From positions 1 through 42,608 of IMG/VR virus record IMGVR_UViG_3300050821_001772: 42,608 nt of DNA. One strand, written 5' to 3'. The position numbers were made by a program, and so were the translations under genes. This DNA is from a virus. Each line of letters begins with the position of its first letter. Position 1 is the first letter of the stretch. Of the stretch, positions 1-42,608 are shown in pieces. A model generated the notes under the pieces. It had not been told where the DNA came from, did not search any database, and saw only the letters and a list, made by a program, of their open reading frames with translations.

Positions 1-412
1 CGTCGGTGAGGTAGCCTTGGCCGCCCACCTGATTCGCGTTGTCGTAAATGATGGTCTCGCCGACGACGTTGTAAATTTCAGCGACGACGATCTTGTTTGC
101 GGGGTAGGTCGGCGCGACGGGGCTCGCGTTCTCGGTGCCGGTCGTCACGGCGAGCGTGCCGCCCGAGTCGAGCGTCACGATGTCGATACGCGGGTGGGAT
201 ACCGGCGCGGTGATCGTGCCGGTGCTGCCGCCCGCATAGACCACCTTGGTCGTCCCGATAAAGTACGTGCCGCCCTCGACGTACACAGTCATGCCCGGGG
301 TGCCTTGCTGGTGCGCCAAGAGGTCGCCGGCGCGGATCGCGTCATCGCGCAGCAGGTTCATCGCCGCTGCGGTCGCGTTGGTGTTTGCTACGAATACTGA
401 GGATCGTGCCAT
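1..412 (-). CDS. Tail fibre/distal tail protein, N-terminal part (gene continues at the right end of the window)
   Basis: An ATG at 412 opens a frame that runs off the left edge without a stop. The 137 visible codons begin MARSSVFVANTNATAAAMNL and have the look of a virion adaptor or fibre protein: a short helix followed by beta-rich segments (GGTYFIGTTKVVYAGGSTGT) and the motif VVAEIYNVVGETIIYD, which in phage tail proteins usually precedes a D-V-R turn. Overlapping the CGTC shared by both window ends joins this frame to the frame at 42605-42261, giving GYLTD-VRALITNP and a 251-residue protein. The preceding gene stops only 3 bases upstream, and a TATAAT overlaps that stop. Placement after the hub gene fits a distal tail component. 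The exact role is inferred from position. Confidence 0.75.
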   Translation of the reverse strand, partial: MARSSVFVANTNATAAAMNLLRDDAIRAGDLLAHQQGTPGMTVYVEGGTYFIGTTKVVYAGGSTGTITAPVSHPRIDIVTLDSGGTLAVTTGTENASPVAPTYPANKIVVAEIYNVVGETIIYDNANQVGGQGYLTD

Positions 413-414
413 AA

Positions 415-420
415 ATTATA
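415..420 (-). promoter_or_regulatory. TATAAT box 2 nt before a start codon
   Basis: A perfect TATAAT on the minus strand overlaps the TAA stop of the 416-994 gene and ends two bases before the ATG at 412. It belongs to a series of such boxes at gene starts. Here the distance is too short for a normal start at the ATG, so this copy may be only an AT-rich translation leader. Confidence 0.3.
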
Positions 421-994
421 TGTTAGCGATAGTAATATCCACCTCGCAGGTGGTGTCGTTGCCGCTCGACTTCGTGTAGGCGCTGCCGAAGAGGACGTGG
501 TTAACCATCTGGCCGCTTCCGAGCGACGTGTCGGTCGGGCCGCCCACGAAGGTGCCGAACTCGTGGTAGGTGCCGTTGGCGAGCGATGCGTCGGTGAAAT
601 AAAACTGCAGCACGGCGTCGCTGCCGGCCCCGTTGTTGACGGCGTTGCTGATCGAGGCGCGCGCGACCGGCGTCGTCAGGGCGACGTCCGAGGTCGTCGG
701 TGTGGTGCTGCCGGTGCCGATCTCGCCCCATTGCGGACCGAGCGGGTAGGCGAAGGAGCTCACGAGGCCGCTCACGAACCACTGGCGCAGTATGTCGATG
801 CCGCAGTTGGCAGAGTCGACGACCGTGTTCTTGCTGCGGCTCTCGAGCTTGCCGCCGTAGAATATCTTTTGCGCCTCGTCGTGCCTTCCCGCGGCGTGGA
901 GCTCGCGCATCCGGTCTACGGTTCCGGCGGGGTAGCTGCGGACGGTGACGATGCCGACGATTCCCATTGTTTCTTTTTCGGCGACGTTTTCCAT
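416..994 (-). CDS. Tail/fibre structural protein
   Basis: This 192-residue protein starts MENVAEKETMGIVGIVTVRS. The first ~70 residues look helical and charged (RMRELHAAGRHDEAQKIFYG). The rest is rich in G, S, T and V with WGEIGTGSTTPTTSDVALTTP and ends in KSSGNDTTCEVDITIAN. Such 'GtGtT.ps..dtaL..p' followed by 'ksn.n.l.vtw.i.i' patterns are common in phage minor tail and fibre proteins. It lies between the hub-like gene and the terminal tail gene, so a distal tail or adhesin role is likely. A perfect TATAAT sits 6 bases before the ATG and there is no Shine-Dalgarno site. No enzymatic motif is visible. Confidence 0.7.
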   Translation of the reverse strand: MENVAEKETMGIVGIVTVRSYPAGTVDRMRELHAAGRHDEAQKIFYGGKLESRSKNTVVDSANCGIDILRQWFVSGLVSSFAYPLGPQWGEIGTGSTTPTTSDVALTTPVARASISNAVNNGAGSDAVLQFYFTDASLANGTYHEFGTFVGGPTDTSLGSGQMVNHVLFGSAYTKSSGNDTTCEVDITIANI

Positions 995-1000
995 GTTGAA

Positions 1001-1006
1001 ATTATA
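1001..1006 (-). promoter_or_regulatory. TATAAT box 6 nt upstream of ATG (candidate leaderless promoter)
   Basis: On the minus strand TATAAT is followed by TTCAAC and then the ATG of the 416-994 gene. A -10 box this close would place the transcription start at or next to the A of the ATG. No good -35 is seen at the usual distance. Confidence 0.5.
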
Positions 1007-1018
1007 GCATCGCTCCGG

Positions 1019-2539
1019 CTACTGCCAGATAGCAAATCCCCAGTTTGAGGGGCTGGTCGTGCTCGCCCACTTGAACGGGTTGTGCGTCGCGCCGCTCGCC
1101 GACGCTGCGTCGTGGATCGTGAGCTGCTCCTCGCCGGCGAACTGGAAGGCCTCGATGATCGTGCTCGAGTCGACGGGGTTGTTGTTGCTCGCCTGCGCCT
1201 CGAGGCCTTTTATCATGTCGACGAACGTCACGGAGTCCGAGCCGATCGCCTCGACTTGGTAGGTGAGCGCGGTCTTGGTGAAGGGCGTCGCTTCGATGCG
1301 CTTAATGATCAAAGGGTAGGAGCTCACGCCGAAGAGCGTGCTGTTGAGCAGGATCGTCTGCCCGATCCGCAGCCCGGGCGTCGTGGTCGTGAACTTCACG
1401 TCGTATACGGGGTGGCCGTAGAGGAGGATGTTTGCGTCCGCTACCGCCTGCGCCTCTTGCACGGTCGTTATCTGGCTGTCGGTGATCGCGGCCTCTCGCG
1501 TGCCGTAGTCCGCCACGCTGGTGTCATTGCGCTTGAACGCGACGATCGGCACCTGCGCCACGCCCTCTACCTTCAGCGTCTGGCCGGCCGTCGGCGGCGA
1601 GGGGAATATGAGGAACGGGCCGGCGGTGTTGTACATAACCTGATAGTCGGCGGGGTTGTTCTGCAAGTCGATGCCGATCGAGTTGCCGACGCCGTTGAGA
1701 AAGACGCTCATCGTGCTGTAGTCGTAGCGGTATTGCAGCGGAAAAATGAAGCGCACGCCGTCGGTCAGGTAGACGTCCTTCGGGCTGTACTCGGGAGGGT
1801 TCGCGCCGGCAACGGGCGAGTCGACGAACTGCTGCGCGGTCGTGCCGCCAATGACGTATATCGCGTTCTGCATGTTGGTGATGCTCACGTCGATGTCGAG
1901 CGATCCCCACCACAGGCCGGCGCCCGTGTCGTCGATCGTGATCGGCGCGGGGTCGTATTCGCTGCTGCCGTCCTCGGTCGCGGCAAAGAAAAAGTGCACC
2001 GCCTTGTTGGAGTCAACGTACCAGTCCCAGCTTATCTGCTGCGCGAGACTCTGGATGCATTGCGAGAGGAGCTCGTAGTTGAAGCTGATCGAAGAGACGA
2101 GGAAGCCGCCGCGCTGCACGTAGCTCGTGACGTCGAAGCCCCCGGGTCCGTAGGTGTTGACGAGGTCGGCGAGGATGTCGGCCGGATCCATCTGCGAGTA
2201 GCTCGTTTTCACGAGCTTGCTGTCGAGCAGGAAGCCGTAGTCGGTGACGGTGATCTGCGCCTGCAGGAGCACGCCACCCTGCTGCTTGCGCACGGTCTTT
2301 TCCACCTCGGTCACGGTGCCACCGAAAATGACGCCGCTCGAGTCCGCGATCGTTATCACGTCGCCGAAGGAGGGGAGTGCGGTCGCCCAGTGCGTGCTGA
2401 GTATCTGAAAAGTGAAGGTGCCGCGCTCCTTGGTGATCACGCTGATAACGTCGACGGAGTTCCAGTCGACGATGTTGGTGATGTCGGTCGGGCTCCCTGC
2501 TCCGACCGCCGTCCACTGGATGTTCACGACGCTTGTCAT
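1019..2539 (-). CDS. Tail hub / baseplate-type protein downstream of the tape measure
   Basis: This 506-residue protein is encoded directly after the tape measure, where siphoviruses carry their Dit/Tal hub proteins. The N-terminal ~100 residues are beta-rich (NIVDWNSVDVISVITKERG, then FGDVITIADSSGVIFGGTV), like the hub domain of gp27/Tal proteins that reads 'G+...v.D..G..if.G.v'. The middle part has LADLVNTYGPGG and SLAQQISWDWYVD, which also fits the gp27-like fold. Toward the C-terminus TPGLRIGQTILLNSTLFGV and YPLIIKRIEATPF match the last hub beta domain. No lysozyme or peptidase motif is seen. I am confident of a tail hub role, less so of a precise family. It starts five bases after the tape measure stop. 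Confidence 0.75.
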   Translation of the reverse strand: MTSVVNIQWTAVGAGSPTDITNIVDWNSVDVISVITKERGTFTFQILSTHWATALPSFGDVITIADSSGVIFGGTVTEVEKTVRKQQGGVLLQAQITVTDYGFLLDSKLVKTSYSQMDPADILADLVNTYGPGGFDVTSYVQRGGFLVSSISFNYELLSQCIQSLAQQISWDWYVDSNKAVHFFFAATEDGSSEYDPAPITIDDTGAGLWWGSLDIDVSITNMQNAIYVIGGTTAQQFVDSPVAGANPPEYSPKDVYLTDGVRFIFPLQYRYDYSTMSVFLNGVGNSIGIDLQNNPADYQVMYNTAGPFLIFPSPPTAGQTLKVEGVAQVPIVAFKRNDTSVADYGTREAAITDSQITTVQEAQAVADANILLYGHPVYDVKFTTTTPGLRIGQTILLNSTLFGVSSYPLIIKRIEATPFTKTALTYQVEAIGSDSVTFVDMIKGLEAQASNNNPVDSSTIIEAFQFAGEEQLTIHDAASASGATHNPFKWASTTSPSNWGFAIWQ

Positions 2540-2543
2540 ACGG

Positions 2544-4574
2544 CTAAATCATGGCCGTGAGGCGGATGTTGCGCTGCACCTGCTTGACGAGCATGTCTCC
2601 GAGCTGGCGCGCTGCGTCTTGGCTGAGGAAGGTTCCGGTGATGTTCACGACGATGTTGCCGCCGCCACCTTGCGTTCCGCCGCCGGCGAGCGTGCTGCCG
2701 CCGTTGAATGCGGAGAGCGGAATGATCGCCTCGGGACCGGCTTCGCCCACGAGCGCGAGCGTCGGGCTGCTCACGATGCCGCCCGCTGCGAGGCCCGGGA
2801 TGTTGCCGAGCAAGCTCGTGAGGAGTCCGCCACCCGGGAGTATCGAGCCCGCTGCGCCTGCGAGTCCGCTCACCGCGCCGGATACGATGCCGGAGGGAAT
2901 CTCTTTGACGAGGCCTATCAGCTTTTGTATGGCGTCGAGGATCGGCTGGAAGTATTTAAGCGCGCCTTGGATCGCGGTGTTGACCGCGCTCGGGAGCTCG
3001 CTCAGCCAGTCGGTGAAGGGCTTCGCCCACGTCACGAGCTCGTCGAACACTGGCTTTACCTTTTCTATGAGGTCGCTCACCAGCGTCGCCCATGCTGCGA
3101 CGAGGAGGAGCACCGCAGCTGCGACGGCTGCGATCGCCACGGCAATAATCACGAGCGCGGCGAGGAGGACGCCGCCTATAATTTCCGCGCCCAGCTGGAG
3201 GTATGGCATCAAAGGCTGCAGCTGCGTCCAGAGCTCGCGCAGCGCGGGCATGACGATCGTATTCCAAATGTTCCCGAGCTCCGTCCAGAGCGTGTTGAGG
3301 AACTCGAAGGCTCCCGTCTTTTCGCCCCAGTAGTCGAGGAACTGCTTGACCTGCGGCCAGTACACAATGAGTGCGGCGACGGCTGCGGCGATCGCGAGTA
3401 TCACGGCTGCCATAAGCAGCAGCGATCCGCCGGTCATCGTGGTCACCTCTGCGTCTATGATGCCGAGGTATTGCCCGACCACGAGGAGGTCGGGGCCGAG
3501 GATTTTGAGCGCGATGCTCCAGAGGGCGTAGCCGATCAAGGCGTCGCCGAGGAGCTTCACCATCTCGCCCATCACGGCGCTGAACTCGAGGAATTGCTCG
3601 GTGAGTGCGGGGTTCTGCTGCACCCACGCGGTCGTCGCGAGCACGATCGCGTCGAGCTGCGTCGAGTACTGCGTGAGGGTCGGCAGCACGGTGCCGCCGA
3701 TCGTACCCTGCAGGCCTTGCCAGTCGGCCCCGAGCTTGAGCGTGGCTGTGTCGTATGCGTTGGTCGTTCCCGCTGCGCCTTGGTATGCGGCCTCGAGCGG
3801 TGCGAGCTCGAGCTTCAGCTGCGCGATCTTGACGGTCGCGGCTTCTATGCTCGCGCGCGCCTTGTCGTGCGCCGCGGCGACCTCTACGGTCGTGCCGTTC
3901 CATTTCGTGAGGTCAGCCTGCGCCGTCTGGATCGCGGCCTGCTGCGATTGTATCTGCGCCTGCAGGGAGGCGATCTTGTCGGGCGTGCCGGCCGCTGCGC
4001 TCACCGCGCCGGTCACCGCGCCGATAATGTCCGATCCGAAGGTGTTGGCGAAGTAGCCGAGCATCAAGTATCTAAAAGTGCTCATGAATCCGCCGCCGAA
4101 TGCGTTGCCGCCGGCTTCTCCGTCCGTCTCCATTTCGCTGCCGATCAAGGGGCCGAACTCCGCTTCCCATGCCTCTGCGCTCATCGTGCCGAGCTGTCCG
4201 ATCGCAGCTTCCATCGCCACGCCCTGTTCCTGCAGCGTTGCGAGCATCTCGGCACCGGCTGCGTCCATCGGACCGTAGAGATTTTCGGCGAGGGTGTTGC
4301 CTGCCTCCTCGGTCGTTTCGCCCATCGCAGCGACGGCATCCGTCGTGCTCTCGGCCATCGAGTCCATCGACCCCATCCAGCTCTGCGCTGCCTCGAAGGA
4401 GGCGTCGACGAGGTCTTGCAGCTGCGCGTCCGTCTGCTCGAAGCTGTCGGCGATCGCCGCGGCTGCTTCGGCCACCGTGTCGCCCATTTCCGAGGCGGTG
4501 CTCGCGACCTCGTTGAGCGTGCTGCTCGCGTCGTCGATCGCGGTTATATTTATTGTGAGGTCGTTCTCATCCAT
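2544..4574 (-). CDS. Tape measure protein
   Basis: This 676-residue protein follows the frameshifted tail chaperone, the standard position for a tape measure. The N-terminal ~300 residues are alanine-rich and coiled-coil-like (for example LQAQIQSQQAAIQTAQADL). Several hydrophobic segments follow in the middle (LLLMAAVILAIAAAVAALIVYW; VLLAALVIIAVAIAAVAAAVLLLVA), and a glycine-rich C-terminus ends in RNIRLTAMI. At roughly 1.5 angstrom per residue the tail would be near 100 nm. The frame is open from a GTG at 4592, but ATG 4574 (MDENDLTIN) is preferred because TACAAT lies exactly 6 bases upstream and the chaperone extension stops at 4579. Its role is to fix tail length and assist DNA ejection. 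Confidence 0.92.
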   Translation of the reverse strand: MDENDLTINITAIDDASSTLNEVASTASEMGDTVAEAAAAIADSFEQTDAQLQDLVDASFEAAQSWMGSMDSMAESTTDAVAAMGETTEEAGNTLAENLYGPMDAAGAEMLATLQEQGVAMEAAIGQLGTMSAEAWEAEFGPLIGSEMETDGEAGGNAFGGGFMSTFRYLMLGYFANTFGSDIIGAVTGAVSAAAGTPDKIASLQAQIQSQQAAIQTAQADLTKWNGTTVEVAAAHDKARASIEAATVKIAQLKLELAPLEAAYQGAAGTTNAYDTATLKLGADWQGLQGTIGGTVLPTLTQYSTQLDAIVLATTAWVQQNPALTEQFLEFSAVMGEMVKLLGDALIGYALWSIALKILGPDLLVVGQYLGIIDAEVTTMTGGSLLLMAAVILAIAAAVAALIVYWPQVKQFLDYWGEKTGAFEFLNTLWTELGNIWNTIVMPALRELWTQLQPLMPYLQLGAEIIGGVLLAALVIIAVAIAAVAAAVLLLVAAWATLVSDLIEKVKPVFDELVTWAKPFTDWLSELPSAVNTAIQGALKYFQPILDAIQKLIGLVKEIPSGIVSGAVSGLAGAAGSILPGGGLLTSLLGNIPGLAAGGIVSSPTLALVGEAGPEAIIPLSAFNGGSTLAGGGTQGGGGNIVVNITGTFLSQDAARQLGDMLVKQVQRNIRLTAMI

Positions 4575-4578
4575 AACT

Positions 4579-5126
4579 TTATTGTACAGCACCGCTGCGC
4601 TTGCGCGCGACGTTGCCCTCAGCTGTCAGCATCGCCGCGAGGTGCTCGACGAAGAACGTCGGCTGCTCGAGGTACTGCTGGTACGTCCACTTCATCTCGC
4701 GGCACAGGAGTGCCACGCGCATGTCGATCGTTAGGTTGCTGCCGTCTCCGAGTTCGTAGAGGACGGCGAAGGCGTATCTTGCGTCCTCTTTTTCGCTAAA
4801 AAAAGTCGGGGTGCCGCTTTTTGCAGGTCGGCGACGAGCTGCTGCGCTTCGTCGCTCGGCATGTCATCGAACGCCGCCGCGCCTGCGGATCCGTCGATCG
4901 TCTTAAGGCCTGCCCTCACTCGAGCTCGCTGGTACGCGATGAGGTTCTCGGCCGGCACCTTGGGCTTGGCTACCGCCTGCCCCGGGTGATCCGGCGTATC
5001 TACGAGGATGCCGCTAACCATCACCTTCTCGAGCGTGTCCGCCTCTTGCGAGGTGAAGTAGGTGTACGCGACCACCTTGTGCTCTCCGCTGTCGAACTCT
5101 ACCGTTGCCCTGTTTTCGTTTGCCAT
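4579..5126 (-). CDS. Tail assembly chaperone, -1 frameshift fusion product (gpGT-like)
   Basis: Reading the upstream chaperone to codon 110 and slipping -1 at T TTT TTA (4803-4797) opens a 72-codon extension. It begins SEKEDARYAFAVLYELGDGS and ends ARKRSGAVQ at a TAA at 4581-4579, giving a 182-residue fusion. The extension has no start codon of its own near the overlap and lies immediately before the tape measure, exactly as in lambda G/GT. The conserved-looking CREMKWTYQQYLEQP segment ('...ls..G+t...l...') fits the T domain of tail chaperones. These proteins coat the tape measure during tail assembly and are not in the virion. Confidence 0.88.
4581..4586 (-). promoter_or_regulatory. TACAAT box 6 nt upstream of the tape measure ATG
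   Basis: Minus strand: TACAAT, AAAGTT, then ATG at 4574. The box overlaps the end of the frameshifted chaperone frame. The spacing equals that at 1001-1006, 17630-17635 and 38355-38360, consistent with a leaderless start. Confidence 0.45.
4731..5126 (-). CDS. Tail assembly chaperone, short form (gpG-like)
   Basis: This 131-residue protein lies between the major tail protein and the tape measure. Its start, MANENRATVEFDSGEHKVVA, is the usual beta-rich opening of tail chaperones. The middle is helical, and the C-terminus after the slippery site is low-complexity (KKRTQDTPSPSSTNSETAAT), typical of the non-frameshifted tail. The leader has AAGGA six bases before the ATG, one of the few plausible Shine-Dalgarno sites in the late region. 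The short and long forms are expected in a fixed ratio set by the heptamer at 4797-4803. Confidence 0.88.
   Translation of the reverse strand: MANENRATVEFDSGEHKVVAYTYFTSQEADTLEKVMVSGILVDTPDHPGQAVAKPKVPAENLIAYQRARVRAGLKTIDGSAGAAAFDDMPSDEAQQLVADLQKAAPRLFLAKKRTQDTPSPSSTNSETAAT
4797..4803 (-). other. Programmed -1 ribosomal frameshift heptamer T TTT TTA
   Basis: In the zero frame the codons are CGA CTT TTT TTA GCG, so the heptamer fits the X XXY YYZ rule exactly. The zero frame ends 22 codons downstream, and the -1 frame stays open for 72 codons up to the tape measure gene. I saw no obvious strong stem-loop just downstream. Confidence 0.85.
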
Positions 5127-5148
5127 GGTAATTCCTTACTTGATAATT

Positions 5149-6333
5149 TTAATAAACGCTGGTGTTGGTGTTGATGAGTCCTGCGTCGCAGAGCTCGCTG
5201 TCGCTGAGGGAGAAGAAGCAGTCGAACTTGACCGTCTGCATCGTGATGTTCTTGCCGGCGTCGAACTTGCGGGCGACCTCGGAGAGCTTCGCCTTGGCGA
5301 CGTTGAGGAAGAACGTCGGGTGCGACACCGCGCCGATGAGGACGCTCGTGTTGGCGAAGGCGACGTGGAAGGCCTTGTACAGGTCTCCGAGCAGGTACGT
5401 GTCGATCATCGTGCGGTCGGTGTAGTAGAGCTCGAAGCTGCCGCTGAGACCGAAGGCCTTGTTGAGGCGGTCAATCGGGCTCTGCGTCCCGAACACCTCG
5501 TCGTCCTCGGTGTTTTTCTTGAACGAGAGCGAGAGCTTCTTGATCTGCACTGGTGCCGGCCCGAAGGTGTAGCTCGTTGCGCTGCCGGTCGAGGCTTGCG
5601 AGAGCGTGATAGCGCTTGCCGAGCCGATCGCCGAGATGGTCGTGCCGGCGGGGATGTTGGTGCCCGTCACGGTCATGCCCACCTGCAGGAGAGTGGTCGC
5701 GCTAATCGAGAGGCCAGTGACGGCCGTGGTGCTCGAGCAGGTTCCGGTCGCGGCGAGCGTTCCGTTCGCGCCTGCGAGAGTCGGCGCAATGGCGAAGAGG
5801 CCGTCCTGCGGGCGGAAGCGGTTCTCGCTCACGAACGCGACGGTGTTGGATTGCGCTGTGTTTTTGTTCGCCTTGAACACGGCCTTGTAGGTCGCGTACT
5901 TGTCGAGCTCGAAGTCGATGTCGAGCGTGTCGAGCATGGCGAGCGGGTAGGCGAGTCCGGAGCTCTCGTTCGGTCCGTAGACCGAGAGCGTGAGGCTCGG
6001 GTGCTGCGCGCTTTCCGAGACGCTGAACGCGTGCTGGTCGACGCCGGATTCCACCGTCGTCTTGGTCTCGGTGCCGAAGAGCGCCTTGAGAATGAGACCG
6101 AAGCTCTGGTCGAGCATAATTCCGTCGAGCGTCGCTTCCGAGGTGAACGTCGTGATCTCTTGCCCGACGCCGCCTTCGATAACGCCGCGGGACGTGTCGT
6201 CCTTTGCGAACTTCACCTTGTCGTCGATCGAGAGCGACGACCACGGCATCCAGTATGCCGCAGCGACCGCAGTCGCGCGCGTGCTCTCCTTGCCGATGCC
6301 GATGCTGTACTGCGGGCCAATAAATTTAGTCAT
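5149..6333 (-). CDS. Major tail (tube) protein with Ig-like insertion
   Basis: This 394-residue protein is encoded just before the tail chaperone, the usual place of the major tail protein. Its N-terminus, MTKFIGPQYSIGIGKESTRATA, and later DDKVKFAKDDTSRGVIEGG resemble large tail tube proteins. About residues 185-260 form a separate module rich in T, S, G and A (VGMTVTGTNIPAGTTISAIG, then ITLSQASTGSATSYTFG), a repeat-type Ig-like surface module known from many phage proteins, here inserted between two tube segments. The C-terminus (TMQTVKFDCFFSLSDSEL) is beta-rich. It would form the tail tube with the insert exposed on its surface. Confidence 0.85.
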   Translation of the reverse strand: MTKFIGPQYSIGIGKESTRATAVAAAYWMPWSSLSIDDKVKFAKDDTSRGVIEGGVGQEITTFTSEATLDGIMLDQSFGLILKALFGTETKTTVESGVDQHAFSVSESAQHPSLTLSVYGPNESSGLAYPLAMLDTLDIDFELDKYATYKAVFKANKNTAQSNTVAFVSENRFRPQDGLFAIAPTLAGANGTLAATGTCSSTTAVTGLSISATTLLQVGMTVTGTNIPAGTTISAIGSASAITLSQASTGSATSYTFGPAPVQIKKLSLSFKKNTEDDEVFGTQSPIDRLNKAFGLSGSFELYYTDRTMIDTYLLGDLYKAFHVAFANTSVLIGAVSHPTFFLNVAKAKLSEVARKFDAGKNITMQTVKFDCFFSLSDSELCDAGLINTNTSVY

Positions 6334-6336
6334 AGG

Positions 6337-6519
6337 TTATTTTTTATTTTTTGCTAAATGAGCGTCGAGCTTTTTGCGGGCCTCCTCGAGGGAGGGTGCC
6401 GTGAAGGTCACGCCGTGCGTAGGAAAATGATACTCGTTCTGGTGGATCGGAGCCGCAGCGGGAGCTTGCGCTTCCGGCTTTTTCGGCTCCTGCTGGCTGT
6501 CGTCTTTTTGATCTGCCAT
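6337..6519 (-). CDS. Small hydrophilic protein, unknown
   Basis: This 60-residue protein starts MADQKDDSQQEPKKPEAQAP. It has a charged, proline- and alanine-rich N-terminal half and a helical, lysine-rich end (SLEEARKKLDAHLAKNKK). It sits between the tail terminator-like gene and the major tail protein, stops three bases before the tail protein start, and is preceded by TATAAT ten bases before its ATG. No family is recognised. The coding frame is supported by its tight packing with both neighbours. Confidence 0.65.
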   Translation of the reverse strand: MADQKDDSQQEPKKPEAQAPAAAPIHQNEYHFPTHGVTFTAPSLEEARKKLDAHLAKNKK

Positions 6520-6529
6520 ATGTGAATTT

Positions 6530-6535
6530 ATTATA
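6530..6535 (-). promoter_or_regulatory. TATAAT box 10 nt upstream of ATG
   Basis: Minus strand: TATAAT, AAATTCACAT, then ATG at 6519. The box lies in the 20-base gap after the TAG of the upstream gene. It would give at most a 3-4 base leader. Confidence 0.4.
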
Positions 6536-6539
6536 CACC

Positions 6540-7034
6540 CTAGCGCAATTGCACAAGGGATACGGTTGTGGTTAACGCTGCCTCGATCGACCAGTTCCCG
6601 GGCTGCCTTTTATTCGCCACGAGGCCGTAGTCGACGCGCGTGGGCGTCGCCATGTCCGTCCAGACGTTGTTTGCGACGTCTCGGTTGTGGCGCAGGATGT
6701 TGAGGAGGCTGGTCGTCTTGAGCAGCAGGGTCGCGGGATCGCGGCCTTCGACGATGTCGTAGAGCTGCGCCCATCCGGGCACCTTGGTGACGTCATCGGA
6801 GAAGTCGCTGCGGATGTCGGTTATCACCGTGAACACCAGCTGCATGTCGTGCTGGTCGTTGGCGCTGTCCTCGGGCTTCGCGCCCGTCATGCGCCGGCTG
6901 CAGCAAATCGCCGGCAGCGAGCTCGCCGGTATGCGGATCGGGTCGCCGTAGTAAAAGGCCTTGAACGCGTTCGTGTTCTTGGCGATGAGGTCAAAGTATA
7001 GCTTTATGATTGGGTCGACGAGTTGCTGTGCCAT
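6540..7034 (-). CDS. Tail terminator / tail completion-like protein
   Basis: This 164-residue protein is encoded between a gpS/gp10-like morphogenesis protein and the major tail protein, the slot occupied by the tail terminator in HK97- and lambda-type modules. The sequence (MAQQLVDPIIKLYFDLIAKN, then LQLVFTVITDIRSDFSDDVT-like strands, and WSIEAALTTTVSLVQLR) shows the helix-then-beta-sheet layout of that family. I cannot recognise a family by motif, so the assignment rests on gene order. An alternative is a minor capsid protein. Confidence 0.6.
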   Translation of the reverse strand: MAQQLVDPIIKLYFDLIAKNTNAFKAFYYGDPIRIPASSLPAICCSRRMTGAKPEDSANDQHDMQLVFTVITDIRSDFSDDVTKVPGWAQLYDIVEGRDPATLLLKTTSLLNILRHNRDVANNVWTDMATPTRVDYGLVANKRQPGNWSIEAALTTTVSLVQLR

Positions 7035-7041
7035 AGTGTTT

Positions 7042-7488
7042 TTAAGGGTTCTGCTCGAGGAGCTGCGTCTGGAAGTTTTTGACGATCTGCTCGCGCATAT
7101 TCTCGGTCAATTTTAGCATGGCGCGGCGGGGTATCTTCATGCGCGGGGCGGTGCTCTGGTGATACTTGAAGTACTCTGCGGCGTTGCCGATCGTGAGGCT
7201 GGTCGGATCCACGAGCGACCAGAAGCTCTCGCGCATGAGGCCGGTCGCCTCGAGCAGTCCGGTGCCCGGGTAGGTTTTCTCTTTGCGGATCGCGTACTTC
7301 GGCGAGAGCGGTGCCCACACCTCGTCGATCGCCTCGCCTTCGCTCTCGAATACGTCGTAGCTGAAAACCTCTATCAGGTCCTCGGCGCTCTGCGCGAATG
7401 CCGGCGTCCAGTCGAGTATCGTGGAGCTGATGCCGAGCAAAACTCGGGAGAGTTGAACCTGCCCGTCGATGACGAATTGCAGCTGCAT
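7042..7488 (-). CDS. Virion morphogenesis protein (Phage_tail_S / HK97 gp10-like)
   Basis: This 148-residue protein carries the pattern typical of the Mu/P2 gpS-type morphogenesis family: an amphipathic N-terminal helix, then EVWAPLSPKYAIRKEK followed by LLEATGLMRESFWSLV, i.e. 'W.pLs..Y...K....iL..TG.LR.S'. Later come AEYFKYHQ and IPRRAMLKLTENMREQI, the usual 'Y...Hq...g..IP.R..l.l' ending. It probably acts at the head-tail joint or in tail completion. It follows the connector gene by six bases. Confidence 0.8.
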   Translation of the reverse strand: MQLQFVIDGQVQLSRVLLGISSTILDWTPAFAQSAEDLIEVFSYDVFESEGEAIDEVWAPLSPKYAIRKEKTYPGTGLLEATGLMRESFWSLVDPTSLTIGNAAEYFKYHQSTAPRMKIPRRAMLKLTENMREQIVKNFQTQLLEQNP

Positions 7489-7494
7489 GGCGGT

Positions 7495-8409
7495 CTAGAA
7501 GCGCTTGCCGTCCACCCATATCTCATGCGACGGCGGCTGGTATTCTTGGCCGCGCAGCACCTGCGTCTTTTCCTGCACGGTAAATTCCGCGCCGGTCGAG
7601 TCGATGAGGCGTTGCGTGCCTTTCTGGATCGAGTTGAGGATGCCGCGCGCTTCGCCGAGCCACTTCACGCCGTTACCGTCGCTGCCGAACTCCTCGTAGT
7701 CGATGTATCCGGCCGCCAGCATGTATGCGCAGCGGGTGATCAAGAACGGCACCTCGGGCGCGTCGACGCTGTTAGTGAGCGGCAGGACGTAGCGGTTCAG
7801 CAGGTAGCTGTTGACTTCGTTCTCCGCCTGCTTGCGCTTGTCCTCGACCTTGCCGTCGTCGTAGTACGGGTTCTGCGTGATGCCGGCCTGCTTTCGTATC
7901 TGGTAGAGGCTGCAGTACCGGGTGCTCTCGTCGGCCAGCACCTCGTTGGCGTCGGCGATGTTGCTCTCGGTCGAAGTGGTGCTGTTCCAGTACGTCGACT
8001 TGAAATAAATATATCCCTCGCCGCCGGTGTATTCGATGCTCGTGCCTTGCGGGTCGTCAACACCGATCGCTGCGGGGCTTCCGTATGCGGTGAGCTCGGT
8101 GTACGCGCCGCCGGAGGTGAGGCTGCCGTAGAACTTGCGCTCGTTGTATCGGTAGAAAACGATCGGGTCGTCAGCGGAGTGCGCCTGCGCCAAGGTCGCG
8201 GTGACGTGGTTCGCGTCCGCGATCGCGGTGATCTGCACGAGCTCCGCTTGGTCGCTGCCCTCGGCCCCGATGACGATGTAGTCGTCGACGTTGAAGCCGG
8301 CGCTGTTGTCGACGGGGATGCTCACGGCGCTTCCGGCCGCGACGCCTGCAGTCAGCGTCGCGCGCTGCCCTTTGATAAAGTCCTCGGTTGGTGCGTAGAG
8401 GATTTTCAT
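7495..8409 (-). CDS. Head-tail connector/adaptor protein (DUF1320/gp6-like C-terminal domain)
   Basis: This is a 304-residue protein from ATG 8409 (MKILYAPTEDFIKG). The N-terminal half is a beta domain (AGSAVSIPVDNSAGF, YIVIGAEGSDQAELVQI) of the kind that reads 'g...s...G.yv.iG.eg.e.a..v.'. The C-terminal half (QAENEVNSYLLNRYVLPL, then VPFLITRCAYMLAAGYIDYE) resembles the DUF1320/gp6-like adaptor that sits under the portal. Residues between may be surface-exposed. The gene begins inside the tail of the repeat-protein gene, and TATAAT lies 9 bases upstream. Fusion of a beta domain to the adaptor is unusual. Confidence 0.75.
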   Translation of the reverse strand: MKILYAPTEDFIKGQRATLTAGVAAGSAVSIPVDNSAGFNVDDYIVIGAEGSDQAELVQITAIADANHVTATLAQAHSADDPIVFYRYNERKFYGSLTSGGAYTELTAYGSPAAIGVDDPQGTSIEYTGGEGYIYFKSTYWNSTTSTESNIADANEVLADESTRYCSLYQIRKQAGITQNPYYDDGKVEDKRKQAENEVNSYLLNRYVLPLTNSVDAPEVPFLITRCAYMLAAGYIDYEEFGSDGNGVKWLGEARGILNSIQKGTQRLIDSTGAEFTVQEKTQVLRGQEYQPPSHEIWVDGKRF

Positions 8410-8418
8410 GTTGATTTT

Positions 8419-8424
8419 ATTATA
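8419..8424 (-). promoter_or_regulatory. TATAAT box 9 nt upstream of ATG
   Basis: Minus strand: TATAAT, AAAATCAAC, then ATG at 8409. The box contains the TAA stop of the repeat-protein gene. Confidence 0.4.
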
Positions 8425-11400
8425 GCACCGTTCGCTCCGCGTCTCGCGTGTCAAGGGTGGATGTCGGCTTGGTCGTCAGCGGCAGGTCGACGCGCTCCGT
8501 CGTGGTGAGGGAGCGCCCGATCTCCGGCCGAGGCGTGTCGAGTCCGGTGCGGTTCGGCGTGTTGGTAAGGACGTAGTGCTCGCCGCCTTGCGGGACTGGT
8601 GCCCCGATACAGGCGTTGCCGACAATCGCCTGCTGCGTCGTCACTTGGATGCGAGCCGTCGCCGTCTGCGTGCGGGTCGTCACGACAATGAGCTCAGCCG
8701 TGCCGGTCTCGGTTTTGAGGGTCGTCGCGCTCACTCGAGCCGTGCCGGTCTCGGTCTTAGTCCTCGTCTGCTGGATCCGCGACTCGCCCGATTCAGTGCG
8801 GGTCGTCGTGACGCCGATTCTTGCCGTGCCGCTCTCCGTCCGGTCCACGGTGACCGTCAGTCGGGCAGTTCCTGCCTCGGTTTTGGTCGTTTTTGCGGTT
8901 ATACGCGCCGTGGCGCTCTCTGTGTGCGTTGAGGTGGTCGTGACCCTCGAGACGCCTGTTTCGGTGCGTGTGGTCGTGATTTGGATGCGGGAGACGCCTG
9001 TTTCGGTTCGATCCTCGGTCACCTGCACACGCGCAGTGCCGGTTTCCGTCCGATCTGCCGTCACAGTCACACGTGAAACGCCCGACTCGGTCTGCAGTGT
9101 GGTCACCTGCACCCGTGCCGTCCCCGACTCTGTTTTGAGGGTTGTAGCCGTGATTCGGGCGGTTGCGGACTCGGTGCGCGTCGTGGTGGCTGTTACACGG
9201 GAAACACCGCTCTGCGTGCGGGTGGTCGTCGCTGTGATCCGCGCGGTGCCTGCCTCGATCTGCGGAGTCGTCGCGGTGAGGCGTGCCACGCCGGACTCGG
9301 TTTTGGTAGACGTCACCGTCACCCGCGCCACGCCACTCTCAGTGCGAGTGCTCGTTATCAAAATGCGGGCAGTCGCGGACTCCGTCTGTATTGATGTCTT
9401 TTGGATGCGCGCGGTCGCGCTCTCCGTCCGAGTGCTTGTGCCGGCAAGGTTCGCCACTCCGCTTTCGGTCTGGGACGTCGTCACCGTGATTCGTGCGGTT
9501 CCGCTTTCCGTCCGCAGCGTGCCGATCGCAAGCCGCGCAATACCGCTTTCGGTTTTGGTCGAGGTGATCTGGATGCGTGCCACGCCGGACTCCGTCTGCA
9601 CGGTGGTGTTCAGCACGCTCGCGGTTCCGCTCTCCGTCTGAGTGGTGGTAGCCGTAATGCGCGCAGTGCCGCTCTCCGTTTTATCGGTCGTCGCGGTGAT
9701 CCTCGAGACACCAGACTCCGTCTTTGTGTCGGTGATCTGGATGCGCGCGGTGCCTGTCTCGGTGCGCAGCGTGTTCTCGTCGATCGCCGCGCTGCCGCTC
9801 ATCGTCTGCGTCGTGGTCGCTGTTATTCTCGCGGTGGCGCTCTCGGTCTTAGGAGTGGTGACGCTGATTCGGGATACTGCGCTCTCTGTTTTGGTGGTCA
9901 CGATCGAAACCCGAGCAACGCCGGTTTCGGTCTTTGTTGTCGTCACTTGGATGCGGGCAGTGCCCGACTCGGTCTGCGTGGTCGTGCCTTTGATGTCGGC
10001 GGTGCCCGATTCCGTCTGGAGCGTCGTTGCCGTCACGCGTGCCGTGGCGCTCTCCGTCTTTGTCGTCGTCGCAGTAATGCGGCTCACGCCGCTCATCGTC
10101 CGCAGAGTGTTCTCGCCAATGCGTGCTACCCCGCTTTCGGTCTGCAGCGTAGTGCCGAGGATGTCGGCGGTTCCGGTCTCTGTCTTTGTCGTGGTGGCGG
10201 TGATCCGCGCGGTCGCGCTCTCGGTTTTCAGCGTCGTTGCAGTCACCCGTGCGACTCCGGATTCCGTCTTGGTGGTCGTGACCGTTATGCGAGCAGTGCC
10301 GCTCTCGGTCTGGTCGGTCGTGTTTTTGATGTTCGCAACGCCCGACTCCGTCTTGGTGGTGGTCGCGGTCACTCTCGAGACGCCGCTTTCGGTTTGAGTG
10401 GTGGTGGCCGTGATCCTCGCTACTCCGGACTCGGTCTTTGTCGTCTGCGTGCTGCCGCTTGCAATGTTGGCGACGCCGCTTTCGGTCTTTACGGTCGTTG
10501 CGGTTATTCTCGTCACCGCGCTCATCGTCTGGCTGGTTACGTGCGTGATCCTCGCGGTGCCGGTGAAGCTCGGAGTGGTGTAGTACACCGTCACCTTGAT
10601 ATAAAAGACGTTCGCTAGAGCGAAGAAGTCGACCTCGGCGGCGAGGTTCGCGGAATATGCCACGCCGAAGTTGCCGGCGTTGATGTCGCTCGGTCCCCAT
10701 GTTTGGCCCCAGAGGTCGGAGGAGCTGCCGAATGTTGCGACGGTCGGGGAGCTCGGGTACGCAGCGCCAGCCGACTTGTCGGTGCCGCCGACGACTCCGG
10801 CTTTCATCAGTTTTACGGAGTTGTCGGTCGCCGATCCTGAGACGCCGTTCGGGTCTTGCTGCTTTATAGATACGACGATGCCGTTGATGGTCGCGTTGCT
10901 CGGGATGGCGAATCCATACCCCCAGCCTTCGAGATATTCCGACGTTTGATTGGTGGAGTGTGAGTTCGATGAGGCCTGCGCGAAGTTGGTGTTGTCGCTC
11001 TCGATGTCCGTCGGGTTCGACCACGTTCGAGTGCCGATCGATGAGTCGTTGGTCGCGGAGGTGGGGAGTACCGGCCCGACCGAGGTGGTGACACCGTCGG
11101 TGTTGTCAGTCCTTTGGATGCGTGCCACGCCGCTCTCGGTTTGCGTCGTGGTCGTCACCGCAATGTGCGCGACGCCGGTCATCGTCTTGATCGTCTGCGT
11201 GTCGAAGGTGAGCGCCTGCGGGACGCTTATGTAGGACGCTGCGCTCGACGCTGCGGATCCGTTGGTCGGGTCGGTCGTGCCGTTCCAGTAAAAGTCGACG
11301 GTGCGAGTCGTGGTGCCAGTCTGCGTGCCTCTGCCCCACACTTCGACGACGAGCTGGTCTCCCTCGACAGAGGTAACGCTTGATCCCGAAACCGTCACGA

Positions 11401-11824
11401 CGATGCCTGTTTCTGCGGTTCCGAATGCGGTCCCGAGCGCGGTCGTCGCGTCGTATATATATCCGCGCACGGTGCCGTTGGGCTTGACGACGTAAATGGA
11501 GCAGCCGAGGGAGTAGTTTGCCGCCGTGTTGTTTTCGTTTGCGGCAAAGGCGAGCGTCCACGTCTGCGCGGTGATCGTCTGTGCTTTCAGCGGCTCGCTC
11601 ACCCACGTGTTCGAGCGCATCGACGTCAGCGTCGCTACGGTTCCGGTTTTGCCGTTGTTGGTCTTTTGCGTCGAGCTTGCCGACGATCCCATGTCGAGCA
11701 CGCCCGGGGGCACCGAGCTGCTCTTGTCGCTTCCGGCCGGCCATGCAGCAGAAAGACTCCCTGCCGCCAATGCCGACGGGGAGGTTATGTTCGTCGTGTT
11801 GAGAAGGTAAAGTTTTGTTGCCAT
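8420..11824 (-). CDS. Giant repeat protein: N-terminal virion domains plus ~46 tandem 14-residue repeats
   Basis: This 1134-residue protein has four parts. Residues 1-~210 form a beta domain starting MATKLYLLNTTNITSPSAL. One or two isolated repeats follow. Residues ~245-405 form a beta-sandwich/lectin-like module (EGWGYGFAIPSNATINGIVV, then SDLWGQTWGPSDINAGNFGV) common in phage structural proteins. Next come about 46 repeats of consensus TARITATTTKTESG, only one of them irregular (17 residues). A 65-residue tail ends TLDTRDAERTVL. Alternating Thr/Val/Ile in each repeat suggests stacked short beta strands, i.e. a long fibrous stalk. It has no cysteine-rich or catalytic motif. It sits among head decoration and connector genes rather than with the tail, so a head or neck fibre is plausible. 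The function is unknown. Confidence 0.85.
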   Translation of the reverse strand: MATKLYLLNTTNITSPSALAAGSLSAAWPAGSDKSSSVPPGVLDMGSSASSTQKTNNGKTGTVATLTSMRSNTWVSEPLKAQTITAQTWTLAFAANENNTAANYSLGCSIYVVKPNGTVRGYIYDATTALGTAFGTAETGIVVTVSGSSVTSVEGDQLVVEVWGRGTQTGTTTRTVDFYWNGTTDPTNGSAASSAASYISVPQALTFDTQTIKTMTGVAHIAVTTTTQTESGVARIQRTDNTDGVTTSVGPVLPTSATNDSSIGTRTWSNPTDIESDNTNFAQASSNSHSTNQTSEYLEGWGYGFAIPSNATINGIVVSIKQQDPNGVSGSATDNSVKLMKAGVVGGTDKSAGAAYPSSPTVATFGSSSDLWGQTWGPSDINAGNFGVAYSANLAAEVDFFALANVFYIKVTVYYTTPSFTGTARITHVTSQTMSAVTRITATTVKTESGVANIASGSTQTTKTESGVARITATTTQTESGVSRVTATTTKTESGVANIKNTTDQTESGTARITVTTTKTESGVARVTATTLKTESATARITATTTKTETGTADILGTTLQTESGVARIGENTLRTMSGVSRITATTTKTESATARVTATTLQTESGTADIKGTTTQTESGTARIQVTTTKTETGVARVSIVTTKTESAVSRISVTTPKTESATARITATTTQTMSGSAAIDENTLRTETGTARIQITDTKTESGVSRITATTDKTESGTARITATTTQTESGTASVLNTTVQTESGVARIQITSTKTESGIARLAIGTLRTESGTARITVTTSQTESGVANLAGTSTRTESATARIQKTSIQTESATARILITSTRTESGVARVTVTSTKTESGVARLTATTPQIEAGTARITATTTRTQSGVSRVTATTTRTESATARITATTLKTESGTARVQVTTLQTESGVSRVTVTADRTETGTARVQVTEDRTETGVSRIQITTTRTETGVSRVTTTSTHTESATARITAKTTKTEAGTARLTVTVDRTESGTARIGVTTTRTESGESRIQQTRTKTETGTARVSATTLKTETGTAELIVVTTRTQTATARIQVTTQQAIVGNACIGAPVPQGGEHYVLTNTPNRTGLDTPRPEIGRSLTTTERVDLPLTTKPTSTLDTRDAERTVL
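8618..10558 (-). repeat. Tandem 42-bp coding repeats (14 residues each, ~46 units)
   Basis: The region encodes about 46 consecutive units of the pattern [TV]-[AS]-R-[IV]-x-[AV]-T-T-x-[KQR]-T-E-[ST]-[GA]. The first unit reads TARITHVTSQTMSA and the last full one TARIQVTTQQAIVG. Units are diverged at the DNA level but strongly conserved at R, I/V, T-E-S and G, which points to protein-level selection. Unit 3 carries three extra residues. Boundaries were counted by eye and are good to within a unit. Confidence 0.9.
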
Positions 11825-11882
11825 AGAGCTTGAATGCTCCCGGCGACTCGCGCGGCGGTGGAATCCGCCTTATTGCGCGTCG

Positions 11883-12305
11883 TTAGGTGAAGTGAATGAG
11901 GCGCTGGACGTTCTTGCCGTTGACGTTGGCCTGCCAGCCGAGGTCGTAGCGGACATTGTGCCCGAGCTCTACGCCGTCCATCATCCGAATTTCGTGCGAG
12001 TGCCGGCGCCAGAATACAATCTCGCGCGTTGCGCCGGCGAGGTTCTGCGCCTCGTTCGGATCGAGGCCGTCGCTCACGGCGAAGACCACTCCGTTGTGCT
12101 CGAAGTGGCCGTCGGTGAGGTCTACTGCGTATGTTTGCTCCCCTTCCGTGAGCTCAAACCGGACGAGGGGTGTCTGCTTTGCTTTTGCGAGCACGTCGAA
12201 GAAGGCGCTGCGCTTGTCCGGCTCGAGGACCGATTGGTCCTCGAGCGTTTGGACGAGCTTGCTGCCATCGGCGAACGTTGCTGTGAAGAGGTATTTTAGC
12301 GGCAT
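11883..12305 (-). CDS. Virion-associated protein, unknown
   Basis: This is a 140-residue protein from ATG 12305 (MPLKYLFTATFADGSKLVQT). The frame is open further upstream, but that part overlaps the 12335-12541 gene and reads like noise. The sequence is beta-rich, with TYAVDLTDGHFEHNGVVFAV and FWRRHSHEIRMMDGVELGHN. I do not recognise a family. Its place between head and connector genes, next to other beta-rich proteins, suggests a virion or assembly protein. A 58-base non-coding gap separates it from the repeat-protein gene. Confidence 0.65.
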   Translation of the reverse strand: MPLKYLFTATFADGSKLVQTLEDQSVLEPDKRSAFFDVLAKAKQTPLVRFELTEGEQTYAVDLTDGHFEHNGVVFAVSDGLDPNEAQNLAGATREIVFWRRHSHEIRMMDGVELGHNVRYDLGWQANVNGKNVQRLIHFT

Positions 12306-12334
12306 GGAATTGCTGCGGTTAGCTGGTAGCGAGG

Positions 12335-12541
12335 CTAGACGGATCCGCCCTGCGCAGGCCACGGGAACTTCGTGAAGCGCTTTGAGGTCGCGCATTCCAC
12401 GAGCAGGTCGCCGTTGTGGTCGACGTTGTACGTGATCTCGCCGTCGGTCTCCTCGTTGTAGTCAGCGAGGAATGCCGGCGCTTTCTCCTCGGGGTGTGCC
12501 GCGAGGTAGGCGTCGAACTGTTCTTTTGTGATCGGTGTCAT
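12335..12541 (-). CDS. Small acidic protein, unknown
   Basis: This 68-residue protein starts MTPITKEQFDAYLAAHPEEK. A short helical region (residues 5-30) precedes a beta hairpin-like part (DGEITYNVDHNGDLLVECAT). It starts three bases after the stop of the 12544-13083 gene and is probably translationally coupled to it. It lies in the block of virion-type proteins. No known family. Confidence 0.6.
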   Translation of the reverse strand: MTPITKEQFDAYLAAHPEEKAPAFLADYNEETDGEITYNVDHNGDLLVECATSKRFTKFPWPAQGGSV

Positions 12542-12543
12542 GG

Positions 12544-13083
12544 TTAGTTTTCGTTATATTGCAGCGTGAGCGTAATCGAGGCGATGTCGCCCGGCGATGC
12601 GCTGGAGCTGGTCTGGAGCTGGGTAATGAGCCACTGCGTCGCGCTCGGGTTGGTCGTCGTGGACGACGTCGGCGAGCCGGTCGAAGGGTTCGTGTTGTTG
12701 GCGAAGAGCACCGTCGCGCCCGATCCGATCGCCACTGCGGTCGTGTAGTCGGTCGAGCCCGAGATTGCCGTCGTCGCGGGCGTGGTGTACGTCGTGCTGA
12801 CGTTGCCCTTCAGCGTCAAGCCCGTTGCGAGTGCTCCGGAGGGTGCCGTGTGCGGCGACCAGAGTCCGGCGCTGATCGAGTTGAACGTGCCGGAGAAGTA
12901 GCCGTATTGGTACTTGGCGTAGCTGTTGTTGCCTGCCGTGATCGGGTACGAGCTGTACGCGGTCGTCGCATCGTCGAGGTTTTTCCAGTTGCACGTCGTC
13001 ACCGTCGTGTTGGTGGTGGTGCCGCGGGCGGGCGAGCCGCTCGATGCACCGTTGTCCTCTGCGAAGTTGAATGTTGCGGCCAT
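12544..13083 (-). CDS. Beta-rich virion protein (decoration/fibre-like)
   Basis: This 179-residue protein starts MAATFNFAEDNGASSGSPAR and is very rich in S, T, G, N and aromatic residues (AGNNSYAKYQYGYFSGTFNS). The middle has LATGLTLKGNVSTTYTTPAT and the end QLQTSSSASPGDIASITLTL. Such 'fa..nG...........tn.nwk' starts followed by 'w.i.tl.t......p.....Tl.lqydE' ends are common in capsid-associated phage proteins that I cannot name precisely. It has no signal peptide, unlike its upstream neighbour. A TATAAT lies 20 bases before its ATG. Confidence 0.7.
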   Translation of the reverse strand: MAATFNFAEDNGASSGSPARGTTTNTTVTTCNWKNLDDATTAYSSYPITAGNNSYAKYQYGYFSGTFNSISAGLWSPHTAPSGALATGLTLKGNVSTTYTTPATTAISGSTDYTTAVAIGSGATVLFANNTNPSTGSPTSSTTTNPSATQWLITQLQTSSSASPGDIASITLTLQYNEN

Positions 13084-13103
13084 GGTGGTTTTGGTTACTG
13101 ATA

Positions 13104-13109
13104 ATTATA
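13104..13109 (-). promoter_or_regulatory. TATAAT box 20 nt upstream of ATG
   Basis: This TATAAT lies in the 28-base gap between the TAG of the exported-protein gene and ATG 13083. With this spacing the transcript would carry a leader of about 13 bases and no Shine-Dalgarno site. Confidence 0.4.
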
Positions 13110-13111
13110 CA

Positions 13112-13678
13112 CTACTGCGTTTTAACGGGGATCACTTGTGCCCACACCGCTGCGTTTGCTCCGGTGAGAGTCAAGACGATGCGCACGTCCTTGGTCGGTA
13201 CCGGAACGCTCACGACGAAGTTGTCGAAGTTGGTCTTGCCGGTTCCGTCATAGGTCGTCGAAGCAGCAAGTACGCTGATCGAGTCGAGCGCGGGCGTCTG
13301 CGTCTGCGTCGTGGTCGAGTAGCCGCCCTGCGGCAGGAAGTCTTGGTACCAGTCGAGGCCGTCCTGCGAGTATTCGTACCCGATGTGCAGGTCGGCTGCC
13401 GTGGACGATCCCTGCAGCTGCACGAGGAGGTCGACAAAGTCGGCCTTCGGCGTGTTGCTGCTGTTGCTCGGAGTCGCCGTGGCGACGCTCGTGCTCGTCA
13501 GCGTGTTGAATACGAGGGTGGTCGTCGCGGTGCCCGGGGTCATGTACGCAGGCGTCGAGGTTGCCGTTGCCGTCTGGACCGTTCCCGAGAAGTAGCTGGC
13601 GGCAAACGCAACGCTCCCGAGGCTGATGCCTGCGAGGATCGCTGCGGTGACGGCTGCTATTTTGAGTTTGCGGTTCAT
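13112..13678 (-). CDS. Exported protein with Sec signal peptide in the virion gene block
   Basis: This 188-residue protein starts MNRKLKIAAVTAAILAGISL and continues GSVAFA-ASYFSG: a textbook signal peptide with basic start, hydrophobic core and AFA|A cleavage site near residue 26. The mature part is beta-rich with PAYMTPGTATTTLVFNTL and EYSQDGLDWYQDFLPQ, in which every strand is rich in T, S, V. A phage virion protein should not need export, so this protein may be placed on the host surface, or may be an exported form of a virion-type fold. The style resembles exported and phage proteins of Patescibacteria that I have seen, a weak hint only. It stops 28 bases before the next gene. Confidence 0.75.
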   Translation of the reverse strand: MNRKLKIAAVTAAILAGISLGSVAFAASYFSGTVQTATATSTPAYMTPGTATTTLVFNTLTSTSVATATPSNSSNTPKADFVDLLVQLQGSSTAADLHIGYEYSQDGLDWYQDFLPQGGYSTTTQTQTPALDSISVLAASTTYDGTGKTNFDNFVVSVPVPTKDVRIVLTLTGANAAVWAQVIPVKTQ

Positions 13679-13682
13679 ACGG

Positions 13683-14078
13683 TTAGAGGTTGTCGCCCTT
13701 ATCCTCTGGCGCTGGTGCCACGTCGCCGGTCCCGACTGCGGGCGCTTCCGCGCTGGTGTCAGTCGTTTCCTGCGGCTTTTCTGCGTCGGTCGTCTGGGCC
13801 TCGGGCGCCGGAGCAGTTTCGACAGGCTTATTCGGCGCTGCCTTGAACTTGTCCTCGGGCGCGGCTGCTGCGGGCGTGGCTTTCGACGCGTTCGTTGCGA
13901 CCTGCGACTTCACGATCTGCTCTGCTTCCTCGAGGGTTTTTGCGCCCTCTACGACGCGAAGCACGCCCATGTCGACAAGGCCTTGGAAGCCTTCGAGCGG
14001 TGCCTCGAAGAGCGAGCCTACTGCGAGGTCCTCGCCGTCGTGCCGGAGGTTTTTGAGTACGAGTAGTATTTTGTTCAT
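13683..14078 (-). CDS. Small head protein with P/A/E-rich tail
   Basis: In this 131-residue protein the first ~60 residues (MNKILLVLKNLRHDGEDLAV ... GLVDMGVLRVVEG) match the short 'g+.y..G..v.l....a..Lv..G.v' fold found in small phage head proteins such as DUF7210. The second half is a disordered alanine-, proline- and glutamate-rich tail (EDKFKAAPNKPVETAPAPEA). The gene lies between a capsid-associated gene and the exported protein. It probably has a head assembly or decoration role. Confidence 0.6.
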   Translation of the reverse strand: MNKILLVLKNLRHDGEDLAVGSLFEAPLEGFQGLVDMGVLRVVEGAKTLEEAEQIVKSQVATNASKATPAAAAPEDKFKAAPNKPVETAPAPEAQTTDAEKPQETTDTSAEAPAVGTGDVAPAPEDKGDNL

Positions 14079-14098
14079 GGTGTTTTTTCGTTTATGGC

Positions 14099-14650
14099 TT
14101 AGATGCCCTGCACGAATTGGACGTACAGAATAAGCTTGCCTGCGGTGAGCGCGTGGAGGCCGACCGTTGCGACGAGTTCCTTCTCTGCGGTAACCGGCCC
14201 GATGAAGGTCGCTGCCATGCGCGCGGCCGCCAGAAGGCCCGTGTCGCCTGCTACGGTCGCTTCCGCGGGGTTACCGGGGAGGCATCCGTGCATGCCGGCA
14301 GTCCACGGCGTCGAGGCGTCGCTGATTGCGATGCCGACGACGAGGTCGCCAGCGTTCACGAGCGAGAGGGCGACGGTTGCGAGGTTCGATCCGCCTGCGG
14401 TCGATGCGAAGGTCGTGACGACCTCGTACCATGCGGCAGTTACGATCGCTCCTTTCGGGATGTAGACGCCCATGCCGTGCGCTGCGGCCGTCTTGTTGGA
14501 GACACCCGAGCTGTCGTTGCCTGCAGTGTCAAAGATGCCGACCGCTACGCGGGGCATGAAAACGCCGGACTCCACTTTGGTTCCGTTGGCGTTGCGGCGG
14601 TACTTATAGTCGCCGCGGACCATTTTGATTCGTTGAATATCTTTTGCCAT
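14099..14650 (-). CDS. Head decoration / head-fibre-like protein
   Basis: This 183-residue protein is encoded directly downstream of the major capsid protein. After a charged start (MAKDIQRIKMVRGDYKYRRN) comes a beta domain: GVYIPKGAIVTAAWYEVVTT, then LATVALSLVNAGDLVVGIAI and KELVATVGLHALTAGKLILY. The pattern 'G..lPkgavv..v......T........l.vg........v........d' and '..v.l...g..lTaG+...~v.y' is typical of proteins annotated as head fibre or capsid decoration. A perfect hairpin separates it from the capsid gene and may lower its expression. Confidence 0.7.
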   Translation of the reverse strand: MAKDIQRIKMVRGDYKYRRNANGTKVESGVFMPRVAVGIFDTAGNDSSGVSNKTAAAHGMGVYIPKGAIVTAAWYEVVTTFASTAGGSNLATVALSLVNAGDLVVGIAISDASTPWTAGMHGCLPGNPAEATVAGDTGLLAAARMAATFIGPVTAEKELVATVGLHALTAGKLILYVQFVQGI

Positions 14651-14679
14651 GTTGATGTGCGGTTAGGTTTCGCCGCATG

Positions 14680-14701
14680 CCCCCGAGTGGTGACTCGGGG
14701 G
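14680..14701 (-). other. Perfect 9-bp hairpin downstream of the capsid gene
   Basis: CCCCCGAGT and ACTCGGGGG pair perfectly around a 4-base loop. No U-tract follows on the minus strand, so a classical terminator is unlikely. It may act as an RNA stability or attenuation element between capsid and decoration genes. Confidence 0.5.
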
Positions 14702-14721
14702 TGCTTTCGCGCGGCTAATGG

Positions 14722-15648
14722 TTAGGCTACTGCCGCTGCAATGAGGTAGCCCGCAGCTGCCGCAATGAGGAGCTGCACGTAGTTGTCGTTGCCGACGCGG
14801 ACGTACGTTCCTTCGCGGTCCTCCTCTCTCCAGCGCTTCGCTTGGCGGAGGCTGTAGGTGAAGGTGAGGCCGAGGGTGACCATGCGGAGGCGAATCTGCG
14901 GCGCGATGTACGCGACGAGCGCGTACTTGCCCCAGATGTAGCCGAGCGAGGTCGTCTGACCCTCTTTGGCGGTGTTGCTGCCGGCGTATCCGACGATCAC
15001 CTTGTCGACTTGGAAGATGCGCGCCAAGAGCTCAGGAGTGGCGATGCCGAGCTCCGAGTACTTGATGCGCTCAATGATCGCAGGGTGGTCGATGAGGACG
15101 TCGTACACCTGCTTGCCGAGCACGAGGGTGTTCGGGAGCTTGAAGGTGTTCTGGTGCACGCTGATGCGAGCCGTGCGGACGTCGCCGATCGGATCCGAGT
15201 TGTCGTAGTCACTCCACTGGGAAGTGCCGGACAGCGTCGTGTTGTTGGTGATATTGCTCGTGTTGAAGAGCAAGGTCGCCGCGTTCTGCTCGCGGTCGAG
15301 GAGCATTTTCTCCGTGATCGTCTCGACTTCGTCAACGAGCGGATTCAATGCTGCGTCCGCCTGATCCTGCACTTCGTCCGACACGAAGCCTTTCAGCGCG
15401 TGGTCGGTCGTTGCAAAGACGCCGGTCGGAGCGACACCGAAGTCGATCTCGTTAGCGGGAGCGCCGGCAGCACGATCGGTGCTGTCGATGCGGAGGTTGC
15501 TCTGGTCGTACACGTAGTACTTGCCCGTCTGCTTTGCTACTTTGAGCATCGGCAGGAGGACGTCCGCGATGAAGGTGTCGTTCGTGTACTTGATCGACAC
15601 GTTCGAGAGCGCGGGGTCGACGACTACGTCTCTTTCAGTTAAGGCCAT
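14722..15648 (-). CDS. Major capsid protein
   Basis: This 308-residue protein is placed after the protease-scaffold and DUF2190 genes. The N-terminus (MALTERDVVVDPALSNVSIK ... FIADVLLPMLKVAKQTGKYYVY) is the classic start of a group of HK97-fold capsid proteins: 'dp.Ltn.s..Y.n..fia..l.P...v....g+yy.y'. DHALKGFVSDEVQDQADAAL and NPLVDEVETITEKMLLDREQ form the spine region. PNTLVLGKQVYDVLIDHPAI, SLGYIWGKYALVAYIAP and YVRVGNDNYVQLLI complete it. It forms the capsid shell. It probably needs no cleavage of a long N-arm, but the adjacent protease leaves this open. Confidence 0.92.
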   Translation of the reverse strand: MALTERDVVVDPALSNVSIKYTNDTFIADVLLPMLKVAKQTGKYYVYDQSNLRIDSTDRAAGAPANEIDFGVAPTGVFATTDHALKGFVSDEVQDQADAALNPLVDEVETITEKMLLDREQNAATLLFNTSNITNNTTLSGTSQWSDYDNSDPIGDVRTARISVHQNTFKLPNTLVLGKQVYDVLIDHPAIIERIKYSELGIATPELLARIFQVDKVIVGYAGSNTAKEGQTTSLGYIWGKYALVAYIAPQIRLRMVTLGLTFTYSLRQAKRWREEDREGTYVRVGNDNYVQLLIAAAAGYLIAAAVA

Positions 15649-15690
15649 GGTAGTTTTTTAAGTTAATAGGTTTCTAAAAATTGGTAAGGC

Positions 15691-16071
15691 TTAGAGGTGG
15701 AAGCTGAACGGACCGGAGAGCGCGACCTCGAAGATGTCTCCCGAGACGGCGCTTTGCAGCGCGCGGCCGAGAATGACGTTCCCCGTGGTGGTCGTGGTGA
15801 TCGCGTGGCCGCTGCCATCGCTCGTCACGCAGTCGCCTGCGGTGATCGTTCCGCCGGCGATGACCTTCGTGCTGCCGCCCCAACGGACGACGGCCGGTTC
15901 ACCTGCCTTCGGCTTGTTCTGGAGGACTCCGATGATCGGGTCGGTCGCGGCGGCGGCAATGACCACGTTCTGGTCTACCGTCGTCGAGATTTTCACGATC
16001 ACGAACTCCGCTGCGGAGAGGTCGCCCGTCGAAACGAAGGACTTCTCAAAATCTCTTACTGCTACGGACAT
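15691..16071 (-). CDS. DUF2190-type capsid decoration protein
   Basis: This 126-residue protein has the DUF2190 layout: 'd.s...y.fV......vv.aa..t....Gvlqn...aG....v...G...v.aGg.it.Gd.v..d..G.a.......~v.G.al...~.G....v.l'. Visible pieces are QNVVIAAAATDPIIGVLQNK, TKVIAGGTITAGDCVTSDGS and GRALQSAVSGDIFEVAL. These proteins form trimers on the outside of capsids. It lies between the protease-scaffold gene and the capsid gene, as usual. Confidence 0.88.
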   Translation of the reverse strand: MSVAVRDFEKSFVSTGDLSAAEFVIVKISTTVDQNVVIAAAATDPIIGVLQNKPKAGEPAVVRWGGSTKVIAGGTITAGDCVTSDGSGHAITTTTTGNVILGRALQSAVSGDIFEVALSGPFSFHL

Positions 16072-16099
16072 ATAATTTTAAGGTTAGTTGTTGAGTAAA

Positions 16100-16843
16100 T
16101 TACTTCTGCGAAGCCACCAGCTCGTCGCGGTAGCGCTTCTCGAGCCCGTCGTTCTCCGAGAACGCTCGCTTGAGCGCGTCCGAGTACTTGAGGGTCTTGT
16201 CGCTTGCCATGATCGCCGTGACTTTCATGTCGAGCTCCTTCTCGACGGTGCCTGCACCAGCGCCTGCGCCGGTGTCGCCCACCTCTTTGAAGACCTTCGC
16301 GTCCGGCAATTGGCCGATCAAGTCGGCGAACACCTTGCGCTGGTCGTCATTGAGTGTCTGCATGAAGGAACGGATCGTGTCCTCGCTTTTCGGCAAGAAC
16401 CGGCCCGCTTTGTTGCTCTCGCTCATCACGAGTGCGGTGACCGCAGTGTTGAGCTTCGCCTTTTCGAGCTCGGCGAATGCGGAAGCGCCCTTGTCCGCCT
16501 GCCCCTTGAGGGCTGCGTATTCGGCTGCGCTGATCTGCACGTTGCCCTTTTCGTCGGCTACGAGCTTTTTCGATCCGTCGCGGTTGAGACCCTTGGCCTC
16601 GTTCGCGTCGCCTTCGGCTTTCTCCGACGCAGCCTTTTTGGACGCACGCTTTGCAGCCTTGCGCTTTTTGGTGTCGTCGTCGTCGCCATCCTGATCCTCG
16701 TCCGATTCGTCGTCGTCGTTCGAGTCCTCAGCGTACTGAGTCTTTTGCGCCTCGGACATTTCGTCCTTGTGCTTTTTGAGGAAGTCTTTTTCCTCGGCGG
16801 TGCGCTCGCCCTTTTTCTTCTTGAGAATGTCTGCGATGTTCAT
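16100..16843 (-). CDS. Possible independently translated scaffold protein (internal start)
   Basis: Within the protease gene an in-frame ATG at 16843 (MNIADILKKKKGERTAEEKD) begins exactly where the protease domain ends and the charged scaffold begins. It is preceded by the AT-rich stretch AGCGATAAAAAT, which looks like the leaders of other genes here and stands out from the GC-rich surroundings. A nested scaffold start is established for lambda C/Nu3 and many gpI-type proteases. The product would have 247 residues. Confidence 0.4.
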   Translation of the reverse strand: MNIADILKKKKGERTAEEKDFLKKHKDEMSEAQKTQYAEDSNDDDESDEDQDGDDDDTKKRKAAKRASKKAASEKAEGDANEAKGLNRDGSKKLVADEKGNVQISAAEYAALKGQADKGASAFAELEKAKLNTAVTALVMSESNKAGRFLPKSEDTIRSFMQTLNDDQRKVFADLIGQLPDAKVFKEVGDTGAGAGAGTVEKELDMKVTAIMASDKTLKYSDALKRAFSENDGLEKRYRDELVASQK

Positions 16844-17623
16844 ATTTTTATCGCTAAATTTGTTGATTAAGTTTTTGTCCGAAAACACTACCGCTTCGAG
16901 CTCCTTGAAGTACGGGCTCTTAGTGAGCGCGCCTCCAGTGAGAACGTTTTGGTATACCTCGTGCGTTTCGGGATCGGCGTATTCGAGGTAAAACTCCGGC
17001 GAGAAAAACTTGTATTGCTTGTCGCTCAAAGTTTCTTTCCCGAGCTGCGTCCAGTCTACCATGCCCCAGAGACCAGTGTCGCGTGCTTGCACCTGAGTTA
17101 TCCACCCCTGCGCTGGGAGCTCGCTCATGTTCTCGTGGCCGGCAGTAATGAAAACGCCCTTGCGGAGGTTCGCGTTGAAGTTCTGCGCGAACTGCTGGAT
17201 GTCGCGCGGGCTTATCACGATCGGCCCGTAGGCGTCGTGATCCCACGCGCCGATCGGGATGAGGTGGATCCACTGAGGAATCTGTCCCGCTGCGGTGCTG
17301 TCGTCGAACTCGAACGGAAACACGCCGACGTACTTCGAGCTCGCGCGTGCCTTGTTGAGCGCGGCCTCGAGCTTGGTGCGGATCGCCGCCTTCTCGCCTT
17401 CGGGGATGCCTTCGGTTTGGTCCAAGCGGGCGAGTGCGTTGCGCGTGTGCGGCAGGTCTACCTTGCCGTCAGCGTCCTTGTACGGCAGGTGGCGCAGCGA
17501 TCGCGGCGTCGTTTTGCCGTCGCTGTCTTTGGTGCCGCCTTTTTCGATGTACGCGAACGAGGAGTCGGGAAGGTCGTTCTTTTCTTTTGTGCTCCACTCT
17601 GCGAACTGGACGTGCTTCGTCAT
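16100..17623 (-). CDS. Head maturation protease with C-terminal scaffold (Mu gpI-like)
   Basis: This is a 507-residue protein. Residues 1-~90 carry a small extra domain (FAYIEKGGTKDSDGKTTPRS, LRHLPYKDADGKVDLPHTRN) often seen in front of phage proteases. Residues ~95-260 match Mu gpI/protease-type sequences (IHLIPIGAWDHDAYGPIVIS, then LRKGVFITAGHENMSELPAQ and SDKQYKFFSPEFYLEYADPE): the H in GHE and the S of FFSPEF-like strands suit a serine protease. From residue ~260 comes a highly charged, helical scaffold region (ADILKKKKGERTAEEKDFLK; DDDESDEDQDGDDDD). Upstream are a TTGACT and a TATCAT, the latter 6 bases before the ATG. An internal ATG at 16843 may give free scaffold. Confidence 0.85.
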   Translation of the reverse strand: MTKHVQFAEWSTKEKNDLPDSSFAYIEKGGTKDSDGKTTPRSLRHLPYKDADGKVDLPHTRNALARLDQTEGIPEGEKAAIRTKLEAALNKARASSKYVGVFPFEFDDSTAAGQIPQWIHLIPIGAWDHDAYGPIVISPRDIQQFAQNFNANLRKGVFITAGHENMSELPAQGWITQVQARDTGLWGMVDWTQLGKETLSDKQYKFFSPEFYLEYADPETHEVYQNVLTGGALTKSPYFKELEAVVFSDKNLINKFSDKNMNIADILKKKKGERTAEEKDFLKKHKDEMSEAQKTQYAEDSNDDDESDEDQDGDDDDTKKRKAAKRASKKAASEKAEGDANEAKGLNRDGSKKLVADEKGNVQISAAEYAALKGQADKGASAFAELEKAKLNTAVTALVMSESNKAGRFLPKSEDTIRSFMQTLNDDQRKVFADLIGQLPDAKVFKEVGDTGAGAGAGTVEKELDMKVTAIMASDKTLKYSDALKRAFSENDGLEKRYRDELVASQK

Positions 17624-17629
17624 GCCGCA

Positions 17630-17663
17630 ATGATAGCACCCAGTGGAGAGTGCGTGAAGTCAA
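17630..17663 (-). promoter_or_regulatory. Candidate promoter before the protease gene (TTGACT ... TATCAT)
   Basis: TATCAT (17635-17630) ends 6 bases before the ATG at 17623. TTGACT lies at 17663-17658, giving a spacer of 22, too long for a standard sigma-70 promoter, so the pair may not be one unit. ATATCCACA, close to a DnaA box, lies immediately upstream of the TTGACT, as TATCC boxes do at three other TTGAC promoters in this genome. Confidence 0.4.
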
Positions 17664-17674
17664 GTTGTGGATAT

Positions 17675-17977
17675 TCAGTCGAGTTCCGGCAGGTCGACGG
17701 TCTGGTTTGCGAGTGCGTGCGTGCAGTCGCTGAGGAATTGTATCCGGCCGTCGGTAACGAACGAGTGGCAGCGTCGTGCTTTTCTCCACTCCTCGAACCC
17801 TTCAATCGCGTCGGGGTTCGCTTCCCACATCACGAGTATCGACGGCGTGAATGTCGGTCGATCGAGCGACTCGTTCCACGTCCAGCGCGGCGTTTGTATC
17901 TGGTGCAGTGTGTTGCAGCCCGGGCACTTGAAGGCCACGTAGGTGATTCCGCCCGCGGTCATCGGCTCTACCTTCAT
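17675..17977 (-). CDS. DUF6527-type zinc-binding phage protein
   Basis: This 100-residue protein matches the DUF6527 pattern: CPGCNTLHQIQTPRWTWN (C-x2-C plus H), then DRPTFTPSILVMWE and, near the end, CHSFVTDGRIQFLSDCTHAL followed by ANQTVDLPEL. The two C-x2-C/H clusters suggest a bound zinc ion. The family is common near structural genes of tailed phages, but its function is unknown. The start overlaps the stop of the 17974-18159 gene as ATGA, so translation is probably coupled. Confidence 0.85.
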   Translation of the reverse strand: MKVEPMTAGGITYVAFKCPGCNTLHQIQTPRWTWNESLDRPTFTPSILVMWEANPDAIEGFEEWRKARRCHSFVTDGRIQFLSDCTHALANQTVDLPELD

Positions 17978-18159
17978 GCGCGCTTCGGTACGAGCTTCAC
18001 CTCGAGGTACCCACCGAATAGTCGTCGGAAGGTATCACACGAAACTCTGCGTCTTATGTTGTACATTTCTTCCATCGAAATAGTGTTGATGTGGAGTGTG
18101 CCGCCGATGACCTCATGTCGCACGGCAGCCAATTGCAAATACTTTTGTTTTCGCTTCAT
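17974..18159 (-). CDS. Small protein starting at the 3' end of the tmRNA
   Basis: This 61-residue protein starts MKRKQKYLQLAAVRHEVIGG and is basic and mixed alpha/beta, with no known family. Its ATG begins with the A of the tmRNA's encoded CCA end (18159). The stop overlaps the next start (ATGA), which supports real coding. Because tmRNA 3' processing would cut exactly at its start codon, the two products would compete for one transcript unless a shorter internal start (MEEMYNIRRR) is used. Confidence 0.55.
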   Translation of the reverse strand: MKRKQKYLQLAAVRHEVIGGTLHINTISMEEMYNIRRRVSCDTFRRLFGGYLEVKLVPKRA

Positions 18160-18579
18160 GGTGGAGCTGGCGGGAATCGAACCCGCGTGTCGCTTGTTCT
18201 CGTTCACAACGTCTACGATGCGTATCCGGCTGCGCGCCGGCGCGTTGTCGGTGAGGCTTTTCAGACCTCGCTCCGATCGGTTGGCCGGAAGACCGGCAGG
18301 CGTATGAATAGCCCTTAACTACGGTGCTGCGTTTTGTTTGACGGACGCCTCGAGCAGCTCGGTCGTCCAACGGCTCGTGATCACGCCGCCACCGATACCA
18401 GCCGTATCTGTCGGTGGAGACGCAGCTCTACGCGAACGCTGGCGTCCGTAAGGACGCGACGGTCGGGAAGAACTGGGAGACAGTTGCTTTCGCATTTGTC
18501 GTGTGCCCGCTTGTTGAGGTCGGGCGCTCATGCATCGCATTGTGAAAGAGCATCAAACGATCGAAGCCAAGTCAGCCCC
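18159..18579 (-). ncRNA. ssrA: Transfer-messenger RNA (tmRNA)
   Basis: The 421-nt RNA starts GGGGCTGACTTGGCTTCGA and ends with a T-arm (GGGTTCGATTCCC) and CAGCTCCACCA with encoded CCA; GGGGCTG pairs with CAGCTCC. A long P2 helix pairs the region after the 5' end (TCGTTTG, CTCTTTCACAA) with TTGTGAACGAG and CAAGCGA before the T-arm. Pseudoknot 1 is visible as GAG-GCCCG-CTC-CGGGC. Eleven nt after it, as in E. coli, a GCG resume codon opens a 21-codon tag beginning AKATVSQFFP and ending LRTPAFA at TAG in the loop of a CAGC/GCTG stem. tmRNA rescues stalled ribosomes and tags the peptide for proteolysis. It lies inside the head gene cassette. Confidence 0.96.
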
Positions 18580-18583
18580 AGTC

Positions 18584-18630
18584 GGTCGAGCGGTGAGCGT
18601 CGCGTGCGCATGACGTTTGAACGCTCGACC
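18584..18630 (-). other. 9-bp stem directly upstream of the tmRNA 5' end
   Basis: GGTCGAGCG and CGCTCGACC pair perfectly around 29 bases, ending four bases before the tmRNA 5' end. Two more short hairpins lie further upstream (GAAA-loop at 18700-18715, GAA/TTC-loop at 18651-18667). Together they form a structured pre-tmRNA leader, possibly guiding 5' processing. The rest of 18580-18797 holds only the candidate promoter and the terminator. Confidence 0.45.
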
Positions 18631-18726
18631 TTGTGCCGGTCTCCAGCTTAGTCTCCGGCGAAGCCGGAGGAACTCATGACTGCACCACGGTGAGTAAAGA
18701 GCTTTCGCTCTTAACCGCTGTCGTTC

Positions 18727-18754
18727 ATTGTATCAAAAAGGCACCCCGCAGCAA
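18727..18754 (-). promoter_or_regulatory. Weak candidate promoter for the tmRNA
   Basis: TTGCTG (18754-18749), 16 bases, TACAAT (18732-18727). The -35 lies in the terminator hairpin. Transcription would start near 18720 and give a leader of about 140 bases. Confidence 0.35.
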
Positions 18755-18764
18755 CGGCGGGGTG
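18735..18764 (-). terminator. Rho-independent terminator after the small zinc protein gene
   Basis: On the minus strand CACCCCGC and GCGGGGTG form a perfect 8-bp stem around a 7-base loop, followed by CCTTTTTG. It separates the portal-zinc protein transcript from the tmRNA unit. Confidence 0.85.
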
Positions 18765-18797
18765 TGAGTTGTCCGGCTGCGTAGGGCATTGCCGGTA

Positions 18798-18998
18798 TCA
18801 GTTGCAGCGGCGTCTCCACTGCAGGTAGCAGGAGTCGGCGGGGTTGTCGCCCTGCTCCTGCTTGCAGAAGAACTTCGTGCCGCTTGGCGAGGACGCGACG
18901 CAGCGCTCGGCTCCGAGCCATGTGCCGCAGTTCGAGCATTGAACGCCAAGGGCCGGTTCTCCGCCGTTGACGTGGTGGAGTGGTGTCGGTTGTACCAC
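18798..18998 (-). CDS. Small zinc-ribbon-like protein (GTG start, strong RBS)
   Basis: This 66-residue protein starts at GTG 18998. Cysteines are arranged as CSNCGTWLGAERC, then FFCKQEQGDNPADSCYLQW and a C-terminal RRRCN; the first C-x2-C and later cysteines suggest metal binding. The leader holds AAAGGAGG six bases before the GTG, a perfect match to the usual 16S 3' end and by far the strongest Shine-Dalgarno site in the window. It sits between the portal gene and a terminator. No family is recognised. Confidence 0.65.
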   Translation of the reverse strand: MVQPTPLHHVNGGEPALGVQCSNCGTWLGAERCVASSPSGTKFFCKQEQGDNPADSCYLQWRRRCN

Positions 18999-19048
18999 GT
19001 GATCCTCCTTTCAAGGAACAGGCCTTTTACCGTCGTGCTTGGGACGTC

Positions 19049-21526
19049 CTATTCCTTTGCGAGTGCCTGTCGCTTGACGTACTGCTCTGCGAGCGACCCG
19101 GGCTTCGTGATCGGCGCTTTCGGCTGCACGAGCTCGTTGGTCTGGCCGCCGTAGTAGGCACCGACGTTGTCCGGCACGCCGTCCACTGGCGGGGGATTCA
19201 CTTCGTCCTTGAGGATCGCGACCCAGATGCCGCGGCAGTTGCTGTGGAAGATGTCGGTGCTGCCCCACTCGTCGTCGGCGTCGACTACCCTTCCGTCCAT
19301 GCTGATGCAGAAGTTGCACGTTTTGTCGTCGAGTATTTCCGATCGCTGCAGGCCGTGAATGTCGTCCTTGTTGCGGTCAAAGACGGCGTTGCGTCCGTTG
19401 TTGATGCCTTGGCCCACGAGGATGTTCGCAGTGTCGGTTATGTTCTGGTCGATCGCGTCGTCGAGGTCTTTGTCGATCTGGCCGGCTGCCTGCAGTGCGG
19501 GCTTGCCGCTCTTGACGGCGTTTGCGATCGCGATCTTTGCGGTCGCGTTCAAGTCCGCTGCGGTCTTGCTGGCGATGGCGTCAGCGAGCATGTCGATCGT
19601 CGCGAGGTCTGATTGCGAAGCGCCCGGGCGCGCGCCGTATCCGAGCTCCTGCGTCGCCGTGCTGCGTCCGTAGGCGTGTGCCTGCGTCATCGCGGTGGTC
19701 AGGATGTCCTTGTACTTTTTCTCGAAGGTGATCGTGAGGGCTGCGAGGCCGGCGATGTCCGCCGTCGTCAAGAGGTCGTGCACCTTGCTCATGTAGTCGG
19801 TCTTTGCTTTCGTGAGCGCGTCGTTCGCCGGTCCGGTGAAGTCGTCCTGCAGCTTGTCCATCATTTCCTGCATCTTGCCCCAGTCGACTTTCGTCTCGCT
19901 CGCGGTCAACGGCCGCCAGCTGGCGAAGCCCTCGGCGACGTTGAACGTCCGCTTGAGGCGCGTGCCGTGGTCGTGCGTGTGCGCATGCTGCTGCGGTTGC
20001 GGCTTGGGCGGTTTCTCGGGCGTGGACGGTTTGCCGTTCTTGCCCTTGCTCGGCTTCGGTTTCACCGCCGGCTTTTTTCCTTTGCCTTTGGTCGCAGCGT
20101 CCTCGTCGTCAGCATCGCCTGCAGCGTCCTCGACGTCGTCGTTGCCGCTATCCTCATCCGGTGCCGGATCGTCGAGGCTCTCCTCGTCCGGCTCATCCTC
20201 GGCTTGCTCGTCGATCTGTTCCTGCGTGAGCGGAGGAAGCCCGAGGAGCGTGCGCATGTATTGCTGGTCGTCGGTCGTTGGCGTGATCGCTCCGGCCGTA
20301 ACGAGCTGCGCGTATGCGGTGCCCACGGCGGTGATGTCGGCCTTGGCGATGCCGTTGTAGTCGAGCACGGGATACGCCTCGACGTTGTTGAAGTTGAGGT
20401 CGACGAGCTCGCGGATCACGTCGCGGTTTATCACCGTTATGATCGTGTTGGCGAGCGCTTCCATGCTCTTGAGGAAGAGGTCGCTGTGGTCCTGCGAGAG
20501 CGCGCGGCTGCCGCTGTTCGCCTTGCTCTGGCCCAGCTCGAGGAATTGGGCGAGGACGCTTTGCAGGATTTGTTTGTTGTGGTGTTCGATCGCCGTCGAC
20601 GGATCGCGCGTGCTGCGCGCGTTCATGTCGAGGAAGCCTACCTCCATCGTGTTCGGGAACACGAGGAACTGGCGCTGGTTGGCGCGCAGGTTGCTCAGCA
20701 CCTTTTCGGCGCGCTTCTCGTCGTTCTCGGTGTAGCCCTGCGGCATCTTGGCGAACGGGACGCCGAGCGCCTGTCGCTCGAAACCGAGCGCGTCGATCGC
20801 GTAGTACTTGCTCTTGCGGTACCAGTGCTGGTACGCCGATCGCAGCATGCTCGTGCCCCACCAGTTGTCGCCTTCCCTTTCGTTGACGAAGATGGCGAGC
20901 TTGCTGCCCGGTATCTGGGCTAGCACGCCGTCCTGCCTGATCTGCTGGATGCCGAAGGTGCGGTCGGCGAGCTCCCACATCAAAATGCTTTTAGGCAGGC
21001 GCGGTGCGAACTTCTGGAGCGTGACGTAGGTCTTGCCCTCGAACTTGTACGTGCCGTAGACCTTCTCGAAGAGCATCACGCCGAATGCGGTCATCAGGAG
21101 CGCTTGGCGGAGGATGTCGTCCCATGCCATGTCCTCGATCCAGTCGAAGAGCGCGTGGCGCACGAACTCCGCTTGCTCTTTTGCAGCAGGGGAGTCGCCG
21201 GCTTCTTTGATAAACCACTCGGCGCGGCGGATCGGCAGCGTGCATGCGAGCAGCGCGGCGCGCACGGTGCCGTCGCTCTTGCGCATCTTGTCGTAGATAG
21301 CGATGCCTTGGATGCCTTGGAGCTCGCCGAGGTACTCCTCGGTAATGATGCCGTGGAGTATCCGCGTGCCGGAGTCGCCGGCTTCTTGGCGCGGCTGGCT
21401 GCTCTCGAGCGAGTGCGAGGGCGCTGTCTTTTGCAGGTTCTTTTGGATGCTGATCGGCACGCCCGTTTCGCTCGGCTCGAGGAACCGGAGGCTGTCAGCG
21501 GTGAGTCCTGTGTTTTTTATTTCCAT
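19049..21526 (-). CDS. Portal protein fused to MuF-type head morphogenesis protein
   Basis: This is an 825-residue protein from ATG 21526. Residues ~1-430 match Mu gp29-type (DUF935) portals (ILHGIITEEYLGELQGIQGI, then MRKSDGTVRAALLACTLPIR, KEGD-like linker and WWGTSMLRSAYQHWYRKSKY). A disordered acidic stretch (EDEPDEESLDDPAPDEDSGN) and a lysine/proline linker (~440-520) follow. The last ~300 residues are a MuF domain ending SEILDDKTCNFCISMDGRVV and FHSNCRGIWVAIL, where C-x2-C and H-x2-C are typical. Portal and MuF are usually separate genes, so this is a natural fusion. The portal forms the DNA entry ring; MuF proteins help head assembly or are ejected. Confidence 0.9.
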   Translation of the reverse strand: MEIKNTGLTADSLRFLEPSETGVPISIQKNLQKTAPSHSLESSQPRQEAGDSGTRILHGIITEEYLGELQGIQGIAIYDKMRKSDGTVRAALLACTLPIRRAEWFIKEAGDSPAAKEQAEFVRHALFDWIEDMAWDDILRQALLMTAFGVMLFEKVYGTYKFEGKTYVTLQKFAPRLPKSILMWELADRTFGIQQIRQDGVLAQIPGSKLAIFVNEREGDNWWGTSMLRSAYQHWYRKSKYYAIDALGFERQALGVPFAKMPQGYTENDEKRAEKVLSNLRANQRQFLVFPNTMEVGFLDMNARSTRDPSTAIEHHNKQILQSVLAQFLELGQSKANSGSRALSQDHSDLFLKSMEALANTIITVINRDVIRELVDLNFNNVEAYPVLDYNGIAKADITAVGTAYAQLVTAGAITPTTDDQQYMRTLLGLPPLTQEQIDEQAEDEPDEESLDDPAPDEDSGNDDVEDAAGDADDEDAATKGKGKKPAVKPKPSKGKNGKPSTPEKPPKPQPQQHAHTHDHGTRLKRTFNVAEGFASWRPLTASETKVDWGKMQEMMDKLQDDFTGPANDALTKAKTDYMSKVHDLLTTADIAGLAALTITFEKKYKDILTTAMTQAHAYGRSTATQELGYGARPGASQSDLATIDMLADAIASKTAADLNATAKIAIANAVKSGKPALQAAGQIDKDLDDAIDQNITDTANILVGQGINNGRNAVFDRNKDDIHGLQRSEILDDKTCNFCISMDGRVVDADDEWGSTDIFHSNCRGIWVAILKDEVNPPPVDGVPDNVGAYYGGQTNELVQPKAPITKPGSLAEQYVKRQALAKE

Positions 21527-21531
21527 GGGTA

Positions 21532-23052
21532 TCAAAATTCCTTATCTAAATCGCCAGAGGTGATCGGCGTGTCGCCGCGCATCTCGAGCGCTGGAGAATA
21601 GTGCGCCGTGTTCTGCTGCTCAGCAGTTCGGGCCGGCGTTGCGATCTCGGTGAGCTCGCCCTGCACGTGGAGCACGCGCATCTTGACGGCGATGCTCCAA
21701 TGCTTGAGCGCGCACATGAGAGCGTCGGGAATGTGGTCGTCCTTTTTGACCGGCTTGTCCGTTCCCTCTTGGTATCGGTAATTCTTGAGCTGGTAGTAGG
21801 CATCGCGGAAGCGCTTGGGCATCTTGATGCGGCGCTGCTCGAAGTAAGCGCGAAGGTTGCCGAGCATGCCGACCGTGCCGATCTCGCCCGGGCCGCCCGG
21901 CTTACCGAACTTCTCCGTGCCGAAGTTGACGTCGATAACTTCGCACCCGATGTTTTTAGCAGCGAGCGCATTGCGCAGCTCTGGGTTTGCAAAATTGCCG
22001 CTGCCGATGTCTGCATAAATATATCGGATGCCGTGTGCCTCGACCTTCTTGACTATCTCCACAATGATGCTCGAGAGCTTTTCCTCGTGGTAGTTCTTGT
22101 TGTCGACTACCGCGACGATCCCGTCCGTCATCGCCATCACTTCAACGACGGCGGTCATTGTGGAGAAGCCCCAGTCGATGCCGAGCACCGCGGCTGCTCC
22201 TTGCGTAAAATTGTAGCACGTTTCTTTTGTGTCATCGTACACCGCACTGTCAACATCCTCGGGTTTGAGAATGAGCCCGCTCGCGCTCGGCTTGCTGCCG
22301 AGGTACTCGACCTCGAACCAGTCGGCGGTCGGTTTCTCGCGCCATGCCTGCACGATGTTCTCGATCGGTATCCAGCCTTCCGGATCGCCGGTGCGGTTGC
22401 CGGCAAAGGCGCGCAGCGTGTCGATGCCGGAGATATTGCGCACGTCCTCGCGCTGCCAGAACGAAAGCTCAAAGGGCAGGCACACGTCGAAGATGTCCCA
22501 CTGGATGCGATGGTATCCCTTTTCCACAGCGTCGTCCCACGTCTCGGCAAACCTGCCGAATATCTTGTGAAAAGTGCTCGCCATGATGACGAGCGGGAAG
22601 TTGCTGTCGTTGACCATCGGGAGCGCGGAGTCGATGAGCTCGTCGCTGGTCTCGCAGGTTTCGTCGCTGATCAAGACGTCGGGGTGTTTGCCGCGCACCT
22701 GCTTCGGGCTGGCGGTGACGCATGAAAAGTCGTTCTGATTCCAGCCGGTCGTTTTGCTCGCGGTGACGTTGCCCTCGATGCTCTCGTGCACGCTCGGGTC
22801 CATTTCGCAGTAGTCTTGAAAATATCCGTAGACGATCTCGGCCTGCACCTGCGAGCCGCCCATCGTCACCACCTTGCGTCCTTTCAAATACCAGAGGTCG
22901 AAGCCGACGGTGCCGAGCAGTTTGCTCTTACCACCACCGCGCGGTGCTTTGATGATGATACGTTGATGCCCTCCATTCCAGATCGCGGCGTAAGCACTGC
23001 GGATCGCCTTCGGCCACTTCATCGGCTGGCGCCCGGGATAGCTCCGGTGCAT
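21532..23052 (-). CDS. terL: Terminase large subunit
   Basis: This is a 506-residue protein from ATG 23052. The frame is open to 23169 and another ATG lies at 23022 (MKWPKAIRSAY), so the exact start is uncertain. The ATPase half has Walker A in APRGGGKSKLL, Walker B in DVLISDETC and a coupling segment in VIMASTFHKIFG. The nuclease half has the acidic triad in LGIDWGFSTMTAVV, YIYADIGSGN and DHIPDALMCALKHW. It packages DNA into the prohead and cuts it. It overlaps the small subunit gene by about 125 bases and stops 5 bases before the portal start. Confidence 0.93.
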   Translation of the reverse strand: MHRSYPGRQPMKWPKAIRSAYAAIWNGGHQRIIIKAPRGGGKSKLLGTVGFDLWYLKGRKVVTMGGSQVQAEIVYGYFQDYCEMDPSVHESIEGNVTASKTTGWNQNDFSCVTASPKQVRGKHPDVLISDETCETSDELIDSALPMVNDSNFPLVIMASTFHKIFGRFAETWDDAVEKGYHRIQWDIFDVCLPFELSFWQREDVRNISGIDTLRAFAGNRTGDPEGWIPIENIVQAWREKPTADWFEVEYLGSKPSASGLILKPEDVDSAVYDDTKETCYNFTQGAAAVLGIDWGFSTMTAVVEVMAMTDGIVAVVDNKNYHEEKLSSIIVEIVKKVEAHGIRYIYADIGSGNFANPELRNALAAKNIGCEVIDVNFGTEKFGKPGGPGEIGTVGMLGNLRAYFEQRRIKMPKRFRDAYYQLKNYRYQEGTDKPVKKDDHIPDALMCALKHWSIAVKMRVLHVQGELTEIATPARTAEQQNTAHYSPALEMRGDTPITSGDLDKEF

Positions 23053-23632
23053 GCTGATCGGTCTCAAGGAGTAGACGCTCCTCAAGTTCGTCTGGGATAT
23101 CACCGTCGTCAAACCCACCGCTGCGGCGAGCTTCGATTGCTGCGTCATTGATCTCTCCGAGGTATCCATAGAATTTTTGGCGCTGTTCAGCGTTTGGTAG
23201 CGCGTTTATTATATAACGAATGTCGCGAGGTGTGATCTCCACTTTTTGCGTCTGGGTGACTTCCGTCTTTTCGGTGAAGCCCTCGAACGCCTTGAGCCAG
23301 AGCATCTGCGCGAGCGGGTTGAGCTTGTTGACGCTGGCGGTGTAGATTGCCGCGACGATGTCGGGCTTGCGCGCTTTTATCCAGCTTCGGATATGCTCGC
23401 TCACGCTGCTCTCAAAGTCTCGGCGCTTAGTCCAGCGTGTCAGTGTATCCTCGTGGATTTTGTAAAAGTCGGCGAATGCCTTTTGCGTCTCGAGGCCTTC
23501 CCTCGTTTTGTCGTAGAAAGGGAGCGCGTACCACCAGACAAACTTTTCGTAGAGGGTGCGGTCAAAGACTCCCTTACGCGAGATATCCGCAGGTTCCGGC
23601 ATGTGGTTTGGTGTGTTCGCGGCTTGACTCAT
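22928..23632 (-). CDS. terS: Terminase small subunit
   Basis: This 234-residue protein is encoded directly upstream of the large subunit. The region YKIHEDTLTRWTKRRDFESS is a helix-turn-helix typical of phBC6A51-type small terminases: 'fa....is..tl..W.kr..F...v'. A helical oligomerisation part (AIYTASVNKLNPLAQMLWLK) and the pattern ITPRDIRYIINALPNAEQRQ, seen C-terminally in this group, follow. The acidic C-terminal stretch (DDGDIPDELEERLLLETDQH) precedes the overlap with the large subunit. It recognises phage DNA for packaging. Confidence 0.82.
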   Translation of the reverse strand: MSQAANTPNHMPEPADISRKGVFDRTLYEKFVWWYALPFYDKTREGLETQKAFADFYKIHEDTLTRWTKRRDFESSVSEHIRSWIKARKPDIVAAIYTASVNKLNPLAQMLWLKAFEGFTEKTEVTQTQKVEITPRDIRYIINALPNAEQRQKFYGYLGEINDAAIEARRSGGFDDGDIPDELEERLLLETDQHAPELSRAPADEVAEGDPQCLRRDLEWRASTYHHQSTARWW

Positions 23633-23650
23633 AGGTATTTCATCATCTTA

Positions 23651-23980
23651 CTACCTGCCGTCTGCATCTGCACCGAGCATGCGGATCATCACGTCGCGCA
23701 CCACGTTCACCGTGACTGCGTTGCCCAGCGTCTTGTACCTCTGCGTGTCGCTCACCCCCTCCGTCCATCCGTCTGGGAAGCCTTGCAAGCGCTCGCATTC
23801 GATCGGTGTAAGCCGGCGAATGCGAGCACCCTGCAGGGTGTGCTGTTGCATGCCTGTGTCGAGCGTCTGGGCTACTCCCTTCCCTACTCTGCCTCTGCGC
23901 GTCTTAGAGTTCATGGCGGTTAGATTTATGCTGTCTCCTTCCTTTGCGATCGCGTAGCCTTGCTTTGTCGCTTCGGGCAC
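23651..23980 (-). CDS. C5-cytosine methyltransferase, C-terminal part (out of frame with the N-terminal part)
   Basis: This frame holds the C-terminal motifs of a Dcm-type enzyme: IRRLTPIECERLQGFPDGW (motif IX region) and YKTLGNAVTVNVVRDV (motif X). The usual N-terminal motifs lie in the frame ending at 23926, and the two meet at a G12 tract (23990-24001). Thirteen or ten G would fuse them into one enzyme of about 539 residues. As written the gene is broken, which may be an assembly error, a real mutation, or phase variation. It lies between the terminase small subunit and a second methyltransferase. Confidence 0.8.
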   Translation of the reverse strand: MPEATKQGYAIAKEGDSINLTAMNSKTRRGRVGKGVAQTLDTGMQQHTLQGARIRRLTPIECERLQGFPDGWTEGVSDTQRYKTLGNAVTVNVVRDVMIRMLGADADGR

Positions 23981-25269
23981 TTTGAGTTGCCCCCCCCCCC
24001 CGCAGTTTCGACGACCAGCGTCTGCGGGTGCTTCTTGTCGATGCCGCTATCTGCGCGCGCTTTCAGGGTGTAGGCGATGGTCGGCGTGCTCGACCCTCCC
24101 GTTCCAGTGCGGAGTGCTCCGGCGATGCCGTCCTTTCGTGCCTCCATTCGCGCACCGTTGGCTCTCCCGCGCTTTGCGACGCTCACGACGTGGTTATTGT
24201 CCTGATAGCTCTTGCCGGTCAGCGTAGGGGCGTTTAGGTGGGTACCGCCCTTGTTTTTGCCTCGGCCTCGCTGGACGAGGTACGAGAATTGCTTGGAGCT
24301 TTTGGTTGCGGCGAGTGAGCCGCTTATCGGCATCTCGCGCACTTCGCCGCGCTGGTTGCGCGCGATGATCACCGGCTGTTGGCTACCGTCTTGGCGCGCC
24401 CGTGCGTTGAGAGTCGGTGCCACTCCCCCTTTCATCTCGCGGAAGCCTTCCCCGTCCTTGTGCGTGCGGAGCGTGCCGACGACGAAGTTGCCGCCCCAGT
24501 TGGCGTATTGCCGCGCGGTGAGGGTAGATGCAGTGTCGCGAACTTTTTGTCCATGCGCGCCGGCCGCAGGATGTGGCTCATCTGCTTCTTGGAGAGGAAA
24601 TACTTCGGGTCGGGGCGTGCCTCTAAGATGTCCTGCAATGAAGACGCGCTCTCGGTTCTGGGGGACTCCGTGATGTTTGCTGTTAAGCACCTGCCATTGG
24701 ACGTCGTACCCCAGCTCTGCAGTCGCGGCGATGATGGTGCGGAAAGTGCGGCCGCCGTCATGACTGAGCAGTCCTTTAACGTTTTCAAACAGGAATAATC
24801 GAGGCCGCTTCGCCTGCAGTATTCGCGCAAGGTCGAAGAAGAGAGTACCTCGGGTGTCGGCAAACCCGCCCCGCTTTCCAGCGATGCTAAAAGCCTGACA
24901 CGGAAATCCGCCAACGAGCAGGTCGAAGTCGGGAAGAGCGGTAGCGTCGATTTTGGTGATGTCTCCATAATTTTTATGCGTAGGGAAGTGTTGCTGATAA
25001 ATTTGCGCTGCGTACCGATCGACCTCAGAGAATCCCACGCAAGCAGGTGCTCCCTCGTTATCGATCCGGTGAGGCAGTTTGCGACGTCCTCGCGGCGCGC
25101 GCGCATCTCCTTGCCCCTTCTCGGCGACCAGTCCTTTCCTTGGCGCAGGTTTGCCGCCCGGGTGCGCTTCGCTTCCGGCGTTCGCACCTCGCTCAGTGAT
25201 CTCCACATGCGCTAATAGTATCCCGAGCTCGAAGCCTCCAATGCCGGTGAATGTTGAGAAGTATTTCAT
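23926..25269 (-). CDS. C5-cytosine DNA methyltransferase, N-terminal part (frame ends after a G12 tract)
   Basis: From ATG 25269 (MKYFSTFTGIGGFELGILLA, motif I) the frame carries GGFPCQAFS (motif IV, catalytic Cys), FLFENVKGLL (motif VI) and GVPQNRERVFIAGHLRG (motif VIII). A long target-recognition region of repeated APTLNARARQDGS / APTLTGKSYQDNN type follows, known from phage Dcm enzymes. About 45 low-complexity residues (HPGGKPAPRKGLVAEKGQGD and neighbours) are inserted between motifs I and II. Beyond the G12 tract the frame reads NSKCPKRQSK and stops. It starts by ATGA overlap with the upstream methyltransferase. It would methylate phage or host DNA at cytosine C5. Confidence 0.88.
   Translation of the reverse strand: MKYFSTFTGIGGFELGILLAHVEITERGANAGSEAHPGGKPAPRKGLVAEKGQGDARAPRGRRKLPHRIDNEGAPACVGFSEVDRYAAQIYQQHFPTHKNYGDITKIDATALPDFDLLVGGFPCQAFSIAGKRGGFADTRGTLFFDLARILQAKRPRLFLFENVKGLLSHDGGRTFRTIIAATAELGYDVQWQVLNSKHHGVPQNRERVFIAGHLRGTPRPEVFPLQEADEPHPAAGAHGQKVRDTASTLTARQYANWGGNFVVGTLRTHKDGEGFREMKGGVAPTLNARARQDGSQQPVIIARNQRGEVREMPISGSLAATKSSKQFSYLVQRGRGKNKGGTHLNAPTLTGKSYQDNNHVVSVAKRGRANGARMEARKDGIAGALRTGTGGSSTPTIAYTLKARADSGIDKKHPQTLVVETAGGGGNSKCPKRQSKATRSQRKETA
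23990..24001 (-). repeat. G12 homopolymer inside the cytosine methyltransferase gene
   Basis: Twelve consecutive C on the plus strand (G on the coding strand) lie between the target-recognition region and motif IX. Changing the tract by +1 or -2 restores the full enzyme. Such tracts are classical contingency loci, and also classical assembly-error sites. Confidence 0.9.
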
Positions 25270-25751
25270 AGCTTCATAAACGCCACCCAGTGCGTCTTGC
25301 TCTGCTTGCCGCTCGGGTGGCCGAAGAGCGGTTTGCATGGCGCGAGCGCCAGCACGTCCTTGAGCGGGATGTCGAACTCGCTCCACTTGAATATCAGCGT
25401 GCCCTCCGGCCGGAGCACGCGCAGGCACTCCGCAAAGCCGGCACGCAGGTCGTCCTTCCACGTCGCGCGGTCGAGCTCGCCGTACTTCTCCTTCATCCAG
25501 CTCTCTTTGCCGCCGCGCTTGAAAATGTGCGGCGGGTCAAAGACGACGAGGGCGAAGGTGTTGTCGGGCAGGTCGAGCTTTCGGAAGTCCATGACGACAT
25601 CCGGTGCCACGGTGATGGTGGCCCCGTTGGTCTGCTTTTTCGGGGCCATGGTGCGGTTGTCGACGTAGAGCGCGTGCGGGTTCTTTTTATCGAACCAGAA
25701 CATGCGGCTCCCGCAGCAGGCGTCTAGGATTTTCTTGTGAGTTTTTTCCAT
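25266..25751 (-). CDS. SAM-dependent methyltransferase (DNA methylase-like)
   Basis: This is a 161-residue protein from ATG 25751 (MEKTHKKILDACCGSRMFWF); an ATG at 25766 would add five residues. Motif I reads LDACCGSRMFWFDK and the catalytic-type motif IV VVFDPPHIF. ECLRVLRPEGTLIFKWSEFD completes the Rossmann core. In phages this compact family, with 'DP PH' and 'CCGsRmf', is usually annotated as a DNA or unknown methylase. It overlaps the upstream gene by 28 bases and the downstream cytosine methyltransferase by ATGA, forming a methylation operon. Confidence 0.82.
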   Translation of the reverse strand: MEKTHKKILDACCGSRMFWFDKKNPHALYVDNRTMAPKKQTNGATITVAPDVVMDFRKLDLPDNTFALVVFDPPHIFKRGGKESWMKEKYGELDRATWKDDLRAGFAECLRVLRPEGTLIFKWSEFDIPLKDVLALAPCKPLFGHPSGKQSKTHWVAFMKL

Positions 25752-26089
25752 ATCTTTTTCCACCATGGGAGTGCGTTGTATGCGTCCTCTGCTGTCTTGC
25801 GCTCTGCCTCCTTGCGTGCGCGCTCCGCTTTCGCTTCCTGCTTGCGCCGGCGGTTGTCGCGTATCTGCTGGCGTCGCTCGCGCTCGATCTCCTCGAGGGC
25901 GGCTATCGCGTTGCGGCATTCGCGCGCCGTGAAGATGTTTTGGAAGTGCGCGGCAGGCTCTCTAAGGCCGAGCTTAGCCGCAAGACGCAGGTATACCGTG
26001 TTTCGGGGTACGTGGAGGCGGACGAGGCGGTCGATGATGTCGTGCCCCTCTTGCTTGAGCCGGCGTATCTCCTCGATGTCCTTTCGCAT
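25724..26089 (-). CDS. zinc-finger-containing-domain (DUF3268)-like protein with basic C-terminal tail
   Basis: In this 121-residue protein, RNTVYLRLAAKLGLREPAAH and FTARECRNAIAALEEI match the end of the phage 'zinc-finger-containing domain' family, '..aY..la..lg......H...f....cr.v...'. The long charged helix (ERERRQQIRDNRRRKQEAKA) and the WWKKIWKKLTRKS tail are unusual and look nucleic-acid- or membrane-binding. The upstream CxxC part of the family is missing, so zinc binding is doubtful. It is early-region accessory. Confidence 0.55.
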   Translation of the reverse strand: MRKDIEEIRRLKQEGHDIIDRLVRLHVPRNTVYLRLAAKLGLREPAAHFQNIFTARECRNAIAALEEIERERRQQIRDNRRRKQEAKAERARKEAERKTAEDAYNALPWWKKIWKKLTRKS

Positions 26090-26096
26090 GCGAGTG

Positions 26097-26513
26097 TCAT
26101 TTTGAGCGCTTGATAATCGCGGCGGTCGCGTCGCTGCGGCTCATCGTCAGCTTGTACATGCCGCTCGTGAGGTGGCCGGCGATGATCCAGAGGTAGCGCG
26201 CGCGTGCGTTGCGGTCTTTGTGCACCGCACAGGCGTAGTGGTACTGCCTGCCGTAGCCTTGCGCCTCTTGCTCGGCGCGGAATGCGGGGTCGAGCTTCCA
26301 GCGTTCCCACCACTCGGGTATACCCATCTCCGCCTGTTGCTCTGCGTGGCGCGTCTCGTGCGCCAGCAATGCGCCGTCGATCTCGACCTGATCGGGGTTG
26401 TAGATAACGTCGCCGTAGGTGAAGATGGCGCCTTTGCCCGGCTCAAACCCTGCCGCGATGAGGTCGGCAAAGTTCGGCGGGTAGTCCATCGCTATCGTCA
26501 TCTGCCGGCTCAT
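26097..26513 (-). CDS. Putative metallopeptidase-like phage protein (HETRH)
   Basis: In this 138-residue protein the segment DQVEIDGALLAHETRHAEQQ contains HETRH, an HExxH-type zinc site, followed by EWWERWKLDPAFRAEQEAQG in which a downstream E could be the third ligand. Such small 'l.HE..H..Q......Wwe+Y..d..FR...E..Ay' proteins are common in phages and related to the DUF4157 class. It lacks a signal peptide. The substrate is unknown. It overlaps its upstream neighbour by ATGA. Confidence 0.65.
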   Translation of the reverse strand: MSRQMTIAMDYPPNFADLIAAGFEPGKGAIFTYGDVIYNPDQVEIDGALLAHETRHAEQQAEMGIPEWWERWKLDPAFRAEQEAQGYGRQYHYACAVHKDRNARARYLWIIAGHLTSGMYKLTMSRSDATAAIIKRSK

Positions 26514-27031
26514 AGGGTGTTGAAGAGCTCTATCGGGTCTTTTAATCCTTCGAGGCGCACCAGCTCGGGTATCGCGCGCGCGATGTCGCGCTCGGTGCGG
26601 ATGCCGAAGTGGTCGCAGAGGTAGCTCAGTATGCCCTCGTCGCGCATCTCGGTCGGGTTGTGCGGCTCGAGGCTCGCCTCGGCCTCAAACGGCGCAATCT
26701 CGCGGTAGTAGGCGTCGTAGACGCTGGCCTGCGAGTCGGGGATGTCGAAGAAGGGCTTTTGGTCGAAGAGCGCCACGCACGTCATGTCGTTGCCGGTGTG
26801 GATGAAGGCGCTCATCTCGTGCGGCCAGATGCCCTCGCCTATGGCGACGTTGAGCATGGCCTTGTTGCAGTAGACCCACACCTTCACCCAGCCGAGGTCG
26901 CGGTTGCTCTGGCGCTTGCCGTAGGTGGCCGCGCACGTCTCGGTGCAGAACATTGTCTTGTCGCCGGTGAGCGGTGCGAAGCACCCCCAGCAGAAGGCGA
27001 TCTTGTTGGTCATCCTTTCTTTTGGTTTCAT
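26510..27031 (-). CDS. Protein with N-terminal C4 zinc motif, unknown
   Basis: This is a 173-residue protein from ATG 27031 (MKPKERMTNKIAFCWGCFAP), chosen because this ATG overlaps the upstream stop as ATGA. FCWGCFAPLTGDKTMFCTETC gives a C-x2-C...C-x3-C metal site resembling FCS/MYM-type fingers. The remainder (YLCDHFGIRTERDIARAIPE) is helical with no known domain. The frame is open further upstream, but that part overlaps the RusA gene. Confidence 0.65.
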   Translation of the reverse strand: MKPKERMTNKIAFCWGCFAPLTGDKTMFCTETCAATYGKRQSNRDLGWVKVWVYCNKAMLNVAIGEGIWPHEMSAFIHTGNDMTCVALFDQKPFFDIPDSQASVYDAYYREIAPFEAEASLEPHNPTEMRDEGILSYLCDHFGIRTERDIARAIPELVRLEGLKDPIELFNTL

Positions 27032-27432
27032 AACTCCATCGTTATTTTGATAATGGCGCGCGGGTCTTTTGGCGAGACTTCCGCGCGGATGAGCGTCAGC
27101 GTCGGCACCACGAACCAGCTGTCGTCGGCCAAGATGCCGGCATCGACGAGCAGGTCCATGACGCTCTCGGCCTTGTTGCTCAGGTCGGCCTTCCGGCGGT
27201 CGGGCGGGTAGAAGATGATCTCCACGCTCTGCGCCTTGGTGATCGTCAGCTTCGACGGCCACTGATACCGGAGGGCTATCATCTGCTCCTCGTGCCATGC
27301 CTCGTGCGCTTCGCTGGGCACCATGTACGTCGCGTTGCCGCGGCGGATGCGTCGCTTGCTGTTTTTCTTGCTCGGGACGCGCCCCTTGAGCAGGAGATTG
27401 TGCACTTCGGGGTAGATGATCGTGACGGCCAT
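27028..27432 (-). CDS. rusA: RusA-like Holliday junction resolvase
   Basis: This 134-residue protein starts at ATG 27432 (MAVTIIYPEVHNLLLKGRVP). The RusA pattern is clear: PSKKNSKRRIRR near the start, VEIIFYPPDRRKADLSNKAE with the catalytic aspartates (P-D-x3-D-L-x-N), and VMDLLVDAGILADDSWFVVP with the DD pair. It resolves branched DNA during recombination and before packaging. The frame is open upstream of this ATG, but that stretch overlaps the membrane protein gene. It is coupled to the next gene by ATGA. Confidence 0.85.
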   Translation of the reverse strand: MAVTIIYPEVHNLLLKGRVPSKKNSKRRIRRGNATYMVPSEAHEAWHEEQMIALRYQWPSKLTITKAQSVEIIFYPPDRRKADLSNKAESVMDLLVDAGILADDSWFVVPTLTLIRAEVSPKDPRAIIKITMEL

Positions 27433-27434
27433 AA

Positions 27435-28100
27435 TTATTTTGTCGCGAATGCGGGAGCCGGCGTCGGGGCGAAGCCGCCGACGAGGTCTGCCCAGAGTTG
27501 CGCGAGCATCTCGCTGATGGCTTCGCTCGCTTTCTTTTTGCTTTTGGGCGGCTCCATGTCGTTTACAAAGAGCAGGTATCCCTTGAGGCGGTTGGCGATC
27601 GCGTTGACGAAGAGGTATTGCCACACCATGTTGTTGGGTGCATCGCTCAGCGCGAAGTGCGAGACGAGGAAGAGCAGGCCGGTTAAGCCGATGATGAAGA
27701 CGTGGGTCTCGAGCCTCTTGCGGCGCGTGCGGACGAATACCTCATCGAGCACTTCGGCGTGCATCTTGACGTAGCTCGGCTCCTCGCGCAACGACCAGAA
27801 GAGGTCGTGCTGCGGCTTGAGGACGTTGGTCGTGTACTGTATGCCCATCCACTCCATCACGGCCAGCATCGACCAGACGACCACCTGCACCACCGCGCCG
27901 AATGTGTTGCCCTCGACGACGTAGAGTGCCGCCGGTATCGCTATCGCCCAGACGATGAGGCCGGCGAACTGGACCCACTCGAAGCGGATCATGAAGTCGA
28001 TGGCGTGCTTTTTCTCGTCGTGTCGCTCGATCCACCGGCGCACGTATTGCGTCAGGTGGTCGAGCACGGCGCGGTCTCCTTTGATGATGAGGTTTCTCAT
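27435..28100 (-). CDS. Membrane protein with about three to four TM segments
   Basis: This 221-residue protein starts at ATG 28100 (MRNLIIKGDRAVLDHLTQYV). Hydrophobic segments are VQFAGLIVWAIAIPAALYVV, then AVVQVVVWSMLAVMEWMGIQ, and HVFIIGLTGLLFLVSHFAL, with QYLFVNAIANRLKGYLLFV possibly a fourth. A charged loop with EPSYVKMHAEVLDEVFVRTR lies between the second and third. No known family; superinfection exclusion or host-membrane interference is possible but not shown. Confidence 0.65.
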   Translation of the reverse strand: MRNLIIKGDRAVLDHLTQYVRRWIERHDEKKHAIDFMIRFEWVQFAGLIVWAIAIPAALYVVEGNTFGAVVQVVVWSMLAVMEWMGIQYTTNVLKPQHDLFWSLREEPSYVKMHAEVLDEVFVRTRRKRLETHVFIIGLTGLLFLVSHFALSDAPNNMVWQYLFVNAIANRLKGYLLFVNDMEPPKSKKKASEAISEMLAQLWADLVGGFAPTPAPAFATK

Positions 28101-28104
28101 GGTT

Positions 28105-28338
28105 TTATTCGGTTCGCATTTTCTCGTTCTCCTCATCAACTTTTCCAGTCGCTGTCAGCACGAGACCTTTTTTTGCGTAGTCGAGGAAGGCAATCATGAG
28201 TCCGGTGACGTCACTCTCTTTTCCGTCCTGCTCGCGGAGCAGTATTTTCGTCTTGTCCGCGCGGATGTCATCGATTAGTGAGCCGAGGTTTGCCGCTCCC
28301 ATTGCTGCGATGATTGGCGGTATAGGCTTCTTTTCCAT
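28105..28338 (-). CDS. Small helical protein, unknown
   Basis: This 77-residue protein starts MEKKPIPPIIAAMGAANLGS, amphipathic with charged C-terminus (KVDEENEKMRTE). It is packed tightly between neighbours (4 and 2 bases). No known family. Confidence 0.6.
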   Translation of the reverse strand: MEKKPIPPIIAAMGAANLGSLIDDIRADKTKILLREQDGKESDVTGLMIAFLDYAKKGLVLTATGKVDEENEKMRTE

Positions 28339-28340
28339 AC

Positions 28341-28664
28341 TTATTTTTCTTTTGCTATCTCACCCATTACCTTGCGAGCCAGTGACGCATGCGCCTTTTT
28401 CTCGGCATCTACGTGTTGCTGCAACTCAAACTCTGCCCGGGTGATGGCGTATTCCATCGCTTTGAGGATATTGCGCCAGCCCGCCATGTATCCGAGGCTC
28501 CGGCCAGCAAAGACCCACTTCTTGGTCGCGTTGCGTTGCGGCTGGTCGAGCAGGCTGATGGTGCCTTTGTCGTAGTCGATCTCGACGAGCACGCGCACGC
28601 CGTGGAGCGTGTAGCCCACGATCTCGAAGTGCTTCTCGCGGGTATTGTCTTGTTTTTTACTCAT
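28341..28664 (-). CDS. Conserved-looking phage protein, unknown
   Basis: This 107-residue protein has a beta-rich first half (FEIVGYTLHGVRVLVEIDYD) and a long C-terminal helix (NILKAMEYAITRAEFELQQH). RNATKKWVFAGRSLGYM suggests a compact alpha+beta fold. The start overlaps the upstream ParB-MTase stop by ATGA. It may be a partner of the methylase, but only position suggests it. Confidence 0.6.
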   Translation of the reverse strand: MSKKQDNTREKHFEIVGYTLHGVRVLVEIDYDKGTISLLDQPQRNATKKWVFAGRSLGYMAGWRNILKAMEYAITRAEFELQQHVDAEKKAHASLARKVMGEIAKEK

Positions 28665-29917
28665 AACTTTTTCGCTTTTTGCTGGGTCAGCAACTCCCAG
28701 CGCTTAATAATGACGTCCACGTACTTCGGGTCGAGCTCCATGGTGAAGGCTCGCCGGTTGAGCTGCTCTGCGGCGACCAGCGTTGAGCCGGAGCCGCCGA
28801 AGAGGTCGAGGACGATGTCGTCGCGCTTGGAGCTGTTGCGGATCGCAATGCTCACCAGCTTGACGGGTTTCTGCGTCGGATGGTCGTACTTGCTCTCTCG
28901 ATGCAGGCGCCAGACGGTGCTCGCGCCTGCCTCGTCCTTGGTGACCTGTGCGCGGAGCGCCTTAAGGAGTTCCGCATCCGTCGGTTCCTCAGTCCACTCC
29001 GTGTATTGTTTCCGGTCGCCGTAGAAGTTGAGCTTGCTTCCGACTCTGTGGCAGTAGAGAATCGGCTCGTGTTTCCAGCGGTAGTCGCCCCAGCCCATGC
29101 TCGCGACCTTCTTGACCCAGATGATCTGCTGGCGTACCTCGAAGCCGGCGGCGTTGAGCGCGTCCTCGAATTCTCGGTGCGTGCGCGAGGCGTAGCAGAC
29201 GTACATGCCGCCGTCGCTTTTCAGCGAGGCGGCATAGTTCTTGAAGGCTCCGTTGAGCAGTGCTCGGAAGGCCTCCTCGGTCATGTTGTCGTTCTTGATG
29301 GTGGAGCTCGTATTCGCGCCCCTGCCGGAGTAGTTGACGTTGTAGGGCGGATCGGTGAAGACCATATCCACGAGCGCCCCCCCCCTCAGCGTTTCTACAT
29401 CCGCCAGCTTGGTGGCATCGCCGCACATGAGGCGGTGCCGACCCAGCTCGTAGACGTCGCCCTGTTTGGAGGTGGGCACAATCGCGGCGGCCTCCTTGTC
29501 CGCATCGAAGTCGTCGTCATCCCCGTCGCCGAATATCTTGTCGAGCTCCTTGCTGGAGAAGCCCACGCCGGCCAAGAGCGCCGGATCGAATTGCGCGAGG
29601 AGCGCGTCGTCGAACTCGCCTTGGTTTTTGTTGAGGCGCAGGTTGAGTGCCTTCTCCTTCTCGAGCGTGAGGTTCACCCACACCACCGGCAACGTCTTTA
29701 GCCCTTTCGTTTTTGCGATGGAGAGCTTGAAGTTGCCGCCGATGACGATGCCCATGCGCTCGGGGTTGCTGTTGGCGACTATCGGTTGCATGAAGCCGAA
29801 CTCGTCGAGGCTCGCCGTCAGCTGGGCGCGCGCGGCATCCGGCCAGTGGCGCGGATTGTAGTCCGCCGGCACCAGCCTTTCTATTGCGACCTGTTCTACT
29901 TTGAGTTCGGTTTTCAT
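28661..29917 (-). CDS. ParB-like nuclease/N-domain fused to DNA N6/N4 methyltransferase
   Basis: This is a 418-residue protein. Residues 1-~110 match the ParB N-terminal domain ('L.padyNPR......a...L..si.e.Gf.qPivvn......g.ivgG+.r..aak..gl..vPvv'). Residues ~150-418 form a beta-class DNA methyltransferase: VFTDPPYNVNYSG (motif IV, DPPY), KKVASMGWGDYRWKHEPILY and VLDLFGGSGSTLVAAEQ (motif I, FGGSG). ParB-methylase fusions are common in phages. They modify adenine or N4-cytosine in phage DNA, possibly to evade restriction. It is coupled to the downstream gene by ATGA overlap. Confidence 0.93.
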   Translation of the reverse strand: MKTELKVEQVAIERLVPADYNPRHWPDAARAQLTASLDEFGFMQPIVANSNPERMGIVIGGNFKLSIAKTKGLKTLPVVWVNLTLEKEKALNLRLNKNQGEFDDALLAQFDPALLAGVGFSSKELDKIFGDGDDDDFDADKEAAAIVPTSKQGDVYELGRHRLMCGDATKLADVETLRGGALVDMVFTDPPYNVNYSGRGANTSSTIKNDNMTEEAFRALLNGAFKNYAASLKSDGGMYVCYASRTHREFEDALNAAGFEVRQQIIWVKKVASMGWGDYRWKHEPILYCHRVGSKLNFYGDRKQYTEWTEEPTDAELLKALRAQVTKDEAGASTVWRLHRESKYDHPTQKPVKLVSIAIRNSSKRDDIVLDLFGGSGSTLVAAEQLNRRAFTMELDPKYVDVIIKRWELLTQQKAKKL

Positions 29918-29921
29918 GCGG

Positions 29922-30113
29922 TTAGAGTGCCACCGTTTTTACGCGGTTGGGCTTTTTGAGTGTCTCGCAGCGCTCCCGGGCAACAGCCTCGGCGAGGTGT
30001 TTGCTCAGGAATATAAGGGGCATCTTGACGGTCGCCGTCGAGTCCGGCAGTCGCATGCCCGCCTGTACGAGCTTGCCGCGTTGGAAGATGCCGTAGTAAG
30101 TCGTCTTTGCCAT
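29922..30113 (-). CDS. Small protein, unknown
   Basis: This 63-residue protein starts MAKTTYYGIFQRGKLVQAGM, beta then helix (LSKHLAEAVARERCETLKKP), basic. It lies four bases from the ParB-MTase gene. No known family. Confidence 0.55.
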   Translation of the reverse strand: MAKTTYYGIFQRGKLVQAGMRLPDSTATVKMPLIFLSKHLAEAVARERCETLKKPNRVKTVAL

Positions 30114-30118
30114 AAAGG

Positions 30119-30658
30119 TTAGACGGTCGGTGCCGCAGTTATCGAGCCGTCGGCGAGCCAGTCGATGGTCTGCTGATCGGTCGGGTCGAGGCTCACGGTC
30201 GCGCCGGCGGCGTAGTCGGTGCCGCTTACGGTGATTGTCTTGCCGTCTGCCACGATGTAGCTGGTAAGCGGGCTTTCTACCTGCGGCGCTACGGCCTTGA
30301 GGAAGTCGCTGTCGGTCGCGGCCTTCGCTGCGAGGTCGTCATCGCTCAATGCGAGGAGCGCGTTGACTGCCGCGATGATGCTGTTGGCGCGCTGTGCCTG
30401 CGCCTTGCGTTGCTCGAGGCGCTCGGCCATCGTCTTTTGGCGCGCTCCGCCCTTGCCGTCCGGCACGAGGTCTTGCTGGCCTTCGGTCAGCGCGCCGGCG
30501 TCGGCCGCGAGGACGAGGCTGTCGTGCATCGCGTCGGTCATGCTCGCCATCAGGTTGCGTTGCCAGATGTTGAGGTAGTAGGTGAGCCACTCGCGCAGTG
30601 AATAAACTTTTGTGCATAGCGCATCGAATGATGGCATCTGCTGTCCGTCGTCGTTCAT
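30119..30658 (-). CDS. Unknown helical protein with C-terminal beta module
   Basis: In this 179-residue protein the N-terminal ~120 residues are helical (LREWLTYYLNIWQRNLMASM; MAERLEQRKAQAQRANSIIA). The C-terminal ~50 residues (VADGKTITVSGTDYAAGATV, then SLDPTDQQTIDWLADGSI) look like the short head-protein module of the 13683-14078 gene. The leader ends TTAAAACAAC before the ATG, like other AT-rich leaders here. The function is unknown. Confidence 0.6.
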   Translation of the reverse strand: MNDDGQQMPSFDALCTKVYSLREWLTYYLNIWQRNLMASMTDAMHDSLVLAADAGALTEGQQDLVPDGKGGARQKTMAERLEQRKAQAQRANSIIAAVNALLALSDDDLAAKAATDSDFLKAVAPQVESPLTSYIVADGKTITVSGTDYAAGATVSLDPTDQQTIDWLADGSITAAPTV

Positions 30659-30682
30659 GTTGTTTTAAGCTAAATTATTTAA

Positions 30683-30832
30683 TTACTCCTTGTCGATTTG
30701 GCGCTCGTCCTCGATCTCGTCGCCCTCATTGAGGTCGCGGTTCTCGAGGGAGCCTTCCTCCTCGTCCTCCTCTTGCTCCTCGGCGTCGGGGGCTTGGAAG
30801 TCATCCCCCTCGTCGTTCTCTATCGCCGCCAT
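30683..30832 (-). CDS. 49-residue hyperacidic protein
   Basis: A short open frame (MAAIENDEGDDFQAPDAEEQ, then EEDEEEGSLENRDLNEGDEI) is packed exactly between the 30838-31068 gene (5-base gap) and the 30119-30658 gene. About half of its residues are D or E, with two R and one K. Its exact fit between neighbours supports coding. Such peptides can act as DNA mimics or charged assembly tails, but no function is shown. Confidence 0.6.
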   Translation of the reverse strand: MAAIENDEGDDFQAPDAEEQEEDEEEGSLENRDLNEGDEIEDERQIDKE

Positions 30833-30837
30833 AGGAG

Positions 30838-31068
30838 TTACGCTCTCGCGCCCGCTACGCGGCGTCCAGCCGGATGGTCACTTGGCCCCACTCCGCTCGC
30901 CTTCGGCCCCGAGAATAATGCGCCCTGCACCGCCTCGATCTGCATCGAGACATTGCCCAGTGGCACGTTCGCGCTATGCTCAGCGGCGATGCTCACGACC
31001 ATCTTGGTCGGCTTGCCGTTTGAGCGAAGGACGCGCTCTACCACTCCTTTCAGTTCTATTTTTGCCAT
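30838..31068 (-). CDS. Small beta-rich protein, unknown
   Basis: This 76-residue protein starts MAKIELKGVVERVLRSNGKP, beta strands in the first 55 residues and a disordered basic tail (DHPAGRRVAGARA). The leader is TAACAAAAAGACA before the ATG, AT-rich, no Shine-Dalgarno. No known family. Confidence 0.55.
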   Translation of the reverse strand: MAKIELKGVVERVLRSNGKPTKMVVSIAAEHSANVPLGNVSMQIEAVQGALFSGPKASGVGPSDHPAGRRVAGARA

Positions 31069-31078
31069 TGTCTTTTTG

Positions 31079-31387
31079 TTACTGCCCGGGGCCGAGCGCC
31101 GGCTTGTCCGGTCTCGCCTCGAGTAGATTTTTCAGCGGTTCCATGCCGAGGCCGCGGCGCTTGTCATCGTGCCGAGTGTCCTCGATGAACGCTATCCGGC
31201 GCTCACGATCCTCGACGATGGAGACTAAGTAGCTCGGGTTTATAAGCCCTTGCTTGACCCGCACGTTCTGGCCGGTCTCTGCCGCATGCATCACGACCGC
31301 CACCTCATCGGGGTCGAGCCTGACATCGTCGCCCTTGCTCATTACCGCCTTGAAGCCGCGCGTGATGATCTGTTTTGCTGTCGCCAT
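31079..31387 (-). CDS. Small phage protein, unknown
   Basis: This 102-residue protein starts MATAKQIITRGFKAVMSKGD. RLDPDEVAVVMHAAETGQNV and LINPSYLVSIVEDRERRIAF look alpha+beta, followed by a basic disordered end. It starts two bases after the stop of the replication-protein gene, so it is probably coupled. No known family. Confidence 0.55.
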   Translation of the reverse strand: MATAKQIITRGFKAVMSKGDDVRLDPDEVAVVMHAAETGQNVRVKQGLINPSYLVSIVEDRERRIAFIEDTRHDDKRRGLGMEPLKNLLEARPDKPALGPGQ

Positions 31388-31389
31388 GG

Positions 31390-32391
31390 TTATGCCACTG
31401 AGCTAATAATTGGCTTGCCTTTCCCGCCCGTAGCGGCGCGCTGTTTATCCGCCCACGCCTTCAGCTCGCCCAGCTTCGACTCCAGCTGGACGGGCGTAGT
31501 GATCGTGGGCGCATAACGCGCCGCATTCGAGTGGCGAAGGTATCCGACCATGCCGCACAGCTGGTCGAAGCCGTATTGCTCCAGCAGGCGCTTTGCGGCG
31601 TCGCGCTGGGGCTTTCGGGCAAACAGCTGGCGGTAGGCCGGGTTGTAGTCCTTGAAGCGGAAGATGATCTCTCCAATCTGCGCCTCGAGGGGGCTTTCTT
31701 TGGTGACCGGATCACCCTTCGCGCCATCGGCGCGATGAGTTCCTATATTCTCTTTATCTATATTATTATTCTGGTCACCGTTTGGTGACTTACGATGTCC
31801 TCGTTTGGTGATACCTTCCCTCACCGTTTGGTGCCTATCCTTATTTGGTGATACTTGACCAGTATGTTTAAGGTATGCAATATATTCGTCTCCGGTCATG
31901 TCTCCCTTGGCCTCATTGCAAGGACGGCAACAGAGGACTTTGTTCTCCTTGGCGCCCGATCCTCCGCGCGAGGTCGGGATGTAGTGGTCGTCGGTGAGGG
32001 TCTTTCCCATCTCGCCGCTCGTGCCGCAGTAGAAACACTGGACTGCGTCGGCCATCGCCCCGTTGGTGTGTGCCACCGGCGCATGTTTGAAGGTAATAAG
32101 CGGGATGATTTGTCGGCCTTTTGGCCCCTGAAATCTCCTTACATAGCCCCTGTTTTCGAGGTTAGTGAGCGAGTTTTGCACTCCCCGGGCGGAGGAGTGG
32201 GTGAGTGTCGCTATCGTCGGGTTGCTCGCAAAGCAGACGCCGTCCTTGAGCGAGTGAAACCAGTACACGACGCCGTAAACGAGGCCATCAAGTGGGGTCA
32301 CTTCTTTGTCGGAAATGAGCACCATCGGGATCATCAAAAAGTCTGGTGCAAAAATAGGACGCCTGTTTTCCTTCATGCCATCATCATACAT
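31390..32391 (-). CDS. Winged-helix replication protein with internal HNH nuclease domain
   Basis: This is a 333-residue protein (start 32391 or 32376). Residues ~10-100 form a winged-helix domain of the type that reads 'f..ip..vl.d..lt..dk.vYg.iy......g.~..sN..ia....~s...v...l..Le..GyI'. Residues ~120-165 are an HNH domain (CFYCG ... DDHYIPTSRGGSG ... NKVLCCRPCNEAKGD). The last ~90 residues (FRFKDYNPAYRQLFARKPQR and a later APTITTPVQLESKLGELK) match a C-terminal domain frequent in phage replication initiators. It probably recruits host replication factors at an origin near 32.4 kb. The HNH in the middle is unusual and may nick or be a mobile insertion. Confidence 0.82.
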   Translation of the reverse strand: MYDDGMKENRRPIFAPDFLMIPMVLISDKEVTPLDGLVYGVVYWFHSLKDGVCFASNPTIATLTHSSARGVQNSLTNLENRGYVRRFQGPKGRQIIPLITFKHAPVAHTNGAMADAVQCFYCGTSGEMGKTLTDDHYIPTSRGGSGAKENKVLCCRPCNEAKGDMTGDEYIAYLKHTGQVSPNKDRHQTVREGITKRGHRKSPNGDQNNNIDKENIGTHRADGAKGDPVTKESPLEAQIGEIIFRFKDYNPAYRQLFARKPQRDAAKRLLEQYGFDQLCGMVGYLRHSNAARYAPTITTPVQLESKLGELKAWADKQRAATGGKGKPIISSVA

Positions 32392-32421
32392 CGTGCCGCG
32401 CAATTTTTGCTATGCCGCCGG

Positions 32422-32443
32422 TGTGGATAACGGCGGGATAAGT
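32422..32443 (-). promoter_or_regulatory. DnaA-box-like direct repeats upstream of the replication protein gene
   Basis: TTATCCACA (32430-32422) is a perfect DnaA box. Next to it, offset by 11 bases, lies TTATCCCGC. They sit 30-50 bases upstream of the replication-protein start, directly after a terminator, so this is a candidate origin or DnaA-regulated promoter. Confidence 0.5.
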
Positions 32444-32455
32444 GCCGCCGCAAGC

Positions 32456-32476
32456 AAAAAGCCGCCCTGCGGCGGC
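32456..32476 (-). terminator. Rho-independent terminator after the exported cysteine protein gene
   Basis: On the minus strand GCCGCC and GGCGGC pair around GCAG, followed by TTTTTGC. It ends the upstream early transcript before the replication-protein unit. Confidence 0.8.
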
Positions 32477-32499
32477 TCTCTGCGGCCTTCCGGCGCGCC

Positions 32500-32907
32500 C
32501 TACGGGATCGCGTGAGGCTTGCTGTCTGCGCTGTAGTTGAGCACGCACGGTGCCGTTGTCTCGTCCGCTACCTTATTCCATTGCGGCTGGACCCAGAAAA
32601 TGAGGAGTCCTTGGCCGGCGGGGAAGCTGAACGTCTCGCTCCCGCTCGTCGCGTGGTTAGCGAAGTTCTGGAAGTGCACGCCGTTCTGGTACCAGACGAC
32701 GCCGTTGACCGAGCTTGCGTCGGTCGTCGTCCATGCGACGGTGACCTTTTGCGTCGAGCCGGTGGTGACGTTGCTGGTCTCGTACACCGAGCACGATGCC
32801 TTCACTACGACCGGAGCCGGAGGCGTGACGACCTTTGCCGACGCCATCGTTGCGAACCCGAGGACTGCTACCGCTGCTAAAACTGCACCTGCAATTTTGT
32901 TTTTCAT
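32500..32907 (-). CDS. Exported small protein with two cysteines
   Basis: This is a 135-residue protein from ATG 32907. MKNKIAGAVLAAVAVLGFAT followed by MASA|KVVTPPAP is a clear signal peptide. The mature part is beta-rich (TQKVTVAWTTTDASSVNGVV, VHFQNFANHATSGSETFSFP) with one cysteine near each end (ASCSVYE and APCVLNY), suggesting a disulfide-closed Ig-like or PKD-like fold. An exported protein in the early region suggests action at the cell surface, e.g. blocking superinfection. The frame upstream of this ATG overlaps another gene. Confidence 0.75.
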   Translation of the reverse strand: MKNKIAGAVLAAVAVLGFATMASAKVVTPPAPVVVKASCSVYETSNVTTGSTQKVTVAWTTTDASSVNGVVWYQNGVHFQNFANHATSGSETFSFPAGQGLLIFWVQPQWNKVADETTAPCVLNYSADSKPHAIP

Positions 32908-32962
32908 ATGCGTTAATTCTATGCCTTTAATGTTGCCTTGTAAATATCGACCTTGGCCGTCT

Positions 32963-33157
32963 TTAGGGCGCGCGCCGTTCCCGAGCGATGTATGTCCACA
33001 CCATGCCGCTATCGATCCACTCCTGCAAGCTCCGAGCTCCGGCGCACTGCAGTATCGCAGCAGGGACGTGGCGCTTCCATTTCTCGAACCAGAGAGCCTT
33101 CTTGCGGTCTGCCGCATCGAATACCTCCTGCATCGTTTTGATCTGTTCGCCTTTCAT
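32963..33157 (-). CDS. Small protein, unknown
   Basis: This 64-residue protein starts MKGEQIKTMQEVFDAADRKK, helical and aromatic (KALWFEKWKRHVPAAILQCA). It is coupled to the SWIM-protein gene by ATGA overlap. No known family. Confidence 0.55.
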   Translation of the reverse strand: MKGEQIKTMQEVFDAADRKKALWFEKWKRHVPAAILQCAGARSLQEWIDSGMVWTYIARERRAP

Positions 33158-33744
33158 GCGGTGCCTGCGTCTCTTTTCGCTGCCTCATCGACGTGGCGGC
33201 AAGTTTTGCGGTAACGGTAGCCCGGGCAGGTGCAGATGAAGCCTTGGCCGGCGACACGGTACACCTCCCAGCCTTTGCCTTTCTGCGTCGCACTCGGTAC
33301 CGTCACCTTCATGGTCGTCTCCATGAGGCGACCTTGCCCCTCGAAGAAGTCGGAGGTAATGCCGAGGCTCTCGCGCATGGCCTTGTACGTCTCCCAGCTG
33401 GCGTACATGCGCGCACGCACCTCGTGCTCGAGCCGGCCGAGGTAGTCGCGGCATTCGGCCTCCTTTTTCGGTATCCAGTATCCGTCGCGGTCGCTCAGGA
33501 TCGGCGCCCAGCGTTCCGTGCGTAGGTCGCGCACGATCTGGCGCACCTGCCGGTGGAGGCTCTCGTTGCTCACGTCCACCTCGTACATGGCCTTGGCGAG
33601 CTGTTCCTGCGTCATGCGGCCGCCTGTAGGGTCTTGCCAGCTCCGGTAGAGGAGGCGCAGGAGTTGCTTCTCCGGCTCGGGGATGTTCGACCGGCCGATG
33701 CCGATCACCTGCGCCTCTACTTTTTGCTGGAAGGTTTCGGTCAT
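33154..33744 (-). CDS. DNA-binding-like protein with C-terminal SWIM zinc finger
   Basis: This is a 196-residue protein from ATG 33744 (MTETFQQKVEAQVIGIGRSN). The first ~100 residues are helical with a possible HTH (MTQEQLAKAMYEVDVSNESL, RQIVRDLRTERWAPILSDRD). The C-terminal YRVAGQGFICTCPGYRYRKT then CRHVDEA is a SWIM-type finger (C-x-C...C-x-H). SWIM domains are found in recombination and DNA-binding proteins, e.g. partners of Rad51 paralogues and some transposases. It is coupled by ATGA overlaps on both sides. It may serve the recombination module encoded just upstream. Confidence 0.72.
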   Translation of the reverse strand: MTETFQQKVEAQVIGIGRSNIPEPEKQLLRLLYRSWQDPTGGRMTQEQLAKAMYEVDVSNESLHRQVRQIVRDLRTERWAPILSDRDGYWIPKKEAECRDYLGRLEHEVRARMYASWETYKAMRESLGITSDFFEGQGRLMETTMKVTVPSATQKGKGWEVYRVAGQGFICTCPGYRYRKTCRHVDEAAKRDAGTA

Positions 33745-33941
33745 GATAGTGGGTTCTTGCTGTGGTCGAGGATCACCGTCGGCGCGGCCTCTTTGAAGAT
33801 CTCGCCGAGCTCGTTGAGGTGGTGGTTGATCATCGTGCGCTGGTTGGTCGTGAAGGGTATGTCGCGGAGGTAGTCGGCGAGGAGGCCGATGCGGAATTTC
33901 CACTTCTCCTCGGGTGATGCGGTGTCGGGGTTGTAGGCCAT
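33741..33941 (-). CDS. Small helical protein, unknown
   Basis: This 66-residue protein starts MAYNPDTASPEEKWKFRIGL, helical throughout. It starts one base after the upstream stop and overlaps the next start by ATGA. No known family. Confidence 0.55.
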   Translation of the reverse strand: MAYNPDTASPEEKWKFRIGLLADYLRDIPFTTNQRTMINHHLNELGEIFKEAAPTVILDHSKNPLS

Positions 33942-33942
33942 A

Positions 33943-34245
33943 TTAGTAGCAGGGGCCAGAGCCAGTGTTGTGCACCATCTCCGCCGGTATATTTTTAGTG
34001 GCTAGTAATGCTTTGGTCGCGTCGCGCAGGTCGGTGTGCTTGCGTCCGAAGTCTGCGAGTTCCTTCCCGTCTCGGCCGACCACTTTCCATCCGTGGTCGC
34101 CCCCGCGCGGCCCGACGTGTTCGACGATCCTTCCGATGCGGTCGAGCGGCACTATCTTTTCGTCCTCTCGGTACCCCATGATGCCCGTATCGTAGTACGA
34201 GTATCTGAGGTAGAGGTGGTCGCTTTTTATTTGAGCCGTGTCCAT
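33943..34245 (-). CDS. Small protein downstream of the nuclease-FtsK fusion, unknown
   Basis: This 100-residue protein starts MDTAQIKSDHLYLRYSYYDT. Mixed alpha/beta with VPLDRIGRIVEHVGPRGGDH and a C-terminal PAEMVHNTGSGPCY. It starts two bases after the fusion gene's stop, so it is probably co-translated. No family. Confidence 0.55.
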   Translation of the reverse strand: MDTAQIKSDHLYLRYSYYDTGIMGYREDEKIVPLDRIGRIVEHVGPRGGDHGWKVVGRDGKELADFGRKHTDLRDATKALLATKNIPAEMVHNTGSGPCY

Positions 34246-34247
34246 AC

Positions 34248-36338
34248 CTAGTCGGCAATGAAGCCTTGTAAGCGGGTAATGCCGACCCCGGGGTGCATGA
34301 AGAGAAGGTCGCCTTTGCCGGTGAGCTTCTCTGCGCCCTCGACTCCGAGTATCACCTTGCTATCGGTGGCGGAGGCGGTCGTGAGCGCGATGCGGGTGGG
34401 GAAGTTGGCCTTGATCAAGCCGGTTATCACGTCCACGCTCGGGCGCTGCGTCGCAATGATCAAGTGGATGCCGACCGCGCGCGCCATCTGTGCGAGGCGG
34501 ACAATCATCTCCTCGACCGTTGCCATCTCGTCGTCGGGCTCGGGCGGCGTGTAGGCCATGCCCATCTTTGCGAACTGTTTCGCCATCTGCTCCACCTTGG
34601 CACGCGTGACGATCGTCTGCAGGCTCTCGCGCTTTTTCGCTCTGCGTGAGATAACCTTGCCCTGTAGTATCAGGTCGGCGAACTCGTCGACCACCGTCAC
34701 GATCCAAGGCAGCGAGTCGCCGTGCTTGGCGTTGTAGGAGGTGATGTCCTTGACCTTCGCCTTCTCGAGCAGCTTGTAGCGGCTCTCCATCTCGTCGGTG
34801 AGGCCTTTCAGTATCAGCAGCGCGTCTCCGTATTCGTAGGCGATCTTGCCGCCGTGGAGGTGCTTGTCGCCTTTCCACTCGGCGAGCTCCACCCGCTTCG
34901 GGTCGATGAGTATGAGGTGCATCCGGTCCGGCGTGTTCTGTTTGGTGAGTGCCTTTAGGAAGGTGCGGATCGTGACGCTCTTGCCGCTGCCGGTCGTGCC
35001 GGCTACCAAGAGGTGCGGCATGTCGTTGAGGAAGGCCATGTGCGGCGTACCTTGCACGTCCACCCCGATCGGCAGCGAGAGGCTGTCCTTGACGATCTCC
35101 GCCTTGGTGAGCTTCGCCACCGTGCGGCCTTCGGTCGGTACTTCGATCCCGACGAGGCTCGTCCCGGGGATCGGTGCGAGGATGCGTATCTCGCCCTTCG
35201 CTTCGATCGCGCGGGCGATGTCCGCCTTGTGCTTTCCGAAGCGGCTCATCGGGATGCCGGCGCTGACTTTGAAGCGGTACTGCACGACGCTCGTGCCGGT
35301 GATCGCCTCGGTCGGCTCGACGGGGATGCCGAACTCTGCGAGGCGCAGCTTGATTTTCTCCTCGGGCAGGAGGTGCCTGTTGACGTCGCTGTCGAGTCTC
35401 GAGCTCACGAACTTCTTGCTGGTGTAGGCGACGTCGCGCACCTTGTGCATCACCTCGACGTCGCTCATGTCGCCGGAGAGCAGACCTTGCGCGTAAAGCA
35501 GCCCAGCTTGCTCACCATCGAACGGATCGCTGAGGTTCGGGAGGAATATCGCCTCGGGGTTGCGGAGGAAGCGGATCACGTCGCCGTAGAGGTTGTAAAA
35601 AATGATCCGGTATTGCTCGTGGCTGAACGGTATCGCCCAGTCGCGCACCTGCGGTTTGCCGGCGTTCTCCTTGCTGTTCTCGGTGACCTTCACCTCGCGG
35701 AAGAGCATGCGGTCGGCGTTGATGCCTTTGGCCGCCTTGAGGAGGTGCCAGAGGAATTGGCTCTGTATAATTTTGATCCAGTCCTCCTCGTCGTATTCGG
35801 TGAAGGTCTTGACGAACTTCACGTCGACGATCTCGATGCCGCCGTCCTTGCGTTGGTGCACGATGTCGGGCACTCCAACGGCCGGCAGCGGCAGCTCTTG
35901 CCCGTCGATCGTGTGCAGCGTGGCCTCCATTTTCTCCTCGCAGAGCAGCACCTCGTTGTACTCGGGCTCCTCGGCAAAGTAAAAGCGCATCGCCTGCTGG
36001 TACGTCTTGAGCATTCCTTCGCGGCTTCCGGTCTTGCCGTATTCGATGTTGGCGTCCGGATAGTCGACGAGGTATTGCATGCCGAAGTCGATCGCGAGCT
36101 CGCGTGCCTCGTTGCGATCGGCCGGTGTTGCGATGTCCTTGTTGCCGCCGTAGTAGACCTTCAGCGCCTCGTGGCCGGCCCGACCGACCATGCCGGAGAC
36201 TCCGGTGGGCCGATCGTACACGCCAAGGATGTACTTGAGTTTGTAAATGATCGGGTTTCGCAGCAGCTGCGTGAGCCCCGAGTAGCTCATTTTGTCGACC
36301 GGCATCTGCACGGTCTTTGTGTCCTGTTTTTGATCCAT
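34248..36338 (-). CDS. PD-(D/E)XK nuclease fused to FtsK/HerA-type DNA translocase
   Basis: This is a 696-residue protein. Residues ~15-260 form a RecB/Cas4-type nuclease: MVGRAGHEAL (His 56), AVGVPDIV (Asp 158), EIVDVKF (Asp 172, Lys 174) and IIQSQFLWHLL (the Q-x3-Y/W motif). Residues ~350-415 resemble the FtsK beta region (FKVSAGIPMSRFGKHKADIA ... IRILAPIPGTSLVGIEVP). The motor has Walker A VAGTTGSGKS (~445-454), LILIDPKRVELAEW, Walker B VTVVDEFADLIL (551-552) and IIATQRPSVDVITGLIKANF. It ends right after the motor (TRLQGFIAD) and lacks the DNA-reading gamma domain. Own promoter at 36366-36394. RecT lies two genes upstream. A role in DNA end resection or recombination is inferred. Confidence 0.92.
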   Translation of the reverse strand: MDQKQDTKTVQMPVDKMSYSGLTQLLRNPIIYKLKYILGVYDRPTGVSGMVGRAGHEALKVYYGGNKDIATPADRNEARELAIDFGMQYLVDYPDANIEYGKTGSREGMLKTYQQAMRFYFAEEPEYNEVLLCEEKMEATLHTIDGQELPLPAVGVPDIVHQRKDGGIEIVDVKFVKTFTEYDEEDWIKIIQSQFLWHLLKAAKGINADRMLFREVKVTENSKENAGKPQVRDWAIPFSHEQYRIIFYNLYGDVIRFLRNPEAIFLPNLSDPFDGEQAGLLYAQGLLSGDMSDVEVMHKVRDVAYTSKKFVSSRLDSDVNRHLLPEEKIKLRLAEFGIPVEPTEAITGTSVVQYRFKVSAGIPMSRFGKHKADIARAIEAKGEIRILAPIPGTSLVGIEVPTEGRTVAKLTKAEIVKDSLSLPIGVDVQGTPHMAFLNDMPHLLVAGTTGSGKSVTIRTFLKALTKQNTPDRMHLILIDPKRVELAEWKGDKHLHGGKIAYEYGDALLILKGLTDEMESRYKLLEKAKVKDITSYNAKHGDSLPWIVTVVDEFADLILQGKVISRRAKKRESLQTIVTRAKVEQMAKQFAKMGMAYTPPEPDDEMATVEEMIVRLAQMARAVGIHLIIATQRPSVDVITGLIKANFPTRIALTTASATDSKVILGVEGAEKLTGKGDLLFMHPGVGITRLQGFIAD

Positions 36339-36365
36339 GGTAACAGTCTAGCTAGTAATACCCCT

Positions 36366-36394
36366 ATCCTACTCGCGCTTGCTTTCGCTGTCAA
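36366..36394 (-). promoter_or_regulatory. Sigma-70 promoter TTGACA-N17-TAGGAT for the nuclease-FtsK gene
   Basis: TTGACA (36394-36389), 17 bases, TAGGAT (36371-36366). The predicted start near 36359 gives a leader of ~20 bases. A palindromic repeat (AGCGCT...AGCGCT, 36394-36409) abuts the -35, and AGTTATCCCCTT lies further upstream. Same layout as the promoter at 40001-40029. Confidence 0.7.
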
Positions 36395-36849
36395 GCGCTC
36401 GTAAGCGCTCGCGCAAGGGGATAACTCGGCACGCAATTCCGAGCGAGCTTTATGTCAAGGCTGCCGTTTTTGAGGATTGCTTGGTGCTCCGTTGCGAGCA
36501 TGAAAGCAGCGACCGCAGTCGGTTCCATCTGGATGCCTATGTACCGGATTGGGAACGTCAGTTCGATCGTCTCCTCGTGGTCGGCGTATGCGCGCCACGT
36601 CGGATCGAAGGCATGCACGCCGTCGGTGACCCATGCGTGATAAATCCACTCGTCATAGTCCTTCGGGTTCTCCGCGATGCCCTCGACGTACCAGATTTTT
36701 CTATCCGGCTTCGTGGCATCAAACGCTGCGAGGATCGAGGTATCAAAGCAGCGCCCGACCGGTCCGCGGCGTATGTATTTCGGGCAGAGCGCACTCTTGT
36801 ATTGCCTGCCGTGCTTTCGCACGAAGTCGACGATCTCGTCGTGATCCAT
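36391..36849 (-). CDS. Transglutaminase/papain-fold-like protein between RecT and the nuclease-FtsK gene
   Basis: This is a 152-residue protein from ATG 36849 (MDHDEIVDFVRKHGRQYKSA). GPVGRCFDTSILAAFDAT, WIYHAWVTDGVHAFDPTW and PIRYIGIQM form the pattern 'g.C...s.....a...........yveGia.....~~HaW...dg..~DPTw......Y.Gi', a Cys-His-Asp set as in transglutaminase-like enzymes. The target is unknown; a protease, deamidase or inactive scaffold is equally possible. It starts one base after RecT's stop, and its 3' end carries the promoter of the next gene. Confidence 0.68.
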   Translation of the reverse strand: MDHDEIVDFVRKHGRQYKSALCPKYIRRGPVGRCFDTSILAAFDATKPDRKIWYVEGIAENPKDYDEWIYHAWVTDGVHAFDPTWRAYADHEETIELTFPIRYIGIQMEPTAVAAFMLATEHQAILKNGSLDIKLARNCVPSYPLARALTSA

Positions 36850-36850
36850 A

Positions 36851-37753
36851 CTACTCGCCCTTCTTTTCCTTGGCGCACTCGGTGCAGTTGCCTTTGTCGT
36901 CCTCGAAGTCGACGTGGTGGAGTCCGGCTTTGCACTTCTCCGGATCGCGCTCGCCCTCGGGCTCCTTTGGCAGCGTCTTTTCCGGTTCGTGGAAGCTGCT
37001 GCCGACCGCTGCGCCGCCTGCATCGAGGTTGGGACGGTCGATGCCTTCGCCCTCGTAGTCGACGGCGACCGCCTGTATGAGCTCGGCCGACTTCGGCAGG
37101 AGCTTCGAGAGCTGAATGAGGCACGTCTTTTTCCACATCCAGAGCTCGGGGTCTTTGTCGCTGTTCCACGGGCTGTCCTTGGTGTTTTTCGCTTTGCTGA
37201 GGTCTTTGATCGCCATCACCTCGTCCTTGCTCATCACCTTGAACACGCGGCCGCCGTTGGGCGTGACCGCGACGGCGTAGACGCCGATCGGATCGCCTTT
37301 CGGTTTGCCGAAGGCAGTGGGCACGTGCACAAGGGTCGTGTCGAGACCTTCCGCATATTCCCATTTGTCGTTCTCGTAAATAATGAGCGCCTTGACCGAC
37401 TTCACGCCGGCCCTGTAAAAGAGCGTGACGTAGCCTTGGTACCCGATCTGGAATTTCGCGTCCTTGCCGTAGGGTATGACGTAAGCCTCGCCGCCGACGC
37501 CGGACGGGAGGAAGTTGAATTGCGCGCTCTGCACGAAGGCCATGACGAGGCTCGTGCGATCGCACTCGAGCAGCTTCGGCACGCGCCGGACGTACTCGAT
37601 CGCCGCAGCCATAAAGCGCTGCGCCTTTTCTTTGTCGCCGCTGTAGTAGCTGACGACGGTTTTCATCGGGTCTCCCGCCATCACTTGCTTGAGTGATTCG
37701 ATCGGAGTCTGAGGGCGGGTTACCACTGCATGGGAGTCCTGTTTTTGGTCCAT
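36851..37753 (-). CDS. recT: RecT-family single-strand annealing protein with C-terminal zinc-like motif
   Basis: In this 300-residue protein residues ~30-230 match RecT: FMAAAIEYVRRVPKLLECDR ('...v...p.L..c...S.~~a...aa.l.l.p'), YVIPYGKDAKFQIGYQGYVT ('A.~vpy..~..~~~GykG~i.l..r'), GVYAVAVTPNGGRVFKVMSK, and DPELWMWKKTCLIQLSKLLP ('~.~m..Kta~r~l.k~lp'). The C-terminus has CKAGLHHVDFEDDKGNCTEC, a C-x4-H...C-x2-C set that could bind zinc. It anneals complementary ssDNA. Its first six residues, MDQKQD, are identical to those of the nuclease-FtsK protein. Confidence 0.9.
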   Translation of the reverse strand: MDQKQDSHAVVTRPQTPIESLKQVMAGDPMKTVVSYYSGDKEKAQRFMAAAIEYVRRVPKLLECDRTSLVMAFVQSAQFNFLPSGVGGEAYVIPYGKDAKFQIGYQGYVTLFYRAGVKSVKALIIYENDKWEYAEGLDTTLVHVPTAFGKPKGDPIGVYAVAVTPNGGRVFKVMSKDEVMAIKDLSKAKNTKDSPWNSDKDPELWMWKKTCLIQLSKLLPKSAELIQAVAVDYEGEGIDRPNLDAGGAAVGSSFHEPEKTLPKEPEGERDPEKCKAGLHHVDFEDDKGNCTECAKEKKGE

Positions 37754-37770
37754 GGTAGTGAGGTTAGTTT

Positions 37771-38106
37771 CTAATTTTTCTCTTTGCCGATCGTGATGCG
37801 CGGTGGTCGTTTGTTGTCGCTTATAAGGCCTTCCGTCACCGCCTGCTCTCGGGTGATCCCGATGCGGGTGAGTATCTTGGCTTCGTCGTATACGGTCTGC
37901 GTGATCGGTGTCACGGTGACGCTGTAGAGGCCGTTGCTGCAGCCGGATCCGTCCTCTGCGACGGCATCGCGCAGCGCGTTCTCGGCGTCGATGACGGCCA
38001 TCGTGAGATTCTTTTGCCGGTCAAAGACCGGCTTGTTGGCTTCGATGTTGCTCTCGACCGCGCCCATCGCGCGGGTGTAATTCTGCAGTGCTGTTTCTTT
38101 GCTCAT
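37771..38106 (-). CDS. Unknown protein upstream of RecT
   Basis: In this 111-residue protein, MSKETALQNYTRAMGAVESN and DRQKNLTMAVIDAENALRDA are helical, followed by SVTVTPITQTVYDEAKILTR and a basic end. It may pair with RecT, since small helical partner genes commonly precede RecT. No known family. Confidence 0.6.
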   Translation of the reverse strand: MSKETALQNYTRAMGAVESNIEANKPVFDRQKNLTMAVIDAENALRDAVAEDGSGCSNGLYSVTVTPITQTVYDEAKILTRIGITREQAVTEGLISDNKRPPRITIGKEKN

Positions 38107-38114
38107 GGTGTTGG

Positions 38115-38348
38115 TTATTTTGTAAATTTAATAAGGTGCTCGCCCTTGATCTGGTACCGCACGTTCGTCCCTCGACCGCGCATGGCTGCGCGCAGAACGT
38201 TGGCTCCGGCGCGGTCGTCTCTCACGAGCTTGCGCACGGTCGGGTAGGTTGCTTTCCACGGGGCGAGTGCCGCAGCAAGATAGCCACCCTCTACGATCTC
38301 CGCAAGCGTGTACCACCGCTCGGGGTCGATTTTTGATAATTTCGCCAT
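38115..38348 (-). CDS. Small HTH regulator (likely autoregulated)
   Basis: In this 77-residue protein, WYTLAEIVEGGYLAAALAPW and PTVRKLVRDDRAGANVLRAA show a winged-HTH layout like excisionase/MerR-type 'yTl.EiA......~....t~r..i..g...~~...'; ending RYQIKGEHLIKFTK fits the wing. Its promoter contains two 8-bp direct repeats one helical turn apart between -35 and -10, a good operator for its own product. The -10 ends 6 bases before the ATG, so the mRNA is probably leaderless. Confidence 0.68.
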   Translation of the reverse strand: MAKLSKIDPERWYTLAEIVEGGYLAAALAPWKATYPTVRKLVRDDRAGANVLRAAMRGRGTNVRYQIKGEHLIKFTK

Positions 38349-38354
38349 GTGTTT

Positions 38355-38383
38355 AGTGTATGCTAACGATTGCTAACGGTCAA
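38355..38383 (-). promoter_or_regulatory. Promoter TTGACC-N17-TACACT with direct-repeat operator, leaderless
   Basis: TTGACC (38383-38378), 17 bases, TACACT (38360-38355), AAACAC, then ATG. The spacer holds CGTTAGCA twice (38368-38361 and 38378-38371), ten bases apart. A TATCCCCACA box lies at 38410-38401. This is the clearest leaderless promoter in the window. Confidence 0.72.
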
Positions 38384-38813
38384 CGGCGGACGCTATCGGT
38401 TGTGGGGATAGCGGCGGCGTTCCGAGCTTGCCGGTGCAAGCGGGGAATTGGTGATGGAAGTTGACGGTGCCGCTCTCTATCATGTCGGTCACGATCGCCA
38501 CCTGCTCGCTCGGGTCCATGTAGTCGGTCGTCGAGGCGAGTCCGTATTGCTTTGCGAAGAGCGCGTAGGTGCTCGGCTTGAATTGCAGGAGGCCGTAGCT
38601 CGGGGTGCCGTCGCTGTCCTTGGGATTGATCGCTTTCGGGTTCCCGCCGCTCTCGCACCATTCCAGTGCTCCGAGCCATGCCTGCTGCTCGCTGGTGAGC
38701 TCCGGTTGCGCGGGTCGCACGTAGGTCTCGGTCGGGGTTATCGCCGGAGCTATCGCGCGGGCTGATAAGAAGGCCATGGCGAGGATCGCCGCGGCGAAGA
38801 TAGGGTATTTCAT
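38373..38813 (-). CDS. Exported lysozyme/transglycosylase-like protein
   Basis: This is a 146-residue protein from ATG 38813. MKYPIFAAAILAMAFLSARA followed by IAPAITPTE is a signal peptide (no cysteine at a lipobox). LGALEWCESGGNPKAINPKD then SDGTPSYGLLQFKPSTYALF shows the SLT pattern: E in ESGGNP as catalytic acid, and GLLQFKPST. It likely cleaves peptidoglycan outside the membrane. It lies in the early region, far from the lysis cassette, so it may help genome entry, release or fitness rather than final lysis. Confidence 0.78.
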   Translation of the reverse strand: MKYPIFAAAILAMAFLSARAIAPAITPTETYVRPAQPELTSEQQAWLGALEWCESGGNPKAINPKDSDGTPSYGLLQFKPSTYALFAKQYGLASTTDYMDPSEQVAIVTDMIESGTVNFHHQFPACTGKLGTPPLSPQPIASAVDR

Positions 38814-38833
38814 TGTGGTGGCCCGTTGTGGGC

Positions 38834-39166
38834 TTACCCTAATTTTACCACCTGCGCAGCTCCATGGTCGCCGATCTGCCGGACTCTCAGGTGAGACCTG
38901 TGGAAGAGCGTGGCGGGCACAATTTCGACTATTACAGCGATTTTTAAGGGCGGTCTCGGGTTCGGTGTATCCCCGAGGCCTTTCGTGCGGTGGATCCGTC
39001 CGAGGCCGGACGGCAGCGTGTCTCCGGTCTCGCTGCGGTAGTAGGCGAGCAGCGATCGGAGCTGTCCGGTCCGCCATTCGAGGAGGCTGTGATACCAGCT
39101 CGGGTGCGCGTGCCGCGCAAGCTCGTAGACGAGCTCGGTGCGATTCATTTCTTTGGTCTTTTTCAT
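38834..39166 (-). CDS. Unknown early protein
   Basis: This is a 110-residue protein from ATG 39166 (MKKTKEMNRTELVYELARHA). The N-terminal half is helical with aromatic residues (HPSWYHSLLEWRTGQLRSLL); the rest is basic and probably unstructured with a hydrophobic strand (KIAVIVEIVPATLF). TATAAT lies 7 bases before the ATG. No known family. Confidence 0.55.
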   Translation of the reverse strand: MKKTKEMNRTELVYELARHAHPSWYHSLLEWRTGQLRSLLAYYRSETGDTLPSGLGRIHRTKGLGDTPNPRPPLKIAVIVEIVPATLFHRSHLRVRQIGDHGAAQVVKLG

Positions 39167-39173
39167 GTTGTTA

Positions 39174-39179
39174 ATTATA
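39174..39179 (-). promoter_or_regulatory. TATAAT box 7 nt upstream of ATG (candidate leaderless promoter)
   Basis: Minus strand: TATAAT, TAACAAC, then ATG at 39166. It overlaps the TAA stop of the 39175-39408 gene. No clear -35. Confidence 0.45.
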
Positions 39180-39408
39180 GCGGTTTGCATCCGCGCGTGT
39201 CTCCATCGCGGACGTCATCCAGCTCTAGTAAATAAGCCTCTCTCGCCTCGGTCGGCCTCTCAAACTTGAGCGTCCTGCCGCAGCGATCGCATTGCACGTG
39301 CTCGCGCGGGAGGCTGCCCCAGATGTAGTCGAGGTGCGTCTTTGGGACGTGCCCGAGGATCGCGCAGCGCGCTCGGTTGAGGGGAGTGTGTTTTGATGCG
39401 TTTAGCAT
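39175..39408 (-). CDS. DUF1660-like zinc-binding protein
   Basis: This is a 77-residue protein from ATG 39408. RARCAILGHVPKTHLDYIWG and EHVQCDRCGRTLKFERPT fit 'C..~GH......y...........C.RCg', a small zinc-binding phage family. The end (AREAYLLELDDVRDGDTRGC) is charged. It is an early-region small protein. The frame upstream of the ATG overlaps the next gene. Confidence 0.65.
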   Translation of the reverse strand: MLNASKHTPLNRARCAILGHVPKTHLDYIWGSLPREHVQCDRCGRTLKFERPTEAREAYLLELDDVRDGDTRGCKPL

Positions 39409-39418
39409 ATTCGTCTTG

Positions 39419-39643
39419 CTAGTCCTCGTTGATCCATTCCTCACCGACCCAGACGCACACCTGCCCGTCCTGTACGCCATCGGTGGTGATCACATCGCAA
39501 TACTCCGAGGCGACGTCCTCTGCGTCGATCTTGTGGCCTTCGGGGAACTTGACGTGCACGTTACCGTCGTCGCACGAGACCCTCGCGTGGATGAATCGGC
39601 TGCGTATCTCCTTCGCTACCTTTTCGTCGTTTTCTTTTGCCAT
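39419..39643 (-). CDS. Small acidic protein, unknown
   Basis: This 74-residue protein starts MAKENDEKVAKEIRSRFIHA, then beta (VSCDDGNVHVKFPEGHKIDA) and VQDGQVCVWVGEEWINED. Acidic. The leader CAACTAAGCAACAACACC has no ribosome site. No family. Confidence 0.55.
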   Translation of the reverse strand: MAKENDEKVAKEIRSRFIHARVSCDDGNVHVKFPEGHKIDAEDVASEYCDVITTDGVQDGQVCVWVGEEWINED

Positions 39644-39654
39644 GGTGTTGTTGC

Positions 39655-39969
39655 TTAGTTGAAGGCGAGAGCCATGCTCCGGCCGTCCTTGTAATTCTTC
39701 CGTGCGACCATCACGATCTTGCGGAGGTACGCTGCCACGTCCTTGTCGCCGCGATCCTGCGCGTCGAGCGCATCCTTGAGGAGGTCGCCCTGCACGTCGA
39801 GGATGTCCGTGAGGTAAATCGGATCACCGTCGTTGCCCTTGATGCCGTTGTCGTCCCACAACTTTGCCCACGTTGGCGAGGCGTTGAGCACTCGGCTCTG
39901 GAAGCCGTTGTTGGTGCTGAGGCTTACATCCTTGCCCCAGCGATCTACCAAGTTAATGTCCCATGTCAT
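39655..39969 (-). CDS. First early gene, unknown
   Basis: This is a 104-residue protein from ATG 39969 (MTWDINLVDRWGKDVSLSTN), the first gene behind the main early promoter. It has a beta N-terminus and a helical part with DILDVQGDLLKDALDAQDRG and LRKIVMVARKNYKDGRSMAL. The leader carries AGAAGG about 16 bases before the ATG, rather far for a Shine-Dalgarno site. Position suggests an early host-takeover or regulatory role, but no motif supports it. Confidence 0.6.
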   Translation of the reverse strand: MTWDINLVDRWGKDVSLSTNNGFQSRVLNASPTWAKLWDDNGIKGNDGDPIYLTDILDVQGDLLKDALDAQDRGDKDVAAYLRKIVMVARKNYKDGRSMALAFN

Positions 39970-40000
39970 ACTGTTTTTATAATTACCTTCTAATATCGTA

Positions 40001-40029
40001 AGGATAAGCCCGTTCGCTTTCGCTGTCAA
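40001..40029 (-). promoter_or_regulatory. Main early promoter TTGACA-N17-TATCCT
   Basis: TTGACA (40029-40024), 17 bases, TATCCT (40006-40001). An inverted repeat AGCGT...ACGCT (40029-40044) abuts the -35 and AGTTATCCACTT lies at 40057-40046, immediately behind the lysis terminator. It drives the early genes leftward. Confidence 0.78.
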
Positions 40030-40055
40030 GCGTTCGCATACGCTGAAGTGGATAA

Positions 40056-40084
40056 CTAAAAAGCCCCATTTCTGGGGCTCTTTT
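40056..40084 (-). terminator. Terminator after the lysis cassette
   Basis: On the minus strand AGCCCC and GGGGCT pair around six bases, followed by TTTTTAG. It separates late lysis transcription from the early promoter. The opposite strand also has a short T run, so it may work both ways. Confidence 0.85.
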
Positions 40085-40094
40085 CAGGGACGCT

Positions 40095-40167
40095 GCGCTG
40101 CGGAGACCATCGCGGGGTAAACAGGAACCCGCTCGCACTCCTTTCGGAGCCGAAAGCTCCGCAGCGC
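40095..40167 (-). ncRNA. Structured RNA: 11-bp stem closing a three-way junction
   Basis: GCGCTGCGGAG (40167-40157) pairs perfectly with CTCCGCAGCGC (40105-40095). Inside are CTCC-GAAA-GGAG and GCGGG...CCCGC hairpins. It lies in the 3' untranslated end of the lysis transcript, between another hairpin with a TTCG loop (40171-40184) and the terminator. No known family is recognised. Confidence 0.5.
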
Positions 40168-40190
40168 GCCGCCCCCGAAGGGGCTTGCGC

Positions 40191-40538
40191 TTAGACTCCG
40201 GAGCTGGCTGCCGGCGCTGGTGTGCCGCCGACGTCAGTGTTTTGCCCGACGTCGAGTCCGAGCTGTTGCACGACGAGCAGGAAGTAAATCTGCATGACAG
40301 TCCACACCTCGGTGAAGGTCGGGGCGATCGTCGCCCACGTGGAAAAGTCCGCGAGCGAAGGAAGCGGCACGCCCATGACGAAGAACACGTCGATGAGTGC
40401 GCCAACGAACGCCACGCCAAGGGCGAGGAGGAACGCAGCGCTGCCTTGCAGCAGCGTCCCGTTCAGTCGCTTGTTGATCGCGACCACGACTTCCGTCACG
40501 TGCGAGGCGAGGAAGGCGAGCAATACGGTTGACAACAT
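40191..40538 (-). CDS. Holin-like membrane protein
   Basis: In this 115-residue protein, LSTVLLAFLASHVTEVVVAI, AAFLLALGVAFVGALIDVFF and TFTEVWTVMQIYFLLVVQQL are likely membrane segments. The C-terminus is soluble (GQNTDVGGTPAPAASSGV). It lies seven bases after the endolysin gene, so a holin role is likely by context. Gene order is lysin then holin, the reverse of the common order. Confidence 0.72.
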   Translation of the reverse strand: MLSTVLLAFLASHVTEVVVAINKRLNGTLLQGSAAFLLALGVAFVGALIDVFFVMGVPLPSLADFSTWATIAPTFTEVWTVMQIYFLLVVQQLGLDVGQNTDVGGTPAPAASSGV

Positions 40539-40544
40539 ATAAGT

Positions 40545-41723
40545 TTATTGGTGAGAGAACATTTTGTTAAGGACGGCGAGGGTCTTTGGTCCCGCTTCGC
40601 CGCCGGCAGCTGCGATCGTCGCGGCGTCCGCGATCTCGTAGTGCTTCTGGAACGATTGCACTGCTGCTACGGTGATCGGCCCGAAATAGGTCGTCACGGG
40701 TTGCAGGAACGGGAAGTCTCCCGTTATCTTCAGCGCGATCTGCAGTGCCTGCACGTCCGGTCCTGTTGCCCCGGGCTTGAGGTCGACCGACCACTGGTGG
40801 CTGAAGTCTTTTTGGGCTGGGAGGCTCTTGACGATCGCGAGGAGCGCGTCCGGTATCTCGCAAATCATCCACGCTTCGGTGAGCGCGTGCTGGTCGAGGT
40901 AGAGCCACCCGATGTCGCCGTTGGTGTCCTGCGGCTGCGTGCCGCCCTCTATGCCGCTCGTGGACGCCCAGTTGAGGCTCCAGTGATTGCGGAAGTAGAC
41001 CTTCCAGCGGCCGGTGCCGGCCTCTTGGTCGATGCCGATGCAGGCCACTTGGTGGCCGTCGATCGCCGTCACGACCTTGCGGATCGGAATGATGTCGGCC
41101 TGCTTCCAGCTGTCGACGCCGTCCGCGCTCGTGTACCACTCCGCGCCTACCGGCAGGCAGATAGTGATCCCGTCCGCGCCGTCCGGCGTCTGGAGCGCCT
41201 GAATGATGTTCGCCGCGGTGACGTTGTCGTATTGCCCCACCTGCACGTAGCCCGGGATCCGGTACTTGTCCGCCTCGGTGAAGGCAGCCTGCGGCACGTT
41301 AGCCGCCACGCCCTCGTAGACGTATGCGAGGTAGGGGAGCGTCGTGTCGTTCGGGACGGTCGCTTGGCTCGCTACGCCCCATTTCACGGCCTCTTTGAAC
41401 GGCTGGTTGCAGAAGGTGCCGTTGTCGCCTGTTGATACGCCCTGCCCGTCGTCCATGCGGCACGTCGTGTAGAGGAAGCGCGGGCTTGCGACGTATGCGG
41501 TTCCTGCGGCGAGGCGCTGCTGGCGGTGCGTGTAAATCTCCGCGAAGGCGTGGCAGGTGCACGCGCCGATCTCGCGCTGGAACATATCCGGCACCTTCGA
41601 GAAGTCGATGTGGATGCTCGTCGTCGGCGCGGGCTGCTTTGCTGGGCCGGCGACGTGCTCGAGGTTGATCTGCCTATAATCGATCGGCGTGCGCTGCGCG
41701 CCTGATCCTAGTTTTGAATTCAT
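40545..41723 (-). CDS. Endolysin: papain-like (C1) cysteine protease with peptidoglycan-binding domain
   Basis: This is a 392-residue protein. MFQREIGACTCHAFAEIYTH carries the papain oxyanion Gln and catalytic Cys (C57, C-H-A-F in place of C-W-A-F). AIDGHQVACIGID supplies His 224, and YFRNHWSLNW Asn 246 with the usual 'NSWG' neighbourhood. Residues ~315-390 form a peptidoglycan-binding module (LKPGATGPDVQALQIALKIT, then TTYFGPITVAAVQSFQKHYE). It has no signal peptide. Placed between a membrane coiled-coil gene and a holin gene, it is the best candidate for the lytic enzyme. C1-type lysins are rare, and the substrate may be cell-wall peptide or surface protein. Confidence 0.87.
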   Translation of the reverse strand: MNSKLGSGAQRTPIDYRQINLEHVAGPAKQPAPTTSIHIDFSKVPDMFQREIGACTCHAFAEIYTHRQQRLAAGTAYVASPRFLYTTCRMDDGQGVSTGDNGTFCNQPFKEAVKWGVASQATVPNDTTLPYLAYVYEGVAANVPQAAFTEADKYRIPGYVQVGQYDNVTAANIIQALQTPDGADGITICLPVGAEWYTSADGVDSWKQADIIPIRKVVTAIDGHQVACIGIDQEAGTGRWKVYFRNHWSLNWASTSGIEGGTQPQDTNGDIGWLYLDQHALTEAWMICEIPDALLAIVKSLPAQKDFSHQWSVDLKPGATGPDVQALQIALKITGDFPFLQPVTTYFGPITVAAVQSFQKHYEIADAATIAAAGGEAGPKTLAVLNKMFSHQ

Positions 41724-41788
41724 GGTATTTTCTGTCTAACTTTTAATGGGCACACGTTCCTGTTTTTATTTTTTCATGGCTTTTTTCG

Positions 41789-42259
41789 TTAGTTGATACC
41801 CAGTTGAGGTGCGGGCTTGATGTCGAGCTTTCCGAGCGCTCCGACGAGCTCCGTGATGCCGGCGGCCATTTTGCCGACGCTGTCGGCGTTCGCCTTCGAT
41901 ATTGCATTCGCCTCGCGGATCGCAGCGACCAGCTCCGGCACCATCTTGAGCGTCGAGACGATCGAGCCCTCGTTGCCGTTGAAGAGGCTCTCGAGCACGC
42001 TGTTGCGCCCCTGCATGCGGTGGAGGTCGGCTGTCGTCACCTCGAGCTTGGCGTTTGTTTCGCGCAGGTCGCTTTTCGTGAGGTCGAGGGAGGTCTGCAG
42101 GTTGCTTATGAGGTTTTGCGAGACGGCGTTGTCGCTCGCCTGCTGGTTTTTCTTTGCGCCGAAGAAGGCATACCAGCCCGCAGCGAGCGCTCCGACGACG
42201 ACGACAATGATGTCGAGCGTGGCGGCGATGTTCTGCGTGTTGGAGAATAAGTCTTGCAT
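41789..42259 (-). CDS. Membrane-anchored coiled-coil protein of the lysis cassette
   Basis: In this 156-residue protein, ATLDIIVVVVGALAAGWYAF near the N-terminus is a single membrane segment. It is followed by a long coiled coil (NLISNLQTSLDLTKSDLRET, LEVTTADLHRMQGRNSVLES) and a second helical region. Placed between the last tail gene and the endolysin, it may be a second holin or a spanin-like protein. No family recognised. Confidence 0.65.
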   Translation of the reverse strand: MQDLFSNTQNIAATLDIIVVVVGALAAGWYAFFGAKKNQQASDNAVSQNLISNLQTSLDLTKSDLRETNAKLEVTTADLHRMQGRNSVLESLFNGNEGSIVSTLKMVPELVAAIREANAISKANADSVGKMAAGITELVGALGKLDIKPAPQLGIN

Positions 42260-42260
42260 G

Positions 42261-42605
42261 TTAGAGGGTGATCGTTATCCACGTGTCGATGCTGACGCTC
42301 GCGCTGCCCGATGCCGAGCTCTGCAGCTGGTAACCGTCGCCCGGGTCGACGACGAACACGATCGGCAGGATGGTCTGGTCGAGCGAGAGTCCGGTGTGCA
42401 CCACCTCGCGCATGATCTGCGCTCGGTACCCGCCGGTCCTCGTGGCGCTCACGACGACGGTGTCGCCGCTGGCGTTGAGAATCATCGAGACGTGCACGAT
42501 GTGGAGCTGCGGACGGCCGCTGGTGTTCGTGTAGACGGTATTGAAAGCGAGCGCGGAGCTGTTGTCGGTCTGCGTCGGGATCGGGTTCGTAATGAGCGCG
42601 CGCAC
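42261..42605 (-). CDS. Tail fibre/distal tail protein, C-terminal part (continues from position 1)
   Basis: This frame is open to the right edge and its first codon there is GTG, so 42605 is not a proven start. It is the continuation of the gene at 1-412 after a four-base end overlap. The 114 visible residues (VRALITNPIPTQTDNSSALA to VSIDTWITITL) form a beta domain with TSGRPQLHIVHVSMILNASG, the 'n.~grp..v.v.......g.....v......' pattern of small receptor-end tail proteins. It lies 1 base before the membrane protein gene. Confidence 0.75.
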   Translation of the reverse strand: MRALITNPIPTQTDNSSALAFNTVYTNTSGRPQLHIVHVSMILNASGDTVVVSATRTGGYRAQIMREVVHTGLSLDQTILPIVFVVDPGDGYQLQSSASGSASVSIDTWITITL

Positions 42606-42608
42606 GTC

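Follow-up and report, generated by a model that had tools for sequence, protein, structure and literature searches.

The stretch of DNA analysed here (the window) is a 42,608-bp IMG/VR virus record, in which genes for a portal/MuF protein, terminase, head protease, major head protein, tape-measure protein, RecT, an FtsK-like protein, a DNA methyltransferase and an endolysin-like protein are recognised, all on the minus strand. The only RNA gene that ARAGORN reports in this DNA is a tmRNA, the RNA by which stalled bacterial ribosomes are rescued and the incomplete protein receives a tag. It spans 18159-18579, encodes the tag AKATVSQFFPTVASLRTPAFA and also lies on the minus strand, which the original prediction had left unstated. 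The tmRNA is flanked by the portal/MuF gene and the gene for the head maturation protease, with the major head protein gene further downstream, and its predicted location in the head cassette is borne out by the phrog annotation of these three genes. The features of the locus are as follows.

19049-21535, minus: portal protein fused to a head-morphogenesis (MuF-like) domain, the upstream flank of the insertion slot (phrog_113, 1.8e-74; phrog_241)
18742-18764, minus: terminator-like hairpin and T run that follow the portal gene and shortly precede the tmRNA unit (consensus match only)
18727-18740, minus: CTTTTTGATACAAT, a T run leading into an extended -10-like sequence, perhaps the promoter for the tmRNA unit (consensus; putative function)
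18159-18579, minus: tmRNA (ssrA) gene, complete, one-piece (ARAGORN; Rfam RF00023, 70.7 bits)
18573-18579, minus: acceptor stem, 5' strand GGGGCUG (full pairing with CAGCUCC)
18532-18560, minus: long P2 helix, 5' strand (RNA fold)
18505-18530, minus: pseudoknot 1, stem GCCCG/CGGGC, loop CUCA pairing with upstream UGAG (same architecture in three other phage tmRNAs, L003, L023 and L057)
18428-18493, minus: tag reading frame from resume codon GCG to TAG, encoding AKATVSQFFPTVASLRTPAFA (ARAGORN, gene nt 87-152; aligned L003 frame)
18442-18457, minus: hairpin GCGUCC-UUAC-GGACGC within the tag frame, at the position of Rfam helix 5 (RNA fold)
18191-18221, minus: long P2 helix, 3' strand (RNA fold)
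18170-18186, minus: T-arm GCGGG-UUCGAUU-CCCGC (Rfam alignment)
18159-18169, minus: acceptor stem, 3' strand CAGCUCC, with discriminator A73 and encoded CCA (sequence)
17675-17977, minus: DUF6527 protein, in the insertion slot with the tmRNA (PF20137, 4.7e-13)
16100-17623, minus: head maturation protease, the downstream flank of the slot (phrog_328, 8.6e-20)
14722-15648, minus: major head protein, query for the relatives (phrog_1005, 3.4e-83)

Three other minus-strand genes of the window are noted in passing: a 1134-residue gene (8420-11824) in which imperfect copies recur many times every 42 bp (14-residue repeats) and which may encode a virion fibre or tail protein; a PD-(D/E)XK nuclease domain with an FtsK/SpoIIIE-type motor domain fused behind it (34248-36338); and an N6/N4 DNA methyltransferase fused to a ParB-like N-terminal domain (28661-29917).

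Anatomy of the tmRNA

The sequence at 18159-18579 is a complete one-piece tmRNA, which we call real because two independent programs, ARAGORN and Rfam, agree on it. Model RF00023 is matched over its full length (model positions 1-374) with 70.7 bits and an E value of 1.2e-25, above the gathering score of 47 bits, so that the complete tmRNA claimed in the original prediction stands and passes the covariance model as well. The acceptor stem has 7 bp, including a G3-U70 wobble, which is the mark of alanine acceptance, and it is followed by discriminator A73 and an encoded CCA. The resume codon GCG, at nt 87 of the gene and 11 nt past pseudoknot 1, opens a frame of 21 codons that ends at UAG. The acceptor stem, encoded CCA, T-arm, pseudoknot 1 and GCG codon that had been read from the letters are thus all present, and the long P2 helix claimed with them is seen in the minimum-energy fold (-171.8 kcal/mol, z -3.4, with 0 of 100 shuffles as stable).

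Upstream of the gene, the terminator-like hairpin and its T run have an equivalent upstream of the tmRNA in L003 and upstream of a tRNA-Met-tmRNA pair in L023. The extended -10-like pattern, for which the chance expectation in the window is 0.5, is also accompanied by similar sequence in L003 and L023. Because the terminator-like hairpin is followed by the T run and the extended -10-like sequence in the window, in L003 and, before the tRNA-Met, in L023, a separate transcription start for the tmRNA unit inside the late operon is suggested.

Relatives with and without the tmRNA

Relatives in other metagenomes were found by searches with the head protein and the portal, and full-record Rfam searches detect a tmRNA in 3 of the 15 close records; of the 50 wider records one is a clear case. 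L003, L022 and L023, all from other metagenomes, have the tmRNA in the same slot between portal and protease, with L003 and L022 being apparently one virus in two metagenomes; in these two the slot also holds a counterpart of the DUF6527 protein, 56% identical. In the more distant phage L057 the tmRNA lies just upstream of the terminase genes, with a tRNA close by. It is noted that ARAGORN misses the L003/L022 tmRNA (L003:1576-1936) and reads only the tail of that in L023 (13270-13649), while Rfam finds them; phage tmRNA counts from ARAGORN alone may thus be low.

In the carriers the gap between portal and protease is about 1.06-1.42 kb, whereas among the relatives without a tmRNA it is at most 54 nt in L024, L026 and L027, the two frames overlap in L025 and the two matches nearly touch in L040. 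Because portal and protease nearly adjoin where the tmRNA is lacking and are separated by a kb-sized gap where it is present, the tmRNA is an accessory element that occupies a definite slot and does not stem from misassembly. A contig chimeric with host DNA, one of the conditions under which the original prediction would have fallen, is ruled out by the tmRNAs in the same slot in independent metagenomes. The head-protein tree puts the slot carriers together with L040, which has no tmRNA, in a single five-member group of weak support. The tmRNA may have been gained once and later lost, or gained more than once. Note also that head proteins 74-75% identical go with tmRNAs that can hardly be aligned.

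With several close relatives lacking the gene, this patchy presence would be expected if the phage had picked up a host ssrA and kept it by chance, with no role in infection, and known phages have acquired ssrA fragments at integration sites (PMC3203893, PMC9004378). By contrast, the tmRNA here is full length, with its structure and tag tail kept through deep divergence, and it lies inside the structural operon, at no attachment site, with no integrase recognised among the genes scanned. We therefore regard a mere passenger as unlikely. On the same grounds of full length and no integrase recognised among those genes, an attB/attP remnant (a partial 3' end beside an integrase) is ruled out.

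Two sub-threshold matches in the searches are recorded separately. In L115 (record G059), where the head protein is remote, about 1480-1580 on the minus strand matches the permuted two-piece tmRNA model at 32.3 bits, below the cut-off of 47, and the order of its acceptor halves is that of the permuted form. In L114 (record G044), 129 nt at 1501-1629 score below the tmRNA threshold and have an acceptor stem, G3-U70 and a T-arm, with little room for a tag frame; it may be a form reduced to the tRNA-like domain, as in phage DS6A, or a chance match.

Probable selection on the RNA and on the tag

The tmRNAs of the window, L003, L023 and L057 align well with one another only at the 5' end, the 3' end and the tag region. 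In spite of this divergence all four have G3-U70, A73, a fully paired acceptor stem, pseudoknot 1 and a long tag, and the alanine-identity features G3-U70 and A73 are thus present, as sequence features, in every tRNA-like domain; the encoded CCA is found in the window only. Acceptor pairs 4-6 change together across the four. Pseudoknot 1, with both its stem and its pseudoknot pairing, stands at the same place in all of them with different base pairs, and the weight of this evidence is its recurrence at the same place, the per-sequence shuffle support being modest (1-77 of 300 as good).

With the frames of the three relatives corrected by alignment to the window, the tag reads AKSIASPYFSNAGSLRTPAFA in L003 (a gene missed by ARAGORN), ATKAVQSPYFASVKDVLAGRDLVLA in L023 (where ARAGORN gives the tail AGRDLVLA only) and AKTSIPSPYAAFLQEPQYA in L057. 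The last eight residues, SLRTPAFA, are identical in the window and L003 across nine nucleotide differences, all synonymous, while four residues are kept in the first thirteen codons. When nine changes are placed at random, this peptide survives in 0 of 400,000 trials, and when the changes are confined to the observed sites it survives in 1.3%. Because the tail is held at the protein level, the tag is probably translated and under selection. The in-frame hairpin of the window has equivalents of other sequence in L003 (AGUC-UUCG-GACU) and L057 (GUUCC-UACA-GGAAC), and since a hairpin of changing sequence overlaps tag codons in all three, RNA pairing would also constrain these codons. Selection on both RNA structure and encoded tag thus appears visible in four divergent tmRNAs on contigs of 41-43.5 kb.

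The tag tails differ in L023 (-DLVLA) and L057 (-EPQYA), and the pattern P-x-[FY]-A of the window tail occurs also in L057. Matches to the tag-tail pattern in L034 and L035 are taken as chance, with no tmRNA being present there. The motif GGTGGAGGTAACAYGAACCC (L023:13529-13547, L003:1787-1805) is common to two otherwise diverged phage tmRNAs and partly to L057, and it is absent from the sampled Patescibacteria tmRNAs.

The kept parts also bear on the idea that the RNA acts mainly as a decoy, titrating host SmpB and so blocking host trans-translation. When expressed in E. coli, the tRNA-like-domain-only form of mycobacteriophage DS6A inhibits the cell's own tmRNA (PMC4131195, PMC11915505). A decoy, however, has no need for a conserved tag, a resume codon or pseudoknot 1, all of which are kept here, and we consider this role very improbable.

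Style of the tag and the probable host

Tags in the tmRNA database are most often 10 aa long (PMC11915505), and the claim of a long tag with a non-LAA end is confirmed by the 21 codons ending in PAFA. Whether the tag is unusual, as it was also called, depends on the comparison: it is so against the usual 10 aa and against E. coli, but known phages have tags of 22-25 residues, and in Patescibacteria its length and ending are common. The median length of 57 Patescibacteria tags is 21 aa, and 33 of them have at least 16 aa with no AA end, proportions that are rough since the sample is uneven by score (the best 50 plus some weaker matches). By contrast, the tags of Acidobacteriota and Verrucomicrobiota (the best 30 each) have a median of 9 and all end in AA, with long non-AA tags in 0/30 and 0/30. 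Examples from Patescibacteria are AKSFVSKVKTAFAIPTFAPAFA, ANKLQPAFA and ANKVASVKSPYFGMNNFAFAFA. The phage tag has in common with the chromosomal tags of the phylum that long tags there start with AK or AN and end in -PAFA, -PALA, -VA or -YA, and the endings PAFA and PQYA and the stretch SPYF are found in both phage and Patescibacteria tags. At the Patescibacteria loci L160 and L171-L240 the tags are commonly of 15-32 residues and end in -PAFA, -PALA, -APAVA, -SPVAA or similar, not in -LAA. No description of this style was found in the literature searched, the coverage of which is incomplete.

Because the tag is in the style of that phylum's tags, the phage, or the source of its tmRNA gene, probably belongs with Patescibacteria as host or gene donor. 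Tag style is nevertheless no proof of host, since some mycobacteriophages have long tags, of 22-25 residues, that do not resemble the usual mycobacterial tag. The tags of phages of Streptomyces, Stenotrophomonas and Alcaligenes end in AA. A tag-composition score that separates Patescibacteria from the two other phyla was dropped as host proof, as mycobacteriophage tags also score positive.

At the nucleotide level, the window tmRNA has its best scores in Patescibacteria (the top three in a BLAST search of a mixed set), but no close nucleotide relative was found in the sampled members of the phylum, and a DNA search of one class matched the last 30 nt only. A DNA search of phages gave matches of the tRNA-like domain to mycobacteriophages only. 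No isolated phage has a match to the terminase or a head protein that reaches 60% identity; relatives of the head protein sit in MAGs of mixed phyla, and in 380 Patescibacteria genomes this protein has one match, which is remote. The internal motif GGTGGAGRTAACAYGAACC of L003/L023 gives 10 matches in the 380 genomes, about the same as the reversed-pattern control. These attempts by DNA, terminase, head protein and motif thus yielded no direct host link.

Proposed function

We propose that the gene is a functional phage-encoded tmRNA that would act in ordinary trans-translation during infection, with a Patescibacteria-style tag and with the phage or the gene source probably belonging to that phylum, a reading to which we give a probability of about 0.78. 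In this model, the alanyl-tRNA synthetase of the host would charge the phage tmRNA, and host SmpB would then deliver it to ribosomes that have halted on mRNA which is broken or lacks a stop codon. The SmpB would have to come from the host because none is encoded in the window contig or in the records of three carriers; phages with a tmRNA and no SmpB are consistent with supply by the host. The ribosome would resume at GCG, add AKATVSQFFPTVASLRTPAFA and terminate at UAG, and the tagged product would be degraded by host proteases. The gain to the phage would be that ribosomes are freed and truncated products removed while phage and host mRNAs break.

It might instead be argued that trans-translation works and that the tag carries a signal specific to the phage, one that is no degron or is recognised by another protease, so that the rescued peptides escape degradation or are routed elsewhere. 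The LAA ending that E. coli ClpX reads is missing from the tag, the last eight tag residues are conserved at the protein level between two phages, and some mycobacteriophage tags also lack an AA end. Yet -PAFA, -PALA and -APAVA are normal cellular tag ends in Patescibacteria and Mycoplasma tags end in AFA, so that a non-LAA end need not mean a non-degron, and the differing tails -DLVLA and -EPQYA are as expected for degrons of different hosts. We thus hold a phage-specific signal to be improbable. There is similarly only a small chance that the conserved tail SLRTPAFA is phage-chosen, being no copy of a host degron, and alters the fate of rescued proteins in an uncultured Patescibacteria host. 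An ordinary degron is favoured for the tag because a relative preserves its tail as an amino-acid sequence and because this tail resembles the cellular tag ends of one phylum; since the cellular tags of Patescibacteria share such endings, the non-degron idea is unnecessary. Of the three roles offered in the original prediction, supplementing ribosome rescue is therefore the one that the sequence comparisons best support, while redirection of peptides and protection by a non-degron tag find no support in this tail.

The long non-LAA tags of Patescibacteria may help to recognise phages that infect this almost uncultured phylum, and they raise the question of which protease reads them.

Comparison with known tmRNAs

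Phage tmRNAs are already known, from earlier cases (PMC4131195) and from 402 of 18,146 phage genomes (2.3%; PMC9004378), and the window tmRNA adds a well-preserved new case to them without representing a new type of system. With the bacterial one-piece tmRNAs of RF00023 it has in common the full-length match, the acceptor stem with G3-U70, the T-arm, P2, pseudoknot 1 and the tag frame, whereas its score is low (70.7 bits against 160-213 for the best Acidobacteriota and Verrucomicrobiota tmRNAs) and its tag is longer, with a non-LAA end.

The mycobacteriophage tmRNAs of clusters C1, M and V (Nappy, GenevaB15 and EniyanLRS) are also phage-borne and complete, with a 3' end alignable with that of the window and, in two of the three, a tag of 22-25 residues that is long like the window's. 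They differ in genome size (78-157 kb), in having tRNA genes that flank the tmRNA, and in their tags (ATDTDATVTDAEIEAFFNEEAAALV, AVDTDVDFAMWEAELASDLVAA and AADVAADYAAVGA), which are unrelated in sequence to the window tag. The methylophage Melnitz likewise has a complete phage-borne ssrA with host factors presumed, but its tmRNA is two-piece and permuted, with a glutamine riboswitch, in a 141-kb myovirus (PMC9004378).

Apart from unannotated fragments, the comparison phage tmRNAs come from larger phages, of 62-168 kb. The four related contigs of 41-43.5 kb with divergent tmRNAs make a compact set for asking how a tmRNA would benefit a phage. The window tmRNA is set apart from the known cases by the small size of its genome, its place in the structural operon and its Patescibacteria-like tag.
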